A stretch of DNA of 64,000 bases from Candidatus Accumulibacter necessarius (GTDB lineage: Bacteria; Pseudomonadota; Gammaproteobacteria; Burkholderiales; Rhodocyclaceae). Each line of letters opens with the position of its first letter. Position 1 is the first letter of the stretch. Location of the stretch: assembly GCA_017302435.1 (NCBI GenBank), contig JAFLDL010000004.1:62001-126000 (forward strand), given 5' to 3'. The translations under genes were made by a program, and so were the position numbers. Shown one piece after another: positions 1 to 64,000 of the stretch. Under the pieces are notes generated by a model. It searched no databases and was not told the DNA's origin. It saw only the letters and a list, made by a program, of their open reading frames with translations.

Positions 1-2
1 AT

Positions 3-3000
3 GGTCTGGATACCCCACTGCGACAGGTTATCGGCGCCCTCAGCATGATGCGGCATGACGGCGCCGTAACCGTGCTGCGCCAGTGTGCGAAAGACATCGA
101 ACGGTTCTCCGGGTCGGAATATGTCCCCCAGGAGCCTGACTTCGAAGGCGTTGCCGAGCAACTGTCGCTGGTCGGCTTCTTCGTCGATACGATGCAGACC
201 GGTGCGGGTGATTTCGACCGCTTCGTCAGCCAGATGAAAGCCGGTACGGCCGGGGCTGCCGCCGAGGAAGAGGCGGCAACCGTCGAACAGGAGCTGGAGC
301 AGCAAAAGCGTGAAGCGCACGCCCTGCTGGTCGCACTCAAGGAGCAGCCCGGTGATGCCGGGCTGCGTCAGGAAGTGCGGCAGAATCTGGCGGCGCTGCA
401 GAAGGACGCCGACCTGGTCGCCGACAAGCAACTTGGGCAGCAAACCAAGCACGTCCTCTCGGCGCTGGCGGCCGGTGGCGATGCCGCCCAGCAGATTGAT
501 GCGGCGATGGCAACGCTCAAACCGCAGATGCCGGAAGCTCCCCCGCCCTCGGCAGAAACCATTCAGCTCGCGCAGGCCACTGCCGAGGAAGTGGACGCCG
601 AGTTGCTGGGAATCTTCCTCGAAGAAGCCGACGAGGTGCTTGCCAGCATTGACGCAAACCTGCAGCGGTTAAGGGAACAGCCACACGACGTGGACCTGCT
701 GACCGTGATTCGTCGTTCGGCCCACACCCTCAAGGGCAGCGGCCGGATGGTCGGGCTCAAGGATCTCGGCGATACGGCGTGGTCGATAGAACAGGTTCTC
801 AACTTCTGGCTGCAACAGGAACAGGAAGTCACGCCAGATCTCCTCGACCTGATCGGACAGGCTCACACCGTTTTTTCCGCCTGGATCGAGCATCTGAAGA
901 CCGGGCAAGGCCAGATACCCGATGCGGGCGGCATGGTCGATCTGGCCGACGCCTTGAGAGGCGGCAGTGAAACACTCTTGCTGTCACCGCTGGCGAGTGT
1001 TGCCGCCAGGCCAGCAACGGAGCGAGGTGAGACGACAGCGGCCGAACTGGCTATCGACGCCGGCGTTGTCGCTGCGGCTCCGATTGCCGCCCTGCCGGCT
1101 GAACCGATACAGCTGCCGCGCGCGGGTCTTTCTATCGCTCCCGATCTGGCCGAGATTTTCAGGGAAGAGGCTGCGGCTCACCTGGCCACCCTGGAGCGCG
1201 AGTTCACGCGACTTCAAACAGACCCTGCCGCCCCGACAACGCATGAAATGTATCGAGCTGCCCACACCCTGGCGGGCATCGCCGGCACCGTCGGAATTCC
1301 GGCGGTCAACTGCCTGAGCCACGCGCTCGAACGTGCACTAGTGCGCCGCAACCAGGGCGCACAGCGCGACAGCCTTGAAGCGTTTGAGACGGTCCGCCAG
1401 GCGATTGCCGCCCTCGCCTTGATGCTGGCGGACGTCGCACGCGAACATGAACCCGAGGAATTCCCTGCCCTGCTCGATGAGCTCGGCACCCTGTACCCGG
1501 AGCCGCTCGTCGACCAGCAGGCAGTGCCCGTCCAGGCCGACGACAGAGAGGAAACAGCGCCGGCCGAACAGGCGGCTGCGATCGGTGGCACCGAGCCAGC
1601 GGCCAGCGAGGCCGCTGCCGTTGACGTCCCACAACTTCAGGACGAACTTGACGAGCAGTTGCTGCCCCTGTTCCTTGAAGAGGCGCTCGATCTCAACCAG
1701 AACATCGCTGCGCAGTTGCACGCCTGGCGCAATAATCCCGCCGATACCGAACCGGTCCGCCGACTCGCGCGCCTGTTCCATACCCTCAAGGGTAGCGCAC
1801 GCATGGCCGGCGCGATGAATCTCGGTGAGCTGACACACGCCATTGAGACGCGCATGCAGGAAGCGCAGGAAGCCGGTCGCGCGCCGCTCGAACTGATCGA
1901 CGACATCGACAATGCCTTCGACGTGATTGTCCAGATTGTCGAGCGGCTGCAGCGTGGCGAGACCTCCGATGCGCCGGTCGAGATATCCGATCAAGCGGCC
2001 CTGGAACTGGCCGCCGAAGCGCCGGCGCCGGTCACGCCCGTCGATCAGGGCGCCGGCCAACCCGAGCATGAAGGCGAGACGGACGCGGCGGCACAGCGGG
2101 CGACCCTGCGCGTGCGCGCCGACCTGATCGACCGGCTGGTCAACGAAGCCGGTGAATTGTCGATTGCCCGCTCGCGGATTGAAGGCGAGATGCGCGGCAT
2201 CAAGGGCTCGCTGCTCGACCTGACCGAGAACGTGATCCGTCTGCGTCGGCAGTTGCGCGACATCGAGATCCAGGCCGAACTGCAGATGCAGTCGCGCACG
2301 GCGCAGACCGGAGAGCAACACGCCGATTTCGATCCGCTCGAGTTCGACCGCTTCACCCGCTTCCAGGAACTCACGCGGATGATGGCCGAATCAGTCAATG
2401 ACGTCGCCACCGTCCAGCAGAACCTGCTGAAGAACCTTGACGACGCCAACGCCGCCATCATCGCGCAAGCGCGCCTGAACCGCGAAGTGCAGCAGGAGTT
2501 GATGTCAGTGCGCATGGTGCCGTTCGGCAGCATCTCCGATCGTCTCTATCGCATCGTCCGCCAGGCGAGCAAGGAGATCGGCAAGCGGGCAAACCTTGAA
2601 ATCAGTGGTGCGCAACTGGAACTCGACAGAACGGTTCTCGACAAGATGCTGGCACCGCTGGAACACATGCTGCGTAATGCGGTCGCCCATGGCCTTGAGG
2701 ACGCACCGGTTCGCCTGAGCAAGGGCAAGCCGGAGATTGGCGAGATCTCGCTCAAGCTGACGCAGGAAGGCAACGAGATCATCCTGTCGTTCGCGGATGA
2801 CGGCGCCGGCCTCGACCTCGACCGGCTGCGCGAACGCGGCTTGCTCGCCGGCCTGCTCAGCGAGGACGAAGCCGCCGACCCGGAGCGCGTGGTGGAGCTG
2901 ATTTTTGCCCCCGGCCTCTCGACCGCCAGCGAAGTCTCGCGCCTGTCTGGTCGTGGCATCGGAATGGATGTTCTCAAGAGCGAAGTGACCAGCCTTGGCG

Positions 3001-3923
3001 GCCGCATTGAAGTCGTCTCCAGCCGAGGCCAGGGAACGACTTTCCGGCTTTATCTGCCGCTCACCCTGGCGGTGACGAAAGCCTTGCTGGTACGCTCGGG
3101 CAACCGGGAATACGCGATTCCTTCGGCCATGATCGAGCAGGTACTCGACCTCAAGGAGAAAGGGCTGAGCCGCATTCGCGAGGCCCGTGAGGCGGTGTGG
3201 ACCGGGAATCACTATCCGTTCCATTACCTGCCGCACCTCCTCGGCGAAACCCAGGCGCTGCCGGAGAAGCATACCCAATACTGGGCTCTGCTGCTGCGCA
3301 GCGGAACCCGCAAGATTGCGCTGCAAGTCGACGAATTGCTCGGCAATCAGGAAATCGTGGTCAAGAACATTGGCCCTCAGCTTGCCCGTGTGATCGGCAT
3401 CGACGGCGCGACGGTGCTCGGCAATGGTCAGGTTCTCCTGATCCTGAACCCGATTGCACTGGCCAGTCGCGATCGCCTGGCGCCTGCCGTCTCGCCGGTA
3501 CCGACGGTCCGGCAACCGCTGGCAACCGACAGCGTCACCGGCACTGTACCAACGGTCATGATCGTCGACGATTCGCTGACCGTGCGCAAGATCACCACTC
3601 GCCTGCTGGCACGCGAAGGCTACCAGGTGATGACCGCCAAGGACGGCGTCGATGCCCTCGAGCAACTCGTCGCAGTGGTCCCGGATGTCATGCTGGTGGA
3701 CATCGAGATGCCGCGCATGGACGGCTTCGAGCTGACCAGGAACATCCGGGCGGACAAGCGCCTGGGGACGGTTCCGATCATCATGATCACCTCGCGAACG
3801 GCTGACAAGCACCGCCAATACGCCCTCGAGCTGGGCGTCAATCACTACCTCGGCAAGCCCTATCAGGAAGACGAACTGCTGCGCCTGGTGAGCGGGCACG
3901 TCAGGGAACTTCGCCACGCTTGA
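3..3923 (+). CDS. chpA: Type IV pilus chemotaxis-like hybrid sensor kinase, ChpA/PilL type (5' end outside window)
   Basis: The reading frame is open from the left edge, so the N-terminus lies outside. Three Hpt modules are visible, with phosphoacceptor-type histidines at about nt 723 (HTLKGSGRMVG), 1263 (HTLAGIAGTVG) and 1779 (HTLKGSARMAG). A CheA-type dimerisation segment follows (RADLIDRLVNEAGELSIAR), then a HATPase with N-box HMLRNAVAHGLED and G-boxes DDGAGLD and GRGIGMDV. A CheW-like domain and a C-terminal receiver complete it; the receiver acceptor Asp is at about nt 3699 in MLVDIEMPRMDG, with a conserved Lys in GKPYQ. This order is that of ChpA/PilL, the kinase controlling twitching and pilus/cAMP signalling. 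The middle Hpt lacks the usual Lys after His and may be inactive. The pilus genes in the window support the role. The stop overlaps the convergent photolyase gene by 23 nt. Confidence 0.93.
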   Translation, partial: GLDTPLRQVIGALSMMRHDGAVTVLRQCAKDIERFSGSEYVPQEPDFEGVAEQLSLVGFFVDTMQTGAGDFDRFVSQMKAGTAGAAAEEEAATVEQELEQQKREAHALLVALKEQPGDAGLRQEVRQNLAALQKDADLVADKQLGQQTKHVLSALAAGGDAAQQIDAAMATLKPQMPEAPPPSAETIQLAQATAEEVDAELLGIFLEEADEVLASIDANLQRLREQPHDVDLLTVIRRSAHTLKGSGRMVGLKDLGDTAWSIEQVLNFWLQQEQEVTPDLLDLIGQAHTVFSAWIEHLKTGQGQIPDAGGMVDLADALRGGSETLLLSPLASVAARPATERGETTAAELAIDAGVVAAAPIAALPAEPIQLPRAGLSIAPDLAEIFREEAAAHLATLEREFTRLQTDPAAPTTHEMYRAAHTLAGIAGTVGIPAVNCLSHALERALVRRNQGAQRDSLEAFETVRQAIAALALMLADVAREHEPEEFPALLDELGTLYPEPLVDQQAVPVQADDREETAPAEQAAAIGGTEPAASEAAAVDVPQLQDELDEQLLPLFLEEALDLNQNIAAQLHAWRNNPADTEPVRRLARLFHTLKGSARMAGAMNLGELTHAIETRMQEAQEAGRAPLELIDDIDNAFDVIVQIVERLQRGETSDAPVEISDQAALELAAEAPAPVTPVDQGAGQPEHEGETDAAAQRATLRVRADLIDRLVNEAGELSIARSRIEGEMRGIKGSLLDLTENVIRLRRQLRDIEIQAELQMQSRTAQTGEQHADFDPLEFDRFTRFQELTRMMAESVNDVATVQQNLLKNLDDANAAIIAQARLNREVQQELMSVRMVPFGSISDRLYRIVRQASKEIGKRANLEISGAQLELDRTVLDKMLAPLEHMLRNAVAHGLEDAPVRLSKGKPEIGEISLKLTQEGNEIILSFADDGAGLDLDRLRERGLLAGLLSEDEAADPERVVELIFAPGLSTASEVSRLSGRGIGMDVLKSEVTSLGGRIEVVSSRGQGTTFRLYLPLTLAVTKALLVRSGNREYAIPSAMIEQVLDLKEKGLSRIREAREAVWTGNHYPFHYLPHLLGETQALPEKHTQYWALLLRSGTRKIALQVDELLGNQEIVVKNIGPQLARVIGIDGATVLGNGQVLLILNPIALASRDRLAPAVSPVPTVRQPLATDSVTGTVPTVMIVDDSLTVRKITTRLLAREGYQVMTAKDGVDALEQLVAVVPDVMLVDIEMPRMDGFELTRNIRADKRLGTVPIIMITSRTADKHRQYALELGVNHYLGKPYQEDELLRLVSGHVRELRHA

Positions 3924-5358
3924 CGACCGCGTAGCGCTGCAGTGTCCTGAGCCGGGCCTGATCATGCTCGACCAGTGGCGGCGGAGTATCGCGACCGATG
4001 CGCACGCCGCAGGCAAGCTGCTCGGACAGGCTCATTCGCCACGGCGCATGAATGAACTTGTCCGGCACAGCGGCCAGTTCCGGCAGGTAGCGGCGAATGA
4101 ACCGCCCGGCCGGGTCGAAGCGTTCCGATTGCGTCACCGGATTGAAGATGCGGAAATACGGCTGCGCGTCGCAGCCGCTTGACGCTGCCCATTGCCAACC
4201 GCCGTTATTGGCCGACAGGTCGAAATCGTTGAGCTGACAGGCAAAGTAGGCCTCACCCTGCCGCCAGTCGATGCCCAGATCCTTGGTCAGAAACGAAGCG
4301 ACCAGCATGCGCAGGCGGTTATGCATGTAGCCAGTCCGGTTGATCTGCCGCATCGCGGCGTCGACCAGCGGATAGCCGGTGCACCCGTTGCTCCAGGCGG
4401 CAAAGGCCGCCTCCGCCTGCGGCCCGTGTTCCCAGGCAATGGCATCGTACACGGGCTTGAACGCGCCCCCGGTCACGTGCGGAAAACGGTCGAGAATCAT
4501 GAAGTAGAAGTCGCGCCAGATCAACTCGGCAAGCCAGGTTGCCGCCCCCTCGGCACCCTCGGCACCCTGTTTCAAGGCCCCGGCGGCAATCGCTCGCGCC
4601 ACCAGCTCACGAATCGACACCGTGCCGAAACGCAGATGAAGCGAGAGATACGAAACCCCCTTCACCGCCGGGAAATCACGCTGCTGCCTGTAGCGCGCCA
4701 TGCGCCCCTGGAATTCGGCCAGCAGCTGTTGGCCGCCGGACATCCCCGGCACAAACCCGAGCGACCGCAGATCACTGGCGGCAAAGCCGAGCGCCGCCAG
4801 CGGCGGCACGCCGCCAGCGCCGGGCGCCGCCATCAGGCAGCCGCCGCCGGTCTGGCAGGGCTGCCAGTCGTCCTCCGTCAGCCGCTTCAGCCAGGCGTTC
4901 CGGTACGGCGTAAACACCGTGTAAGGCCGTCCGGCCTGCGTCAGCACTTCCTCCCCGTCAAGCACCGCCTGATCCTTGAAGGACTCGAAGGCAATTCCGT
5001 CGGCACTCAACGCCGCCCTGACGGCGGCATCGCGCTTCTTGGCCTGCGGTTCGTAGTCGCGATTGGCAAACACCGCCGATACACCCAGCTCCCTTGCCAG
5101 TGTCGGGATCTCGCTGCTTGCCCAGCCATGGCGCACGATCATTGCCCCGCCGCGCACGCGCAGCGCCAGATCAAGCTCAACCAGCGACTCCCGGATGAAT
5201 TCGACGCGTCGATCATCGGACCGCCCAAGCCGGTCAAGGATCTCGCGATCGAAGACAAAAGCACAATACACGCGCCGCCCACGCCGCAGCGCCTCGCAGA
5301 GGGCCGTGTGATCGCGATCACGCAGGTCGCGCCGAAACCAGACCAGAATCGAATTCAT
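3901..5358 (-). CDS. phrB: Deoxyribodipyrimidine photolyase (class I, FAD-dependent)
   Basis: A 485-residue protein of normal photolyase length. It starts with the antenna (Rossmann-like) domain, MNSILVWFRRDLRDRDHTAL. The C-terminal FAD-binding half carries the family signature: GCTGYPLVDAAMRQ, TGYMHNRLRMLVASFLTK, and the substrate/FAD segment NDFDLSANNGGWQWAASSG with PYFRIFNP after it. The enzyme reverses UV-induced cyclobutane pyrimidine dimers with light; no photosensory extension is seen, so repair rather than cryptochrome signalling is likely. It is transcribed away from the yqgE operon, with 47 bp between the two starts, and its 3' end runs into the convergent chpA gene. Confidence 0.95.
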   Translation of the reverse strand: MNSILVWFRRDLRDRDHTALCEALRRGRRVYCAFVFDREILDRLGRSDDRRVEFIRESLVELDLALRVRGGAMIVRHGWASSEIPTLARELGVSAVFANRDYEPQAKKRDAAVRAALSADGIAFESFKDQAVLDGEEVLTQAGRPYTVFTPYRNAWLKRLTEDDWQPCQTGGGCLMAAPGAGGVPPLAALGFAASDLRSLGFVPGMSGGQQLLAEFQGRMARYRQQRDFPAVKGVSYLSLHLRFGTVSIRELVARAIAAGALKQGAEGAEGAATWLAELIWRDFYFMILDRFPHVTGGAFKPVYDAIAWEHGPQAEAAFAAWSNGCTGYPLVDAAMRQINRTGYMHNRLRMLVASFLTKDLGIDWRQGEAYFACQLNDFDLSANNGGWQWAASSGCDAQPYFRIFNPVTQSERFDPAGRFIRRYLPELAAVPDKFIHAPWRMSLSEQLACGVRIGRDTPPPLVEHDQARLRTLQRYAVVKRGEVP

Positions 5359-5370
5359 CGTGGATTACCT

Positions 5371-5399
5371 TTGTGTCAGCCGCCACCGCCCATTAAAAT
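5371..5399 (+). promoter_or_regulatory. Candidate sigma-70 promoter of the yqgE-ruvX-pyr operon
   Basis: TTGTGT (5371-5376), a 17-nt spacer and TAAAAT (5394-5399) match a sigma-70 promoter well. The yqgE ATG begins only 6 nt after the -10 box and no Shine-Dalgarno sequence is seen, so the transcript may be leaderless or nearly so. Predicted by eye only. Confidence 0.5.
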
Positions 5400-5405
5400 G
5401 AGACC

Positions 5406-5966
5406 ATGCAAAGCATCAACCTGACTGATCATTTTCTCATCGCCATGCCGGCGATGGTCGACTCCTACTTTTCCAAGAGCCTGGTCTATATCGCCGAACA
5501 CAACCCGCGTGGCGCGCTGGGCGTGATCGTCAATCGGCCGATCGACATGAGCCTGGGGACGCTGCTGGAGAAAATCGATGTTCCCCTGCAGGCCGAAGGC
5601 TTCGCCAATCTGCCCGTTCTCTTCGGCGGACCGGTCCAGACCGACCGCGGCTTCGTCCTCCATCGACCGGTCGGCCAGTGGCAGTCGACGCTGGTCATCA
5701 ACCAGCACGTCGGCCTCACCAGCTCGCGCGACATCCTGCAGGCAGTCGCGCGCGACGGCCAGCCACGCGACGTGATGGTGACACTCGGCTACGCCGGCTG
5801 GGCTGCCGGCCAGCTCGAACACGAACTGGTGCAGAATGCCTGGTTAACCGTGCCGGCTCAACTGCACATCCTCTTCGACTCACCTTACGAGGAGAGGCTG
5901 GCATCGGCACTGGAACTGCTCGGCGTCAATCTCGCCAATCTTGTCGATGAAGCCGGGCATGCTTGA
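5406..5966 (+). CDS. yqgE: YqgE/AlgH family protein
   Basis: A 186-residue member of the UPF0301/YqgE family. The N-terminus [17 protein letters not shown] is the family hallmark and fixes the start. Other conserved blocks are the [13 protein letters not shown] region, the [14 protein letters not shown] loop and [14 protein letters not shown]. The biochemical function is unknown; in Pseudomonas AlgH affects alginate expression. It is the first gene of an overlapping operon: its last 26 nt overlap the open frame of ruvX, as is typical for proteobacterial yqgE-yqgF pairs. Confidence 0.95.
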
Positions 5967-6465
5967 GTCCGGCAGCAAACCCTCAGGCACGGTGCTGGCC
6001 TTCGATTTTGGCGAAAAGCGCATCGGCGTCGCCGTTGGCGAGTGGCAACTGTTGCAGGCACATCCGCTGACCACCCTCCACGGCGAGGCGAACGCCGAGC
6101 GTTTCACGGCCATCGCTGCGCTGATCGAGGAATGGCAACCCGCCAGCCTGGTCGTCGGGCGTCCGCTCTCACTCGACGGCACAGCGCACGCCATGACCGC
6201 GCGCTGCACGCGCTTCGCCAATCAGTTGCGCGGCCGCTTCGGACTCGACGTGGAGTATGCCGAGGAGCGGCTCTCGTCGGTCGAAGCGGCGGAGCGCCTG
6301 CGGGCCGCGGGAACCGCCCGGCACAACGCGCGCCAGCACCTCGACGCCATCGCGGCCCAGCTGATCCTGCAAGGTCATTTTGACGGTTTTGCCGAGCAAG
6401 GCATTGACCACCTTTCCCCCCCACCCGAACACCCTGATGACCGAGAAGACGATACCCGCCATTGA
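5947..6465 (+). CDS. ruvX: Putative pre-16S rRNA nuclease / RuvX Holliday junction resolvase-like protein (YqgF)
   Basis: An RNase H-fold protein of about 172 residues. The first acidic residue lies in [16 protein letters not shown], the second in [16 protein letters not shown], and the C-terminal aspartate in [15 protein letters not shown], matching the YqgF catalytic set. In E. coli YqgF processes the 5' end of 16S rRNA, and related proteins act on Holliday junctions. The start is taken as ATG 5947; a TTG at 5941 and an ATG at 5959 are alternatives. It overlaps yqgE upstream and pyrR downstream (29 nt), so translation is probably coupled. Confidence 0.92.
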
Positions 6466-6958
6466 CCTCCCTGACGCCGAGGCACAATGTGCCGAACTGG
6501 CCGAGCTGATCCGACCCCGACTGCAAGCGGACACGGTTTTGGTCGGCATTCATAGCGGCGGCGTCTGGGTGGCCAGGCGCCTGCGCGAGCTGCTGGGACT
6601 CGGCAACGAAATCGGCCTGATCGACGTTTCTTTCTACCGAGACGACTACGGCGAGAGGGGTCTTCATGCCCGGGTCAAGCCGAGCTCGATTCCCTTCGAC
6701 GTCGAGGGCCGGCCACTGATCCTGGTCGATGACGTGCTCTTCACCGGCCGGACGACGCGTGCGGCAATCAACGAATTGTTTGACTACGGACGTCCGGCCA
6801 GCATCCAGCTGGCCGTTCTGGCCGATCGAGGCCGGCGCCAGCTACCGATCTCCGCTGACTTTTGCCCCTGGCGGGTCGAGCTCGACCCGTCTCAGGAACT
6901 GATCCTCTCGGCGGAGGCCAACGGTCGCCTGCATTGGAGCGTGGCCGCGAGTGCATAA
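6437..6958 (+). CDS. pyrR: PyrR bifunctional pyr operon regulator / uracil phosphoribosyltransferase
   Basis: A 173-residue type I phosphoribosyltransferase. The PRPP-binding motif [16 protein letters not shown] is clear and is preceded by the [19 protein letters not shown] region typical of PyrR. The family converts uracil and PRPP to UMP and in many bacteria binds pyr mRNA. The start is ATG 6437, because the longer frame upstream lies inside ruvX. It is followed with an 8-nt overlap by pyrB, so it belongs to the pyrimidine operon. I see no PyrR-type attenuator between the genes, so RNA regulation here is unproven. Confidence 0.93.
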
Positions 6959-7910
6959 TCCACAACTCAACGCCAATGGCGAGCTGACCCACCTGCTGTC
7001 GATCGAGGGCTTGCCCCGCGAAGTGATCAACCACATTCTCGACACCGCATCGAGTTTTCTCAAGGTATCCCACCGCGACGTCAAGAAAGTGCCCCTGCTG
7101 CGCGGCAAGAGCGTCTTCAATGTGTTTTTCGAGAATTCGACGCGCACTCGCACCACCTTCGAAATCGCCGCCAAGCGCCTGTCTGCCGATGTCATCAACC
7201 TCGACGTCACCCGTTCCTCGACTGCCAAGGGCGAGACCCTGCTCGACACGGTGGACAACCTGGTCGCCATGCACGCCGACATGTTCGTCGTCCGGCACGC
7301 CGCAAGCGGGGCGCCGCACCTGATCGCCGACCACCTGCGACGCCTCCGGCGGAACGATGTGCACGTGGTCAATGCCGGCGACGGACGCCACGCCCATCCG
7401 ACTCAGGGCCTGCTCGACATGTACACCATCCGTCACTACAAGAAGGATTTCGCCAATCTGGTGGTGGCGATTGTCGGCGACATCCTTCACTCGCGCGTCG
7501 CCCGATCGGACATCCACGCGCTGACCACACTCGGCGCCGCCGAGGTCCGCGCCGTCGGCCCGCAAACGCTGCTGCCGACGGCCATCGAGACAATGGGGGT
7601 GCGCGTCTGCCACGACATGAGTGAGGGACTTCGCGATTGCGATGTGGTGATCATGCTCCGGCTGCAGAACGAGCGGATGAATGGCGCGCTGCTGCCTTCG
7701 GCGCGCGAGTACTTCCGCTGTTACGGCCTGTCGCCGGCGATGCTGGCGCTGGCCAGGCCGGACGCCATCGTGATGCACCCGGGGCCAATGAATCGCGGCG
7801 TCGAAATCGATTCCGACGTCGCCGACGGACCACAGGCGGTGATCCTGCCGCAGGTCACCTTCGGCATTGCCGTCCGCATGGCAGTCATGGGCATCCTGGC
7901 GGGGAACTGA
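6951..7910 (+). CDS. pyrB: Aspartate carbamoyltransferase catalytic subunit
   Basis: A 319-residue enzyme that condenses carbamoyl phosphate and aspartate to carbamoyl-aspartate in de novo pyrimidine synthesis. The carbamoyl-phosphate loop is [13 protein letters not shown]; the mobile loop (STAKGET), the [16 protein letters not shown] region and the [11 protein letters not shown] motif are all present. It starts with GTG at 6951, overlapping the end of pyrR. The next gene, a catalytically dead dihydroorotase homologue, starts 3 nt downstream. That arrangement is known from Pseudomonas, where PyrB and PyrC' form one dodecameric holoenzyme. Confidence 0.97.
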
Positions 7911-7913
7911 GCA

Positions 7914-9314
7914 ATGAGCAAGCAACACCTCCATATCCGGAATGCCCGCCTGATCGACCCCCACAACGGCGTCGATGACCTGCTCGACCTCTTCATCGCC
8001 GAAGGCCGGATTGCCGCAATCGGCGAGCCGCCGGCAGGGTTCTCGCCGGCAAGAAGCATCAACGCGCTGGGCCTGATCGCCTGCCCCGGGCTCGTCGACC
8101 TTTCCGCTCGGCTCGGCGGCATCGAGGCCGAGCTCGGAGCAGCGGTGGCGGGCGGGGTGACCTCGCTGGCCTGCCCACCCGACACCAAGCCCCCGCTCGA
8201 CGAACCGGGGCTTGTCGAGCGCCTCGTCAGGCGAAGCGAGGCAACGGGGCTGGCGCGGGTCTATCCGATCGGAGCGCTCACCGAAGATCTGGCCGGTCTG
8301 CGGCTCGCGGAAATGAACGGCCTGGCGCGCGCTGGATGCATCGCCTTCTCCCAAGCCAAACAGGCCATCGTCGACACCCAGTCGCTACTGCGTGCCATGC
8401 AGTATGCAGCGACCTTTGGTTACGCGGTCCACCTGCGACCGCAGGATGATTCTCTCGCCCGCGAGGGTGTCGCGCACGACGGCGAAGTCGCCGCACGGCT
8501 TGGGCTGACCGGCATCCCCGTGTCTGCCGAAACCGTGGCCATCGCCACCGCCCTGCAACTGGCCGCTGAAACCGGCGTCCGCCTGCACCTTGCCCGCCTT
8601 TCCTCCGCCGCCGGCGTCGACCTGATCCGGGCAGCCAGACGGTCTGGCGTACCGGTCAGTTGTGACGTTGCGATCCATCACCTGCATCTTTCTGAACAGG
8701 ATATCGGCTACTTCGACAGCAATTCGCGCTTCGACCCACCGCTGCGCTCGGCGCGCGACCGTGAGGCGCTGCGCGCCGCCATCACCGAAGGGCTGGCAGC
8801 GATCTGTTCGGACCACACCCCGGTCGATGCGGATGGCAAGCAACTGCCGTTCGCCGAAGCCCTGCCCGGCGCCACCGCCCTCGAGCTCCTGCTGCCACTG
8901 ACGCTGCAGTTGGCTGCAGAAGAAAACACACACGCCGCACGAAATGATTTGCGGTGGGAACTGCAAGCGAACGCCCCGGGGACTGCCGGCCTTGATCCGG
9001 ATTGGGACTTGGTCGGGGGCGGCCCCAATGCCTGGCATGAGGGGCGGCTGCCGCTGGCCATGGCGCTCGCTCGCGTCACCTGTGATCCGGCAGCCATTCT
9101 TGGCATAGAGGCGGGTTCGCTCAGCGTTGGCAGTGCCGCCGACATCTGCCTGTTCGACCCCGACGAGGTCTGGCGCGCCACCCCAGACGCGCTGCGCAGC
9201 CAGGGCAAGAACACACCATTCGTGGGTTGCGAAGTCAGGGGCCGGGTGCGCATGACGCTGGTCGGCGGACGCGTCGTCTTCGAGGCCCGAGCAGGCGCGG
9301 GACGGGCCGCCTGA
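7914..9314 (+). CDS. pyrC': PyrC' pseudo-dihydroorotase (non-catalytic partner of aspartate carbamoyltransferase)
   Basis: A 466-residue member of the type I dihydroorotase/amidohydrolase family. At the position where active enzymes have the zinc-binding HxH (PGLVDLHxHxR) this protein reads CPGLVDLSARLGG, so both histidines are gone. The later HCED-type motif is also altered (HLRPQDD). Other framework motifs remain: RLHLARLSS, CDVAIHHLHL and ICSDHTPVD. In Pseudomonas such proteins (PyrC'/PyrX) have no dihydroorotase activity but are needed to assemble active PyrB. The 3-nt spacing from pyrB agrees with that. A true dihydroorotase must be encoded elsewhere in the genome. Confidence 0.9.
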   Translation: MSKQHLHIRNARLIDPHNGVDDLLDLFIAEGRIAAIGEPPAGFSPARSINALGLIACPGLVDLSARLGGIEAELGAAVAGGVTSLACPPDTKPPLDEPGLVERLVRRSEATGLARVYPIGALTEDLAGLRLAEMNGLARAGCIAFSQAKQAIVDTQSLLRAMQYAATFGYAVHLRPQDDSLAREGVAHDGEVAARLGLTGIPVSAETVAIATALQLAAETGVRLHLARLSSAAGVDLIRAARRSGVPVSCDVAIHHLHLSEQDIGYFDSNSRFDPPLRSARDREALRAAITEGLAAICSDHTPVDADGKQLPFAEALPGATALELLLPLTLQLAAEENTHAARNDLRWELQANAPGTAGLDPDWDLVGGGPNAWHEGRLPLAMALARVTCDPAAILGIEAGSLSVGSAADICLFDPDEVWRATPDALRSQGKNTPFVGCEVRGRVRMTLVGGRVVFEARAGAGRAA

Positions 9315-9330
9315 CGACCGCGGCGTCGGC

Positions 9331-9621
9331 TCACGGGCCGAGCAGGCGGCGCACCGCGTCCACCGGCGCAGCGAGCACCAGCAGGACCTTGCGCCGCGAC
9401 GTCTGGCCACTTTTCAAGGTCACCGCAGCCCTTGGCACGCCCAGTCGCTGGGCAACAAACTCAAGCAGGGCAGCGTTCGCCCGGCCTTCGATCGCTGGCG
9501 CCGCGAGACGAATCTTCAGCGCGTCGCCATGCAGGCCAAGCACTTCGCTGCGCTTCCCTGCGGGCTGAACGTGGACGGTCAGCGTGATTGCGCCATCCGC
9601 TTCGCGCAGCCAATCGACCAC
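9331..9621 (-). CDS. yggU: DUF167 (YggU) family protein
   Basis: A 96-residue protein of the DUF167/YggU family. The core GDALKIRLAAPAIEGRANAALLEFVAQ and the following VTLKSGQTSRRKVLLV segment are characteristic. Function is unknown. It starts with GTG at 9621, only 3 nt after the yggT stop, so it is the last gene of the yggS-proC-yggT-yggU operon, an order common in proteobacteria. Confidence 0.9.
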   Translation of the reverse strand: MVDWLREADGAITLTVHVQPAGKRSEVLGLHGDALKIRLAAPAIEGRANAALLEFVAQRLGVPRAAVTLKSGQTSRRKVLLVLAAPVDAVRRLLGP

Positions 9622-9624
9622 GGC

Positions 9625-10164
9625 TCAGATAAACATCAGAACCAGTTGCGCGAGGACGATGGCAATCAACGGCGACAGGTCGATGGTACCCACCAGCGGC
9701 ACGACCCGCTGGATCGGGCGCAGGACAGGCCCGGTCAGCTGTGACAACGGCTGACTCAGGGGCGAGTAGGGACTGACCCAAGACAGGACGGCCTGCACCA
9801 GTAACGCGCCGATCAGCAGGTAGATGCTGAGGCGCAGGGTGGCCAGCAGGCCGCGCCAGAGCAGCAGCGGCAGCCAGGTCTCGACCGCCCAGCCTTCGGC
9901 ACCGCCGCGCAACAGCCACACCGCCAGAACGAAACTGACCTGCAGCAGGTAGGCCGGCAGGAGACTGGCCAGATCGATGCCGTACCAGCCGGGCAAGACC
10001 TTGCGCAGGGGCCTGACCAACCAGTTGGTCAACTCGACGACGAAAGTGCCGATCTGATTGTGGAAGGAAACGCGGCAGGCCTGCATATAAAAGCGCAGCA
10101 GCAGCGCCACGGTCAGAAAAGCGGTCAGCACATCGAGCAGGAACAAGCTGGCCTGCGCGATCAT
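9625..10164 (-). CDS. yggT: YggT family integral membrane protein
   Basis: A 179-residue inner-membrane protein with two YGGT repeats. Each has a hydrophobic helix pair (LFLLDVLTAFLTVALLLRFY early, then LLIGALLVQAVLSWVSPYSP) followed by a proline-containing NWLVRPLRKVLPG or LTGPVLRPIQRVVP segment. The family is linked to membrane or osmotic functions without a defined reaction. Its ATG overlaps the proC stop by one nucleotide. Confidence 0.93.
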   Translation of the reverse strand: MIAQASLFLLDVLTAFLTVALLLRFYMQACRVSFHNQIGTFVVELTNWLVRPLRKVLPGWYGIDLASLLPAYLLQVSFVLAVWLLRGGAEGWAVETWLPLLLWRGLLATLRLSIYLLIGALLVQAVLSWVSPYSPLSQPLSQLTGPVLRPIQRVVPLVGTIDLSPLIAIVLAQLVLMFI

Positions 10165-10979
10165 CAGCTGTCCTGGCCGAGCAATTCACCCAACTCACGG
10201 CCGCGGGTGTTGGCAGCGAGAACCCCGGCGATGAAACCTTCCTTGACGCAGCGTTCCTGCATCGTGCGCAGTGCTGCCTCGGTGGTCCCCCCTTTCGAAG
10301 TCACGCGCTCGCGCAGCACGCTGGCGGCTTCACCTGACTGTGCCGCCAGCTTGGCGGCACCGAGCACGGTATCGATCGACAACTGGCGAGCCTGCCCCGG
10401 CGTGATACCCAATTCGCTCGCCGCTTGCTGCAGGGCTTCAATGAACAGGAAGACATAGGCCGGGCCACTGCCGGAGATCGCGGTAACCGCGTCCATCTTC
10501 TCTTCGTCGGCAATCCACAAGGTACTGCCGACCGCCTGCAGGATCCGCTCGGCCCCCAGGCGTTCGGCCATCGACACCGCGGCCATCGCACACAGCCCCG
10601 TGACGCCACAACCAATCAGCGCCGGCGTATTGGGCATCGCGCGTACGACCTTGCCGTAACCGCCCAGCCAGCGAGAAACATCGGCGAGCCGCAGGCCGGC
10701 CGCGATGCTGATGATCAGTTGCTGCTTGAGGTAGGGCAGTAGCGGCGAGCAGGCATCCCGCATCTGCTGCGGCTTGACCGACAGCAACAGCGCATCACAG
10801 TCAAGCGCCGGCGCACTTGGCGCTTCATAACAACGGACGCCGTAGGCCAGCCGCAGCTTGGCGCGCCCCTGCGCACCCAGCTCGATGACCGCGATGTCGC
10901 TGGCCGCGAAACCGGTCTTCATCAGCCCGCCGATCAGTGCGTTGGCCATGTTGCCCCCGCCAAGGAAAGTGATCTTCAT
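10164..10979 (-). CDS. proC: Pyrroline-5-carboxylate reductase
   Basis: A 271-residue enzyme reducing pyrroline-5-carboxylate to proline with NAD(P)H. The N-terminal dinucleotide-binding motif is ITFLGGGNMANALIGGLM. The LLSVKPQQM and VRAMPNTPALIG blocks and the C-terminal signature VTSKGGTTEAALRTM are all intact. Its start overlaps the yggS stop by 4 nt, the classical yggS-proC arrangement. Confidence 0.97.
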   Translation of the reverse strand: MKITFLGGGNMANALIGGLMKTGFAASDIAVIELGAQGRAKLRLAYGVRCYEAPSAPALDCDALLLSVKPQQMRDACSPLLPYLKQQLIISIAAGLRLADVSRWLGGYGKVVRAMPNTPALIGCGVTGLCAMAAVSMAERLGAERILQAVGSTLWIADEEKMDAVTAISGSGPAYVFLFIEALQQAASELGITPGQARQLSIDTVLGAAKLAAQSGEAASVLRERVTSKGGTTEAALRTMQERCVKEGFIAGVLAANTRGRELGELLGQDS

Positions 10980-11659
10980 CTTCTCTCACCAAAAATTGCG
11001 GTGCCCACACGCACCAGCGTCGCACCTTCGGCAATGGCTGCTTCAAGATCATGCGACATGCCCATCGAAAGAGTATCCAGCAACAAGCCATCGGCCTGCA
11101 ATTGCTCGGAAAGTTCCCGCAAACCACGAAAAGGGCGGCGTTGCACCATGTAGTCATCGCTCGGCGCCGGGATAGCCATCAGCCCACGCAGCCGCAGCCT
11201 CGGCAGTCCCGCCACCGCATGCGCCAGTGCCGGCGCAGCCGCAGGCGAAACGCCCCCCTTGCTGGCCTCGCCGCTGAGATTGACCTGCAGACAAACCGAC
11301 AGCGGTGACAGGGTCGCTGGTCGTTGTTCGGAAAGGCGTTGCGCAATTCGCAGTTGATCGATGGAATGTACCCAGTCGAAAGCTTCGGCAACCCAGCGCG
11401 TCTTGTTGGCTTGCAGCGAACCGATGAAATGCCATTCAAGCCCCAGCGCCCGAAGCTCGTCGATCTTGGCAAGGCCCTCCTGAACATAGCTTTCGCCAAA
11501 AGCGCGCTGGCCGGCCGCTGCCAGCTCACGTACGGTAGCGGCCGGCCAGTTTTTGCTCACTGCGAGCAAGCCAACATCGGCAGGGTCACGGCCGTACTGC
11601 CGCGCAGCGCCGGCGATGCGGGCGAGAACGGCTTGCAGCTTGGCAGTAAGTGTGGTCAT
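10976..11659 (-). CDS. yggS: YggS family pyridoxal phosphate homeostasis protein
   Basis: A 227-residue alanine-racemase-fold protein (PLPBP family) that binds PLP and controls vitamin B6 pools. The PLP-lysine lies in LLAVSKNWPA; the family block EWHFIGSLQANKTR and the C-terminal SMGMSHDLEAAIAEGATLVRVGTAIFG phosphate-binding region are seen. ATG 11659 (MTTLTAKLQ) is chosen over the longer frame because it gives the usual N-terminus. It is the first gene of the proC operon and is divergent from pilT. Confidence 0.95.
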   Translation of the reverse strand: MTTLTAKLQAVLARIAGAARQYGRDPADVGLLAVSKNWPAATVRELAAAGQRAFGESYVQEGLAKIDELRALGLEWHFIGSLQANKTRWVAEAFDWVHSIDQLRIAQRLSEQRPATLSPLSVCLQVNLSGEASKGGVSPAAAPALAHAVAGLPRLRLRGLMAIPAPSDDYMVQRRPFRGLRELSEQLQADGLLLDTLSMGMSHDLEAAIAEGATLVRVGTAIFGERR

Positions 11660-11727
11660 AATCGAGCGTTGCGCAGATTTCAAGAGTATAGCACCGCGCC
11701 CTGCCTGTCGCCCGAGGACCGAACCGG

Positions 11728-12774
11728 ATGGACATCACCGAACTGCTGGCTTTCAGTGTCAAGAACAAGGCCTCCGACCTTCACCTGTCGGCTGGCCTGC
11801 CACCGATCATCCGGGTGAACGGCGATGTGCGGCGAATCAACCTGCCGGCCATGGAACACAAGGACGTACACGCCATGGTGTACGACATCATGAGCGACAG
11901 CCAGCGCAAGCAGTATGAAGATACGCGTGAATGCGATTTCTCGTTCGAGATTCCCAATCTGGCGCGTTTTCGCGTCAACGCCTTTGTCCAGAATCGAGGC
12001 GCGGGGGCGGTTTTCCGGACCATTCCATCGAAGGTCCTGACGCTTGAAGACCTCAATTGCCCCAGGATCTTCAAGGACATCGCCGACTATCCACGCGGCA
12101 TCGTTCTGGTCACAGGGCCCACCGGCTCGGGCAAGTCGACCACCCTGGCGGCAATGATCAATCACGTAAACGAGAATGCCTACAGCCACATTCTCACCGT
12201 CGAGGATCCGATCGAATTTGTTCACCAGCCGAAGAAATGCCTGATCAACCAACGCGAAATCGGTCCGCATACGCTGTCATTCCAGAACGCGCTGCGCTCA
12301 GCGCTGCGTGAGGACCCGGACGTGATCCTGGTCGGCGAGATGCGCGACCTGGAAACCATCCGCCTGGCCCTGACCGGCGCCGAAACCGGCCACCTGGTAT
12401 TCGCCACCCTGCATACCTCGAGCGCTGCCAAGACGATCGACCGCATCGTCGATGTCTTCCCCGCGGCCGAAAAGGAAATGGTGCGATCGATGCTTTCCGA
12501 ATCGCTGCGCGCGGTGATCTCGCAAACCCTGCTCAAGACCAAGGACGGCCAGGGACGAGTCGCTGCCTACGAGATCCTGATCGGGACACCGGCGATTCGC
12601 AACCTGATCCGTGAAAACAAGGTCGCACAGATGTATTCCTCGCTCCAGACCGGGCAGCAGTTCGGCATGCAAACGCTCGATCAGTGCCTGCTCGAACTGG
12701 TCAAGCGCAATATCGTCTCGGCGCCCGAAGCGCGCGCCAAGGCCGCCAACAAAGATGCCTTTGCCGGCGTTTGA
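11728..12774 (+). CDS. pilT: Type IV pilus retraction ATPase PilT
   Basis: A 348-residue secretion-type hexameric ATPase that depolymerises pilin to retract type IV pili. Walker A is GPTGSGKSTT, the Asp box IEFVH follows, Walker B is LVGEMRDLETI, and the His box TLHTSSAAKTIDRI is present. It starts with ITELLAFSVKNKASDLHLSAG, the usual PilT N-terminus. The AIRNLIRE motif needed for retraction in the family is intact (PAIRNLIRENK). pilU follows after 27 nt. Confidence 0.97.
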   Translation: MDITELLAFSVKNKASDLHLSAGLPPIIRVNGDVRRINLPAMEHKDVHAMVYDIMSDSQRKQYEDTRECDFSFEIPNLARFRVNAFVQNRGAGAVFRTIPSKVLTLEDLNCPRIFKDIADYPRGIVLVTGPTGSGKSTTLAAMINHVNENAYSHILTVEDPIEFVHQPKKCLINQREIGPHTLSFQNALRSALREDPDVILVGEMRDLETIRLALTGAETGHLVFATLHTSSAAKTIDRIVDVFPAAEKEMVRSMLSESLRAVISQTLLKTKDGQGRVAAYEILIGTPAIRNLIRENKVAQMYSSLQTGQQFGMQTLDQCLLELVKRNIVSAPEARAKAANKDAFAGV

Positions 12775-12801
12775 GCCAGGCTTGCGAGGAGGAGACCCCG
12801 G

Positions 12802-13938
12802 ATGGAAAACGATCAGGCACTGAAATTCATGCACGAACTGCTGCGTCTGATGATGCAGAAGAACGGCTCCGACCTCTTCATCACCGCCAATTTCCCGCCG
12901 GCAATCAAGGTCGACGGCAAGGTGATACCGGTTTCCAACCAGACACTCCTGCCGCAGCACTCCGCCGAACTCGCGCGCTCGATCATGAACGACCGTCAGG
13001 CCTCCGATTTCGAGGCCACCAAGGAATGCAACTTCGCCATCTCGCCCCCGGGCATCGGCCGCTTTCGCGTCAATGCACTGGTGCAGCAGGGACGGGTCGC
13101 CGTCGTCTGCCGCACGATCAACCTCGTGGTACCGACGCTCGACGAACTCAGCTTGCCACCGGTGCTGAAGGACATCGCGATGACCTTGCGCGGCCTGGTC
13201 ATTTTTGTCGGCGGTACCGGCACCGGCAAGACCACCTCGCTGGCAGCGCTGGTTGACCACCGCAACCGCAACAGCCAGGGTCACATCATCACCATCGAAG
13301 ACCCGATCGAATTCGTCCATGAGCACAAGAAATCCATCGTCACCCAGCGCGAGATCGGCGTCGATACCGACAACTGGGAGATCGCGCTGAAGAACACCCT
13401 GCGCCAGGCACCGAACGTCATCATGATGGGAGAAATCCGGGATCGCAAGACCATGGACTACGCCATCGCCTTTGCCGAAACCGGACACCTCGCCCTTGCC
13501 ACGCTGCATGCCAACAGCAGCAACCAGGCGATCGACCGGATCATCAACTTCTTCCCCGAGGAACGCCGCCACCAGTTGCTGATGGATCTCTCGCTCAACC
13601 TGCGGGCGCTGGTCTCACAGCGCCTGCTGGCGAAGAAGGACGGCAAGGGACGTGTGCCGGCGATCGAGATCCTGCTCAACTCACCCCTGATATCCGACCT
13701 GATCTTCAAGGGCCAGGTCACTGAAATCAAGGACGTGATGAGGCGCTCGCGCGAACTGGGCATGCAGACCTTTGATCAGGCGCTGTTCGATCTCTACGAA
13801 GACGGCCAGATCACCTACGCCGATGCCCTGCGCAACGCCGACTCGCTCAACGACCTGCGACTGCAGATCAAGCTGCATGGCAAGGAATCCAAGGACCGGG
13901 ATCTGACCGCCGGCCTGGGTCACATGGAAATCATCTAG
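12802..13938 (+). CDS. pilU: PilT-dependent pilus motor ATPase PilU
   Basis: A 378-residue paralogue of PilT with Walker A GGTGTGKTTS, Walker B MMGEIRDRKTM and the His box TLHANSSNQAIDRI. The longer C-terminal tail (to HMEII) separates PilU from PilT. PilU supports PilT-driven retraction under load. A good ribosome-binding site (GGAGGAGA) precedes the ATG. It ends 5 nt before the convergent TonB-like gene. Confidence 0.95.
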   Translation: MENDQALKFMHELLRLMMQKNGSDLFITANFPPAIKVDGKVIPVSNQTLLPQHSAELARSIMNDRQASDFEATKECNFAISPPGIGRFRVNALVQQGRVAVVCRTINLVVPTLDELSLPPVLKDIAMTLRGLVIFVGGTGTGKTTSLAALVDHRNRNSQGHIITIEDPIEFVHEHKKSIVTQREIGVDTDNWEIALKNTLRQAPNVIMMGEIRDRKTMDYAIAFAETGHLALATLHANSSNQAIDRIINFFPEERRHQLLMDLSLNLRALVSQRLLAKKDGKGRVPAIEILLNSPLISDLIFKGQVTEIKDVMRRSRELGMQTFDQALFDLYEDGQITYADALRNADSLNDLRLQIKLHGKESKDRDLTAGLGHMEII

Positions 13939-13943
13939 GCGCA

Positions 13944-14861
13944 CTAACGAAACGATGCGCCGCTGCCCGCGCCGCGCCTCTGGCGATCCTCCGGCCGCTC
14001 GGTCGAGGCGCTGTTGCCGGTTTCACTGTCGGCGCTGCTGCCGCTTTCACTGTCCTCGAAATAGACCTCGAAAGCCGTCTGACTGGTCACAGCCACGCCC
14101 TCGATCTCGCCCGGGCGAAAGCGCAGGTTGGCAAAGGCAGCGACCGCCGCTTCGTCGAAAACCGACGGCGGATCGCTACTGAGCACTTCGATTCCCTCGA
14201 CCGCACCGCCGACGCCCAGGAACACCCGCAGCAGCACCCTGCCGCGGCCAGCCGCGGCACCGCTCGGTCCATCCGGGAACTGCAATCGTGGCGCGTCCTG
14301 CAGGACCGGCGGCACCGTCAACTCGGCACGCGAGAAATACCAGCCAGCCAGCGGTGCATTCACCGCCAACGGCTCCAGCAGGTAGGGCGGGATATCGGCT
14401 GCCAGCCGACGCTGGCCCCGCGCAGCGACCAGCGCCGCCGGCTCCGCAAGCTCTCGCGAGCCCGCTGCGCGCGCGGCGCCCGAGCGACTTTGCGAACTCG
14501 CCACTTTCTTCGCGGCCGGTGGCGTTGGCCTGCCGGCCAGCGACGGCCCCTGGCCGAATGCGCCCCGCAAGGTCACGGCGAATGCCGATGCCGATGCCGA
14601 TACCGCCCGCCCCGCCGTAGCGTCGCCGGCCCTGTCGGGAGTTCGCAATGGCACCGCCGACACCAGCAGATGCAGCCACAGCGACACCAGCAGCGCCCAG
14701 AGCAGACTTTCCCGCCGTCGCTGCGCCGCTGAAGTGCCAAAGAAGACTGCTGTCGAGAGAGTCACTGAGTGCAAGGAGAAGGCCGAACCCGGCGGAAGGA
14801 GGATTCTACCGCCCGCTACCGCCCAGGCCCCGCCACTCATCCGCCACAAGCGGCCGTACAT
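13944..14861 (-). CDS. TonB-like energy transducer / C-terminal TonB domain protein
   Basis: A protein of up to 305 residues with one transmembrane helix (LLWALLVSLWLHLLVSAV), a long Ala/Pro/Ser-rich periplasmic linker and a C-terminal TonB-type domain. The domain shows GRGRVLLRVFLGVGGAVEGIEVLSS, then FDEAAVAAFANLRFRPGEI. The residues after it are acidic/Ser-rich and probably disordered. The start is uncertain: the 5' part looks non-coding, and GTG 14765, about 20 residues before the membrane helix, is a good alternative. No ExbB/ExbD or receptor gene is nearby, so its partner is unknown. Confidence 0.8.
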   Translation of the reverse strand: MYGRLWRMSGGAWAVAGGRILLPPGSAFSLHSVTLSTAVFFGTSAAQRRRESLLWALLVSLWLHLLVSAVPLRTPDRAGDATAGRAVSASASAFAVTLRGAFGQGPSLAGRPTPPAAKKVASSQSRSGAARAAGSRELAEPAALVAARGQRRLAADIPPYLLEPLAVNAPLAGWYFSRAELTVPPVLQDAPRLQFPDGPSGAAAGRGRVLLRVFLGVGGAVEGIEVLSSDPPSVFDEAAVAAFANLRFRPGEIEGVAVTSQTAFEVYFEDSESGSSADSETGNSASTERPEDRQRRGAGSGASFR

Positions 14862-15050
14862 CGTCCGGCACTTGCCCCGGCGCCACCCTCGTCTATCATT
14901 CCATCAGTCGCCGTCACGCTTCGAACGATGATTCCCCCTGCCCCCGGGGCAACTCGGATCCTGTGAAATGAAATGCCGTCTGCGCCGTCCTCCCCGCCTT
15001 CGTCTCCCCTTTCCCCGCCCGGCGGCAGGCAAGCGCCGTCAAGGAATGCC

Positions 15051-15557
15051 ATGAGAAAACTAAGCCCCCTGCCCGGAAGCCACGGCTTCACTCTCATCGA
15101 ACTGATGATCGTCGTCGCGGTGATCGGTATCCTGCTGGCCATCGGCGTGCCGAACTACCAGGAGTACGTACTGCGCAGCAAGCTGACCGACGCCACCAAC
15201 TCGCTGTCAAACCTGCGGGTCACGCTGGAACAGTATTTCCAGGACAATCGGAGTTACGACGCGAATCCAGCTCAAGGCGCCGCCACCGGCAATTGTCATC
15301 AGAGGGTGATCGATGTCATGAACCGTCTCAACAGCACGTATTTCACTTATGCCTGCACCACTAACGTTGCCCGTGTTCCGGCAGTGGATCTTGGCCAGGC
15401 GTTTCTGGTCACCGCCACCGGCGTCGCGGCGGGCGGCACCGGACAATTCACTTATACGATTGACGAAGCCAACAACCGCCAAACGACCAGCCTGCCAGCA
15501 GGCCGGGGCGTCACGCCCGCAAACTGCTGGCTGAGATTGAAGGGGCAGACGTGCTGA
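15051..15557 (+). CDS. pilE: Type IV prepilin, PilE/PilA-like
   Basis: A 168-residue prepilin. The short leader ends in Gly followed by FTLIELMIVVAVIGILLAIGVP, the class III signal cut by PilD before the methylated Phe, with Glu5 present. Two cysteines near the C-terminus (NCWLRLKGQTC) can form the D-loop disulfide. ATG 15051 with AAGGAA just upstream is chosen over the longer Pro/Ser-rich frame from 14973. The stop overlaps the start of fimT, so it belongs to the minor-pilin operon and may be a minor rather than the major pilin. Confidence 0.92.
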   Translation: MRKLSPLPGSHGFTLIELMIVVAVIGILLAIGVPNYQEYVLRSKLTDATNSLSNLRVTLEQYFQDNRSYDANPAQGAATGNCHQRVIDVMNRLNSTYFTYACTTNVARVPAVDLGQAFLVTATGVAAGGTGQFTYTIDEANNRQTTSLPAGRGVTPANCWLRLKGQTC

Positions 15558-16165
15558 ATCCGGCCGGCCCCGCCAGGGGCTTCACCCTGATTGAAATGGT
15601 CGTCGTGGTGGCCATTCTCGGAATCCTGATCGGCCTTGGAGCAAGCAGTTACAGCGCCTGGATCGCCAATTCCCGCATCCGCACGGCAGCCGAAACCCTT
15701 GCCAGTGGTCTGAGTGCCGCGCGCAATGAAGCGATCAAGCGGAACCGTCTGGTCGGCTTCCATCTGGTGAGCGATCTTGGTGCGGGGTGTACCCTGTCTT
15801 CGTCAGGGACCAGTTGGGTCGTTAGCCTGAATGATCCGACGGTGCAGTGCAACATCGACATTTCCGACACCACGGCGCCCTTTATCGTCGCCAAGAAATC
15901 AGCCGCCGAACAGGCCTCGGAGGTCACCATCACGGCCCTGAACGGGGGTGGCGCTCCAGCTGACACGGTCGTCTTCAATGGCCTCGGCCGGGTGATGGTC
16001 GCCGGCAACAACCCTATCGCGCGGATCGACATCGATTCGTCGGCCATCGCTGCCGCGGACACACGGAATCTCGCCATCCAACTCACCCCCGGCGGCCTGA
16101 TCCGAATGTGTGATCCCAATGTTCCCGCGGCCAACCCACCCGACACACGCGAATGTATACCCTAA
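15551..16165 (+). CDS. fimT: Minor pilin FimT/GspH family
   Basis: A 204-residue prepilin-like protein with leader MLNPAGPARG followed by FTLIEMVVVVAILGILIGLG. The segment RTAAETLASGLSAARNEAIKRN is the GspH/FimT domain signature. The C-terminal cysteines may form disulfides. It starts with GTG 15551, overlapping pilE by 7 nt, and its 3' end overlaps pilV by 13 nt. Minor pilins of this set prime pilus assembly and are incorporated at the tip. Confidence 0.92.
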   Translation: MLNPAGPARGFTLIEMVVVVAILGILIGLGASSYSAWIANSRIRTAAETLASGLSAARNEAIKRNRLVGFHLVSDLGAGCTLSSSGTSWVVSLNDPTVQCNIDISDTTAPFIVAKKSAAEQASEVTITALNGGGAPADTVVFNGLGRVMVAGNNPIARIDIDSSAIAAADTRNLAIQLTPGGLIRMCDPNVPAANPPDTRECIP

Positions 16166-16677
16166 TCAACGCGCGGCGGCCCGACAGGCAGCCCGGCCCG
16201 GCAAAGTCTCAGCGAGGGATCATGCTGCTCGAAGCGCTGATCAGCATCGCGATTTTCTCGATCGGCGTTCTTGGCCTGATCGGGCTGCAGGCGGCAGCGA
16301 TTAAGAATGCCGACGACGCCCGACAGCGCGCGGTCGCCGCCTTTTATGGGAATCAGCTGATCAGCCGGATGTGGGCCGACGATCGTGCCAATCTGGCCAG
16401 CTATGCACACCGGCCCGACATTAACACGTGCCCCCCTCTCGTGCCCCCCACTCCCCTCCCCCCTTTTGCCGGCGCGGCATCCTTCAATCCAAACGTTACC
16501 AACTGGCTTGCAGCCCTCCAAACCGAACTCAACGGCCTGACCTCGGCCGCCGTCGCCAGCACCCTGCAGCAAGTCACGGTCTGTCCGGCGAATATCGTCA
16601 CGGTGACCCTGTGCTGGAAAAACCCGCAAGAGGTCGTCTACCACTGCTACACCACCGCAGCACAGATCCGAGGCTAG
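16153..16677 (+). CDS. pilV: Minor pilin PilV
   Basis: A 174-residue prepilin. The leader is long and ends in QRG before IMLLEALISIAIFSIGVLGL, the variant N-terminus typical of PilV. The following AAAIKNADDARQRAVAAFYGNQLISRMWADDR region is also PilV-like. A cluster of C6 tracts between 16431 and 16463 encodes a Pro-rich stretch. It overlaps fimT and precedes pilW by 3 nt. Confidence 0.9.
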   Translation: MYTLINARRPDRQPGPAKSQRGIMLLEALISIAIFSIGVLGLIGLQAAAIKNADDARQRAVAAFYGNQLISRMWADDRANLASYAHRPDINTCPPLVPPTPLPPFAGAASFNPNVTNWLAALQTELNGLTSAAVASTLQQVTVCPANIVTVTLCWKNPQEVVYHCYTTAAQIRG

Positions 16678-16680
16678 GCC

Positions 16681-17727
16681 ATGCACAAGCCCATCTCCCT
16701 GCGGAAAAGTGATCTCGGCTTCTCGCTGGTCGAGTTGCTGGTCGCGACAGCGATCACGCTGATCAGCCTGCTGATCATTGTGCAGGTCTTTTCGGTCTAC
16801 GACGGCTGGAAGCGCACGACGACCGGCACCGCGCAGAGCCAGGAGAACGGCCTGCTCGGTGCGTTCTCGATCGAAAGGGACCTGCGCCACGCGGGCTTCG
16901 GCATGATCGGTCTCGGTTGCCCGACGATCACTGCCTATTACGCCAACGCTCCCATCGCCCCCCCCCTCAGCGGACTTCCGGTCACTATCACGCCAAACCC
17001 TCTGGCGGCCGGGACCGACAGGATCAGTATCCTCTACAGTTCATCGCCTTTCGGCAATATCGCGGCAAGAGTTCAGGCGGACCTGGCTGATCCAAGCGCG
17101 CTCCTCATCGTCGATAACGGTATCGGGTTCAATCAGGGGGATATGGTCCTGATATCCCAACCGCCGGACTGTTTCATCCTGCAGCTTTCCCAGGACGCTA
17201 CGGGCGCCGGGACTTCATGGAATCTGCCATATGGCCCCATGCCCTGGAATCCACCAGCGAACGTTCAGTTCCCTGCAGGCGGTTTCAAAGGCGGTGTCGG
17301 CGGCGCCCAGGTTCTGAATCTCGGCCAGTTGGTCGACCGCAGTTACTTTGTCCAGAACAATGTGCTGCGCATGGCGGAGAGAAACATGGTCACTGGCAAC
17401 GTCGACACCTTCGATCTCATTCCCGGTGTGGTGGGACTACGGGCGCGTTACGGCCGCGACACCGCCATACCAAACCCACTCGACGGAGTGCTCGACACCT
17501 TTGACAATGACACGCCAGCGCTGACGGCAGCGGGAGCGAATACCCTGGTCGCGGTGCAGATCAGCCTGATCGTTCGCAGTGGCAACTGGGAGAGGACCGA
17601 GGTCAGCCCGGCGGCCATTGAATACTGGCCCGGTGAAGCCCTCGCAATCGGCGCCGACGACAGGCATTACCGTTATCGCGTCTTTCAAACCGTCGTGCCC
17701 TTGAAGAACACGATATGGAACAACTGA
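16681..17727 (+). CDS. pilW: Minor pilin PilW
   Basis: A 348-residue prepilin-like protein. The leader ends in Gly before FSLVELLVATAITLISLLII. The QSQENGLLGAFSIERDLRHAGFGM region is characteristic of PilW. PilW links the minor-pilin complex with PilX and PilY1. A nine-cytosine run lies at 16958-16966 inside the coding frame. The last 13 nt overlap pilX. Confidence 0.92.
   Translation: MHKPISLRKSDLGFSLVELLVATAITLISLLIIVQVFSVYDGWKRTTTGTAQSQENGLLGAFSIERDLRHAGFGMIGLGCPTITAYYANAPIAPPLSGLPVTITPNPLAAGTDRISILYSSSPFGNIAARVQADLADPSALLIVDNGIGFNQGDMVLISQPPDCFILQLSQDATGAGTSWNLPYGPMPWNPPANVQFPAGGFKGGVGGAQVLNLGQLVDRSYFVQNNVLRMAERNMVTGNVDTFDLIPGVVGLRARYGRDTAIPNPLDGVLDTFDNDTPALTAAGANTLVAVQISLIVRSGNWERTEVSPAAIEYWPGEALAIGADDRHYRYRVFQTVVPLKNTIWNN
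16958..16966 (+). repeat. Poly-C tract (C9) inside pilW
   Basis: Nine consecutive cytosines in the pilW coding frame. Like the pilY1 tract it could slip during replication and shift the frame. Confidence 0.88.
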
Positions 17728-18377
17728 TCTCCCGGCGCTTGCCGGCACAACGAGCGCAGTCCGGCGTGGCATTGATCATGGTGCTGATCATGTTGACGGC
17801 CATGGCCATCGCCGGCGTCGCCCTGGTGCGCGTCGTCGACTCGGCCAACGTCATCTCGGGCAATTTCGCCTTCCGGCAATCGACCTTGAACATCGCCGAT
17901 CTGGGAGTCGAGGCCGCCACCGCGGACCTGATCGCCATTCCGGTCGCCGCCAGAGAAAACGCGTGGCCAGTCGGCTGCGCGGCCGACTGCCGCTACTTTC
18001 CCGTCAGGTCGATCAACCTGCCCAACCTCAACTGCAACAACGCCCCGTTTCCAGTGGGATGCGGGCTGGACGGCAAGGGCCTGCCAGTCCGGGGCAACAG
18101 AACGGATATAGCAAACGCGCCCCAGCAGGACATCAACTGGGGCGGCAATGATGTCCCCGGCGCGCCCCGCGGCTACAACATTCGTTACGTCATCGACCGG
18201 CAGTGTAATCGCGCCCCGCCAGTCGATGTGCTCGATGACTGCAGCAATCTGCCCCAGGTAGATAGCAAGAAGAACCCCCCTATTGCGCTTCCCGGCCCCA
18301 TCTCCTACCGGGTGACCGTTCAAGTCACGGGCCCCAGGAACACACAGAGCCATGTCCAGGTATTTCTCAGCTACTGA
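17715..18377 (+). CDS. pilX: Minor pilin PilX
   Basis: A 220-residue PilX-type prepilin: after QSG the N-terminus is VALIMVLIMLTAMAIAGVALVR, without the usual Glu5, as in known PilX/GspK-like proteins. A DSANVISGNFAFRQSTLNIADLGVEAA block follows. In Pseudomonas PilX connects PilY1 to the minor-pilin tip. It overlaps pilW and is followed after 15 nt by pilY1. Confidence 0.9.
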   Translation: MEQLISRRLPAQRAQSGVALIMVLIMLTAMAIAGVALVRVVDSANVISGNFAFRQSTLNIADLGVEAATADLIAIPVAARENAWPVGCAADCRYFPVRSINLPNLNCNNAPFPVGCGLDGKGLPVRGNRTDIANAPQQDINWGGNDVPGAPRGYNIRYVIDRQCNRAPPVDVLDDCSNLPQVDSKKNPPIALPGPISYRVTVQVTGPRNTQSHVQVFLSY

Positions 18378-18392
18378 TCGGAGAACACCGCA

Positions 18393-21300
18393 ATGAAAAC
18401 GCCCAAAACCCGCTTCAAGAGCACTCTCGCGCATTCGCTGATGCTGCTGGCTCTCGGGCTGATACAGCCGCCGGCGCATGGCGCCGCGACCGACCTCAAC
18501 GACATCCCGATGGTAGTCAGCAATAAGGTAAGAGCGAATTTCCTGCTGATGCTCGACAACTCGCAATCGATGGATGCCTTCATGGGCGGCGCGCTCCAGT
18601 CGGGCGACAACCCGAATACCCGCGGCAATATCGGCCGCGATATCCTGCGCACCATGCTCCGCGACTACCGCACCTCGTTCAACTGGGGCTTGATGAGCTT
18701 TGCCACCACCGCCGCAGCCCCCTCACCAATAGATACCTATGTCTACCTCATGGGGAACGATAACGGCATGGTGCTGACCGACGACTGCGTCGCCGGCATC
18801 TCCGCCAGAAACGGCAATCGGCGTTGCGTCTCGAATCCACAGCCGTTTGTCGGCGGCCGGTTCGTCACCTACGATGTCAGTTCCGACGACCCCTGGATTC
18901 TCGACGTTCTCTACAACACTTTTGCAAATCAAACGCCGCAACTCTGGGCCTATAGCGACCCTCGTGCCCAAAATTCCACTACCTACACAGTATATTATAA
19001 CCGCATACTCAACGACACGCGCTGGGTGGGAGGGGTAGGGGGTGCCTTTAAGACTCTTTGGGGAAATCAAATCCAATTCAGCCCAACGGATGCCGGCTAC
19101 CTGCCCTCCTTCCCGGGAGTGACCCGACAACTCTTTCTCCGCCGCGGCTGGGGGTACAACTCAAGCATCACTGGTGGCGGACGCTTGGACGAAGCCATTG
19201 TGGACGAAACCGGCCCCCCTCCCAACCCCCCCCCCGGCCCCGCGCATTACAACAACCTGCTGACCAAGCTGGCAAGCGAAACCAACGACAAGGCAACACC
19301 TGAAATCAAGAATGCCGCCGTCTTCACTCCCCTCGCCGGAACGTTGCGATCAGCAAAGGACTATTTCCTGGGCCAGATCGACTGGAAAACAAGAGCAAAG
19401 CTTGCCAATACCGACCCGATCACTGCCTTCTGCCAAAAGAACTTCGTCATGCTGCTGACCGACGGCCTGCCCACCGGCAACTTCATTGGCGGCGGCGCTG
19501 TTGATCCCATCACCAGGATGCCCGTGGCTCTCTACAGCGCGGCCGAGCGCACCGACACCAACGTGAACGGCGTCTGGAATTTCGGTACCGCCGCCAACGA
19601 TGCTTTGACGGCCGTCACCAATCTGCGCACTGTCCCCTACCGCGGTTGCAACAACTGCGTGAATGACTTCGACGTCCAGACTTACGTCATCGCCATGGGT
19701 GATACGGTCGCCAACGCGCGCGCTGTCGCGGTGATGGATGAAATGGCATCCCGGGGGGGAACATCGAAGGCATTCTTCGCCAACGATCCGGCATCCTTGC
19801 AGAATGCCATATCGACGGTGGTCAACGACGCGATCTCCCGCGACGGCGCAGCCGCCGCGGTGGCAGTGACCAACGCCAACGTCAGCGCCGCGACGAGCGC
19901 CTTTCAGGCAGGTTACAACTCCGGCAACTGGACCGGGGATCTGCAGAGCTACAGACTGGATCAAGTTACTGGCGCCCCGGACATCGCGCAGCCCCTCTGG
20001 GTTCCCTCTGCGCAGGGGCAGCTCGACAACCTGGCCAGCAACAATCGAAGGATTGTCAGCTATAGCGGTATCGCTGGGGCAGGCCAGGGAATTCTGTTCC
20101 GGCCAAACGTCGCCAACACCCCCACTCTCAGCGTATCGCAGCAGAACTCAATCAGCGCCGTGGACGGTCCTGGAATCGTCAATTTCATTCGGGGTGACCG
20201 CACCGGGGAAGGGGCCGTCTATCGCAAACGAGCTCATGTCCTTGGCGATATTGTCAACTCCGAGCCGGTGATTGTCGGCGCACCGAGGAACAACTACAGC
20301 GAGGCGGCAAATCCTGGTTACGGCGCTTTCAAGGCCCAGCACGCTGCACGACCGGAAATGGTTTTCCAGGGTGCCAACGACGGCATGTTGCATGCCTTCA
20401 ACGCCGCCACCGGTGCGGAAGAGTGGGCTTATGTCCCCAACCTTTTCATCGACCCCATTTTCATCGACCCCAGACTGGCCAACCACCCCCTGGAAAACCT
20501 CTCGCTCAAGCCCGGTTTCAGCCACAAATTCTACGTTGATGGCACGCCGACCGTTGCCGACGTAGACTTCAATCGCACTGGCGGCGTGGTCAACAATGCC
20601 GCCGGCGACTGGCACACGCTGCTGGTTGGCGGTCTCAACAAGGGCGGCTACGGCTATTACGCGCTCGATGTTTCGGCTGGCCCCCCCGCAACCGAAGCCG
20701 CCGCCGCCGCCAATGTCCTGTGGGAATTCCCTAACAGCGCGACGGCTGGCCAGGTGGTTGCCGACCTCGGATACAGCTTCGGCAAGCCGATCATCGCCAA
20801 AACCGCCGACCAGGGCTGGGTCGTCCTGGTGACTTCGGGTTACAACAATAGTCGTACGGTCAATGTCGGCGGAGTCAACTTCACCGGTGACGGTGTCGGC
20901 CACCTGTTTGTCCTCAATGCCAAGACGGGGGCGCTGATCAAGGACATTCCAACCGGTGTCGGCGACAATGCTGACCCCAGCGGCCTGGCCGCCATCTCCG
21001 GCTACGTCGAGAGCGCCGATGTCGACAACACGGTCACCCAGGTGTACGGCGGCGATCTCAATGGCAATGTCTGGCGCTTTGACCTCACCGGCGCCTCGAA
21101 CGGCTGGAATGTCAGGCGGCTCGCAACGCTGGTGGACGGGGCGGGCAAACCCCAGCCGGTGACCACAGCCCCCGAACTCGCCAGCATTCTTGAAGACAAT
21201 AAGGTCTTCCGCTTCGTCTATGTCGGAACCGGCCGCTACCTGGCCGACGACGATGTCAGTTCGGTTGACACGCAGACGATGTACGGCCTGATCGACGATC

Positions 21301-21794
21301 GCTCGGCCGCGCCAACCATCAACCCGCTACGTGCGAATCTGCAAGAACAGACATTGACGCCACAGGCCAACGGCGACCGGACCGCAAGCGGAACGAAGTT
21401 TGACCTCACCGGCCCACAACTCAAGCGGGGCTGGTACATTGACCTGCCGGCGAGGGGCGAACGAATCAATACCGATCCCCAACTGGCGCTCGCTACCCTG
21501 GTCTTCACGTCGAACATTCCCAACAAAGATCCGTGCGTCCCGGGTGGTTCATCCTTCCTCAATTACCTGGACTATCGCACGGGCGGCGCCCTGACCTACA
21601 GTGTAGGGGGCTGGGCCTCCGTCTCGCTGGGTAACGCTCTGGCAAGCCGGCCGTTACTCATCCGGCTGCCTTCCGGAGCGGTACGCGCCCTGATCCGGCT
21701 ATCCGATGGCAGAACCGTGACCTTCCCTCTCCCGACGCCTCCACCACAGATCCGTCGCATATCCTGGCGCGAGCTTCCCGATCAACAGCAATAG
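18393..21794 (+). CDS. pilY1: PilY1/PilC-type pilus tip adhesin
   Basis: A 1133-residue exported protein. A signal peptide (LAHSLMLLALGLIQPPAHGA) is followed by a von Willebrand A-like region with a MIDAS-like LMLDNSQSMD, and by a C-terminal beta-propeller of the PilY1/PilC type (QVYGGDLNGNVWRFDLTG). The PilY1 calcium loop at ESADVDNTVTQV is less acidic than usual. PilY1 sits at the pilus tip, binds surfaces and controls extension/retraction. A C10 run at 19226-19235 (in a Pro/Asn-rich loop), C6 at 19214, G7 at 19753 and C7 at 20691 stand out. Neisserial pilC, the same family, phase-varies through a homopolymer tract. Confidence 0.95.
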   Translation: MKTPKTRFKSTLAHSLMLLALGLIQPPAHGAATDLNDIPMVVSNKVRANFLLMLDNSQSMDAFMGGALQSGDNPNTRGNIGRDILRTMLRDYRTSFNWGLMSFATTAAAPSPIDTYVYLMGNDNGMVLTDDCVAGISARNGNRRCVSNPQPFVGGRFVTYDVSSDDPWILDVLYNTFANQTPQLWAYSDPRAQNSTTYTVYYNRILNDTRWVGGVGGAFKTLWGNQIQFSPTDAGYLPSFPGVTRQLFLRRGWGYNSSITGGGRLDEAIVDETGPPPNPPPGPAHYNNLLTKLASETNDKATPEIKNAAVFTPLAGTLRSAKDYFLGQIDWKTRAKLANTDPITAFCQKNFVMLLTDGLPTGNFIGGGAVDPITRMPVALYSAAERTDTNVNGVWNFGTAANDALTAVTNLRTVPYRGCNNCVNDFDVQTYVIAMGDTVANARAVAVMDEMASRGGTSKAFFANDPASLQNAISTVVNDAISRDGAAAAVAVTNANVSAATSAFQAGYNSGNWTGDLQSYRLDQVTGAPDIAQPLWVPSAQGQLDNLASNNRRIVSYSGIAGAGQGILFRPNVANTPTLSVSQQNSISAVDGPGIVNFIRGDRTGEGAVYRKRAHVLGDIVNSEPVIVGAPRNNYSEAANPGYGAFKAQHAARPEMVFQGANDGMLHAFNAATGAEEWAYVPNLFIDPIFIDPRLANHPLENLSLKPGFSHKFYVDGTPTVADVDFNRTGGVVNNAAGDWHTLLVGGLNKGGYGYYALDVSAGPPATEAAAAANVLWEFPNSATAGQVVADLGYSFGKPIIAKTADQGWVVLVTSGYNNSRTVNVGGVNFTGDGVGHLFVLNAKTGALIKDIPTGVGDNADPSGLAAISGYVESADVDNTVTQVYGGDLNGNVWRFDLTGASNGWNVRRLATLVDGAGKPQPVTTAPELASILEDNKVFRFVYVGTGRYLADDDVSSVDTQTMYGLIDDRSAAPTINPLRANLQEQTLTPQANGDRTASGTKFDLTGPQLKRGWYIDLPARGERINTDPQLALATLVFTSNIPNKDPCVPGGSSFLNYLDYRTGGALTYSVGGWASVSLGNALASRPLLIRLPSGAVRALIRLSDGRTVTFPLPTPPPQIRRISWRELPDQQQ
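19226..19235 (+). repeat. Poly-C tract (C10) inside pilY1
   Basis: Ten consecutive cytosines, the longest mononucleotide run I noticed in the window, coding for prolines in pilY1. Six more cytosines lie at 19214-19219. Slippage by one base would truncate PilY1 early. Confidence 0.9.
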
Positions 21795-21804
21795 AAAGAG
21801 CGCG

Positions 21805-22170
21805 ATGAAAACATTATCCTTCCACCCCGCCTGCTTGATCCTTGCCGCCTCGCTCTGTGTGCCGAGTTCCTTTGCCATTGAAGCAAAGGGAGAAAGCGGG
21901 GCGGGTACTGCTGCCGCGACCTCCTCCACGGCTGCGGCCTCGGAGTCAGGAACGGTGACAAAAATCGATCTCAAAGCGGGATACATTGTCCTCGCCAACG
22001 ACCGCCGGTTCACCCTTCGTCCCGACGCAATCGCGGTTTACCGACAGGATGACCAGCGCGTTCCAGTAAAGCTGTCCGATATCAAGGTGGGAAGCAAGGT
22101 CAGCCTGACAGTCAACAAGGGTCCGTACGGCGGGGCGTCGACGGTCACTGAACTGTGGCTTGCCCCCTGA
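21805..22170 (+). CDS. Small exported protein, PilY2-like
   Basis: A 121-residue protein with a signal peptide (LILAASLCVPSSFA), a Gly/Ala/Thr-rich linker and a compact domain GTVTKIDLKAGYIVLANDRRFTL followed by VPVKLSDIKVGSKVSLTV. This looks like a small OB/SH3-like beta-barrel of the kind seen in PilY2. Position directly after pilY1 (10 nt) matches PilY2 of Pseudomonas. The assignment rests mainly on position and general form. It is the last gene of the operon. Confidence 0.65.
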   Translation: MKTLSFHPACLILAASLCVPSSFAIEAKGESGAGTAAATSSTAAASESGTVTKIDLKAGYIVLANDRRFTLRPDAIAVYRQDDQRVPVKLSDIKVGSKVSLTVNKGPYGGASTVTELWLAP

Positions 22171-22614
22171 GAACGGCGCCTCCGGCCAATTCATTTCACC
22201 GATCGCCATCGTCTGGCGGCGAGATGGCACCCCGGCCAAGCCTGAGCGGCAGGAGATGAGCGTTGCCGTTGACTGCCCGGTCGTTGCTCCCCGGGGGCGA
22301 TTCTCGAGATCCGGCTGAAGCCCGACCAGATTCCCGCTGGCGCGGCAATGACGGTTTCCTGGCACGGCATCAGTCTTTCACGGCCTCTGAGCAGCTCCGA
22401 CAAGGACGGGCAGTCTGACTCAGGGCTGAACACTGTCTTGCCGACATCAACCTCAGCTGGCGAAACGCGCCGCCGGACTGCGCCGCGGCAGGCCCGGCGT
22501 CGGTCACTTGCCACGACGGGGCGCGGCACGAATCCGCGTGAGGCGCTGACCATGCTATGCTGCCACGCGATGGCCCCGCCGGCTGATTGATGTGTGGAAT
22601 CCTGGAGGCCGCTG
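22171..22614. other. Intergenic region without a recognisable gene
   Basis: No convincing coding frame on either strand. At 22329-22354 is a sequence resembling a degenerate copy of the dispersed REP/dRS3-like repeat (TTCCCGC, 4-nt spacer, GCGGCAA, then TGACGG), an intergenic element found in many proteobacteria. The promoter of the next gene may also lie here. Confidence 0.5.
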
Positions 22615-23517
22615 ATGAATATACGGAAGATTGCCCCAGCCGTGGCGCTACTGCTGCTATCAGAAATCGGCATCGCCAGACCGTTGCCCGATGATCCGCT
22701 GGAGCGTCGTTGCTGGCTGCAGTTCACGGCTGACAGAACGTCAGTCAGGCTGTTCGCCGAACCCACGCCGGTCACCTTCTCGAACCTGCGGGACGAGTTC
22801 CGCGTTCGCACGCCGTTCTGGGTGGAGTTCGGCATCCGCGGCATGGGCGTGATTCCCGCCGGTAACAAAAGAGAGGGAAGCGGTCATCACCATTTGTTGA
22901 TTGACACGCCCCTGCCTGCAACCGTTTCCGAACCGATCCCCTTCTCGGACAAGTACCGGCATTTCGGCAAGGGGCAGACAGCGGCCACGATTGATCTTCC
23001 GCCGGGAGAGCACAGCCTGCGCCTGCTGTTTGCCGATTACGACCACCGACCGTATTTCGTCTTCAGCCGCAAGATCAATGTCAAGGTACTCGCCAACCGC
23101 CAGGGATCGGCAAAGCCCAGGATTGACCCCGATCGCTTCAACGAGACGTGCCAGGCGTGGTATGAGGATGAAGTCTCGACGCCACCGACCGACGCCAGAG
23201 GGGTCTATATCAAAAATATTCGCGATGGCGAAACAGTCAACAGCCCGTTCCTGATCAAGCTTGGCGTGCTCGGTCTGGGCGTCGCGCCGGAGGGGACTTC
23301 GATCCGGGAAACCGGGTATTTCTCGTTGCATCTCAGAAGAAATCAGTCTCTGGTGAGGAGCGTGCGCTTGCACGACGGGCAGACCGAAGCCGTCCTCGAC
23401 CTGAGCCCCGGAGAGTATGACGCCGAGCTCGGTTTCCTGGCCGGCGATGGCCAGCTGCTGCTGCGCGATCAAATGAAGCTGATTGTGGCAGCGCGATCGC
23501 CATCAGCCCGAAAATGA
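22615..23517 (+). CDS. Exported protein with two tandem DUF4399-like domains
   Basis: A 300-residue protein with a signal peptide (IAPAVALLLLSEIGIARP). The first domain shows the DUF4399 pattern: FGIRGMGVIPAGNK, GSGHHHLLID, HFGKGQTAATIDLPPGEHSLRLL. The second repeats the architecture (IKLGVLGLGVAPEGTS, ETGYFSLHLRRN, LHDGQTEAVLDLSPGEYDAEL) but lacks the GHHH cluster. DUF4399 proteins have no known reaction; the His cluster suggests metal binding, which is inference. Start ATG 22615 has CTGGAGG upstream. It precedes the RND efflux genes. Confidence 0.75.
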   Translation: MNIRKIAPAVALLLLSEIGIARPLPDDPLERRCWLQFTADRTSVRLFAEPTPVTFSNLRDEFRVRTPFWVEFGIRGMGVIPAGNKREGSGHHHLLIDTPLPATVSEPIPFSDKYRHFGKGQTAATIDLPPGEHSLRLLFADYDHRPYFVFSRKINVKVLANRQGSAKPRIDPDRFNETCQAWYEDEVSTPPTDARGVYIKNIRDGETVNSPFLIKLGVLGLGVAPEGTSIRETGYFSLHLRRNQSLVRSVRLHDGQTEAVLDLSPGEYDAELGFLAGDGQLLLRDQMKLIVAARSPSARK

Positions 23518-23605
23518 GTTTCCTGTTCGCCGGCCTGCCTTACCCGTCAGGCGGCTTGATGTTCCCCCGCCAGCTCCCAGCGACCGACGGTTGCGCCGAC
23601 GCCAG

Positions 23606-24790
23606 ATGACCCGATCCAGGAGGCTGTTGCTGGCCGCGGTCGCGGTCGCCCTCGTTGCTGCCGCGTACTGGTACCAGACTGCTCGCCAGCCGGCGGCAGT
23701 CAGCAAAGATGCCAAGGCTGCGCCAGCGGTGCCGGTGACGGCAGCAAAGGCCACTGTGCGCGACATGCCGATTTTGCTCGAGGTGCCGGGACGGGCCGAG
23801 GCTTACGCCAGCGTAACCCTGAAGTCGCGACTCGATGGCCAGGTCACGGCGGTACTCTACAGCGAAGGACAACGCGTCAGTCACGGTGAAGTCCTGGTCA
23901 GGCTCGATCCCGGCGATTTCGACGCCCGCCTGCTGCAGGCGGAGGCCAATCTGGCCAGCAACGAGGCCCAACTGGCCAAGACGAGGGCCGACGTTGAGCG
24001 TTATCTCGCCCTGCAGCGACGCGGCTTCGTGTCCGAGGAAAAGGTGAACGAGCTGCGGACCGCCGAGGCGGCAGCCGCGGCTATGGTCAAGGCCGACAGG
24101 GCAGCGGTCGAGCTGGCCAGGCGCCAACTCGCCTACACCACCATCCGCGCGCCCTTTGCCGGCGTCGTTGGCGCGCGGCTGGTTTTTCCCGGCTCGGCGA
24201 TCAAGGTCAATGAAACGGCCCTGGCGGTGGTCAATCGGGTGCGGCCGCTGTACGTGACTTTCTCGGTTCCCGAAAAGCATCTGCCGCGGCTGCGCAGCGC
24301 CATGCGAACGGGCGAGCTGCGGGCAACGGTCAGGATTCCCGGCGATCAGGAGCAGCCCCTGCAAGCAACGGTCAGCTTCCTCGACAACAGTGTGGATGCC
24401 AGCACCGGAACGATCCAGATGAAGGCCTTGCTGGAAAATCGCGACGAACACCTGACCCCTGGACAGTTTGTCAATGTCAGCCTCGCGCTTGACACCCTGG
24501 TTAACGCGGTCGTCGTGCCTGCCGAGGCCGTCCAGCAGGGACCGGAGGGTGCCTTCCTGTTTGTCGTCCGGCCGGACAGCAGGGTTGAGCCCAGGAAGGT
24601 CGAGGTCGGGGCCAGTGACCGTGGCCTGGCAGCGATCAGCAAGGGAATCGCAGCGGACGAAACGGTCGTCACGGATGGCCAGCTCAGGCTCACCGCCGAC
24701 ACGCTGGTGCAGGTGAAGCCCGCCCGACTCGAGGCGGCGCCAGTTGCCACTGCGACGCCGCCGGCGCCTGCGTCGGGACCAGGCCGCTGA
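23606..24790 (+). CDS. RND efflux periplasmic adaptor subunit (MdtA/AcrA-like)
   Basis: A 394-residue membrane-fusion protein. An N-terminal anchor helix (LLLAAVAVALVAAAYW) is followed by the lipoyl half-motif SRLDGQVTAVLYSEGQRVSHGEVL, a coiled-coil hairpin, the second lipoyl half TTIRAPFAGVVGARLVFPGS, and beta-barrel/membrane-proximal domains. The C-terminus is Ala/Pro-rich. ATG 23606 gives a normal N-terminus. It lies 7 nt before the pump gene; no outer-membrane channel gene is next to it, so TolC would be supplied elsewhere. Confidence 0.93.
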   Translation: MTRSRRLLLAAVAVALVAAAYWYQTARQPAAVSKDAKAAPAVPVTAAKATVRDMPILLEVPGRAEAYASVTLKSRLDGQVTAVLYSEGQRVSHGEVLVRLDPGDFDARLLQAEANLASNEAQLAKTRADVERYLALQRRGFVSEEKVNELRTAEAAAAAMVKADRAAVELARRQLAYTTIRAPFAGVVGARLVFPGSAIKVNETALAVVNRVRPLYVTFSVPEKHLPRLRSAMRTGELRATVRIPGDQEQPLQATVSFLDNSVDASTGTIQMKALLENRDEHLTPGQFVNVSLALDTLVNAVVVPAEAVQQGPEGAFLFVVRPDSRVEPRKVEVGASDRGLAAISKGIAADETVVTDGQLRLTADTLVQVKPARLEAAPVATATPPAPASGPGR

Positions 24791-24797
24791 AGCAACA

Positions 24798-27700
24798 ATG
24801 AATCTGCCTGAACTCTGCATTCGGCGCCCGGTGATGACCACGCTGCTGATGGCAGCCCTGCTGATCTTCGGCGTCATCGGCTATCGCGCCCTGCCGGTTT
24901 CGGAATTGCCGAACGTCGATTTCCCAACCATCTCGGTCACGGCCAGCCTGCCGGGGGCTTCCCCGGAGACCATGGCAGCGGCGGTCGCGACACCCCTCGA
25001 GGGACAGTTCTCGACCATCGCCGGTCTCGATTCGATGACCTCGACCAGCGCCCAGGGTTCGACGGCGATCACCCTGCAGTTCTCGCTCGAGCGCAATATC
25101 GATGCCGCCGCTCAGGACGTTCAGTCGGCGATCTCTGCCGCCTTGCGCAGGCTGCCACCGAACATGCCGGCCCCGCCCTCGTTCCGCAAGGTCAACCCGG
25201 CCGACTCGCCTATCTTCTACATCGCCATGTCGTCAGTCACGCTACCGCTGTCGCTGGTGAACGAATACGCGGAAACCCAGCTCGCGCAACGCCTGTCGAC
25301 CATCGCCGGCGTTGCCCAGGTGCAGGTCTACGGCTCGCAGAAGTTTGCCGTGCGCATCCAGGCCAACCCCGACCAGCTCGCCAGCCGGGGAATCGGCATC
25401 GACGAACTGCAACAGGCGCTGGCGCAGAACAACGTCAATCAGCCGGTGGGTCAGCTCGATGGCCAGCGTCAGAGTTTTGCCATTCGGGATGGCGGGCAAC
25501 TGGGCACTGCCGCCGCCTATCGGCCGCTGATCGTCGCCTGGCGAAATGGCGCGCCGGTGCGCCTCGAGGAGGTGGCCAGCGCGATCGACAGCGTCGAAAA
25601 CCAGCGAATCGCCAGCTGGAACGTGGACCAGCGGGCCATCGTCCTGGCGGTGCAACGCCAGCCCGGCGCCAACACCATCGATACCGTCGAGGCCATCCAG
25701 CGGGTGCTGCCGTCATTCCAGTCCGGACTGCCGGCAGCGATCGACATGAAGGTGCTCTTCGACCGCAGTGTGTCGATTCGGGAAGCGATCGAAGACGTCC
25801 AGTTCACGCTGATTCTGGCCGGTTTCCTGGTCCTGCTGGTGATTCTGCTGTTCCTGCGGAATCTGTCGGCCACACTGATCCCCAGCCTGGCGCTGCCGAT
25901 CTCGATCGTCGGCACCTTCGGCGTGATGTCGATCCTTGGCTACAGCCTCGACAATCTTTCCCTGCTGGCCCTGACCCTGTCGGTCGGCTTCGTTGTCGAT
26001 GATGCGATCGTGATGCTGGAGAACATCGTCCGGCACGTTGAACAGGGCGAAACGCCTTTCGAGGCAGCGATCAAGGGTGCCCGCGAGATAGGGTTCACGA
26101 TCCTCTCGATGACCATCTCGCTGGTGGCCGTTTTCATTCCTGTCCTCTTCATGCGCGGGATCGTCGGCCGCCTGCTGCACGAATTCGCGGTCACCATCTG
26201 CGTTGCCATCCTGGTCTCAGGTCTGGTCTCGCTGACCCTGACCCCGATGCTCTGCAGCCGTTTCATCAAACGCGTCGAGCCGGATTCGCACGGCCGCCTC
26301 TTCCAGGCCTTCGAGCGCTTTTTCGCCGCCCTGCTCGCCGCCTACGAGCGCACGCTCAGGCTGGCCATGGCTCACCCGCGTATGGTCCTGGCGAGTTTCC
26401 TGGCGACGCTGGCGCTGACCGGATTGCTCTTCGCTGCGGTGCCCAGGGAGTTCCTGCCCAGCGGTGACTCGGGGCGGATCATTGCCTTCACCGAAGGCGC
26501 CCAGGACGTGTCCTTCGCCGCGATGGCGCAACATCAACGCGCGCTGGCCGAAATCGTCGCCCAGGAACCCGATATCCAGTCCTTCATGTCGGCGGTCGGG
26601 GCCGGCGGCGTCCGCCCGACTGCCAATACCGGCACCCTATTCATGATCCTGAAGCCGCGAGGAGAACGCCGGTCGTCGCCGGATGAGATCATTCAGCGCC
26701 TGCGCCCCAAGCTGGCCGAAGTTCCGGGCATCAAGGCCTACCTGCAGAATCCGCCGGTGATTCGCATCGGCGGCCAGCTGACGGCGGCGCAGTACCAGTA
26801 CACCCTGCAGGACACCGACCTCGATCAGCTCTATCAATGGACCGGCACCTTGACTGATGGCATCCGCCGGTTACCTGGCTTGGTCGACGTGACCAACAAC
26901 CTCAACCAGCTCAGCCCCGTGGTTTCGCTCGACATTGATCGAGACCGGCTGGCAGCCCTTGGCCTCAGCTACGGGCAGATCGAAGATGCGCTGCAAAGCG
27001 CTTTCAGCGCCCGACAGGTGTCAACAATCTACGGCTCGAGCAATCAGTATCAAGTGATTCTGGAAGTTGCCCCGGAGCACCAGGCTGCGCCGGAATCGCT
27101 TGCCCGCCTGCACGTCCGCAGCAGCAGCGGCAAGCTCATCCCGCTCGACACGGTGGCGCAATTCAGTCGCAAGACGCAGGCGCTGACGGTTAATCACCAG
27201 GGCCAGATGCCGTCGGTGACCATTTCGTTCAACCTGTTGCCCGGCGTCTCCCTCGGTGAAGCGGTGAACCGAATCAAGGTCATGGAACAGGAAATGCTGG
27301 TTCCCGCTTCCCTCAACACCAGCCTGCAGGGGACCGCCCAGGCCTTCCAGTCTTCGCAGCAGGGTCTGGGCGTCCTGCTCCTGGTCTCGGTTCTCGTGGT
27401 GTACCTGGTGCTCGGCATTCTCTACGAGAGTTTCATTCACCCGCTGACCATCCTCTCGGGACTCCCCTCGGCCGGTCTCGGCGCACTGTTGACGCTGTTG
27501 ATCTTCGGTGTTGACCTCAGCCTCTACGCCTTTGTGGGCGTCATCATGCTGATCGGTATTGTGAAGAAGAACGCCATCATGATGATCGACTTTGCCCTGG
27601 CACAGCAGAGACAGGCGGGAATGCCGGCCGGCGAAGCGATTTTTGCAGCCTGCCTGATCCGTTTTCGACCGATCATGATGACCACCATGGCGGCGCTGAT

Positions 27701-27905
27701 GGGTACCCTGCCAGTCGCCCTGGGACTCGGTGCCGGCGCCGAAGTCAGGCAGCCGCTCGGCCTGGCGGTGGTGGGAGGGCTACTGGTCTCCCAGTTCCTG
27801 ACGCTCTACCTGACACCGGTGGTTTACCTGTACCTGGATCGACTCTCTAAACGAGACTGGTTCGCCCGATCAGCGCCAGGCACCCTGGGCGACCCGGAAC
27901 GATGA
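24798..27905 (+). CDS. RND multidrug efflux transporter permease (AcrB/MdtB-like)
   Basis: A 1035-residue inner-membrane proton antiporter of normal HAE1-RND length. The N-terminal block NLPELCIRRPVMTTLLMAALLIFG begins TM1; the TM4 proton-relay aspartates are in VGFVVDDAIVMLENIVRHVE, the following TM has FTILSMTISLVAVFIPVLFM, and the C-terminal half repeats the design (GIVKKNAIMMIDFAL). The substrate cannot be read from sequence. It starts 7 nt after the adaptor gene. Confidence 0.95.
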   Translation: MNLPELCIRRPVMTTLLMAALLIFGVIGYRALPVSELPNVDFPTISVTASLPGASPETMAAAVATPLEGQFSTIAGLDSMTSTSAQGSTAITLQFSLERNIDAAAQDVQSAISAALRRLPPNMPAPPSFRKVNPADSPIFYIAMSSVTLPLSLVNEYAETQLAQRLSTIAGVAQVQVYGSQKFAVRIQANPDQLASRGIGIDELQQALAQNNVNQPVGQLDGQRQSFAIRDGGQLGTAAAYRPLIVAWRNGAPVRLEEVASAIDSVENQRIASWNVDQRAIVLAVQRQPGANTIDTVEAIQRVLPSFQSGLPAAIDMKVLFDRSVSIREAIEDVQFTLILAGFLVLLVILLFLRNLSATLIPSLALPISIVGTFGVMSILGYSLDNLSLLALTLSVGFVVDDAIVMLENIVRHVEQGETPFEAAIKGAREIGFTILSMTISLVAVFIPVLFMRGIVGRLLHEFAVTICVAILVSGLVSLTLTPMLCSRFIKRVEPDSHGRLFQAFERFFAALLAAYERTLRLAMAHPRMVLASFLATLALTGLLFAAVPREFLPSGDSGRIIAFTEGAQDVSFAAMAQHQRALAEIVAQEPDIQSFMSAVGAGGVRPTANTGTLFMILKPRGERRSSPDEIIQRLRPKLAEVPGIKAYLQNPPVIRIGGQLTAAQYQYTLQDTDLDQLYQWTGTLTDGIRRLPGLVDVTNNLNQLSPVVSLDIDRDRLAALGLSYGQIEDALQSAFSARQVSTIYGSSNQYQVILEVAPEHQAAPESLARLHVRSSSGKLIPLDTVAQFSRKTQALTVNHQGQMPSVTISFNLLPGVSLGEAVNRIKVMEQEMLVPASLNTSLQGTAQAFQSSQQGLGVLLLVSVLVVYLVLGILYESFIHPLTILSGLPSAGLGALLTLLIFGVDLSLYAFVGVIMLIGIVKKNAIMMIDFALAQQRQAGMPAGEAIFAACLIRFRPIMMTTMAALMGTLPVALGLGAGAEVRQPLGLAVVGGLLVSQFLTLYLTPVVYLYLDRLSKRDWFARSAPGTLGDPER

Positions 27906-27976
27906 TCCGATGCCTGATAAACGTCACCGGCGGCCGCGATGATAATATGCTTCCTCCTGGCAGGAGGATCTCTCAG

Positions 27977-28594
27977 ATGAAAACCGCCCTATCTCGCAGC
28001 GTCATGTTGACCATTTCCGTGCTTTTCCTGGCCCTCGGCGCCTGCAGCAAGGAACCTGACAACGCGGCAGCAGAAAAGCCCCCGGCGGTGACCGTTGACG
28101 ACATCCCGACCGCGGCGTCGCCGCTGGCCATCGCCGCCATTAGCGGCGATCTGGCGAAGATCAGGTCGCTGCTGGAAGCGGGAGCGGAGATCGAGACCAC
28201 CGACGCACTCGGCAGAACACCCCTCCACATGGCAGCGTTCTACGGACGCACCAGGGCAACGGAACTTCTTCTCGCCAGCGGTGCGACCATCGAAGTCAGG
28301 GACCGGATCGGCATGACGCCCCTGCATGCGGCGGTCCTTGCAGGTGGCAGGCACGTAGTGGAACTGCTGCTTGACCGAAAGGCGGATCCGAATGCGCGGA
28401 CCGACACCGGGCAAACACCGCTGCACCTTGCCGCCGCGACCGGCCAGCCACGGGTCGCACGGCTCCTCATCGAACGGGGTGCCGACCCGAAGAGCAAGGA
28501 CAAGCACGGCAAGACCCCGATCTTCTACGCCTCGCGCAACAAGCACCCGATCACGACCGAAGCACTGCAGCCGTATGCCGCGAAGGACGACTGA
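27977..28594 (+). CDS. Ankyrin-repeat lipoprotein
   Basis: A 205-residue protein. The signal peptide ends in a lipobox (FLALGACSKE), so it is probably lipidated at Cys and periplasmic. About four ankyrin repeats follow (LGRTPLHMAAFYGRTRATELLL, IGMTPLHAAVLAGGRHVVELLL, TGQTPLHLAAATGQPRVARLLI and a shorter fourth). ATG 27977 with AGGAGG ten bases upstream sets the start. Periplasmic ankyrin proteins such as AnkB support catalase or protein-protein contacts; the partner here is unknown. Confidence 0.9.
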   Translation: MKTALSRSVMLTISVLFLALGACSKEPDNAAAEKPPAVTVDDIPTAASPLAIAAISGDLAKIRSLLEAGAEIETTDALGRTPLHMAAFYGRTRATELLLASGATIEVRDRIGMTPLHAAVLAGGRHVVELLLDRKADPNARTDTGQTPLHLAAATGQPRVARLLIERGADPKSKDKHGKTPIFYASRNKHPITTEALQPYAAKDD

Positions 28595-28660
28595 CTGCGC
28601 CTCGTCACAACGGCTCGCACCTGCCCGCGGATCGGCTGGCGGTGCGTCTGACCAGAAGCA

Positions 28661-28680
28661 CCGCCAGGGAGGTCTGGCGG
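28661..28680. terminator. Hairpin between convergent ankyrin gene and fadD
   Basis: A perfect 7-bp stem CCGCCAG/CTGGCGG with a 6-nt loop lies directly after both stop codons. No U-tract follows, so termination efficiency is uncertain. Confidence 0.45.
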
Positions 28681-28681
28681 A

Positions 28682-30358
28682 TCAGGCCTTCTTGATTGCC
28701 TCGTCGCGGAGTTCGCGGCGCAGGATCTTGCCGACGTTGGTCTTCGGCAACTCGGTACGGAATTCGACCTGGCCAGGCACCTTGTAGCCGGTCAGGTGCT
28801 CCCGGCAATGGGCGATCAACGCCTCTGCAGTGAGCGCCGGGTCCTTCTTGACGACGAAGATCTTCACCGCCTCTCCCGACTTGTCGTGCGGAACACCGAC
28901 CGCAGCAACCTCAAGAACGCCGGGATGCTGGGCCACGACATCCTCGACTTCGTTCGGGTACACGTTGAAGCCCGAGACCAGAATCATGTCCTTCTTCCGG
29001 TCGACAATACGGACGAAACCGGTTTCATCCATCACCGCGATATCGCCGGTCAGCAGGAAACCGTCAGGCATGATGACCTTGGCGGTCTCTTCAGGACGGT
29101 TGTAATAACCCTTCATGACCTGCGGACCCCGGATGCAGAGTTCGCCGCGCTCGCCCAGCGGTACATCGACGCCCGCGTCGTTGCGAATGGCGACCTCGGT
29201 AGACGAGATCGGCACACCAATCGCGCCGGTGTAGGCGGGGATGTCTAGTGGATTGATGGTTGCCGCCGGCGAGGTTTCGGTCAGACCATAGGCCTCGATG
29301 AGGGGCTTGCCGGTCACCTGCTTCCACCTTTCTGCAACCGCCCTCTGGACGGCCATCCCACCGCCGAGCGTGACCTTGAGCTTGGCGAAGTCGAGCGCAC
29401 AAAAGGCATCATTGTTCAGCATGGCATTGAACAGGGTATTGACGCCGGTGATGACCGTGAAGGGATACTTGCCCAGTTCCGCGACAAAACCAGGAATGTC
29501 GCGCGGGTTGGTAATCAGCAGGTTGCTGGCACCGATCTTGAAAAAGGTGAAGCAGTTCGCCGTCAGGGCGAAAATGTGGTAGAGGGGCAGCGCCGTAACG
29601 ACCATGTGCTGCTCATCCCCCAGCGCCGGCTTGATCCAGGCGTGCGCTTGGGCGAGATTGGCCAGGATGTTGCGATGAATCAGCATGGCCCCTTTCGAGA
29701 GGCCTGTCGTTCCACCCGTGTACTGCAGAAAGGCCAGATCTTCCTGCTTGACGGCGACCGCCTTCAGCTCGGCCGAAGCGCCCTTGGCAAGCGCGCTACG
29801 GAAATTGACGGCGCGCGGCAGATTCCATGCCGGCACCATCTTCTTGACATACTTGACGACGAAATTGACGACCGCACCCTTCGGAAAGCCGAGCATGTCG
29901 CCAAGACGAGCCACCACGATGTGTTTCACCGGCGTTCTCGCCACGACCTGCTCCAGGGTGACAGCGAAATTCTCGAGAATCACGATGACGTCGGCGCCTG
30001 AATCCTTCAGTTGATGCTCCAGTTCGCGTGGCGTGTACAGCGGGTTGACATTCACCACCACATAGCCCGCACGCAAGGCACCGAAAATACAGATCGGATA
30101 CTGCAGCACATTCGGCATCATCAGGGCCACGCGGGCCCCCAGCGGCAACTTGAGAACCGACTGCAGGTAAGCGGCAAAATCCCGCGACAACTTGTCGAGT
30201 TCCGCGTAGGTGATCTCGACCCCCATGTTGATATAGGCCACGCGGTCGCGATACTTTGCGACGCTTTTCTCGAACAGCTCGCCAAGCGACTGGAACTCGC
30301 TCAAATCAACCTCGGCGGGTACGCCCTGTTGATAGCTCTTCAGCCAGATCTTCTCCAC
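28682..30358 (-). CDS. fadD: Long-chain fatty acid-CoA ligase
   Basis: A 558-residue AMP-forming acyl-CoA synthetase. The P-loop is [17 protein letters not shown]; the AYGLTETSP motif, the [21 protein letters not shown] hinge region and the C-terminal lysine in [14 protein letters not shown] are present. The enzyme activates fatty acids for beta-oxidation or lipid synthesis. GTG 30358 (MEKIWLKSY) with AGGAGGAG upstream is chosen over the longer frame. It may feed acyl-CoA to the reductase and wax ester synthase 8-16 kb away. Confidence 0.95.
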
Positions 30359-30439
30359 CTGCTCTCCTCCTGAGTGACCTTCTCTGTATAAGAATCGGCG
30401 TCGCCGGCACCTGCCGTCGGCTGACTGCCGTTCGCCTCC

Positions 30440-30460
30440 CAACCATTGACCGAATGGTTG
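30440..30460. promoter_or_regulatory. Candidate operator palindrome upstream of fadD
   Basis: CAACCATT, GACCG, AATGGTTG: 8-bp perfect arms with a 5-bp spacer, about 80 bp upstream of the fadD start and just downstream (on the fadD strand) of a TAGAAT -10-like box. The form is typical of TetR-family operators for fatty-acid genes; the binding protein is not known. Confidence 0.45.
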
Positions 30461-30596
30461 ACGCTACGGGCTTTATTCTAAAGGATTTGTTGCTCCTGCC
30501 GGCGGGCAGAAGAGCATTTTCGCGATGAGCAACCGAAACCGGTGCTCGCCGGGAAAGCGCAGGCGCAGGCTGTCGTCATGGCTTCCCGCAGGCTTC

Positions 30597-30623
30597 ATCT
30601 GGCCAGGCGAAGCCTAGCCAGAT
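30597..30623 (-). terminator. Strong hairpin downstream of fdxA
   Basis: ATCTGGC and GCCAGAT arms extend inward over AGGC/GCCT around one mismatch, with a GAA loop. There is no U-run, so it may be a terminator-like or mRNA 3'-end structure. Confidence 0.4.
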
Positions 30624-30677
30624 CATCGCCGCCTGGCGTCGCGCGACTAGCGGAAAAAGGAGGGAGGACAGCCAGAC

Positions 30678-31001
30678 TCAGCGCAGCAGATACTTGAGCT
30701 TGTCCGGCTTGTTGTTCCACTCGTCGGCCTCGGGCAGCGCGTCGGTCCGCTCAACGATGACCGGCCACGTCCGCGCCAGTTCGGCGTTGAGCGCGATGAA
30801 CGCGCGCTGGGCTTCCGGTACATCGTCCTCGGCAAATATCGCTTCCGCCGGACACTCCGGAACACAAAGCGTGCAATCGATGCACTCCTCAGGGTCGATC
30901 ACCAGGAAGTTCGGACCCTCGTGGAAACAGTCCACGGGACAGACGTCGACACAATCCGTAAACTTGCATTTGATACAGTTCTCAGTCACTACGTACGTCA
31001 T
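30678..31001 (-). CDS. fdxA: Ferredoxin FdxA (7Fe-8S type)
   Basis: A 107-residue ferredoxin. The N-terminal cluster region is [26 protein letters not shown] and the second is [16 protein letters not shown]. This is the Azotobacter FdI/FdxA pattern, carrying one [3Fe-4S] and one [4Fe-4S] cluster, with a C-terminal extension. It donates electrons to unknown partners. Divergent from trxA; a TATAGT -10-like box lies in the shared region. Confidence 0.95.
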
Positions 31002-31071
31002 TGTCGCGCTTCTGCAGATTTAGACGCTCAGGACTATAGCGTATTTGGCGCCTCCGAGACAGACCCACGGC

Positions 31072-31100
31072 TTCCATTAACGGGATTTTTTCGCTAGCAT
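31072..31100 (+). promoter_or_regulatory. Candidate promoter of trxA
   Basis: TTCCAT, 17-nt spacer, TAGCAT; about 90 nt upstream of the trxA start codon. Predicted by eye. Confidence 0.4.
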
Positions 31101-31190
31101 TGCAAAGCTGGCCGGCCAGAGCGTGGGCCAGACGCCATGCTACCCACCGCCGCCAGGCACTCCTTCCCAGACCCCGCAAGAGGCATTTTG

Positions 31191-31517
31191 ATGAGCGAAC
31201 ACATCCATCACGTTACGGACGACAGTTTCGGCAGCGAAGTGCTGCAATCGGTTGAGCCTGTTCTCGTTGATTACTGGGCCGAATGGTGCGGTCCATGCAA
31301 AATGATTGCACCCCTGCTGGACGACATCGCACTTGACTATGCCGGCCGCCTGAAGGTCGTCAAGTTGAATATCGACGACAATCAGAGAACGCCAGCAAGT
31401 TATGGCATCCGTGGCATCCCGACACTGATGCTGTTCAAGAACGGTAACATCGAAGCCACCAAGGTCGGCGCCCTCTCGAGATCGCAACTGATCAGCTTCA
31501 TTGACAATAATCTCTAA
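31191..31517 (+). CDS. trxA: Thioredoxin
   Basis: A 108-residue cytoplasmic thioredoxin with the active site [10 protein letters not shown], the cis-proline in [14 protein letters not shown], and normal length. It reduces protein disulfides with NADPH and thioredoxin reductase. ATG 31191 gives the usual N-terminus ([12 protein letters not shown]). rho follows 200 bp downstream on the same strand, the trxA-rho order seen in many proteobacteria. Confidence 0.97.
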
Positions 31518-31717
31518 ACTCGCTACGCTCCCAGCCTGAAGATTTCGTGGGTACACGGCCTGCCCATGGCCACTTGCCAGCCCGTACAATCCCTTCAGGC
31601 GTCCTCTCCCTTTAGCAGCACCCCTGCCGGCTTCACGGCCCCCCCTCTGGCACGCGTTTGATTCGCGGCGGCGCGCAACACAGCGCGTTGGGTTCTTCCC
31701 TTTCTCGTCTCCAGCAC

Positions 31718-32974
31718 ATGCACCTATCCGAACTCAAAGCACTCCATGTAAGCCAGCTTCTGGACATGGCCATCAACAACAACGTCGAAGGCGCCAACCG
31801 ACTGCGCAAGCACGAATTGATCTTCGCGCTGCTAAAGAATCAGGCCAGGAAAGGTGAGAGCATCTTCGGCGACGGAACGCTGGAAACACTGTCTGATGGC
31901 TTCGGTTTCCTCCGTTCGCCGGACACCTCGTATCTTGCGAGCACTGACGACATCTACGTCAGCCCGAGCCAGATCAGGCGCTTCAACCTGCATACCGGCG
32001 ACACCATTGAAGGAGAAATCCGAACGCCGAAGGATGGCGAACGTTATTTCGCCCTGGTCAAGGTCGACCGGATCAATGGCGAAGCACCCGAGGCATCGAA
32101 GAACAAGATTCTCTTCGAGAATCTGACGCCCTTACACCCTGCCGAACATCTGCAACTCGAGCGTGACATCCGCGGCGAAGAGAACATTACCAGCCGCATC
32201 ATCGACATCATCGCACCGATCGGCAAGGGCCAGCGCGGCCTGCTGGTGGCCAGCCCAAAAAGCGGCAAGACCGTGATGATGCAGCACATCGCGCACGCCA
32301 TCACCACCAACCACCCGGACGTCACGGTCATTGTCCTGCTGATCGATGAGCGCCCGGAGGAGGTCACGGAGATGACGCGCTCGGTGCGTGGTGAAGTCGT
32401 CGCCTCGACTTTCGATGAACCGGCGACGCGCCACGTCCAGGTAGCCGAGATGGTCATCGAGAAAGCCAAGCGGCTGATCGAGCACAAGCGGGACGTCGTC
32501 ATTCTGCTCGACTCGATCACCCGTCTGGCGCGCGCTTACAATACCGTCCAGCCGGCATCCGGCAAGGTGCTGACCGGTGGTGTCGATGCCAATGCGCTGC
32601 AGAAGCCAAAGCGCTTCTTCGGAGCTGCCCGCAACATCGAGGAAGGCGGCTCGCTGACCATCATCGCGACGGCGCTGATCGATACTGGCAGCCGGATGGA
32701 CGATGTCATCTACGAAGAGTTCAAAGGCACGGGGAACATGGAAATTCACCTCGACCGCCGCATGGCCGAGAAGCGCGTTTACCCTGCGATCAACGTCAAT
32801 CGCTCCGGGACGCGCCGCGAAGAACTCCTGCTGAAGCCGGATGTGCTGCAAAAGATGTGGGTTCTTCGCAAGCTCCTCTACAACATGGACGATCTCGAAG
32901 CAATGGAATTTCTGCTCGACAAGATCAAGGCAACCAAGAACAACGCGGAATTCTTCGATTCGATGCGCCGCTGA
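31718..32974 (+). CDS. rho: Transcription termination factor Rho
   Basis: A 418-residue hexameric RNA helicase. The N-terminal RNA-binding part starts [18 protein letters not shown] and includes [13 protein letters not shown]; the Q-loop/P-loop segment is [19 protein letters not shown], Walker B is [16 protein letters not shown], and the R-loop [20 protein letters not shown] is intact. It terminates transcription of untranslated RNA. ATG 31718 gives the E. coli-like N-terminus. About 200 bp of leader precede it, compatible with autoregulation. Confidence 0.98.
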
Positions 32975-33048
32975 TCACGCCAGGGGGTGTCGCGGGGAAG
33001 GCAAGCACCGGAATCGATCACTTGGTGTCGGCGCGATCGGAACCCGGA

Positions 33049-33077
33049 TTGCAGATGATGCAAAAATCACCGATAAT
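33049..33077 (+). promoter_or_regulatory. Candidate sigma-70 promoter of rpmE
   Basis: TTGCAG, an exact 17-nt spacer and GATAAT, ending 83 nt before the rpmE start. One of the best promoter matches in the window. Confidence 0.65.
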
Positions 33078-33160
33078 TGCGATTTATCCAGACTCCTCAT
33101 GTTTCGGGCGTCGCCTTGGCGCGGCGATCCGACAGATCTAACGCACAGGAAAAGCACCAG

Positions 33161-33376
33161 ATGAAAGACAACATCCACCCTGCATACAATGAAATCGCGG
33201 TGACCTGCTCCTGCGGCAACACCTTCACCACCCGATCGACCATGAAGAAGCCGCTGCACGTCGAGGTGTGCGCGGCCTGCCATCCGTTCTATACCGGAAA
33301 ACAGAAGATCATCGACACGGCCGGCCGCGTCGAGAAATTCAACCAGAAATACGGCGCCATGCGGAAGCCGGCTTAG
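33161..33376 (+). CDS. rpmE: 50S ribosomal protein L31, zinc-binding type
   Basis: A 71-residue L31. It starts [20 protein letters not shown] and carries a C+ set of four cysteines (CSC and CAAC) that bind zinc. AGGAAAA upstream of the ATG is a ribosome-binding site. Its own promoter and terminator frame it as a single-gene unit. Confidence 0.97.
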
Positions 33377-33400
33377 GTCGGCCGGCAGGGTCGACAGAAA

Positions 33401-33425
33401 AGGCAGCCCCTTGGCTGCCTTTTTC
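33401..33425 (+). terminator. Rho-independent terminator of rpmE
   Basis: AGGCAGCC/GGCTGCCT 8-bp perfect stem with a CCTT loop followed by TTTTT, starting 25 nt after the rpmE stop. Confidence 0.85.
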
Positions 33426-33504
33426 GTTTCCGTCAACGGACGTTCAAGCGAATACGCTCCAGATGCCAGTGCAACCGGCGCACGCCCGCTTCAAAGGGAT
33501 TCCA

Positions 33505-35124
33505 ATGCCACCCAGCGGCTGGACTCTGGCAGTCCTGCTCGCCCTCTATGTGTTCACCGGGCTGATCGGCCACGACCCCTGGAAACATGATGACGCAATC
33601 ACCATCGGCGTGGTCCATGACATCCTCTCAAACGGCCACTGGCTAACGCCCGGCCTCGCTGGCCGCCCCTACCCTGAACCGCCTCTCTACTACTGGGTAG
33701 CCGCAGCAGCCGGTTATCTGTGGTCCTGGCTGTTGCCGTTGCACGAGGGTGCGAGACTGGCCAGCGGCTTGTTCACCCTGCTCGCCCTAGGTTTCATCCT
33801 GCTCGCCGCGCGCGAACTGCACGGCCGCGAGCAAGCGCCGGCGGCGCCCCTGCTACTGGCCGGTAGCATCGGCTTCCTTTTCCACGCCCACGAAGCGCAG
33901 CCCATGCTGGCCACGCTGACTGCACATACCGCCGCCTACTGGGGACTGACCCAGTTGCTCGGCAAGCGGCCGCGCCACGGCGCCACCTGCTTCGGCGCGG
34001 CACTGGGGCTCGGTTTTCTTGCCAACGGCCTGGCAGCCATGCTGCCGCTGCTGCCGGTGGCAACCTTTGTCGTCTGGCGATCCGATAACCGTCAGCGCTC
34101 GGCGCTGCTGCTGCTTGGCTCGCTGCTCCTGGCCTGCGCGCTGGCCGGCGGCTGGCTGGGCGCCCTGTTCGTCGCAGATCCCCAGTACTTCGCAGGGTTC
34201 TGGCATGGTGAGTTGACCCAGCTCGGCGGCAGCGCTCAGCCCTTGCTCAACCTGCAGCGCCTGCTCCTCATGCTGCCCTGGTACGCCTGGCCAGCCTTCC
34301 CTCTCGCCGGCTGGGCACTCTGGGCGAAGCGCCGGCAGCTGGCAACCACCCCGCTGGCCTTGCCCGTTTTCGCTTTGCTGACAGCGCTGCTGCTGGTCAG
34401 CCTGTGGTTAGGCGCAGGCAGCGCACCCGCCTTGTTGCTGCTCTCACCACTGGTCCTGCTAGCCGTTCCCGGGGTTGCTTCCCTGCGACGCGGCGCGGCG
34501 AACGCTTTCGACTGGTTCGGCATGATTACCTTCAGCGTCTTTGCCCTGCTCGCCTGGATCGGCTGGTCGGCCATGGTATTCGGCTGGCCCGAAAAGCTTG
34601 CGCGACAGGCGGTTCGGTTGGCGCCAGGATTCGTCGCTCATTTCAGCATCCTGGCCGCCGGCCTGGCTCTGCTCGCGACGTTGATCTGGTGCTGGTTGAT
34701 TGTCACCAGCCCGCGCTCGCCAATGCGCGGGATCATGCACTGGATGGCCGGTCTGACCCTGTTCTGGCTATTGATCGCGACGCTCTGGATGCCATGGATC
34801 GACTACGGAAAAAGCTATCGTCAGGTGGCCGCGTCCCTGGCAAAGGCACTGCCCGGCGAGCGCCATTGCATCATCAACGTCAACACCGCCAACTCGATAC
34901 TCGCCGCCCTGGATTATTTCGAGGACATACGCACCGTTACAGCGAGATCCCCTGGCGCAAAAAACTGTGATCTGCTGCTCATGCAGGGTTCAGCCAGAGA
35001 TGGCGGCGTCGCGATGGCTGCCGGCTGGGAGAAGATCTGGGAGGGCGGTCGCCCGGTCGACCGCCGTGCCAGCGAAAAGCTACACCTTTACCAGCGCCAA
35101 GCAGGAACCTTGTCAGGCAAGTGA
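33505..35124 (+). CDS. ArnT-like (GT39/PMT family) membrane glycosyltransferase
   Basis: A 539-residue protein with about a dozen transmembrane helices. The first periplasmic loop has GHDPWKHDDAITIGVVHDIL followed by PYPEPPLYYW, the conserved acidic/aromatic site of GT-C enzymes that transfer sugars from polyprenyl phosphate. Family members add aminoarabinose to lipid A (ArnT) or glycosylate proteins; the substrate is not readable here, and no arn genes are nearby. ATG 33505 with AAAGGGA upstream is chosen because the rpmE terminator lies before it. Confidence 0.85.
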   Translation: MPPSGWTLAVLLALYVFTGLIGHDPWKHDDAITIGVVHDILSNGHWLTPGLAGRPYPEPPLYYWVAAAAGYLWSWLLPLHEGARLASGLFTLLALGFILLAARELHGREQAPAAPLLLAGSIGFLFHAHEAQPMLATLTAHTAAYWGLTQLLGKRPRHGATCFGAALGLGFLANGLAAMLPLLPVATFVVWRSDNRQRSALLLLGSLLLACALAGGWLGALFVADPQYFAGFWHGELTQLGGSAQPLLNLQRLLLMLPWYAWPAFPLAGWALWAKRRQLATTPLALPVFALLTALLLVSLWLGAGSAPALLLLSPLVLLAVPGVASLRRGAANAFDWFGMITFSVFALLAWIGWSAMVFGWPEKLARQAVRLAPGFVAHFSILAAGLALLATLIWCWLIVTSPRSPMRGIMHWMAGLTLFWLLIATLWMPWIDYGKSYRQVAASLAKALPGERHCIINVNTANSILAALDYFEDIRTVTARSPGAKNCDLLLMQGSARDGGVAMAAGWEKIWEGGRPVDRRASEKLHLYQRQAGTLSGK

Positions 35125-35155
35125 GGCAGGCAGCAGCACCAAACAAGCTGCGCCG

Positions 35156-35701
35156 TCAGAGCCTGATGAAATGCTCGCGGTAGTACTGCAACTCAGCAAT
35201 CGACTCGCGGATATCGGCAAGCGCGGTGTGCTCGGCACGCTTGACAAAGCCCTTGGCGATCTCGGGTTTCCAGCGGCGGCAGAGTTCCTTCAGCGTGCTG
35301 ACATCGAGGTTTCGATAGTGAAACCAGGCTTCAAGCTGCGGCATGTACCTGGCCATGAAGCGCCGGTCCTGCCCGATCGAGTTTCCGCACATCGGACTGG
35401 CCGCTTGCGGCACGTAGGACTGCACGAAAGCCAAGGCCGCCGCTTCAACAGCCGCCTCGTCGAGCACTGATGCCCGGACCCGCTCGATCAGACCGGAGCG
35501 CGCATGCGTTCTCCGATTCCACTCATCCATCGCCGCAAGACAGGCGTCCTCCTGGCGTACGGCCCACACAGGTGATTCGGCAACTGTTGTCAATTGGCTG
35601 TCGGTCACGACCATTGCCAGTTCGATGATGTGGTCCCGCTCAGGTTCCAGACCGGTCATTTCCATATCCAGCCAAACGAGGTGATTGGCATCCTGTGCCA
35701 T
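35156..35701 (-). CDS. orn: Oligoribonuclease
   Basis: A 181-residue DEDDh 3'-5' exonuclease that degrades 2-5-nt RNAs and pGpG from cyclic di-GMP turnover. Motif I is [37 protein letters not shown] gives motif II, and [16 protein letters not shown] holds the final His and Asp. Divergent from the M48 protease gene, with 43 bp between starts. Confidence 0.97.
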
Positions 35702-35744
35702 ATAATCCGCCTGAACTCCAAAAACATGATTGTGTCACAGACGC

Positions 35745-36983
35745 ATGCTCAATACCTTCTCCTTCGCGTTTCTTGCCGCCCTGGTGTTAATGTGCGCCCT
35801 GCGCATCTGGCTGGCGCAACGTCAGATTTCGCATGTCATTGCTCATCGCGGGCGGGTACCCGCTGGTTTCGCTGATCGCATCGAGCTCGACGCCCATCAG
35901 AAGGCCGCCGACTATACCGTCGCTCGCACCCGCTTCGGCACAGTCGGGCTGGCGGTTGAAGTGGCCGTTCTGCTCGCCTTCACGTTCGGCGGTGGCCTGC
36001 AAACATTGCATGACTTCTGGTCGGGGCGACTCGACGGCCTGACCTACGGCGTTGCACTGATCTTCAGCGTCGCACTGGTATCCGCCATCGTTGATCTGCC
36101 CCTGGCGCTCTACCGGCAGTTTGTCATTGAGGCCAACTTCGGCTTCAACCGCATGACCTTGAAGATCTTTATCAGCGACCTGCTGAAACAGGCGGCACTG
36201 GGCATCGTTATTGGCACACCCGTGCTGCTGGCCGTACTCTGGCTGATGGACAGAATGGGTGATCTGTGGTGGCTCCACGTCTGGCTCTTCTGGTGCGCTT
36301 TCAATCTGCTGCTCCTGTTCATCTATCCAACCTGGATCGCACCACTTTTTAACAAGTTCGTCCCGCTTGACGATGCCCAGCTGAAGGTGCGCGTCGAGGC
36401 GCTGCTGGCGCGCTGCGGCTTCACCAGTTCAGGCCTCTTCGTGATGGATGGCTCAAGACGCTCGCGCCACGGCAACGCCTACTTCACGGGTTTCGGCAAG
36501 ACCAAGCGCATCGTTTTCTTTGATACGCTGCTCAGCCGCCTGCGCCCGGTCGAGGTCGAAGCCGTCCTGGCGCACGAACTGGGCCACTTCAAGCACCGAC
36601 ACGTCCTCAAGCGGATAGGAATGCTTTTCGCCATGTCGCTCGGCTGTCTCGCTCTGCTCGGCCAACTGATCGATGCCGAGTGGTTCTTCAACGGACTTGG
36701 CGTTACTGCCGGGAACACCGTCCTGGGACTGCTTCTCTTCTTCCTCGTCGGCCCCGTCTTCACCTTCCTGCTGACGCCACTCCTGAGTCTGCTGTCCCGT
36801 CGCGACGAGTTTGAAGCCGACCGCTACGCGGCAGCCCACGCCTCGGCAGGTGATCTTGTCAGCGCGCTGGTGAAACTCTATGGAGATAATGCTGCGACGC
36901 TGACTCCCGACCCGCTACACTCACTGTTCTATGATTCACATCCACCGGCTGCCCTGCGCATTACCCACCTGCAAAGCGCTTGA
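35745..36983 (+). CDS. M48 family zinc metalloprotease, Ste24/CAAX protease-like
   Basis: A 412-residue integral-membrane peptidase with several N-terminal helices, the zinc site VLAHELGHFKHRH and a downstream Glu ligand in SRRDEFEADRYAAAHA. Ste24-type homologues cleave membrane or misfolded proteins; bacteria usually lack prenylated CAAX substrates, so a quality-control role is likely. ATG 35745 is chosen; a TTG at 35730 extends it by 5 codons. A TATAAT at 35701-35706 may be its -10 box. Followed by phhB and rsgA. Confidence 0.92.
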   Translation: MLNTFSFAFLAALVLMCALRIWLAQRQISHVIAHRGRVPAGFADRIELDAHQKAADYTVARTRFGTVGLAVEVAVLLAFTFGGGLQTLHDFWSGRLDGLTYGVALIFSVALVSAIVDLPLALYRQFVIEANFGFNRMTLKIFISDLLKQAALGIVIGTPVLLAVLWLMDRMGDLWWLHVWLFWCAFNLLLLFIYPTWIAPLFNKFVPLDDAQLKVRVEALLARCGFTSSGLFVMDGSRRSRHGNAYFTGFGKTKRIVFFDTLLSRLRPVEVEAVLAHELGHFKHRHVLKRIGMLFAMSLGCLALLGQLIDAEWFFNGLGVTAGNTVLGLLLFFLVGPVFTFLLTPLLSLLSRRDEFEADRYAAAHASAGDLVSALVKLYGDNAATLTPDPLHSLFYDSHPPAALRITHLQSA

Positions 36984-37007
36984 ACAGAACCAGAAAGAGT
37001 CCAGGCG

Positions 37008-37352
37008 ATGATGACCGAACCGGAACTTGCCCGCGAACATTGTCGCCCGCTTCGTGGCGGCGAACACTCACTGGATCAAACGCAGGCGTCGGCCCTGCTC
37101 GCCAGCCTGCCGGGCTGGCAGATTGTCGACCCGGGCCAGCTGCTGCAAAAGGAATTCACCTTTGCCAGTTACACGGCCACCCTGTTGTTCGTAAACACCG
37201 TGGCGGGAATGGCTGAACGTGAAAACCACCACCCCGATCTTGAAGTCGGCTACGGCCGTGTCAAGGTCAATTACAGTACGCACGACGTCGGCGGCCTGTC
37301 ACGCAACGATTTCATCTGCGCCGCCAAGATCGAAGCATTGGCCAGGATTTGA
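37008..37352 (+). CDS. phhB: 4a-hydroxytetrahydrobiopterin dehydratase
   Basis: A 114-residue pterin-4a-carbinolamine dehydratase. The motif ERENHHPDLEVGYGRVKVNYSTHD contains the conserved His-His and later His residues. It recycles the pterin cofactor of aromatic amino-acid hydroxylases; no phhA is in the window. The stop overlaps the TTG start of rsgA. Confidence 0.95.
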   Translation: MMTEPELAREHCRPLRGGEHSLDQTQASALLASLPGWQIVDPGQLLQKEFTFASYTATLLFVNTVAGMAERENHHPDLEVGYGRVKVNYSTHDVGGLSRNDFICAAKIEALARI

Positions 37353-38215
37353 GACTCGCAGGTACCGTCGTCGCCGCCTATGGGCGGCAGTACCGCATCG
37401 AATTGGCAGATGGAACGACGCTGCTCTGCGTTCCTCGCGGCAAGAAGAGCGAGCTGGTCTGCGGCGACCGGGTGACGGTCCAGCGCACGAGCCCAGACCA
37501 GGGCGTGATCGGCGCGCTTGACACGAGGCGGACCCTGCTTTATCGCTCGGACAATTTCAAACAGAAGCTGATCGCCGCCAACGTCACTCAGGTGATCATC
37601 GTTGTCGCCACCGAACCCTCGTTTTCGGACGAACTTATCACGCGCTGCATCGTCGCCGCTGAAAGTCAGGACATCCAGGTTCTCATCGTGCTCAACAAAT
37701 GCGACCTCAGCGAGCGGCTGGCAGCCGCCACGGCGGCGCTGGCGCCTTACGAGAAGCTGGGTTACCGGATCGTCAGGCTTTCGGCACGCCAGAATGGTAC
37801 GCTGCTGTTACCGTGTCTGGCCGGCCACACCAGCCTGCTGATCGGCCAATCAGGGATGGGCAAATCGACCTTGATCAATGCCCTGGTCCCTGGCGCCGCC
37901 GCACCAACCCGCGAGATCTCGCAAGCCCTGCACACCGGCAAACACACCACCACGCATGCCAGCCTCTACCGCCCAAGCGCCGACTCGGCGCTGATAGACT
38001 CGCCCGGCCTGACCGAATTTGGTCTACACCACCTGTCATCAGAGGAAATTGCGCACGCGTTTATCGAACTTCGGCCGCTGCTCGGCCATTGTCGCTTCCG
38101 CAACTGTCGACACGACCATGAACCGGACTGCAGAGTACTTGCGGCAGTCTGTCATGGTGACATCGACCCGCGCCGCTACGCGGCGTTCCGCTCACTCTGC
38201 GCCGAAATCGGCTAA
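37349..38215 (+). CDS. rsgA: Small-ribosomal-subunit biogenesis GTPase RsgA
   Basis: A 288-residue circularly permuted GTPase: an N-terminal OB-fold, then G4 (VLNKCDLS) ahead of G1 (IGQSGMGKST) and G3 (IDSPGLTEFG). The C-terminal zinc finger is CRFRNCRHDHEPDCRV. It assists late 30S maturation. The start is a TTG overlapping the phhB stop (TTGA), so translation is probably coupled. Confidence 0.95.
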   Translation: MRLAGTVVAAYGRQYRIELADGTTLLCVPRGKKSELVCGDRVTVQRTSPDQGVIGALDTRRTLLYRSDNFKQKLIAANVTQVIIVVATEPSFSDELITRCIVAAESQDIQVLIVLNKCDLSERLAAATAALAPYEKLGYRIVRLSARQNGTLLLPCLAGHTSLLIGQSGMGKSTLINALVPGAAAPTREISQALHTGKHTTTHASLYRPSADSALIDSPGLTEFGLHHLSSEEIAHAFIELRPLLGHCRFRNCRHDHEPDCRVLAAVCHGDIDPRRYAAFRSLCAEIG

Positions 38216-38232
38216 CACCACAGGAGTTTCGC

Positions 38233-38511
38233 ATGAGCGACATCATCATTCGCCGCCAGCACGGCAAGAGTCTCTCCGAGGCACGCGCGTCGGCTGAACA
38301 CATGGCGTCGGAGTTGAACGAAGAGTTCGACCTCAGCTACCATTGGGACGGCGATGTCATGCGCTTCAAGCGACCCGGTGTCGCCGGCGATCTGTCGGTC
38401 GACGATCAGCAGGTTGCTCTCAATATTCGTCTTGGCTTCCTGCTGTTCGCGCTCAAGCCCACCATAGAACGTGAGATCCACAGGTTTTTCGACGAAAACT
38501 TCCCCACCTGA
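38233..38511 (+). CDS. Polyhydroxyalkanoic acid system protein (PHA granule region family)
   Basis: A 92-residue protein matching the small family tied to PHA synthesis loci. Visible blocks are MSDIIIRRQHGKSLSEARASAE, NEEFDLSYHWDGDVMRFKRPGV and LNIRLGFLLFALKPTIEREI. Its exact role is unknown. It lies 17 nt after rsgA and opens the storage-lipid region. Confidence 0.88.
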   Translation: MSDIIIRRQHGKSLSEARASAEHMASELNEEFDLSYHWDGDVMRFKRPGVAGDLSVDDQQVALNIRLGFLLFALKPTIEREIHRFFDENFPT

Positions 38512-38544
38512 AGAAAGCTGCCCGCAAAGCCGGCCGAACCGGCT

Positions 38545-38805
38545 TCAGCTCGCTTTCAACTTTTCGATTAGGGCAATGTACTGCTGCATTGCCTCGGCAG
38601 CAGGTGTCCCCTTGATTGCTGCCCAGGCGTCGTATTTGGCGCGACCAACCATATCGGTAAAACCAGGGCGCCGGCCGTCGACGTCGCCGTCGCTGGCCTG
38701 CTTGTAAAGCGCATAGAGTTTTAGCAAAGTGGCGTTGTCCGGACGCTCGGGGAGTCTCTTGGAACTGGCAACAGCGGCCTCGAACTGGGCTTGCAGGTCA
38801 CTCAC
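38545..38805 (-). CDS. Acyl-CoA-binding protein
   Basis: An 86-residue ACBP. Conserved residues appear in LLKLYALYKQASDGDV, RPGFTDMVGRAKYDAWAAIKG and AMQQYIALIEKL, the four-helix acyl-CoA pocket. It buffers and delivers long-chain acyl-CoA. The start is GTG 38805 with AGAGGA upstream; the longer minus frame to 40152 is antisense to the acyltransferase and not coding. It is divergent from the WS/DGAT gene, which uses the same acyl-CoA substrates. Confidence 0.92.
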   Translation of the reverse strand: MSDLQAQFEAAVASSKRLPERPDNATLLKLYALYKQASDGDVDGRRPGFTDMVGRAKYDAWAAIKGTPAAEAMQQYIALIEKLKAS

Positions 38806-38883
38806 GGTGGTTCCTCTGGTTGATGATCGTGTGAACAGGCTTGCTATTATATGGGCTTGCCATTTCCACCGGGAGCACACGCG

Positions 38884-40407
38884 ATGACTTCGCGCCAGAG
38901 AATTTCTCATGTCGACACTGCCTGGTTGCGCATGGACCGACCTGAAAACCTGATGCAGATCCTTGGTGTGATGGTTTTCAAGGGCCGCGTCGACGCCGAA
39001 CGGTTCAAGCACACAGTCGCTCGACGCATGCTGCGTTACGAACGCTTTCGGCAGATTGCGACGGAGGATTCCGATGCCTGGTGGTGGGTCGACGACTCCG
39101 ACTTCGACATCGATGCGCACGTGCGCCACTGGTTTCTCCCGGCGCCCTGCGGCAAGCATGAACTGCAGAAGTTTGTCGCCGAAATGGCCAGCACGCCACT
39201 CAATCCGGCACGGCCGCGCTGGGAATTCAACCTCGTTGACATGGCCGACGGCAATTCCGCACTGGTCGTTCGCATCCACCATGCAATTGGCGATGGCATT
39301 GCCCTGCTTGGCGTCATCCACTCGCTGACCGATGACCAGGCCGAGGCGCCGGAGGAGGGCGGCCCGCCGGCTGCATCGCCAGGCAGCAGCCGAACGCTTG
39401 GCCGCCTGGAAGACGAAGGCGACCAAGACGACGCTTTCTGGCGCCTGGTCCTGGAGCCTCTGACGGACATCGCGTCCGCCTCGATACGCGTCGGTGGCCA
39501 CCTCTGGGGACAATACCTTGGCCTGCGCAATGACCCGGCACGCCTTCGCGACTACGCCCGGGTGGCGAGTGCGGTTGCCCAGGAAGTCAGCCAGCTTGCC
39601 TTGATGCCCAACGACACGCCGACGCGCTACAAGGGCAAGCCTGGCACGGTCAAGCGCGTGGCCTGGTCGGAACCGCTCCTGCTGAGCGACATCAAGGCGG
39701 TCGGCAAGGCTCTCGGCTGCTCGGTCAACGACACCCTGCTCGCTTCGGTCGCCGGTGCCCTGCGCAGCTATCTGGTAGCCAAAGGTGATCATCTGGGCAC
39801 CGGTGCAATTCGCGCCATGGTACCGGTCAATCTGCGTGCCCCCGGGGACGTCGACGATCTCGGCAATCGCTTTGGCCTGGTCGCACTCGAACTGCCGATC
39901 GGCATCGAGAACCCGCTGGCCAGGCTGTACGCGACGCGGGCCCGGATGGCTGCGTTGAAGGGTTCGTATCAGGCGATGCTGACCTTCAGCATCCTTGGCG
40001 CTGCCGGCATGGCGCCAAAATTTGTCGAGGACCAGATTCTCAACCTGCTGACCAGCAAGACCACGGCGGTCATGACCAATGTCCCGGGTTTCCAGCAGCC
40101 CCGTTACTTCGCCGGCAGCGAGATCGACCAGCAGATGGTCTGGGTACCGCAAGCCGGCGACATCGGCATGGGCGTCAGCATCCTGTCCTACAATGGCAGA
40201 GTGCAGTTCGGGCTGATTACCGACCGGAACATGGTCGACGACCCCGAGCAGATCGTCAACCGATTGGCAGTTGAGTTCGACAAACTGCTCTGGCTGCTCC
40301 TGCTGGAGCCTTGGGACCGGCTAAGCGATCCTGACGCGGTAGCCGACGATCTTGCCGGCCAGCCGCCTCCCCGCGCAGCGAAGCGCCGCATGACTGGCGC
40401 ACCCTGA
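38884..40407 (+). CDS. Wax ester synthase / diacylglycerol acyltransferase (WS/DGAT)
   Basis: A 507-residue bifunctional O-acyltransferase. The catalytic HHxxxDG motif is RIHHAIGDGIAL; the N-terminus SHVDTAWLRMDRPENLM and the block MVPVNLRAPGDVDDLGNRFG are typical, as is the late MTNVPGFQQPRYFAG. The enzyme joins acyl-CoA to fatty alcohols (wax esters) or diacylglycerol (triacylglycerol). ATG 38884 is the start. It is divergent from ACBP, and a fatty acyl-CoA reductase that would make the alcohol lies 4 kb downstream. Confidence 0.95.
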   Translation: MTSRQRISHVDTAWLRMDRPENLMQILGVMVFKGRVDAERFKHTVARRMLRYERFRQIATEDSDAWWWVDDSDFDIDAHVRHWFLPAPCGKHELQKFVAEMASTPLNPARPRWEFNLVDMADGNSALVVRIHHAIGDGIALLGVIHSLTDDQAEAPEEGGPPAASPGSSRTLGRLEDEGDQDDAFWRLVLEPLTDIASASIRVGGHLWGQYLGLRNDPARLRDYARVASAVAQEVSQLALMPNDTPTRYKGKPGTVKRVAWSEPLLLSDIKAVGKALGCSVNDTLLASVAGALRSYLVAKGDHLGTGAIRAMVPVNLRAPGDVDDLGNRFGLVALELPIGIENPLARLYATRARMAALKGSYQAMLTFSILGAAGMAPKFVEDQILNLLTSKTTAVMTNVPGFQQPRYFAGSEIDQQMVWVPQAGDIGMGVSILSYNGRVQFGLITDRNMVDDPEQIVNRLAVEFDKLLWLLLLEPWDRLSDPDAVADDLAGQPPPRAAKRRMTGAP

Positions 40408-40504
40408 GAGATTGCCACGGGCTGCGGCAATTCCCGTGAACACCTCAGCCGGGCCGTATCGCGCATCAATCCCAATGGCCCCTCGGCAGATGGAAAACCG
40501 CGAG

Positions 40505-41278
40505 TCAGTCGGCAAGTTCGGCCTTCGCCGCTTCGACGTCCAGACGTTCCATCGCATCCATCGGCTGGCAGCCTGCAGCTTCCTGATACAGCCGTTCGGC
40601 GTCCTTCAGCTTCGCCTTGCCGAACATCAGGACCAAGGCGTTGGCATACTCGATGCGGGCGATCGCAGAGTCGGGGATCAGTTCGAGCGCGGCTTCAAGC
40701 AGTTCCTTCCCGGTGTCCTTCTTTGCCCCGTAGGTAATTCCGCCAACCAGCGAGCCGACCTTGTCGATCACCTCTGCGTGATAGGCGCCAAGCGCGATGC
40801 GCGCGTCAGCGTGGCGAGGCTCAAGCGCCAGAGCCTGCGTCAGGCTGTGTTTGATCTTGCCGCCCATGCCCTCGGCGAGCGCCTTGACCACCGAAATGCT
40901 CTGGCTGTAGCGACCAAGCGCAAAGGCGTGGAGATACCAGGCATTCACATCGGCGGGCGTCTTTTCCTGCTGCTCCTCGCAGCGCTGCGCGACCTGCGTG
41001 AGCAAGCTGCGCTTGCGCTCGTCGTCAGTCTCGAGATAACCGGCGTAGATCGTCGCCGCCTTGTTGGCCACGTTGTAACCAGCCAAGCCGCAAGCCAGAC
41101 CAGTCGCGACCGCCTGGCCAAAGTCACCAGCGTGATAGCTTCGCCAGGCGTCCTGCACTTTTGGATCGTCGGGGAAGGGCTCGCAGTCGCCGCGATGCAG
41201 GCGTGCCCAGTTCTCTTGCAACGCCCCGCCGGCATAGTTGTATGCCTTGTCAGGATAGGGAAACTTTTTCCAGATCAT
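40505..41278 (-). CDS. TPR-like protein of unknown function
   Basis: A 257-residue helical protein beginning MIWKKFPYPDKAYNYAG. The C-terminal half shows tetratricopeptide-type repeats (TQALALEPRHADARIALGAYHAE and ELIPDSAIARIEYANALVLMFG). No signal peptide or enzyme motif is seen. It follows the TetR gene by 47 nt on the same strand and converges on WS/DGAT. It could be a scaffold for the lipid locus, but that is a guess from position. Confidence 0.75.
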   Translation of the reverse strand: MIWKKFPYPDKAYNYAGGALQENWARLHRGDCEPFPDDPKVQDAWRSYHAGDFGQAVATGLACGLAGYNVANKAATIYAGYLETDDERKRSLLTQVAQRCEEQQEKTPADVNAWYLHAFALGRYSQSISVVKALAEGMGGKIKHSLTQALALEPRHADARIALGAYHAEVIDKVGSLVGGITYGAKKDTGKELLEAALELIPDSAIARIEYANALVLMFGKAKLKDAERLYQEAAGCQPMDAMERLDVEAAKAELAD

Positions 41279-41325
41279 TGCTTGTCCTCGCTCCAGGTTC
41301 GTGAAGAATGGCCTTGCCCACCAGG

Positions 41326-41973
41326 CTACGCCGGGAGGTACTCCTGCGACAGCCTTTCGAGCAGGCCTCTCGATTCGCCCAACAGAAACGGCGAAACCAT
41401 CGCCATCACCTGATACACGCCGCGGCCAATGCGACCACTCTCGACCTTGCCGCGTGGGTCGCACGCATACTCGAAGGACAGCCAGTAGCTCGCGAGCACG
41501 GTCATGTTCGTCGCCAAGGCACGCAGCTCCTGAGTGCTGGCGCGCATCGCACCTGCCAGGACCAGCCCGTCGCACAAGGTGGTCGCCGTCCGCACCTTGT
41601 GCGCCAGTATCTGCCTGAAATGAATCTCCAGAACACGATTGCGGGTCAACAGATCATTCAGGTCGCGATAAAAGAAACGATACTTCCAGATCTGTTCGAA
41701 CAGGAGATGCAGGAACAGCCAGATATCCTCGACGTTGGCTGGCCGTCTGGTCGGCGCGGCAAGGGTTTCCTCGATCTCCCGTTCGAAGACGGCAAAGATT
41801 GATTCGAGGATTTCGTCCTTGTTATGGAAATGATAATAAAGGTTACCGGGACTGATGTTCATCTCGTCCGCAATGACCGTGGTCGTCACATTCGGCTCAC
41901 CGAAGTCATTGAACAGGCGCAGGCTCGTTTCGAGAATGCGTTCGCGCGTACGCCGCTTCGGCTTCTTGTCCAT
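41326..41973 (-). CDS. TetR/AcrR family transcriptional regulator
   Basis: A 215-residue regulator. The N-terminal HTH contains TRERILETSLRLFNDFGE and NISPGNLYYHFHNKDEILE. The C-terminal ligand domain resembles regulators of fatty-acid metabolism (EDIWLFLHLLFEQIWKYRFFYRDLNDLL). ATG 41973 (MDKKPKRRTRE) is chosen. Its place between the lipase and TPR genes makes it the likely controller of the storage-lipid locus, perhaps sensing an acyl-CoA. Confidence 0.92.
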   Translation of the reverse strand: MDKKPKRRTRERILETSLRLFNDFGEPNVTTTVIADEMNISPGNLYYHFHNKDEILESIFAVFEREIEETLAAPTRRPANVEDIWLFLHLLFEQIWKYRFFYRDLNDLLTRNRVLEIHFRQILAHKVRTATTLCDGLVLAGAMRASTQELRALATNMTVLASYWLSFEYACDPRGKVESGRIGRGVYQVMAMVSPFLLGESRGLLERLSQEYLPA

Positions 41974-42083
41974 CCACTGCCCGTCCTGATCTGTCAGCAA
42001 CGGCCAGCATAGCACTCCGTGCCAGCCCAGGGAATCCTCGCAGCCGTGATCTGCAAAGCCCAAGCCCGGCGAGCACGGCAGGA

Positions 42084-43301
42084 TCAGGCTTTCTGTGCTT
42101 CCAGCCAGACTTCGAGATCGCGCAACGAAGCGTCAAGCGCGCTGGCGCTGGTCGCCAGATCCGGACGGCGCTTGTGTGACAGCAACGAACGACTGTGGTC
42201 CTTGAGTACACCGAGATTCAATTCAATACCGTGACGAGCGAAGATCGGCCTCAACTCATGGCGCCGCCGGTAGAGATCGCTGCGGGTGCGTTGATAGGCA
42301 TGCTCGCATAAACGACTGCGGCCCCGATAGCTGAACACATTGGTAAAGAACATGTCCGCATCATCACGCGTCGGCTCGAACAGGACCACGTCCCTCCCCT
42401 GAAACTCGTGCCGATAGCGATCCATGCCGGTGCGCATCCGCGAGTGGATGATGGCCCGGAAAGTTTGCGCCAGGACGACCGGCAAACCGCCATCAACCAG
42501 ATGCTCGGGAGCCGGTGTCCGGTTCCCGTGCAGCGGCCGTTTGGCTGCCAGGCGTGAATCAAAGGGCACCAGCGGGTTGATGCAGATCAGCAACTCGGCG
42601 CCCTGCTGCAGCGCAACCGAAGCATGCAGTGTCTTGATCAGAGCGCCATCGACGAAATACCGCTCGCCGATCCGGACCGGTGGAAACAGGCCCGGCAAGG
42701 CAGCACTGGCCTGCACGGCGACAGAGATGGGCACCTCATCATGCCCCTCGGAGCCGAAGGCGACCGACTCTCCGGTGTCGAGATCGGTTGCTACGATGAA
42801 CAGCCGATGCTTGAGCTGGCGAAAATCGTTGCTCCGCCCGCCGGTCGAAAAGAGTCTTCGCAGCAGTTGGTCAATTCCTGAACTGTTGAAAAGCCCGGCG
42901 GGAATCGCATGACTGAGACCCTGGAACGCCTCGACCAGACGAAGATGCCAGGGATCCGAAAGGTACTGGCGCAAGGACGACCAGAACAACACTGGCACGG
43001 CAAGCGCACGCCGCAGGTATTCGCCGAAAGCCGGACGCAGAAGCATCTCGGGGTCAAATACCTCGTCGGTATCGTTTTCCACCAGCATGCGGGCCAACTT
43101 GGCAGGCCCCAGGCCGTTGGCGACGGCAGCCGATATGAAGGCACCCGAACTGACCCCGACGTAGATGTCAAAGCCGGTAAAGTCCAAACCATCGAGAGCC
43201 TCGGCCAATGCGGCCATCGCACCGACCTCGTAAATACCACCCACCGGACCACCCCCGGCGAGCGCCAGCCCGATCCTCGCACGCTTCCTTGCAGCAACCA
43301 T
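42084..43301 (-). CDS. Patatin-like phospholipase family protein
   Basis: A 405-residue patatin-fold hydrolase. The oxyanion motif is LALAGGGPVGGIYEVGAMAAL, the nucleophile serine is in GVSSGAFISA, and the Asp of the dyad is in YFVDGAL. Such enzymes hydrolyse phospholipids, neutral lipids or, in some granule proteins, PHA. ATG 43301 is the start. It is followed by the TetR gene and preceded by a phasin, so lipid or granule mobilisation is plausible. Confidence 0.92.
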   Translation of the reverse strand: MVAARKRARIGLALAGGGPVGGIYEVGAMAALAEALDGLDFTGFDIYVGVSSGAFISAAVANGLGPAKLARMLVENDTDEVFDPEMLLRPAFGEYLRRALAVPVLFWSSLRQYLSDPWHLRLVEAFQGLSHAIPAGLFNSSGIDQLLRRLFSTGGRSNDFRQLKHRLFIVATDLDTGESVAFGSEGHDEVPISVAVQASAALPGLFPPVRIGERYFVDGALIKTLHASVALQQGAELLICINPLVPFDSRLAAKRPLHGNRTPAPEHLVDGGLPVVLAQTFRAIIHSRMRTGMDRYRHEFQGRDVVLFEPTRDDADMFFTNVFSYRGRSRLCEHAYQRTRSDLYRRRHELRPIFARHGIELNLGVLKDHSRSLLSHKRRPDLATSASALDASLRDLEVWLEAQKA

Positions 43302-43445
43302 GGACCGCCATCCTTTCTCCTGGGGATACACCGCCTGCGGCAACATCCGACGCCGCTTTCCTGTGACTCGCTGTCAGCAGATCAAGCTCAAGACGACAGC
43401 GGACAAGCGCCGCCTGTCAACCGCAATCGCCTGCCTCAGCCAGCT

Positions 43446-43471
43446 GAGGCCCTCCCCTGGGGGAGGGCCTC
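43446..43471. repeat. 26-bp perfect inverted repeat between phasin and patatin genes
   Basis: GAGGCCCTCCCC, a TG spacer and GGGGAGGGCCTC: 12-bp perfect arms with a 2-nt centre. No U-tract follows on either strand. It could be a cruciform/protein site or an mRNA hairpin that reduces read-through from the phasin gene. Confidence 0.7.
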
Positions 43472-43543
43472 GCACACTCTGCAACCCTGGTTGAGGGCCT
43501 GGTCCAGGCACCGATGCCGGGTTGCACCAAACCGCTGAGGAAC

Positions 43544-44113
43544 CTACTCGCTTGGCTGTGGAATGGTATTCAGCACATCAGCCGGAGTCACCGGCGGGAC
43601 CGGCTTGGCGGCAGCGGCTTTGGCCGCAGGCCGGCGAGTAGCCGGTCTGGCGGCAGCCGGTTTGGCGGCCGCTGGCTCAGCCGCGGTGGCCGCTTCTTTC
43701 ACGACCGGCTTGGCGACGATCTTGGGAGCAGTTTTCCCCTCGGTCAGGGCCTGCACGGCGGCACTCAACTCGACGACGCGCTTGGACAGGCGATCAATAT
43801 CCTGCTTGCTCGGTACACCCAGACTTCCAAGGGCGCGCGCAACACGATCCTCGAACACCTGCTCCAGGCGATCCCAGGTCCCCGCGGCTTTACCTGCCAC
43901 CTGAGCAATCCGCTCGTCGGTCATCTTGCGGGTTTTCGACTGGATGCTCTCGCCTTCCTTGACCAAGGCATCGAACACCTTGCCGCCTTCCTCCTGGGCC
44001 TTTGCAAAAGCGCCGAGCCCGGCAAGCCAGATCTGCTGGGCAGATTCCTTGACTGTCGACGCCAACTGGTTCTCGCTCACGCCACCAGCCAATTCTCTGA
44101 GTTTCTTGCCCAT
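43544..44113 (-). CDS. Phasin family (PHA granule-associated) protein
   Basis: A 189-residue protein. The N-terminal phasin domain (QIWLAGLGAFAKAQEEGGKVFDALVKEG) is followed by a coiled-coil (DRLSKRVVELSAAVQAL) and a C-terminal Ala/Pro/Lys/Arg-rich tail like that of PhaF/histone-H1-like phasins, which can bind DNA. The ATG at 44113 has AAGGAG at good distance. It coats storage granules and is divergent from the acyl-CoA reductase gene. Confidence 0.9.
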   Translation of the reverse strand: MGKKLRELAGGVSENQLASTVKESAQQIWLAGLGAFAKAQEEGGKVFDALVKEGESIQSKTRKMTDERIAQVAGKAAGTWDRLEQVFEDRVARALGSLGVPSKQDIDRLSKRVVELSAAVQALTEGKTAPKIVAKPVVKEAATAAEPAAAKPAAARPATRRPAAKAAAAKPVPPVTPADVLNTIPQPSE

Positions 44114-44161
44114 TTCCATCTCCTTCAACGTAGTCACAAAAAAGGTCAACAAGTTTTTTGC

Positions 44162-44190
44162 TTGCCCTAAGAAGCCAGTGTAGTGACAAT
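44162..44190 (+). promoter_or_regulatory. Candidate promoter of the fatty acyl-CoA reductase gene
   Basis: TTGCCC, an exact 17-nt spacer and GACAAT; about 84 nt upstream of the ATG. Two TCTAGA palindromes (44192-44197 and 44228-44233) lie just downstream in the leader and might be regulatory. Confidence 0.5.
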
Positions 44191-44273
44191 ATCTAGAGGA
44201 CGCACACTAAAGACCCGGGCAACGGTCTCTAGACGACGGCAGTCCTGCAAACAAGGACCACGGGAGAGAACAA

Positions 44274-46259
44274 ATGAATTACTTCGTTACCGGCGCTACG
44301 GGTTTCATCGGCAAGCGGCTTGTCGCCAAACTGTTGGCAAGGCCCGAAGCGACCGTCTATTTCTTGACACGCGCAGTTGAGCAGTCCCACCTGCAGGATC
44401 TGTACGAGTACTGGGGTTGTGAAGCCAGCCGCGCCATCCCGATCGTCGGCGACCTCACGCAGGCTGAACTGGGCGTTTCAAAAGCAGACATCCGCAAGCT
44501 GAAGGGCAAGATCGAGCACTTCTTTCACCTCGCCGCAATCTATGACCTCAAGGCGAGCGCCGAAGACCAGCAGCGTGCCAACGTCGACGGCACGCGCAAT
44601 ACCGTGCGGCTGGCCGAGGAAATCGGTGCCGGACATTTCCACCTGGTCAGTTCAATTGCTTCTGCCGGCCTCTTCGAAGGACTGTTTCGTGAAGACATGT
44701 TCGACGAAGCGGAAAACCTCGACAACCCCTACTTCCGAACCAAGCATGATTCCGAGGGCATCGTCCGCAAGGAGTGCAGGATTCCCTGGCGCATCTTCCG
44801 CCCGGCGATCGTTGTCGGCGACTCGCGCACCGGCGAAATGGACAAGATCGACGGCCCCTACTACTTCTTCAAGCTGATCCAGAAAATGCGCCGGATGTTC
44901 CCCTCCTGGATGCCGACGATCGGCATTGAAGGCGGGCGAATCAACGTTGTCCCGGTCGACTTCGTCGTCGCCGCCATGGACCATATTGCGCACCTCGAGA
45001 ACGAGGACGGTAACTGCTTCCACCTGACCGATCCGACACCGATGCGCGTCGGCGATCTGCTCAACACCTTCGCGCGTGCGGCGCACGCGCCCGAAATGGC
45101 GTTGCGCATCAACGCCGCCCTGCTCGGTTTCATTCCGCGCTCGATGCGCAAGGCGATGTTCGCCCTGACGCCGGTTCGCCGCATCCGCAGCGCCGTGATG
45201 AAGGATCTTGGCCTGCCCGACGACATCCTCGACTTCGTCAACTACCCGACCCGCTTCGACTGCCGGGAGACGCAGCGCGCCCTCAAAGGCAGCGGCATCG
45301 CGGTGCCCCCGCTCGACAGCTACGCCTGGCGCCTGTGGGATTACTGGGAACGTCACCTCGACCCCGATCTGTTCATCGATCGCACCCTGCGCGGCCAGGT
45401 CGAAGGCAAGGTCGTACTGGTCACCGGCGGCTCCTCCGGTATCGGCAAGGCCACTATTCGCAAGCTGGCCGAGGCCGGAGCAATTGCCGTCACCATCGCT
45501 CGCGATGCGCAGGCGCTGGAAGCAGTCCGCAAGGAATTCGAGTCAGCCGGCCTGCGCCTGATCACGCACGCCGTCGACGTGGCCGACACACAGCAGTGCG
45601 AAGCCTTCGTCAAGTTCATGAACGAAGAGCATGGCGGTGTGGACATCCTGGTCAACAACGCCGGTCGCTCGATTCGCCGCGGCATCGAAAACTCCTTCGA
45701 TCGCTTCCACGACTTCGAGCGGACGATGGAAGTCAACTATTTCGGTGCGCTGCGGCTGACGATGGGCTTCCTGCCGGCCATGATTGCCAAGCGCAAGGGG
45801 CACGTGATCAATATCTCGTCAATCGGCGTCCTGACCAATGCGCCGCGCTTCTCGGCCTACGTCGCCTCAAAGGCGGCGATGGACGCCTGGGCACGCTGCG
45901 CCGCGTCGGAGTTTGCCGACCGCGGCATCGAATTCACGACCATCAACATGCCGCTGGTGAAGACCCCGATGATCGCGCCGACCAAGCTTTACGATCAGGT
46001 GCCGACGCTGTCCCCGGAAGATGCGGCCGATCTGGTGGTCGAGGCGATCATCCACAAGCCGGTACGGATCGCCACGCGACTGGGCATTTTCGGCGCCCTG
46101 CTGCACTCGGTGACGCCAAAGGTTGCCCAGATAACGATGAATACCTCTTTCCGGATGTTCCCCGACTCCAGTGCCGCGGCGCACAAGCAGCAGGAGCCAG
46201 CCCAGCAAACGGCTGACCAGGTTGCCTTCTCGCAGATGATGCGCGGGATTCATTTCTGA
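44274..46259 (+). CDS. Two-domain NADPH-dependent fatty acyl-CoA reductase (alcohol-forming, Marinobacter type)
   Basis: A 661-residue fusion, the length of the Marinobacter acyl-CoA reductase I remember. The N-terminal extended SDR domain has MNYFVTGATGFIGKRLVAKLL and the YxxxK in NPYFRTKHDSEGIVRKE; a block GIEGGRINVVPVDFVVAAMDHI follows. The C-terminal classical SDR domain starts at about residue 375 with VVLVTGGSSGIGKATI, NNAGRSIRRGIENSFDRFHDFERTM, and ISSIGV with YVASKAA. Known homologues reduce acyl-CoA or fatty aldehyde to fatty alcohol, the partner substrate of WS/DGAT. Start ATG 44274 has GGGAGAG upstream. Confidence 0.92.
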   Translation: MNYFVTGATGFIGKRLVAKLLARPEATVYFLTRAVEQSHLQDLYEYWGCEASRAIPIVGDLTQAELGVSKADIRKLKGKIEHFFHLAAIYDLKASAEDQQRANVDGTRNTVRLAEEIGAGHFHLVSSIASAGLFEGLFREDMFDEAENLDNPYFRTKHDSEGIVRKECRIPWRIFRPAIVVGDSRTGEMDKIDGPYYFFKLIQKMRRMFPSWMPTIGIEGGRINVVPVDFVVAAMDHIAHLENEDGNCFHLTDPTPMRVGDLLNTFARAAHAPEMALRINAALLGFIPRSMRKAMFALTPVRRIRSAVMKDLGLPDDILDFVNYPTRFDCRETQRALKGSGIAVPPLDSYAWRLWDYWERHLDPDLFIDRTLRGQVEGKVVLVTGGSSGIGKATIRKLAEAGAIAVTIARDAQALEAVRKEFESAGLRLITHAVDVADTQQCEAFVKFMNEEHGGVDILVNNAGRSIRRGIENSFDRFHDFERTMEVNYFGALRLTMGFLPAMIAKRKGHVINISSIGVLTNAPRFSAYVASKAAMDAWARCAASEFADRGIEFTTINMPLVKTPMIAPTKLYDQVPTLSPEDAADLVVEAIIHKPVRIATRLGIFGALLHSVTPKVAQITMNTSFRMFPDSSAAAHKQQEPAQQTADQVAFSQMMRGIHF

Positions 46260-46376
46260 CCTCCCGGTGGGACCCCTGGGAGCGACCGGATAGCAGGCAC
46301 ACCAGCACATTGCAGATCGGGCCGCTCCGCCGGTCCGGATGATAACGCCGCTTTACCCTTTTCCGCGCCACTACTC

Positions 46377-46796
46377 ATGACCACAGCCACCGCAAGCCCC
46401 GTGCCGGCCCACAACGCCCGCCAACTCCTGAAGGAGCTGCAGGAGGCCTTTCCGGTCTTCCGTGACTGCCTGCCACTGGCCATCGGCATTGACAAGCAAC
46501 TCTTGGGCCGGCTGCCCGGCGTCGATCGCAAGGCTCTGCGTATCGCACTGGGGATGCATACGCACTCGCTGCGTTACCTGAAAGCGATGACCTGCGCAAC
46601 TGTACGCCTCGATCTCGATGGCCAGGAGACCGACGAAATCCCCGCAGAGCACCGCAAGCATGCGTCAGAACTGATCCAGGAACGGATCCGGAAGCAGGCG
46701 GAACAACGCAAGGCACAGCGCGAAGCCGAGGTGCTGGCCCGCCAACGCGCCGAGAAGCTCGACCAGCTGGTCGAAAAGTTTGGCCGTAGCCGCTGA
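46377..46796 (+). CDS. ProQ/FinO-domain RNA chaperone
   Basis: A 139-residue protein. The FinO/ProQ core is seen in LLKELQEAFPVFRDCLPLAIGI and RKALRIALGMHTHSLRYLKAM, followed by a basic coiled-coil tail. Proteins of this family bind structured RNA and stabilise sRNAs. The tail replaces the ProQ C-terminal Tudor domain, giving a minimal form. It stands alone between the reductase and an unknown gene. Confidence 0.9.
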   Translation: MTTATASPVPAHNARQLLKELQEAFPVFRDCLPLAIGIDKQLLGRLPGVDRKALRIALGMHTHSLRYLKAMTCATVRLDLDGQETDEIPAEHRKHASELIQERIRKQAEQRKAQREAEVLARQRAEKLDQLVEKFGRSR

Positions 46797-46840
46797 GCGG
46801 CCAGCCGGTCACAGAACGCCACTCTGCCCGGCAAGAACGC

Positions 46841-47401
46841 ATGGACCACCTGCTCAAGGACAGTGCCACACTTGAGTTGTACGCCTGGCTGGACGAGGAT
46901 GCCGAGTTGCCGGGGTGGGACATCCTGATCGGCAACCCCTTTGGTCAATCGCTACCTGAGGACCAGTTCACGACCGTTCAGAACTACTTTGCCGAGTATC
47001 ACCTGGAGTACTTCCGCCAACGCCTCTACCAGCAATTCCCGAGCCGACTGCACGCCCTGCTGCTCTTCGCGACACGCGTGGACGCCGAAACCTTCCGCAT
47101 CAAGCATCCGGCGCGTGTGTTTGGCAAGACGCTAGCCCGTGCGCGCAGCCAGGGCGCTTACCTTTGCTCATTTCACGATTCGAGCTGGCTCGACTACCTG
47201 CGATTGCCGCATAGCCTCAGCCTGTCGACGCTTGATGAAATCGCCAACCACTACTGGAAGGGCGCCCTGGTCGAAGACGTCGGGCTGACCTTCCTCAACG
47301 AACGCTGGCGGGAACCACCGGTTATCGAAGCTCTTTTTCAAGGCAAGCTTGAAGCCGTCACGACACGCCCCGAGAGCGGCTGGCTGCCCGGCTTCGCCTG
47401 A
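46841..47401 (+). CDS. Protein of unknown function, possibly DUF2441-like
   Basis: A 186-residue soluble protein without signal or membrane segments. Visible features are YFRQRLYQQFPSRLHALLLFA, RVDAETFRIKHPARVF and CSFHDSSWLDYLRL. The combination reminds me of DUF2441/ART-like proteins, but I cannot confirm it. It lies 44 nt after the ProQ-domain gene and is probably co-transcribed. Confidence 0.7.
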   Translation: MDHLLKDSATLELYAWLDEDAELPGWDILIGNPFGQSLPEDQFTTVQNYFAEYHLEYFRQRLYQQFPSRLHALLLFATRVDAETFRIKHPARVFGKTLARARSQGAYLCSFHDSSWLDYLRLPHSLSLSTLDEIANHYWKGALVEDVGLTFLNERWREPPVIEALFQGKLEAVTTRPESGWLPGFA

Positions 47402-47484
47402 AAAGCAGGGAACTTGCAGACCCTCCAGTGTCGCCACGGAGCCGCCCGCAAGCCCCGGCGCCATAACCAGATCATCGTTGCTGC

Positions 47485-47513
47485 TTGCTGACCGCTCGGG
47501 CAGCAGTTACAAT
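47485..47513 (+). promoter_or_regulatory. Candidate sigma-70 promoter of rpsO
   Basis: TTGCTG, an exact 17-nt spacer and TACAAT, about 100 nt before the rpsO start. Confidence 0.6.
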
Positions 47514-47611
47514 CGCCGGCTCGCTTCGCCGAGCGAATAAACACATTGATCAACCGGGCGCTGGCTCTATCAAACCGGGGCGGCGCCGCTCCCAAGGAAA
47601 GAGAGTTTGAC

Positions 47612-47881
47612 ATGGCGATAGATGTTGCGAAAAAAGCGCAGATCATGACCGATTACCAGCGTGCGGCGGGTGATACCGGGTCTTCCGAGGTCCAGGTGGC
47701 CCTGCTGACCGCACGCATCAATGAACTGACCGGCCATTTCAAGGAACACAAAAAGGACAACCACTCGCGTCGCGGCCTGTTGCGCATGGTCAGCCGTCGC
47801 CGGAAGTTGCTGGACTACCTGAAGCGCACCAACGTTGACTCGTACCGCACCCTGATTCAGCGTCTCGGCCTGCGCAAATAA
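47612..47881 (+). CDS. rpsO: 30S ribosomal protein S15
   Basis: An 89-residue S15 with the conserved segments [46 protein letters not shown] and [12 protein letters not shown]. It binds the central domain of 16S rRNA. ATG 47612 has AAGGAAAGAG upstream. It precedes pnp, the common rpsO-pnp arrangement. Confidence 0.97.
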
Positions 47882-47929
47882 GCCTGCTGACCGAACCGCG
47901 CTGCGGTCGGCAAATGCAGGCTACTGGAA

Positions 47930-47986
47930 AAGCCGTCAGCGGCCAGCCCCTCGCGGGCTGCGCCGCTGTTTCTGCTGCTGCGGCTT
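47930..47986 (+). promoter_or_regulatory. rpsO-pnp intergenic stem-loop (candidate RNase III/autoregulation site)
   Basis: Nested pairings AAGCCG/CGGCTT (outer), CAGCGG/CCGCTG (middle) and AGCCC/GGGCT (inner) form a long hairpin in the pnp leader. In E. coli the pnp leader hairpin is cut by RNase III and mediates PNPase autoregulation. A smaller hairpin around 47891-47910 lies just after rpsO. Confidence 0.55.
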
Positions 47987-48066
47987 GGTTGGCAAATGGG
48001 TGCGTCGGTTGAATTGTCTGCCGGAGTCGTGGGCAGGCACGCGCCAGACTATTGAGAAAGGGAACA

Positions 48067-50181
48067 ATGTTTAATATCGTCAAGAAAAGCTTCGCCTACG
48101 GCGCCCATCAGGTGGCACTCGAAACCGGCGAAATCGCGCGCCAGGCTGGCGGGGCTGTCATGGTCTCGATGAACGACACGGTCGTACTGGTCAGTGTGGT
48201 CGGCAACAAGACAGCCAAACCCGGGCAGGACTTCTTTCCCCTGACCGTTGATTACATCGAGAAAACCTACGCTGCCGGGCGGATTCCCGGCGGCTTCTTC
48301 AAGCGCGAGGGCCGTCCCTCGGAGAAGGAAACGCTGACCTCGCGCCTGATCGACCGCCCTCTGCGCCCGCTATTCCCGGAAGGCTTCCACCACGAAGTCC
48401 AGATCGTCGCAATGGTGATGTCGCTCAACCCGGAAATTGATCCCGATATTCCGGCCTTGATCGGTGCCTCGGCAGCGCTGGCAATCTCCGGTATCCCCTT
48501 TGACGGGCCGATCGGCGCCGCGCGCGTCGGCTACATCGACGGCCAGTACGTCCTCAATCCAAGCGCCACCCAGCTGGTATCGAGTCAGCTCAACCTGGTG
48601 GTCGCGGGTACCCAGGCAGCCGTGCTGATGGTTGAATCGGAAGCCATGGAACTGTCCGAGGAAGTCATGCTCGGCGCCGTTGTTTTCGGGCACCAGCAGA
48701 TGCAGACAGCGATCGACGCCATCAACGAACTTGCCGACGAGGCCGGCAAGCCGGAATGGGACTGGGCCCCGGCCGCCAGAAACGAAGCCGTGCACGGCAA
48801 GGTCAATCAACTGGTTGAAGCTGAACTGCAGGAGGCTTACCGGATCACCAGCAAGCAATTGCGCAGCCAGCGAATCAAGGAGATTACCGCCTACGCGGTC
48901 GAAGCCATGACCGCCGACGATGACGCTCCCGACGCTAGCGCGGTACGCAAGATGGTCGACGACGTCGAAGCGCGCATCGTCCGCGGCCGCATCCTCGCCG
49001 GCGAGCCACGCATCGACGGTCGCGACACGCGCACCGTCAGGCCGATCGCCATCCGCTCGGGCGTGCTGCCACGGGCGCATGGTTCGGCCCTGTTCACCCG
49101 AGGCGAGACGCAGGCCATTGTCGTCGCCACACTTGGTACCGGGCGTGACGAGCAGATCATCGACGCGCTGTCCGGCGAGTACCGCGAACGCTTCATGCTG
49201 CACTATAACTTTCCACCCTACGCAACCGGTGAATGCGGCCGCGTCGGCACGCCGAAGCGGCGTGAGATCGGACATGGCCGGCTGGCCAAGCGAGCCTTGC
49301 TTGGCGTCCTGCCGTCGGCCGAGGACTTCTCCTACACCATCCGCGTCGTCTCCGAGATCACCGAATCGAACGGCTCCAGCTCTATGGCCAGCGTCTGCGG
49401 CGCCTCGCTGGCACTGATGGATGCCGGTGTGCCGCTCAAGGCGCACGTGGCTGGCATAGCCATGGGTTTGATCAAGGAAGGCAATCGCGTTGCCGTGCTG
49501 ACCGACATCCTCGGCGACGAGGATCACCTCGGCGACATGGACTTCAAGGTTGCCGGGACCGAGTCAGGCGTTACCGCGCTGCAGATGGACATCAAGATCC
49601 AGGGGATCACCCGTGAGATCATGCAGGTCGCGCTGGCTCAGGCCGGCGAAGCCCGCCTGCACATCCTGCACCAGATGCAGAATTCGATGTCCGGACACCG
49701 GGAAGAGGTATCGAGCTACGCCCCCCGCCTCTACACGATGAAGATCAACCCCGAGAAGATTCGCGACGTGATCGGCAAGGGCGGGGCTGTGATTCGCGCC
49801 ATCACGGAGGAAACCGGCACGACGATCGACATCAAGGACGATGGCACGATTACCATTGCTTCCGTCAGCGGTGACGCCGCCGATGCGGCCCGCGCCCGGA
49901 TCGAATCGATTACCGCTGATGTCGAGGTTGGCAAGGTCTATGATGGAACGGTTCTCAAGTTGCTTGACTTCGGCGCCATCGTCAGCATCCTGCCCGGCCG
50001 CGATGGTCTGTTGCACATTTCGCAGATTGCCAACGAACGCGTCAACGCCGTTGCCGATTACCTGAAGGAAGGCCAGAAAGTACGCGTCAAGGTCCTCGAA
50101 GCCGACGAAAAGGGTCGCGTGCGCCTGTCGATGAAAGCGCTGACGGCTGAAGAGGGCGGTGCTGTCGCCACCCCGGCGTAG
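48067..50181 (+). CDS. pnp: Polyribonucleotide nucleotidyltransferase (PNPase)
   Basis: A 704-residue phosphorolytic 3'-5' exoribonuclease. Two RNase PH domains are present ([14 protein letters not shown] in the first; [16 protein letters not shown] and [10 protein letters not shown]-like [16 protein letters not shown] in the second), with the helical linker between them. KH ([17 protein letters not shown]) and S1 ([21 protein letters not shown]) domains end the protein. ATG 48067 gives the usual FNIVKKSF start. A bidirectional terminator separates it from dksA. Confidence 0.97.
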
Positions 50182-50210
50182 TTCCCCGTCAGAGAGGCTC
50201 GACAACAGCC

Positions 50211-50240
50211 AAAAAAAGGACGCCGTGGCGTCCTTTTTTT
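50211..50240. terminator. Bidirectional rho-independent terminator between pnp and dksA
   Basis: A perfect stem AAGGACGCC/GGCGTCCTT, extended by A7 and T7 runs, with a GT loop. It serves pnp on the plus strand and dksA on the minus strand. Confidence 0.9.
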
Positions 50241-50282
50241 GTTCCGCAGCCTGGAAACGAGGCCTGCTCGGCGGCAACCGGA

Positions 50283-50708
50283 CTACTTGGCGATCTGCTT
50301 TTCTCGCACCTCCTCGAGCGTCTTGCAGTCGATGCAGAGCATCGCCGTTGGCCGCGCTTCCAGACGCTTGATGCCGATCTCGACACCACAGGCGGCGCAG
50401 TAGCCGTAGTCGCCACTGTCGATGCGCGCGATGGTTTCCTCGATCTTCTTGATCAGCTTCCGCTCGCGGTCGCGGTTGCGCAGTTCGATTGCGATGTCGG
50501 TTTCCTGGCTCGCCCGATCGTTGGGATCAGCAAAGACCGTCGCTTCATCCTTCATGGTGTGCACTGTACGCTCGATGTCTTCCATCAGTTGGAGCTTCAG
50601 AGCTTCCAGGATGCCGCGAAAATGATCCAGCTGATCGCTGTTCATGTACTCCTCGCCCACTCGCGGTACGTAGGGAGTGAAATGCTTGTAAAGCGACTCT
50701 TCAGCCAT
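50283..50708 (-). CDS. dksA: RNA polymerase-binding transcription factor DksA
   Basis: A 141-residue DksA. The coiled-coil tip contains [15 protein letters not shown] with the conserved acidic residues, and the zinc finger is CAACGVEIG with CIDC later. It potentiates ppGpp at rRNA and stress promoters. The start is ATG 50708; a candidate promoter lies at 50747-50775. Confidence 0.97.
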
Positions 50709-50746
50709 ATTCGGAGATCCTGTTTCCTGTTTGAAAAAAAGACGAC

Positions 50747-50775
50747 TAAATATCAGAAATGGCAGCGTCTTGCAA
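50747..50775 (-). promoter_or_regulatory. Candidate promoter of dksA
   Basis: On the minus strand TTGCAA, a 17-nt spacer and TATTTA, about 40 nt before the dksA start. Confidence 0.4.
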
Positions 50776-50797
50776 GCTACCCGGGCGAGTATCGGAT

Positions 50798-51418
50798 TTA
50801 CCCCGGCCAGAAGACCGCACCGACCAACAGTGCAGCGAACAGCCCCGCCAGTACGTCCAGCGTCCAGTGCGCCCGCAGCACGATCACCAGAACCATCTGC
50901 AAAACGGCCAGCAGCGCCCCGACCAGGGTCAACGCGTCGATGCCGAGGACGGCGATCTGGATGGCGCCATAGACGGCCAGCGCGGTATGCCCGGAAAAGA
51001 AGAAATCGTTGCCGACGGCATAGGTGACGAAGAGCGAGGGAAAACCCGGATCACGCCAGATGATCCCCGACGGCGGTGGCAGGGCGACAAGCGCCTGGCT
51101 CAACTGGCGCAAGGCGAAGAGGCAGAGCAGGCCCCAAAACGGGCTGAAGCTCGGCCCGAACACGGCATAAACGAGAACGAACAGGGTCACCGCATCGACC
51201 CCCAGCGAACTGACGATCAAAGCCGTTCGGGCAGCGCCCGGATGCTCGTGCAGCCAGGCGTTGCTCCCCGCGGTAAGCCGGTGCAGGTGGTCGTAGATGC
51301 CATCGCCATCGAGATGGCGATGGCCGATCAGACGTTGAGTGCAGAACCAGGCCACCAGACCACCGGCAATTGCCGCCAGTCGCCAGGCGATGGCTTCCCA
51401 GGAAGGCAGGTCGGCCAT
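50798..51418 (-). CDS. PAP2-superfamily membrane protein (sphingomyelin synthase-like C-terminus)
   Basis: A 206-residue protein with about six membrane helices. The phosphatase motifs are [16 protein letters not shown] (first His) and [12 protein letters not shown] (second His and Asp), which match the PAP2_C type of lipid phosphatase/choline-phosphotransferase. The lipid substrate is unknown. It starts right after the stop of the hexapeptide-repeat gene (GTG 51421 or ATG 51418), so both are in one operon. Confidence 0.82.
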
Positions 51419-51421
51419 CAC

Positions 51422-52162
51422 TCAGCTGGCGCCGACACCGTTGCCGGGTGACGCCTCGCCCCGCTCCAGATCCACCCGCCGGGCGGGAATCCCGGCCCAG
51501 GTTTCACCGGCAGGAATACGGGTATTGGGCAGGACGAAGGAGCCCGCCAGCACCTTGGCCTTTTCACCGACTTCGACGCCACCCATGACAATCGCGCGCA
51601 GGCCGATGGTGGCGCCGCTCCCCAGCCTGACCGGCGCAATCACCAGATAGCCACCCTGCGCGTAATGCGCCATGACGCTGGCCGAGCCGCCAATGGTTAC
51701 CCCGTCGGCCATTTCAATCAGCGATGGATCGGCAATGGCGGTCGAATTGATCGTCACGTTGCGCCCGATCTTCATACCCATCAGGCGGTAATAGAGTTGC
51801 GCAAAAGGCGAAGGCGTCACGAACTCCAGGAAAGAGTAACGAACCACCAGTGTTAGCGTGCAATGGACATACCAGCGAAGAGCCATCAGCGATACCGCCG
51901 AGCCCCGATAGGGCTGCAGCCGGCCGCCGAGAAGCAGGTTCAGCAGCGGTGCCACCAGCAGCAGGGTGAGGCCATAGGCGAAGTAACTGCTGGCCAGGGC
52001 GAGGCCGGTCAGCGGATAGCGCCAGGCCGACGAAAACGTCGCCAGCATCGGCGCCAGGATTTCGTCAAACAGCCACACGGCCGTGCCCAGGGAAAGGCCG
52101 GCCGCGGCAATTGCCAGGGCGATGAACGGCAAGGGACCGATGAGGGCGAGGAGTCGTTGCAT
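51422..52162 (-). CDS. Membrane-anchored left-handed beta-helix (hexapeptide) transferase-like protein
   Basis: A 246-residue protein with three or four N-terminal membrane helices and a C-terminal hexapeptide-repeat domain (IGRNVTINSTAIADPSLIEM, TIGGSASVMAHYAQ, GSGATIGLRAIVMGGVEVGEKAKVL, NTRIPAGETWAGIPAR). The domain resembles the tail of large Pls/Lys-type amino-acid-ligase proteins. The acyl acceptor is unknown. It sits with a PAP2 protein, which hints at envelope-lipid modification. Confidence 0.75.
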   Translation of the reverse strand: MQRLLALIGPLPFIALAIAAAGLSLGTAVWLFDEILAPMLATFSSAWRYPLTGLALASSYFAYGLTLLLVAPLLNLLLGGRLQPYRGSAVSLMALRWYVHCTLTLVVRYSFLEFVTPSPFAQLYYRLMGMKIGRNVTINSTAIADPSLIEMADGVTIGGSASVMAHYAQGGYLVIAPVRLGSGATIGLRAIVMGGVEVGEKAKVLAGSFVLPNTRIPAGETWAGIPARRVDLERGEASPGNGVGAS

Positions 52163-52281
52163 GGCAAGGTGCCGGAAAGAGTCGCCGCGCCAGTGGCCTC
52201 AGCCACCTTCACGGCCTGGGTGAAGGAAAGCCGGCCAGCTGGTCGCTCGACCGGCATTTCCCCGTACGGATGCACAACGGA

Positions 52282-54285
52282 TCACTGTCGACCGAGGTTC
52301 GCTTCGGCCTCGGCCGCCGTTGCGTAGCTGTGCGCGGAGATTCTCCGCTTCTCCAGCGCCTCGCCGAGTCGGGCGCGAAGAAAGGTGTTCGAGGTAAACC
52401 GCGTCACATCGTGGTAGCAGGTTTCCATCAGTCCCTTGACCATGTCGATGTAGTCGTCGACCAGTTCGGGCAGGATCGAAAAGCGATCGTAATTGACGAT
52501 CGCGTACACCTTGTGCCCGAGCGGTGCGAGCCTCTCGACGACCGCCTGCCGCACGCGTGCGACCTCATCCTGGCTGCGGATGCTCAGGCCCTCGAAGTTG
52601 AGGAAGAGAACGTTCTTCCCGGCGTCGTAGGAAAGGCGTTCGGCCAGCGGCATCTCGAGCATCTGCGGCCGCAGTTTCATCGGCTCTTCGCGGAAAATCC
52701 GGCTGTCCATCAGCATCGGCGGCGTGCGCATCACCGGCACGAAATCCATCCGGTCGAGGATGTCTGTCTGCAGGTCGATGCCGGGCGCGATTTCAATCAG
52801 TTCGAGTCCCTCGGCGCACAACCGAAAAACACAGCGTTCGGTGATGTACAACACCGGCATCCCCCGCCGGTGCGCTTCGGGACCGCTGAAAGTGCGGTGC
52901 TCGACCTCCTGTACGAATTTTCTGGCCTTGCCGTCCTGAACAATGCGCAGCTTCCCCTCCTCGAGCGCTATTTCCAGGTTGCCGGCGGTGAACGTACCGA
53001 CAAAGACCACCTTCTTGGCATTCTGCGAAATGTTGATGAAGCCACCGGCTCCGGCCAGGCGCGGGCCGAACTTCGAGACATTCAGGTTACCCTGCTTGTC
53101 GGCCTGGGCCAAGCCAAGAAAGGCGAGATCGAGACCGCCACCGTCGTAGAAATCGAACTGGTTCGGCTGATCAATGATCGCCTGAGCATTGGTCGCCGCA
53201 CCGAAGTTGAGCCCACCGGCTGGAATGCCGCCGATCACGCCGGGTTCGGCGGTCATCGTCATGAGGTCGGCGATCTGCTCCTCGGCGGCGATGCTGGCCA
53301 CCCCTTCCGGCATGCCGATGCCGAGATTGACCACCGCATTCGACCGCAGCTCCAGCGCCGCCCGCCGCACGATGATCTTGCGCTCGCTCATCGGCATCGC
53401 CGGAATCGCCGACATCGGCACCCGGATCTCGCCGGCGAAAGCTGGGCTGTACTGCTCGCCGAAGGTCTGCATGTGATACTCGGGCTTTTCGGCCACCACC
53501 ACGCAATCGACCAGAATGCCCGGCACCTTGACCTGTCGCGGGTTGAGCGTGCCGCGTTCAGCGATCCGCTCGACCTGGACGATGACGATACCGCCCGAGT
53601 TCCTGGCCGCCATCGCGATCGCCTGCGCTTCCAGCGTCAGCGCCTCCCTCTCCATGGTCACGTTGCCATCCGGATCGGCGGTCGTGCCGCGGATGATGCC
53701 GACATTGATCGGGAAAGCCTTGTAGAAAAGATACTCCTCGCCGTCAATCTCCATCAGACGAACGAGTTCGTCCGTCGTCATCGGGTTCAGCTTGCCGCCG
53801 CCGAAGCGTGGATCGACAAAGGTGCCGAGACCGACGCGGGTAATCGTCCCCGGCTTGCCAGCGGCGATATCACGAAAGAGGTGGGCGATCACCCCTTGCG
53901 GCAGGTTGTAGGCCTGGACGCGATTGGCCACTGCCAGTTGCTGCAGTTTCGGCACCAGCCCCCAGTGCCCGCCGATGACGCGACTGACCAGCCCATCGTG
54001 ACCCAGGTGGTTGAGCCCGCGTTCCTTGCCGTCGCCCTGCCCGGCCGCGTAAACCAGCGTCAGGTCACGCGGGTGACCAAGCCCATGCGGGTCTTCGCTC
54101 TCTCTTTCAAGAAACAGATCTTCAAGGGCGATGGCGATGTTCTCGGCGAAACCGATGCCGACGAAACCACTGGTGGCCACGGTGTCGCCGTCCTGAATCA
54201 AACGCACCGCGTCGCGCGCGGAGACGACCTTCCCGGTGTCAGAGGCGCGCAGCGAGGAGGCGATGGGATGACTGGAATGAGGCAT
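52282..54285 (-). CDS. Acetate/propionate CoA-transferase (YdiF/Pct-like) with extra C-terminal domain
   Basis: A 667-residue fused alpha-beta CoA-transferase. The alpha part starts [24 protein letters not shown] and contains [19 protein letters not shown]. The beta part has [13 protein letters not shown], the catalytic glutamate in [16 protein letters not shown], and [19 protein letters not shown]. The closest known type is YdiF/propionate CoA-transferase of 520-540 residues; here about 130 residues are added (from about residue 536, [20 protein letters not shown]). It would activate short-chain acids by moving CoA. ATG 54285 starts close to the divergent intergenic region. Confidence 0.9.
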
Positions 54286-54375
54286 GACTTGTCTCCTGGA
54301 ATGATCGGTTGGTGACCGGCCCGGACGTTGCCGCGGACGGGGTATGCGGAAGCGATCGTCGAAGCGGCGGGACCG

Positions 54376-54762
54376 TCACCTGTCGGCTTGAGCCGGCTCG
54401 ATTTCGCTGCTGGGCGACGTGGACTCACCCGCCCGCTGCCAGGGCCAGCGGCCTTCCAGTTCGACCTGCAAGGCGGTGCTCAGGAAGGTCCGGATCAGGA
54501 CGATCAGGCCCAGGACGAGGACACCTTCGAGTGTCGGCGTCACCGCCACGGTGCGGATGATGTCGGCAGCGACGAGAAACTCCAGCCCAAGCAGGATTCC
54601 TCGCCCGATGTCCTGCCGGAACTGGCGGTAGGGGTCGGCCCCCTGGCGACGATGGACCGCCAGGCGAGCCGTGGCGACCAGGGTGCCGAGGACAATGACC
54701 AGCACCCCAATTCCGTCGAACATCAAGCCGACTGTCTCGGCCAATTCGTTGAACCATGGCAT
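54376..54762 (-). CDS. DUF1622 family membrane protein
   Basis: A 128-residue protein with three membrane helices (MFDGIGVLVIVLGTLVATA, LLGLEFLVAADIIRTV, LEGVLVLGLIVLIRTFL), the DUF1622 pattern. Function unknown. ATG 54762 with GGAGGAAG upstream is the start. It precedes the CoA-transferase on the same strand by about 90 nt. Confidence 0.85.
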   Translation of the reverse strand: MPWFNELAETVGLMFDGIGVLVIVLGTLVATARLAVHRRQGADPYRQFRQDIGRGILLGLEFLVAADIIRTVAVTPTLEGVLVLGLIVLIRTFLSTALQVELEGRWPWQRAGESTSPSSEIEPAQADR

Positions 54763-54855
54763 CGAAGCTTCCTCCCGTTCCGCTCCCCTTCCGCCCAATG
54801 AATCGCGTTCGTTCTCCGCGACAAGAATGCTCGCCAGCGACCTGCGGTCAACGGC

Positions 54856-55884
54856 TCAGAGGTAACGCGTCGCCTCATCAAAATTGATCTTCTGCACAGA
54901 CGGTAGTTCGGTGCGCGCGACGCGCGCCAGGACGAAGGCTCTGCGCATCGGCGGCGAACCACTGAGGTGCGCAAGGGCAAAATCGACACTGGCAGCCGGA
55001 TCGGTGCTGCTTTCCTCAAGCACCAGGTTCATCGGGCTGAGCCGCAATCGCCTCGGCTCGATGCGCAGACAACGTTGCGGGTGCTCGAGGACCGTCTTCA
55101 GACATTCGAGTTCCGCCTCCAGAGCCGACTCGCCACCCCCAATCGCTTCCAGTTGTCGCTCGTTTTCCAGCAACTCAGCCTCCAGTCTGGCCTGCTCGCT
55201 TGGCGCTGCCGGGGCTTCGCCGAACATTGACCCCAGGCCTGGTCCGTGTTGTTGCAGCAAGCGCAGACGCGCCCGAATCAGCGAACGATTCCCCTCCAGT
55301 TCCTGCCGTTCCACGCGCTCGGCGCCAATCTCGGCCAAGGCGTGAGCAACCAGATATTCGAAAACCTCGACACCAATGACACGGCGCAACAGGGACTGAT
55401 CGCGGTCGCAAATGCGCGCTTTGTGGTCCGAGAAACTGACGCTTGTCTGGGCCACATCGCGCTGTACCATGTTCCCGTGCAGCGCCATCCCGAAAACCCG
55501 CTGTTCGTTGAACGCCATGCCCAGGACCAGGTAAGCCTCGTCAATTTCCGGGAACCTGTCGAACAGCGTTCGCAGATTGTCCGATCGGCCGAGGACCATG
55601 GGAATATCCGACGGTGCGACGAAAAATGCCCGCAAGGCCGGGTCGGAAGACCAGACCGTCGACGAGACCGGTCGCACGGGCGGCAGTGCCTGGACCTGCG
55701 CGCGCAAGAAGGCGATCGTGGTCTCGACCGCAGGTGTCAGGCGTTTGTGGCAGTTTGAAAGCAGCTTGAGCCTGGGATTGGTCAGCGTGATCGCCTTTTC
55801 GACCGCCCAGCGAACCAACTCGTCGGAGGCGCGGTCTGGATCGAATTGACCTGACCGATTCTTGAACCAGTCGAGAATACCCAT
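54856..55884 (-). CDS. Conserved protein of unknown function with central coiled coil
   Basis: A 342-residue soluble protein starting MGILDWFKNRSGQF. No enzyme motif is recognised. The region around residues 190-260 (ARLEAELLENERQLEAIGGGESALEAELECLKTVLE) is a likely coiled coil. An N-terminal GILDWFKN is similar to small tail-anchored or envelope-associated proteins, but this is weak. The ATG at 55884 has GGAAGAGG upstream. Confidence 0.75.
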   Translation of the reverse strand: MGILDWFKNRSGQFDPDRASDELVRWAVEKAITLTNPRLKLLSNCHKRLTPAVETTIAFLRAQVQALPPVRPVSSTVWSSDPALRAFFVAPSDIPMVLGRSDNLRTLFDRFPEIDEAYLVLGMAFNEQRVFGMALHGNMVQRDVAQTSVSFSDHKARICDRDQSLLRRVIGVEVFEYLVAHALAEIGAERVERQELEGNRSLIRARLRLLQQHGPGLGSMFGEAPAAPSEQARLEAELLENERQLEAIGGGESALEAELECLKTVLEHPQRCLRIEPRRLRLSPMNLVLEESSTDPAASVDFALAHLSGSPPMRRAFVLARVARTELPSVQKINFDEATRYL

Positions 55885-56199
55885 TTCCTCTTCCTCCAAT
55901 GGAAGGTACTGGCCACCTCATGGTAAAGCCACTCACCGCCGGCGGCCAGTCCTGTGGGAGAACGACGCGCAGCCGATCATGTCGCTTGCCGAGCACCTTC
56001 TCGTTCAGCAGATCAATCGGCACCGCACCGGCGTCGACTACTTCTTCCGCTGCGACTGACCTGCCTGAACGTCTTTCTCGTAGGCGGTTCCTTCGGCTTC
56101 TGCGGATCGTGGATCGAGCCTCCAGCCCCGCCAACAATGGCAATCTTCATCCTGGAGATCTCCGCAAACTCGATGCGAATTGATCCTGGCGAAATGGAC
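55885..56199. other. Region without an intact gene (possible remnant DNA)
   Basis: No convincing complete reading frame on either strand. It leads into the decayed STAS fragment and may be part of the same degraded locus. Confidence 0.5.
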
Positions 56200-56492
56200 A
56201 CGGGCCGCCCTCGCAACGCAGTTCTCACTCTACCCGCGAGTCCAGGCGCCTGCAAGGTGATGAGACCGATATCGGGTTGTCGGCACTGCAACTGCTCTTT
56301 GAGTGGGAGAACCTCGCCAGCGAACAGGAGCCGGCGCTGTGGCTGGTCGGGCTCAACCCCGGCGTGCTCGAAGTGGTGCGGCGCTCGGGGCTGGCCGACA
56401 GACTGGGCTCCGAGCGCCTGCTGTACAATGCTCGGGCGGCGATCGAGCGTTTCCTGGCCGGGGAAGAGAAAAGCGGTGGCAAGCCAGGATAG
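56200..56492 (+). pseudogene. Remnant of a SulP-family transporter STAS domain
   Basis: The frame from about 56260 encodes DIGLSALQLLFEWENLASEQ, then PALWLVGLNPGVLEVVRRSG and RLLYNARAAIERFLAG, a clear match to the C-terminal STAS domain of SulP anion transporters. The preceding piece (RPRNAVLTL) lies in another frame, showing a frameshift, and the membrane domain is absent. So only the 3' end of a dead gene remains. Confidence 0.7.
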
Positions 56493-56605
56493 CCGCCAGG
56501 CAGGGTTGCGATGCGCACACGCAGAGATCGGCCGTGACGCATCGCCGGGCAGCCACCGCCCGATCCGATCAACTGAATCCGGCCACCTGATGAGGAGAGC
56601 AACAC

Positions 56606-57454
56606 ATGGCAGCACTCGACACAAGACAACTCAGCCCGACCGAGGCCTTCTTTCGCGACCTTGCGGAGAAGGTGAAAGGCCCGGCCGGCGCGCTCGAAGG
56701 CAAGAAGGCGCTGATCATCGGAATCGCCAACAACCAGTCCATTGCCTACGGCTGCGCGCTCGCTTTCCGCGCCATGGGCGCCAGCGTCGCGATGACCTAC
56801 CTCAACGACAAGAGCAAACCGTACACCCAGGCACTCGCCGACCACCTGGGCGTCGACCCGGCGCTGTATCTCCCCTGCGACGTGCGCATACCCGGACAAC
56901 TCGAAGCGGTTTTCGCAGCGATCGAGAAAACCTGGGGCCGCCTCGACATCGCCCTGCACTCGATTGCCTTCGCGCCACGAGACGACCTGCATGGCCGCGT
57001 CACCGACTGTTCGCGCGACGGTTTCCTGCTGGCCATGGACGTCTCGTGCCACTCGTTCATCCGCATGGCGAAACTCGCCGAGCCGCTGATGAAGGATGGC
57101 GGATCATTGTTCACCATGAGCTACTACGGTGCCGAGAAGGTGGTCGATCGCTACAACCTCATGGGCCCGGTCAAAGCGGCGCTCGAGGCGTCGGCGCGTT
57201 ACCTCGCCGCCGAACTGGGACCGAAAGGGATTCGGGTGCACCCGATTTCGCCCGGCCCGATAAGGACCCGGGCCGCGTCCGGAATCGATCGCTTCGACGA
57301 GTTGATGGACATCGCCGCGACGCGCGCCCCGAGCCACATGCTGGCCACCATCGAGGATGTCGGCATGGCGACGGCCTTCCTCGCTTCCGACTACGCGAAG
57401 CTCATCACCGGCCAGACGATGCACATCGACGGCGGCTACCACGTCGTCGGCTGA
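56606..57454 (+). CDS. fabI: Enoyl-ACP reductase FabI-type
   Basis: A 282-residue SDR enzyme of fatty-acid synthesis. The cofactor segment is KKALIIGIANNQSIAYGCALAF; LDIALHSIAFAPRDDLHG and the catalytic YNLMGPVK (YxxMxxxK) with SYYGAEKV before it are FabI-specific. It reduces enoyl-ACP with NAD(P)H. The N-terminus is about 20 residues longer than E. coli FabI. ATG 56606 has GAGGAGAG upstream. Convergent with ackA. Confidence 0.93.
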   Translation: MAALDTRQLSPTEAFFRDLAEKVKGPAGALEGKKALIIGIANNQSIAYGCALAFRAMGASVAMTYLNDKSKPYTQALADHLGVDPALYLPCDVRIPGQLEAVFAAIEKTWGRLDIALHSIAFAPRDDLHGRVTDCSRDGFLLAMDVSCHSFIRMAKLAEPLMKDGGSLFTMSYYGAEKVVDRYNLMGPVKAALEASARYLAAELGPKGIRVHPISPGPIRTRAASGIDRFDELMDIAATRAPSHMLATIEDVGMATAFLASDYAKLITGQTMHIDGGYHVVG

Positions 57455-57479
57455 AGCGACTTCCGGCCAGGCGCGGAAC

Positions 57480-58664
57480 CTACAGGGCCAGCAGCTTGCG
57501 CGTGTGACGGGCGATCATCAGCTCTTCGTTGGTCGGCACCACCCACGCTGACGTCCCGCTGCCGGCGCTGCTGATGCGCGGGCCGGCCAGTTCGTTGGCC
57601 GCCTCGTCGATCTTGATGCCGAGCCAGCGCGCCTTCTCGCAAACGAGTTGCCGGATACGCGCGCTGTTTTCGCCAATCCCGGCGGTGAATACCAGCGCAT
57701 CAAGGCCGCCGAGCACGGCGGCGAGCGCGCCGAGTTCACGGCTGATGCGGTACACGAAGTGGTCGATCGCCAGCCGGGCGCGCGGTTCCTCGCTCGCCAG
57801 CAGAACGCGCATGTCGTTGCCGATGCCGGACAGGCCGAGCAGGCCCGAGCGCTTGTAGAGCAGATCCTCGATCTGCTTCGCGCTCATCCCCTCCTGCTGC
57901 AGCAGGTAGAGGACGATGCCGGGATCCATGTTGCCCGGCCGCGTCCCCATCAGCAGGCCGTCGAGGGCGGTGAAGCCCATCGAGCTGCCGACGCTGCGGC
58001 CCGCGTGCATCGCGCACATGCTGGCGCCGCTGCCGAGGTGGGCAACCACCACCCGCCCGCCGGCTACGGCTGGCGCGATACCTGGCAAGGCGGCGGCGAT
58101 GTACTCGTACGAGAGTCCGTGGAAGCCGTAGCGGCGCACACCCTGCTCGAAATACTCGTACGGCAGACCGTAGAACTGCGCGACCCTTTCCTGCGTCTGG
58201 TGGAAGGCGGTGTCGAAACAGGCGACCTGCGGCAGTTCCGGCTGCACCTCCTGCACGGCACGGATAGCCGCCAGATTGTGCGGCTGATGCAGCGGCGCCA
58301 GCGGTATGAAGTCCTCGAGGCGGCGCATCGCCTCCGGCGTCACCAGCAGGGGGGCCGCATAGTCCGGGCCGCCATGCACGACGCGGTGACCGACACCTGC
58401 CAGCACGCTGCCCTGGAAACGCGAGCGCAACAGTCCGGCGATCCGCTGCAGCGCCTGCGCATGGCCGCTGACCTCGCTCTTGTCCCACTGCTCGTCGGCA
58501 ATCCGCTCGCCGGCGCCATCCTTGACCTTGAGACGCGGCGCGGTGCCGAGCCCCTCGACCTGGCCGACCGCGACGGCGCGCATCTCCCCCGCCGCAGGCA
58601 CTGCAAACAGCGAGAACTTGAGGCTCGACGAGCCGGCATTGAGGACCAGAATCAGATTTTCCAT
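57480..58664 (-). CDS. ackA: Acetate kinase
   Basis: A 394-residue acetate kinase. It has NLILVLNAGSSSLKFSLF at the start, GVGHRVVHGGPDYAAP, CFDTAFHQT, RRYGFHGLSYEYIA and HLGSGASMCAM, and FTAGIGENSARIR near the end. It interconverts acetate/ATP and acetyl phosphate/ADP. It starts 1 nt after the MaoC-Pta gene stop; with it the Ack-Pta route is complete. Confidence 0.97.
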   Translation of the reverse strand: MENLILVLNAGSSSLKFSLFAVPAAGEMRAVAVGQVEGLGTAPRLKVKDGAGERIADEQWDKSEVSGHAQALQRIAGLLRSRFQGSVLAGVGHRVVHGGPDYAAPLLVTPEAMRRLEDFIPLAPLHQPHNLAAIRAVQEVQPELPQVACFDTAFHQTQERVAQFYGLPYEYFEQGVRRYGFHGLSYEYIAAALPGIAPAVAGGRVVVAHLGSGASMCAMHAGRSVGSSMGFTALDGLLMGTRPGNMDPGIVLYLLQQEGMSAKQIEDLLYKRSGLLGLSGIGNDMRVLLASEEPRARLAIDHFVYRISRELGALAAVLGGLDALVFTAGIGENSARIRQLVCEKARWLGIKIDEAANELAGPRISSAGSGTSAWVVPTNEELMIARHTRKLLAL

Positions 58665-58665
58665 C

Positions 58666-60078
58666 TCACGCTCCTGCCTTGATCGGGGACTGAGCCGCCG
58701 CGGCGGTGGCCATCAGGACGGCGACCGCGCACGAGGCGAGCTTGGTGCGCCGGTTGTCGGCACGGCTGGTGAGGATGATCGGCACCCGTGCGCCGAGGAC
58801 GACGCCGGCACCATCGGCATTACTCATGAAAGTCAGTTGCTTGGCAAGGATGTTGCCGGCGGCGAGATCGGGCACGACGACGATATCCGGATCACCTGCA
58901 ACCGCCGAGTCGATCTTCTTGATCCGTGCCGCTTCCTTGCTGATCGCGTTGTCCAGCGCCAGCGGGCCATCGAGAATCGCGCCGCTGATCTGGCCACGGT
59001 CTGCCATCTTGCACAGCGAGGCGGCGTCGGTGGTGCAGACCATGCGCGAATTGATCGACTCGACGGCGCAGATGATCGCCACCTTCGGCCGTTCGATGCC
59101 CAGGACGTGTGCCAGATCGATCGCGTTCTGACAGATGTCGCGCTTGGTGTCGAGGTCGGGGGCGATGTTGATCGCCGCGTCGGTGACGATCAGCGGCTTG
59201 TGATAAGTCGGCACGTCCATCAGGAAGGCGTGCGTGATCCGCCGCTCTGTGCGCAGCCCGGTTTCACGGCTGACGACTTCGGCCATCAGTTCATCGGTGT
59301 GCAGGCTGCCCTTCATCAACGCCGTCGCCTTGCCGCGGCGAACCAGTTCGACCGCCCGGAATGCGGCGGCATGACTGTGCGCGACGTCCTCGATCTGCAC
59401 GCCGGCGAGGTCGAGGCCGGCCTGCTCGGCGACCGCTCGCAGCCTGGCCAGCGGTCCAACCAGGATCGGTTCGATCAACCCCTCGCGTTTCGCCGCCAGG
59501 GCAGCAGCGAGCGACGACTCGTCACAGGGATGAACCACCGCGACGGATACGGGTGGCAGTTGCTGACAGCGTTCGACGAAACGCTCCAGGTTGTCGTGGC
59601 TCTGAATCGACACCTGTGCCGCGTCCGGACGTTGCATGCGAATCTTGACCTGTGGCGCGATGACCCGCGCCGTGCCGGTCATGATCGTCTCGCCGCGGGC
59701 GTTAAGGCCGCGACAGTCGAAAGTGACCCGCCGGCTTGCCGCATCCCTGGCGATGGCGGTGATCGAGATCGTCACCTTCTCGCCAATCGGCACCGGTGCC
59801 AGGAACTCCAGATCCTGCCCCGAGTGTACCGTTCCCGGACCGGGAAGCTGGTTGCCGAGCAGTCCCGAAACCTGGGCGCCCAGCCACATGCTTTGTGCGC
59901 CAAGGTCGGACGGACCAAGCTGTCGGTCGAGTTCGCTGTCGAGCTGGGTCGGGCTGATGTCGCCGGAAACAGCCGCGAAAAGCTGCACGTCGCGCAAGGT
60001 CAGGGTATGCGTGATGGTCGCGGTGTCGCCGATGTTGATTTCGTCGAAGCAATGATTCTGGAGGATTTCCGAACTCAT
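58666..60078 (-). CDS. MaoC-like domain fused to phosphate acetyltransferase (bifunctional Pta type)
   Basis: A 470-residue fusion. Residues 1-150 are a MaoC/hot-dog domain (FDEINIGDTATITHTLTLRD); residues 165-460 are a phosphate acetyl/butyryl transferase (HPCDESSLAAALAAKREG, KGSLHTDELMAEV, TDAAINIAPDLDTKRDICQNA, VVPDLAAGNILAKQL). The usual hydratase site D-x-N-P-x-H reads GDISPTQLD here: Asp is kept but the catalytic His is Gln. Hydratase activity is therefore doubtful. ATG 60078 is chosen over the longer frame. Pairs with ackA for acetyl-CoA/acetate interconversion. Confidence 0.93.
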   Translation of the reverse strand: MSSEILQNHCFDEINIGDTATITHTLTLRDVQLFAAVSGDISPTQLDSELDRQLGPSDLGAQSMWLGAQVSGLLGNQLPGPGTVHSGQDLEFLAPVPIGEKVTISITAIARDAASRRVTFDCRGLNARGETIMTGTARVIAPQVKIRMQRPDAAQVSIQSHDNLERFVERCQQLPPVSVAVVHPCDESSLAAALAAKREGLIEPILVGPLARLRAVAEQAGLDLAGVQIEDVAHSHAAAFRAVELVRRGKATALMKGSLHTDELMAEVVSRETGLRTERRITHAFLMDVPTYHKPLIVTDAAINIAPDLDTKRDICQNAIDLAHVLGIERPKVAIICAVESINSRMVCTTDAASLCKMADRGQISGAILDGPLALDNAISKEAARIKKIDSAVAGDPDIVVVPDLAAGNILAKQLTFMSNADGAGVVLGARVPIILTSRADNRRTKLASCAVAVLMATAAAAQSPIKAGA

Positions 60079-60147
60079 GATCTGCTCACTGGGATGATGG
60101 TGATGGCGTTCTTGGCAATGGACCGCGCCTCGCGCGTGCCTCGCATC

Positions 60148-60153
60148 ATTATA
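60148..60153 (-). promoter_or_regulatory. Candidate -10 box of the maoC-pta/ackA operon
   Basis: A perfect TATAAT on the minus strand about 70 nt upstream of the start. The -35 is weak, so an activator may be involved. Confidence 0.35.
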
Positions 60154-60316
60154 GCGTCGCCTGTCTGGCGAGTACTGGCAGACGGCCATCCCGCAAATCA
60201 GGAGACCGGTGACCAAGCGCGGTTTCTCCCGACCCGGCAGGTTTTCGCTTACCATGGCTTGGCGACCGAATCCGGCCAACCCTTCCCCCTCATAACAACC
60301 ATTCGCAGGTAACCAC

Positions 60317-60886
60317 ATGCACAAGACCGTCTTTTCGCAAGTTGCTCAAGCATCCCGGCTGTTCCTGCTTGCTGTCATCGCAGCCTTGGTGGGCTCGGCA
60401 AACGCCATCGCGGCGGACCGTGCAGCGCTCGAACGGGATGCGCACAGTGCCTATCAGAAGCTGATCACCCGGGTCACTGGGGCAAAAGCCTTGTCCAGGG
60501 ATGCGGTCGCCGTCCTCGTGTTTCCAAAGATCACCAAGGCCGGTCTCGTCGTCGGCGGCCAGTACGGAGACGGCGTGCTCTTCAGGGGCGGTCAGGCAGC
60601 CGGATACTACAACACCGCCGGCGCTTCGTACGGACTGCAGGCCGGCGCCCAGCAATTTGGCTATGCCATGTTCTTCATGAATGAGAAGTCATTGAATGCT
60701 CTGAATCAGAATGATGGCTTCGAAGTCGGTGTTGGTCCCAGCGTGGTGGTGGTGGACCAGGGCATGGGCAAGTCGCTGACCACGACGACCGCCAAGGACG
60801 ACATCTACGCCTTCATCTTCAGCCAGAAGGGCCTGATGGCCGGCATTGGCCTGCAGGGCAACAAGATCACCCGGCTGGCCGATTGA
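60317..60886 (+). CDS. SYLF (Ysc84/DUF500) domain lipid-binding exported protein
   Basis: A 189-residue protein with a signal peptide (LFLLAVIAALVGSANAIAA). The SYLF domain shows VLVFPKITKAGLVVGGQYGDGVL, GYYNTAGASYGLQAGAQQFGYAMFF and EVGVGPSVVVVDQG. Bacterial members (BPSL1445 type) bind phospholipids in the periplasm. Divergent from maoC-pta. Confidence 0.9.
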   Translation: MHKTVFSQVAQASRLFLLAVIAALVGSANAIAADRAALERDAHSAYQKLITRVTGAKALSRDAVAVLVFPKITKAGLVVGGQYGDGVLFRGGQAAGYYNTAGASYGLQAGAQQFGYAMFFMNEKSLNALNQNDGFEVGVGPSVVVVDQGMGKSLTTTTAKDDIYAFIFSQKGLMAGIGLQGNKITRLAD

Positions 60887-60975
60887 TTGCTGGCAGGTTT
60901 TTGCGGCCAATTCCAGACGCCTCCCGGCGGCAGGGACTTCTCTGCGGCCGGAGCGGGCCAGGTGAATCGGCCCAG

Positions 60976-60999
60976 GTCCCGGCTAGGCTAGGCCGGGAG
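60976..60999. terminator. Possible hairpin at the end of the FHA-EAL gene
   Basis: TCCCGGC and GCCGGGA 7-bp arms enclose TAGGCTA; the stop codon of the FHA-EAL gene lies inside the hairpin. There is no U-tract. Confidence 0.3.
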
Positions 61000-62172
61000 C
61001 TGATCTAGTGGCAGTGGCTTGCCGGTCAGGAAGCCCTGGATGAGCTGGAAGCCCATCTCGCGGCAAATCTGCGCTTCGGCTTCCTTTTCGATCCCTTCGG
61101 CCAGCGGCACCGAGCCAAGCTCCAGGACCAGCTTGACCAGGTCGCGGACGACGTGGCGCTTGCGTTCGCTGGCCAGGTGAAGGTCGTGCACCAGGCCCAT
61201 GTCGAACTTGACGAAATGGGCCGGCGCCTCGCCGAGTTCGCTCAAGCGGGCCTGGCCGGCACCGAAATCGTCGTAGGCGAAGCGCACGCCGATGTCGCGC
61301 AAACGCGCAGCAAACTCGACGAGACGTCTGCTCTCGGTCACCGCGGTTTCGTGGATCTCGATCACCAGATCCAGTCCCGGCATCCGTCGCCGCAGATCGG
61401 CGAGCGAGGCAAGGAACGCCTTGCTGAACGTTTCGTTCGGGTGCGTGTTGGCGAACAGCGTGAAACCTTCCAGGCGGGGCGCCAGCGCGTCGATGCTGAA
61501 GTTGCGGAAAGCCTCGCTGAGCTCCTCCTCGCGCCCCAGGGCTCTGGCCATTTGAAAAAGGCGAGCCGGGGAACCGGGCAGCCCGGGGTGATTGGCCCGG
61601 CCGAGCAATTCGTAGGCGACGATCCGGCCGCTGGCTGCCTCGACGATGGGCTGGGCTGCGCCGGACATGCCCTGGCCGGCAAGCAGTTCGTAGAACTGGG
61701 ACTCGTTCGGCACGAAAAGCTCCGAGAGAGCCAGATCCTGGGGCGCCAGCATGGTGCGCGCCTCGTCGACGCGGGCAAGCTCCACTCGGCGGATACCCAC
61801 GCGAAACTCGGCGGGGCCAAAATGCACGACGTCGTTCTCCTTGAGCAGGGACGAGCCTTCGACGCGCTCGCGGTTTACCGAGCTGCCATTGGTGCTGTTC
61901 AGGTCGGTCAGACGGATACGGCCGCTGATGTCGGCCGTCAGCACGGCGTGGTGCCGGCTGAGGTCGGACGAGGCCACCGTCAGATCGTTGCTTTTGTCGC
62001 GCCCGACGCGGAACGGCAGGTGGGTGATGTTGTAGGTGACGTGAGACCCATCCGCGGTAATGGACTCAAGGAACCACTGACTGTCCAACTGGATCTTGGA
62101 CTCGACGAACCACTGACCGTCCAACTCAATCTCCACTGTCAAGTATTGCGCCGCTCGCATCGGATCCGGCAT
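60988..62172 (-). CDS. FHA-domain and EAL-domain fusion protein (c-di-GMP phosphodiesterase-like)
   Basis: A 394-residue protein. An N-terminal FHA domain (FRVGRDKSNDLTVAS, SRHHAVL, DLNSTNGSSVN) can bind phosphothreonine. The C-terminal EAL domain has AYELLGR in place of the EALLR motif, but keeps the Glu and other likely metal/catalytic residues: FANTHPNE, LVIEIHE, AYDDFGAGQA, FVKFDMG, AEGIEKEAE and IQGFLTGKPL. So c-di-GMP hydrolysis is possible. The far N-terminus has two tandem 12-residue repeats (IELDGQWFVES and IQLDSQWFLES). ATG 62172 is the start. Confidence 0.9.
   Translation of the reverse strand: MPDPMRAAQYLTVEIELDGQWFVESKIQLDSQWFLESITADGSHVTYNITHLPFRVGRDKSNDLTVASSDLSRHHAVLTADISGRIRLTDLNSTNGSSVNRERVEGSSLLKENDVVHFGPAEFRVGIRRVELARVDEARTMLAPQDLALSELFVPNESQFYELLAGQGMSGAAQPIVEAASGRIVAYELLGRANHPGLPGSPARLFQMARALGREEELSEAFRNFSIDALAPRLEGFTLFANTHPNETFSKAFLASLADLRRRMPGLDLVIEIHETAVTESRRLVEFAARLRDIGVRFAYDDFGAGQARLSELGEAPAHFVKFDMGLVHDLHLASERKRHVVRDLVKLVLELGSVPLAEGIEKEAEAQICREMGFQLIQGFLTGKPLPLDQLPA
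62061..62132 (-). repeat. 36-bp tandem duplication in the FHA-EAL gene
   Basis: Units 62061-62096 and 62097-62132 agree at 31 of 36 bases and encode two near-identical 12-residue units just before the FHA domain. The frame is preserved. Confidence 0.85.
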
Positions 62173-62266
62173 TTCGCCCTGTCCGCCGATAGTAGCAGCC
62201 CTGGCGCAGATCAGCGCGATGTCTCCCGCAACCGGCCGAGACGGCCGCGGCTCGAAGGGCAGCGCG

Positions 62267-62884
62267 TCAAAGGACGTAGAACAGGATCGCGAAGTAATGG
62301 GCCGCACTGCCGGCCAGCACGAACAGGTGCCAGATACCATGCGCGTGCCTGAGCCGGGTGTCAAGCGCAAAGAAGATGATCCCGGTCGTGTAGAACACAC
62401 CGCCCACGGCCAGCCAGGCGAAACCCGCCGTGCCGAGCGCCTGCAGCAGCGGCACCATGGCCACCACCACCACCCAGCCCATCACGACGTAAATGACCAC
62501 CGACAGGACTCGCGCCTCGCTCTTCAGCCACAACTCCTGCAGACCACCGACCAGGGCCAGCCCCCACACCACCGCCAGCAGGGACCAGCCCCAGGGACCG
62601 CGCAAGGTGACCAGGCAGAACGGCGTGTAGCTGCCGGCAATCAGCAGATAGATGCTCTGGTGATCCAGCTTGCGCAGGATGTCCTTGGCGCGCCCGCGAA
62701 AGCTGTGGTACAGGGCGGAAAAGCTGTAAAGCAGCACCAGCGTGGCACTGTAGATCGAGACGCTGATGATCTTCCACGGGTCGCCAGCCAGCGCCGCGAG
62801 CACCACCAGGACGATCGAGCCGGCGGCCGCGAGAACGGCGCCGACCAGATGCGTCCACGCGTTGAATTTCTCCCCGTAGTACAT
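62267..62884 (-). CDS. Hemolysin III / PAQR family membrane protein
   Basis: A 205-residue protein with seven membrane helices. Family motifs: GEKFNAWTHLVGAVLAAAGS, SALYHSFRGRAKDILRKLDHQSIYLLIAGSYTPF in the central part, and HGIWHLFVLAGSAAHYFAI at the end (conserved His and Asp, probably metal-binding). Bacterial members are called YqfA/hemolysin III and function in lipid homeostasis. The gene is 94 nt upstream of the FHA-EAL gene on the same strand. Confidence 0.93.
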   Translation of the reverse strand: MYYGEKFNAWTHLVGAVLAAAGSIVLVVLAALAGDPWKIISVSIYSATLVLLYSFSALYHSFRGRAKDILRKLDHQSIYLLIAGSYTPFCLVTLRGPWGWSLLAVVWGLALVGGLQELWLKSEARVLSVVIYVVMGWVVVVAMVPLLQALGTAGFAWLAVGGVFYTTGIIFFALDTRLRHAHGIWHLFVLAGSAAHYFAILFYVL

Positions 62885-62907
62885 ATCAGAGCGTGGTCAA
62901 CCCGGGG

Positions 62908-63804
62908 TCATTCAGCGGGCCGGCGGCTGCGCGCCGTTTCGAGGTGCTGGCAGAGGCGCTCGGCGCCCTCGAGCAACCGCGGCGTGTGGCGCTGGATCAG
63001 GTCGGGCGGCACAAAAAAGAGGTTGCCGCGGGCGACGGCAGTGATCGAGGTCCAGCGCCGCCAGTCATCGAGCCACTCGGGGCGCGCCTCGTCCATGCCG
63101 CTGGCGACGATGGCCTCGGGGTTGGCAGCAATGACCGCTTCGACCGTCACCGTCGGCGCCATCGTCGATAACTGGCCGAAAACGTTGTTGCCGCCGCACA
63201 GGTGGATGACGTCGGAGATGATCTGCCTGCCGCCAACGGTCATCAGTGGCTGCTTCCAGATCTGGTAGAAAGTGCGGACCGATGGCCGGCTGCCGTAGCG
63301 CTTGTGCAGGCCTGCCAGGCGCTGACGAAAACTTTCGGCGGCGCTCCTGGCGACTGCTGCGCTGCCGGCCAGCGCCCCGAGGCGCTCGATCTCGCCGGCC
63401 ACGTCGGCGATCTGATTGGGCTGCGAGAGGTAGATCGGAATCCCCAGGCCGCGCAAGCGGTCGAGGTGCGCCGCGGCGTTGCCGCTCTGCCAGGCAACGA
63501 TCAGGTCTGGCCGCAGAGCCGTGATTCGCTCGAGGTCGATCCGGGAGTAGCCCCCGACACGCGTGATCCGGCTCGCCGCCGGGGGGTACTCGCTGTACTC
63601 GACGGTGCCGACGATGCGCTCGCCGGCACCGGCAGCGAACAGCGTCTCGGTCAGATGCGGCGCCAGGCTGACGATGCGTTTCGCCGGTTGCGCGAGGCGG
63701 ATCATCGCACCGGAATCGTCGGTGACGCTGACCTCGGCGTGAACCGGCTGGCCGGCAGCCAGCAACCAGACGACGAGGAGTTGCCTGAAGAGCGAGCAAT
63801 GCAT
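62908..63804 (-). CDS. btuF: Cobalamin-type ABC transporter substrate-binding protein (BtuF-like)
   Basis: A 298-residue periplasmic protein. After the signal peptide (LLVVWLLAAGQPVHA) the PF01497 fold is seen: RIVSLAPHLTETLFAAGAGERIVG, VGGYSRIDLERITALRPDLIVAW, YQIWKQPLMTVGG and GGNNVFGQL. It could bind vitamin B12 or a similar corrinoid/iron-siderophore. Context (possible cobD just upstream) favours B12. ATG 63804 gives the signal peptide; the longer frame has none. Confidence 0.85.
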   Translation of the reverse strand: MHCSLFRQLLVVWLLAAGQPVHAEVSVTDDSGAMIRLAQPAKRIVSLAPHLTETLFAAGAGERIVGTVEYSEYPPAASRITRVGGYSRIDLERITALRPDLIVAWQSGNAAAHLDRLRGLGIPIYLSQPNQIADVAGEIERLGALAGSAAVARSAAESFRQRLAGLHKRYGSRPSVRTFYQIWKQPLMTVGGRQIISDVIHLCGGNNVFGQLSTMAPTVTVEAVIAANPEAIVASGMDEARPEWLDDWRRWTSITAVARGNLFFVPPDLIQRHTPRLLEGAERLCQHLETARSRRPAE

Positions 63805-63917
63805 GTCAGGGAATCCGGTTCGCCAGTGCGTTGCGGCACCGCCCCGCAGCCGGCCTGCCGGGCAGACCGTGCGTCGGAAACTGCCGGTTCGGCAGCGCGC
63901 GGCCGGTGAGATGTTCG

Positions 63918-64000
63918 TCAGGCACGGAGCAGTCCCCAGCAGAGCAGTGCCGACAGCCACAGCCAAAGGCTGCGGCGAACGAGCGTCAGCGCCCGCCCTA
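63918..64000 (-). CDS. C-terminal end of a membrane protein, probably CobD/CbiB (partial)
   Basis: Only the last 27 or so codons are in the window: RALTLVRRSLWLWLSALLCW then GLLRA and a stop. The Arg-Ala-Leu-x-Leu-x-Arg-Arg tail with a terminal membrane helix is typical of adenosylcobinamide-phosphate synthase CobD/CbiB. The adjacent BtuF-like gene supports it, but the fragment is short. Confidence 0.5.
   Translation of the reverse strand, partial: GRALTLVRRSLWLWLSALLCWGLLRA

Follow-up and report, generated by a model that had tools for sequence, protein, structure and literature searches.

The stretch of DNA analysed here (the window) spans 64,000 nucleotides of a Candidatus Accumulibacter-like genome. 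Between positions 38233 and 46259 it holds eight genes whose presence, order and orientation agree with a preliminary description of the sequence; the gene starts behind our refined coordinates were chosen by us from the sequence. A PHA_gran_rgn family protein of 92 aa stands first on the plus strand (38233–38511; PF09650/TIGR02610, 93.4 bits against a cut-off of 26.6, with 84.8 bits against TIGR02610 itself, cut-off 40.25). It is followed on the minus strand by an acyl-CoA-binding protein, ACBP, of 86 aa (38545–38805; PF00887, 98 bits, cut-off 28.3), a short gene with a GTG start lying within a long mechanically called open reading frame. ACBP is divergent from the first copy of a wax ester synthase / diacylglycerol acyltransferase, WS/DGAT (38884–40407, plus strand, in a frame that opens at 38851), the two start codons being 78 bp apart. 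Four minus-strand genes come next: a TPR-fold protein of 257 aa (40505–41278), a TetR-type regulator (41326–41973; PF13972 with the N-terminal helix-turn-helix PF00440), a patatin-like lipase (42084–43346, or with its start at 43301; PF01734, 97.6 bits, cut-off 27.7) and a phasin with a lysine/alanine/proline-rich tail (43544–44113; PF05597, 134.7 bits, cut-off 28.8; TIGR01837, 99.6 bits, cut-off 94.7). The series ends on the plus strand with a two-domain fatty acyl-CoA reductase, FAR (44274–46259). A fadD gene had been placed about 8 kb from the locus, and it is indeed found there (28682–30442, minus strand), above the FadD cut-off of NF006523 (901.5 bits against 884); its product could be the acyl-CoA source for the pathway.

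The reductase is, as first described, a two-domain protein of 661 residues, with PF07993 (NAD_binding_4) at residues 5–235 and PF00106 (adh_short) at 379–569, and it matches NF005539, the PRK07201 type, over its full length (residues 1–661 on 1–657; 1018.3 bits, cut-off 549). Once sequences outside a length filter had been dropped, G7, G10, G13, Y153 and K157 of the first half and G385, G389, G391, S515/S516, Y529 and K533 of the second were each conserved in 97% or more of the remaining 81 sequences. Class membership and intact motifs thus predict an alcohol-forming enzyme of the PRK07201 / Maqu_2507 type, and the window gene is the only full-length FAR match in its genome. The TPR-fold protein has an all-helical structure model (mean pLDDT 96.4) whose best match in the PDB is the TPR domain of PTPIP51, a bacterial sterol transporter (7t1s) ranking third; TM-scores of 0.62–0.63 by query length with these two make a lipid-handling or scaffold role possible.

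The first WS/DGAT copy scores 127 bits against PF03007, 128 against PF06974 and 378.5 against TIGR02946 (cut-off 309.95), and the HHxxxDG motif noted earlier is present as HHAIGDG, its residues H132, H133, D137 and G138 being kept in at least 97% of 39 sequences filtered in the same way. Two further copies in the genome also reach the PF03007 and PF06974 cut-offs, with the motifs HHASADG (copy 2) and HHAALDG (copy 3). Both wax ester synthase and DGAT activities are known from this family, and the name of TIGR02946 covers the two alike. In the patatin, the GxSxG serine (S66) and the DGA aspartate (D233) are kept in at least 97% of 28 length-filtered sequences, which makes it a candidate neutral-lipid hydrolase.

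How widely is this arrangement kept? Our named relatives are 80 loci, the best by reductase similarity of at least 579 confirmed, so that all synteny counts are conditional on FAR. A divergent phasin lies beside FAR in 75 of them, and the series TPR–TetR–patatin–phasin–FAR recurs in the same order and orientation in 45; the cluster is therefore not a product of chance. The preliminary description took the arrangement to be unusual and undescribed. It is common in Betaproteobacteria, as these counts attest, and has been partly reported from Burkholderiales scaffolds in 2023, according to the available portions of PMC10351704. WS/DGAT lies near FAR in 36 of the best 80 loci (37 matches; that at L038 is weak and 11 kb off). 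Of the other 44 loci, 34 had their whole genomes searched, and all 34 carry WS/DGAT elsewhere; relatives that keep the neighbours but have lost WS/DGAT, the case raised against the pair from the outset, were not found among them. In an order-wide sample of 220 genomes FAR occurs in 28 and a PF03007 WS/DGAT in 30, and the 28 all fall within the 30 (hypergeometric p 2e-33; counted over 114 genera, FAR occurs in 14, all of them among the 16 with PF03007, p 4e-16; both with kinship ignored). The sets of 34, 28 and 220 genomes include kin and are thus non-independent, and G014 and G025 stood outside the genome-wide search for the two genes. This co-occurrence backs the earlier view of FAR and WS/DGAT as a pair.

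The same nesting bears on two other readings of the enzymes. The C-terminal half of FAR belongs to the large SDR family, whose members use many substrates, and the enzyme could on that ground serve some purpose outside storage such as aldehyde detoxification. Maqu_2507 is presumably two-domain as well, given its 639-residue match to Mycobacterium FCR1. Since FAR is nested within the WS/DGAT genomes and matches an equivalog of the PRK07201 type from end to end, and since fatty alcohol is made by FCR1 and Maqu_2507, two enzymes with this two-part build, in the accounts excerpted from PMC3522743 and PMC7744569, we regard a role on other substrates as very improbable. The second reading makes triacylglycerol the main product, with the WS/DGATs acting as DGATs and the FAR alcohols minor or diverted. 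The dual activity of the family speaks for it, as do two genomes. One, G260, retains phasin–patatin–TetR–TPR together with WS/DGAT and ACBP, and no FAR was found in it at E <= 1e-100, so that wax ester and triacylglycerol are both possible products. The other, G327, has WS/DGAT without FAR; it is an assembly in 680 contigs, and a reductase gene may therefore be lost in its gaps. Set against this, none of the 220 genomes has FAR without WS/DGAT, only these 2 of the 30 WS/DGAT genomes lack FAR, and FAR is divergent from an operator-bearing phasin in all 28 genomes of the genus, so that triacylglycerol as the main product appears unlikely.

The new finding is a control element common to two gene pairs. 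Between phasin and FAR lies a conserved block of 29 bp, TAGTGACAATATCTAGAGGACGCACACTA (44181–44209), whose 3' part (44194–44209) is an inverted repeat of the form TAG-N10-CTA, with a degenerate second copy, CGG-N10-CTA, 22 bp beyond the first (44216–44231). Among the 75 phasin–FAR intergenic regions available (the best 80 loci minus five without a phasin match), 73 contain the exact repeat, as against 2.3 expected from shuffles preserving single-base composition (for the 29-bp form the shuffle was a dinucleotide one), and in 25 the second copy is also a full TAG-N10-CTA at the spacing of 22 bp. The density of the repeat is 6.2 per kb in these regions and 0.021 per kb across what remains of the loci (1,436 kb), and all 25 tandem pairs fall inside the phasin–FAR regions, with none elsewhere in those loci. 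A search of the window's own genome with the 16-letter core, allowing up to two mismatches, returned two sites, both exact: the phasin–FAR region of the window and a position that precedes WS/DGAT copy 2 by about 230 bp. In single-genome searches at two or three mismatches, a reversed-pattern control gave 4 and 7 matches where the pattern gave 2 and 2, and only exact or near-exact matches therefore count from both searches.

Across the genus the element is present in 28 of 28 genomes, with 42 matches at up to one mismatch and none for the reversed pattern; 28 of these lie at phasin–FAR, and the other 14 adjoin a second phasin in the neighbourhood of another, unlinked WS/DGAT. In 121 genomes of the family we find nine exact matches in eight genomes (control 0), every one of which adjoins a phasin. 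At the second locus, too, the element keeps company with the phasin: of the 25 WS/DGAT-2 loci inspected in the genus, a set that leaves out three PF03007 matches possibly of the same type by score (G129:C48, G143:C315 and G133:C102), 22 have phasin 2, and the element is found at all 22 (20 exact, two one base off) and at none of the three loci without phasin 2. We also considered the element as a mark of WS/DGAT genes in general and rejected this, none of the 30 loci L173–L202 showing one under the patterns searched; among the 29 loci L203–L231 only L222 has a phasin-adjacent element, and the matches at L222:1831 and L225:105 are isolated. In eight loci from two families FAR is divergent from WS/DGAT; the sequence read there showed no phasin, and the space between the two genes contained no operator. 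Because the element follows phasins in this manner, TAG-N10-CTA is probably the phasin operator.

Its reach beyond the phasins is narrower than first supposed. In 14 Accumulibacter-like loci the distance from the element is 79 ± 0.9 bp to the phasin and 78 ± 11.5 bp to FAR, and this tighter spacing to the phasin makes control of FAR and of WS/DGAT copy 2 less certain than control of the phasins. The exact repeat was found upstream of TetR in 0 of 65 regions, of the patatin in 0 of 59, of ACBP in 0 of 28 and of the TPR gene in 0 of 61; the two repeats among 37 regions upstream of WS/DGAT 1 are a slicing artefact, the gene being cut by a contig end in both loci, and no genuine element was found before the window's own WS/DGAT. 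Co-regulation of the whole locus is thus unsupported, and the TetR gene shows no site of its own. The claim that the locus is controlled together is supported to the extent that the element joins phasin–FAR with the second phasin near the unlinked WS/DGAT; before TetR, patatin, TPR, ACBP and the window WS/DGAT the element was not found.

Another reading is that phasin, PHA_gran_rgn protein and TetR serve PHA granules, with FAR and WS/DGAT as neighbours of separate function. The constant distance to the phasin and not to FAR is consistent with this, as are the PHA names of PF05597 and TIGR02610 and the two loci, L236 and L237, where operator, phasin and TetR persist but FAR is missing from beside them. 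The only tie of the window phasin to PHA is, all the same, the name of its family (PF05597). The genome has two PF05597 matches, the window phasin and phasin 2 (66.1 bits, cut-off 28.8; no NCBIfam match at E <= 1e-20), and both genes are divergent from a neutral-lipid gene; moreover, TetR and TPR adjoin WS/DGAT 1 in four of the six loci that have TetR away from FAR (L164 and L167–L169). We hold a PHA-granule module to be quite unlikely on these grounds, and the PF05597 phasin to be a candidate droplet coat protein. The mixed PHA/lipid granules of the preliminary description become one option among several, given that both PF05597 phasins adjoin neutral-lipid genes. Phasin counts here rest on family PF05597, with PF09361 outside them; the PF05597 profile matched two of 14 control genomes, in one of them above cut-off.

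Which protein might bind the element? The locus TetR (model with mean pLDDT 91.3) has as its best PDB match 3nnr, Maqu_3571 of Marinobacter aquaeolei VT8 (TM 0.87/0.91, 35% identity), and perhaps binds TAG-N10-CTA. Alternatively the element forms part of a promoter or is the site of some regulator other than TetR, which we consider the less probable reading although a serious one: it is positioned relative to the phasin start, the exact repeat does not precede TetR in the regions surveyed, and TetR is not a neighbour of the element in seven of the ten genomes examined. Those seven nevertheless carry TetR elsewhere (one of them as two partial pieces), while the sole TetR-less genome, the metagenome bin L028, with no match above weak similarity, is also without the operator, and an inverted repeat in tandem 22 bp apart in a third of the regions fits a dimeric regulator. 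In L062 TetR is present and the repeat is one base off. The TPR gene adjoins TetR in all six loci with a full TetR away from FAR. An apparently broken TetR in L043 was dropped as a case, since its frame aligns from residue 1 on; the TGA probably precedes the start codon, the query having had nine extra residues in front.

Taken together, these observations make it likely, in our judgement, that the locus makes up half of a neutral-lipid storage system divided between two loci and producing phasin-coated droplets of wax ester (or triacylglycerol). ACBP would carry acyl-CoA, and WS/DGAT, whether the window copy, the unlinked copy 2 or both, would join the FAR alcohol to it to yield wax ester, or would make triacylglycerol; PF05597 phasins would coat the droplets and the patatin would hydrolyse the stored lipid. 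The TAG-N10-CTA operator, often a tandem pair, would govern the phasin promoters and perhaps the divergent enzymes too, FAR here and WS/DGAT copy 2 at the other locus, with the locus TetR as its likely binder and acyl-CoA perhaps as the cue. The preliminary description is in this way partly supported.

Accumulibacter, a main organism of biological phosphorus removal, stores polyphosphate, PHA and glycogen, and its metabolic models count these three. The gene set and the common element suggest a storage material not yet sought in its relatives; in the accessible portions of the open-licence literature on Accumulibacter, the term wax ester occurs only inside a reference on Gordonia. A more specific version, which we put forward as speculation with a low chance of holding in full, is that Accumulibacter forms wax-ester droplets with PF05597 phasins of their own, driven from two unlinked promoters by one acyl-CoA-sensing TetR. 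FAR turnover consumes reducing power, and wax ester formation could therefore, during the anaerobic feast phase, act as an electron sink, with the wax ester fermentation of Euglena as a proposed parallel. The key genes are present in all 28 of the genus genomes searched, and an additional reduced store would, if real, alter the carbon and electron balance. The element likewise ties PHA-named PF05597 phasins to neutral-lipid enzymes, offering a testable rule for lipid-droplet coat proteins.

In Pseudomonas the phasins PhaF and PhaI are under the TetR-type PhaD and lie with mcl-PHA genes. PF05597-type phasins and a TetR-type regulator are shared with our locus, where the control is a candidate only and the phasin lies beside FAR and WS/DGAT instead of mcl-PHA genes. 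In Rhodococcus RHA1, no relatives of known phasins are recorded in the available part of PMC2667194. Mycobacterium FCR1 (Rv3391), a protein of 650 aa that shares 40% identity with MAQU_2507 across 639 residues, yields fatty aldehyde and alcohol and is required for wax ester, with a stress/dormancy function reported in that other organism, according to excerpts of PMC3522743. Closer to hand are the Burkholderiales ws/dgat scaffolds, for which the available text of PMC10351704 gives ACBP next to ws/dgat, together with an SDR reductase and a protein from a PHA-system family, and a phasin on a different scaffold; that portion of text has no common element, no patatin/TetR/TPR cassette, no second locus of phasin and WS/DGAT and no Accumulibacter. 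The supplement of that paper (S6 Fig) may show more genes. Burkholderiales relatives are given there, in the same portion, as 58.8–59.2% identical to MAQU_2507. The wax ester pathway of Marinobacter shares with our system a FAR of this type and WS/DGAT in one genome, as well as the closest fold to the locus TetR in its Maqu_3571; what sets the present system apart is a FAR divergent from a phasin, with a second phasin and a WS/DGAT recurring at another locus that has the same element.

The intergenic region between the first phasin gene (43544-44113, minus strand) and the divergent gene for the two-domain fatty acyl-CoA reductase (FAR; 44274-46259, plus strand) carries a 29-bp block at 44181-44209 that is almost invariant across Accumulibacter, and the 3' part of this block is an inverted repeat, TAG-N10-CTA (44194-44209). 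The exact repeat is present in 73 of 75 FAR-phasin regions, against 2.3 expected from shuffles, and its density there is 6.2 per kb versus 0.021 per kb in the rest of these loci (1,436 kb). Twenty-five of the regions hold it in tandem, always at a spacing of 22 bp, and no such pair occurs elsewhere in the loci. None was found upstream of the TetR (0/65), patatin (0/59), ACBP (0/28) or TPR (0/61) genes. Two occurrences before the window's own type of WS/DGAT gene (WS/DGAT 1, 38884-40407, plus strand; 2/37) are artefacts of a gene cut by a contig end and an over-long slice.

To which of its neighbours does the element belong? Across 14 Accumulibacter-like loci it stands 79 ± 0.9 bp from the start of the phasin gene, as against 78 ± 11.5 bp from FAR. 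In two loci (L236 in genome G014 and L237 in genome G025) the element persists along with phasin and TetR where FAR is replaced by other genes; genome G260 has two phasins with an element at each, together with a patatin-TetR-TPR cassette, a WS/DGAT and an ACBP, and a search at E <= 1e-100 found no FAR there. The element tracks phasins more closely than enzymes, and on the tight phasin spacing, these two loci and G260 we name it a putative phasin operator. By eye, the genes replacing FAR encode a probable cytochrome with CxxCH motifs (L237) and an alpha/beta-hydrolase-like protein (L236).

A search of the window's own genome with the 16-letter core, allowing up to two mismatches, returned two places, both exact: the phasin-FAR region and a site approximately 230 bp upstream of a second WS/DGAT gene on another contig. 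Exactness is what counts in this search, because the reversed-pattern control gave more inexact matches (four at up to two mismatches; 7 versus 2 at three). At this second locus (L094, G000:C9, 8163-10366) WS/DGAT 2 and phasin 2, the second PF05597 phasin, are transcribed apart with the element between them, mirroring the phasin-FAR arrangement. Across the 28 genomes of the genus, a 17-letter form with at most one mismatch gave 42 matches and its reversed control none; each genome has one at phasin-FAR (28 in all), and the remaining 14 lie beside phasin 2. In the family (121 genomes) a stricter form gave nine exact matches in eight genomes, every one beside a phasin, with none in the control. 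Phasin 2 is present in 22 of the 25 WS/DGAT-2 loci inspected, and so is the element in all 22 (20 exact, two one base off); it is found in none of the three loci lacking phasin 2. FAR and WS/DGAT 2, the genes transcribed away from the phasins, may be under its control too, a weaker reading than control of the phasins. In genome G079 (L239, G079:C21; L130) a gene that looks by eye like an aldehyde dehydrogenase lies between element and WS/DGAT 2. A third WS/DGAT (HHAALDG; L095, G000:C56, 9796-11325), of a type present in about nine of the 28 genus genomes, has no element in the stretches read.

The best candidate for a protein binding the element would be, judging from the sequences, the TetR regulator of the locus (41326-41973). 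Ten genomes were searched for it, and seven have none beside FAR and phasin: six carry an orthologue elsewhere at 48-52% identity (L043, L048, L055, L060, L062, L076) and one carries it elsewhere as two partial pieces (L042). Six of these seven keep the exact repeat, and the copy in L062 differs by one base. A metagenome bin (L028) has neither a TetR match better than E 1e-6 nor the repeat, and L080 and L009 have both a local TetR and the repeat. The known structure that the TetR model (pLDDT 91.3) most resembles is Maqu_3571 from Marinobacter aquaeolei VT8 (35% identity); that species is also the one of the wax ester model. For the TPR protein (model pLDDT 96.4) the closest structure is the PTPIP51 TPR domain and the third a bacterial sterol transporter, at TM-scores of about 0.62, hints that offer no more than a lead towards a possible role in lipid handling.

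Every gene named in the preliminary description is confirmed in the window, in the order PHA_gran_rgn (+), ACBP (-), WS/DGAT (+), TPR (-), TetR (-), patatin (-), PF05597 phasin (-) and reductase (+). NF005539 (PRK07201) spans the entire reductase (1018 bits, cut-off 549), TIGR02946 matches WS/DGAT 1 at 378.5 bits (cut-off 309.95), and fadD (28682-30442) exceeds the FadD cut-off. Among sequences passing the length filter, active-site residues are kept at 97% or more in WS/DGAT (n=39), both reductase halves (n=81) and patatin (n=28). The own genome holds one full-length FAR, three WS/DGAT genes and two matches to PF05597, a profile that also matched two of 14 control genomes, above cut-off in one. 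Directly 3' of FAR lies a short ProQ/FinO-domain protein (46377-46796), which adjoins FAR in Accumulibacter-named loci too. The phasin-patatin gap contains, by eye, a perfect 12-bp inverted repeat with a 2-base loop (43446-43471), possibly a hairpin, with no T run on the phasin strand. An acetate kinase gene (PF00871) lies at 57480-58664.

The arrangement had been called unusual and undescribed, a claim that does not survive comparison: among the 80 best named relatives, from at least 579 confirmed matches and picked by FAR so that synteny counts are conditional on it, the phasin is divergent from and adjoins FAR in 75, the order TPR-TetR-patatin-phasin-FAR recurs in 45, and parts are reported in PMC10351704. 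WS/DGAT lies near FAR in 36 of the 80, which include Rhodocyclales- and Burkholderiales-named records and the Neisseriales genera Craterilacuibacter and Crenobacter. The closest reductase among the named relatives listed is from a Pseudomonadota bin (92%), followed by Accumulibacter-named records (84-91%), and synteny with many of the latter extends through htpX, rsgA, the ProQ-domain gene, rpsO and pnp. From this the host is probably a species of Accumulibacter or something closely related. Absence of WS/DGAT from relatives retaining the neighbouring genes had been named as refuting the proposal; 34 genomes were searched, out of 44 loci without a neighbouring WS/DGAT, and all 34 carry one elsewhere. 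In the six genomes with a full TetR distant from FAR, TPR is beside TetR in every one and WS/DGAT 1 also in four, within the stretch read. With these genes apart from FAR and WS/DGAT kept elsewhere in 34/34, the locus behaves as two modules staying in one genome.

In a single sample of 220 genomes from the order, FAR (called at E <= 1e-100) is present in 28, all of them among the 30 with WS/DGAT by PF03007; only G260 and G327 have WS/DGAT without FAR. The overlap has a hypergeometric p of 2e-33 by genome and, by genus (14 among 16 of 114), of 4e-16, kinship being ignored in both. Two other families of the order (f20, f31) hold eight loci (L220, L221, L224-L227, L229, L230) in which FAR and WS/DGAT themselves form the divergent pair; the element is absent from the gap that separates them, and the stretch read shows no phasin.

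The observation of the locus stands, and wax ester remains the best reading of its predicted product; droplet formation and regulator binding are likewise predicted from sequence. In the open-licence papers examined, wax ester in connection with Accumulibacter was met only as a term in a reference, which does not establish that nothing has been published on it, and no description of a phasin element common to two unlinked neutral-lipid loci was met. WS/DGAT is carried by 13.6% of our order sample, in line with the figure of approximately 10 to 15% of genomes in PMC10351704. That paper also describes Burkholderiales scaffolds where ACBP adjoins ws/dgat, with an SDR enzyme (about 59% identity to MAQU_2507) and a PHA-system family protein; a phasin lies on another scaffold. 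Among reductases of this two-part type, Maqu_2507 is entered as a fatty-alcohol producer (PMC7744569), and FCR1, 40% identical to MAQU_2507 over 639 residues, forms fatty aldehyde and alcohol (PMC3522743).
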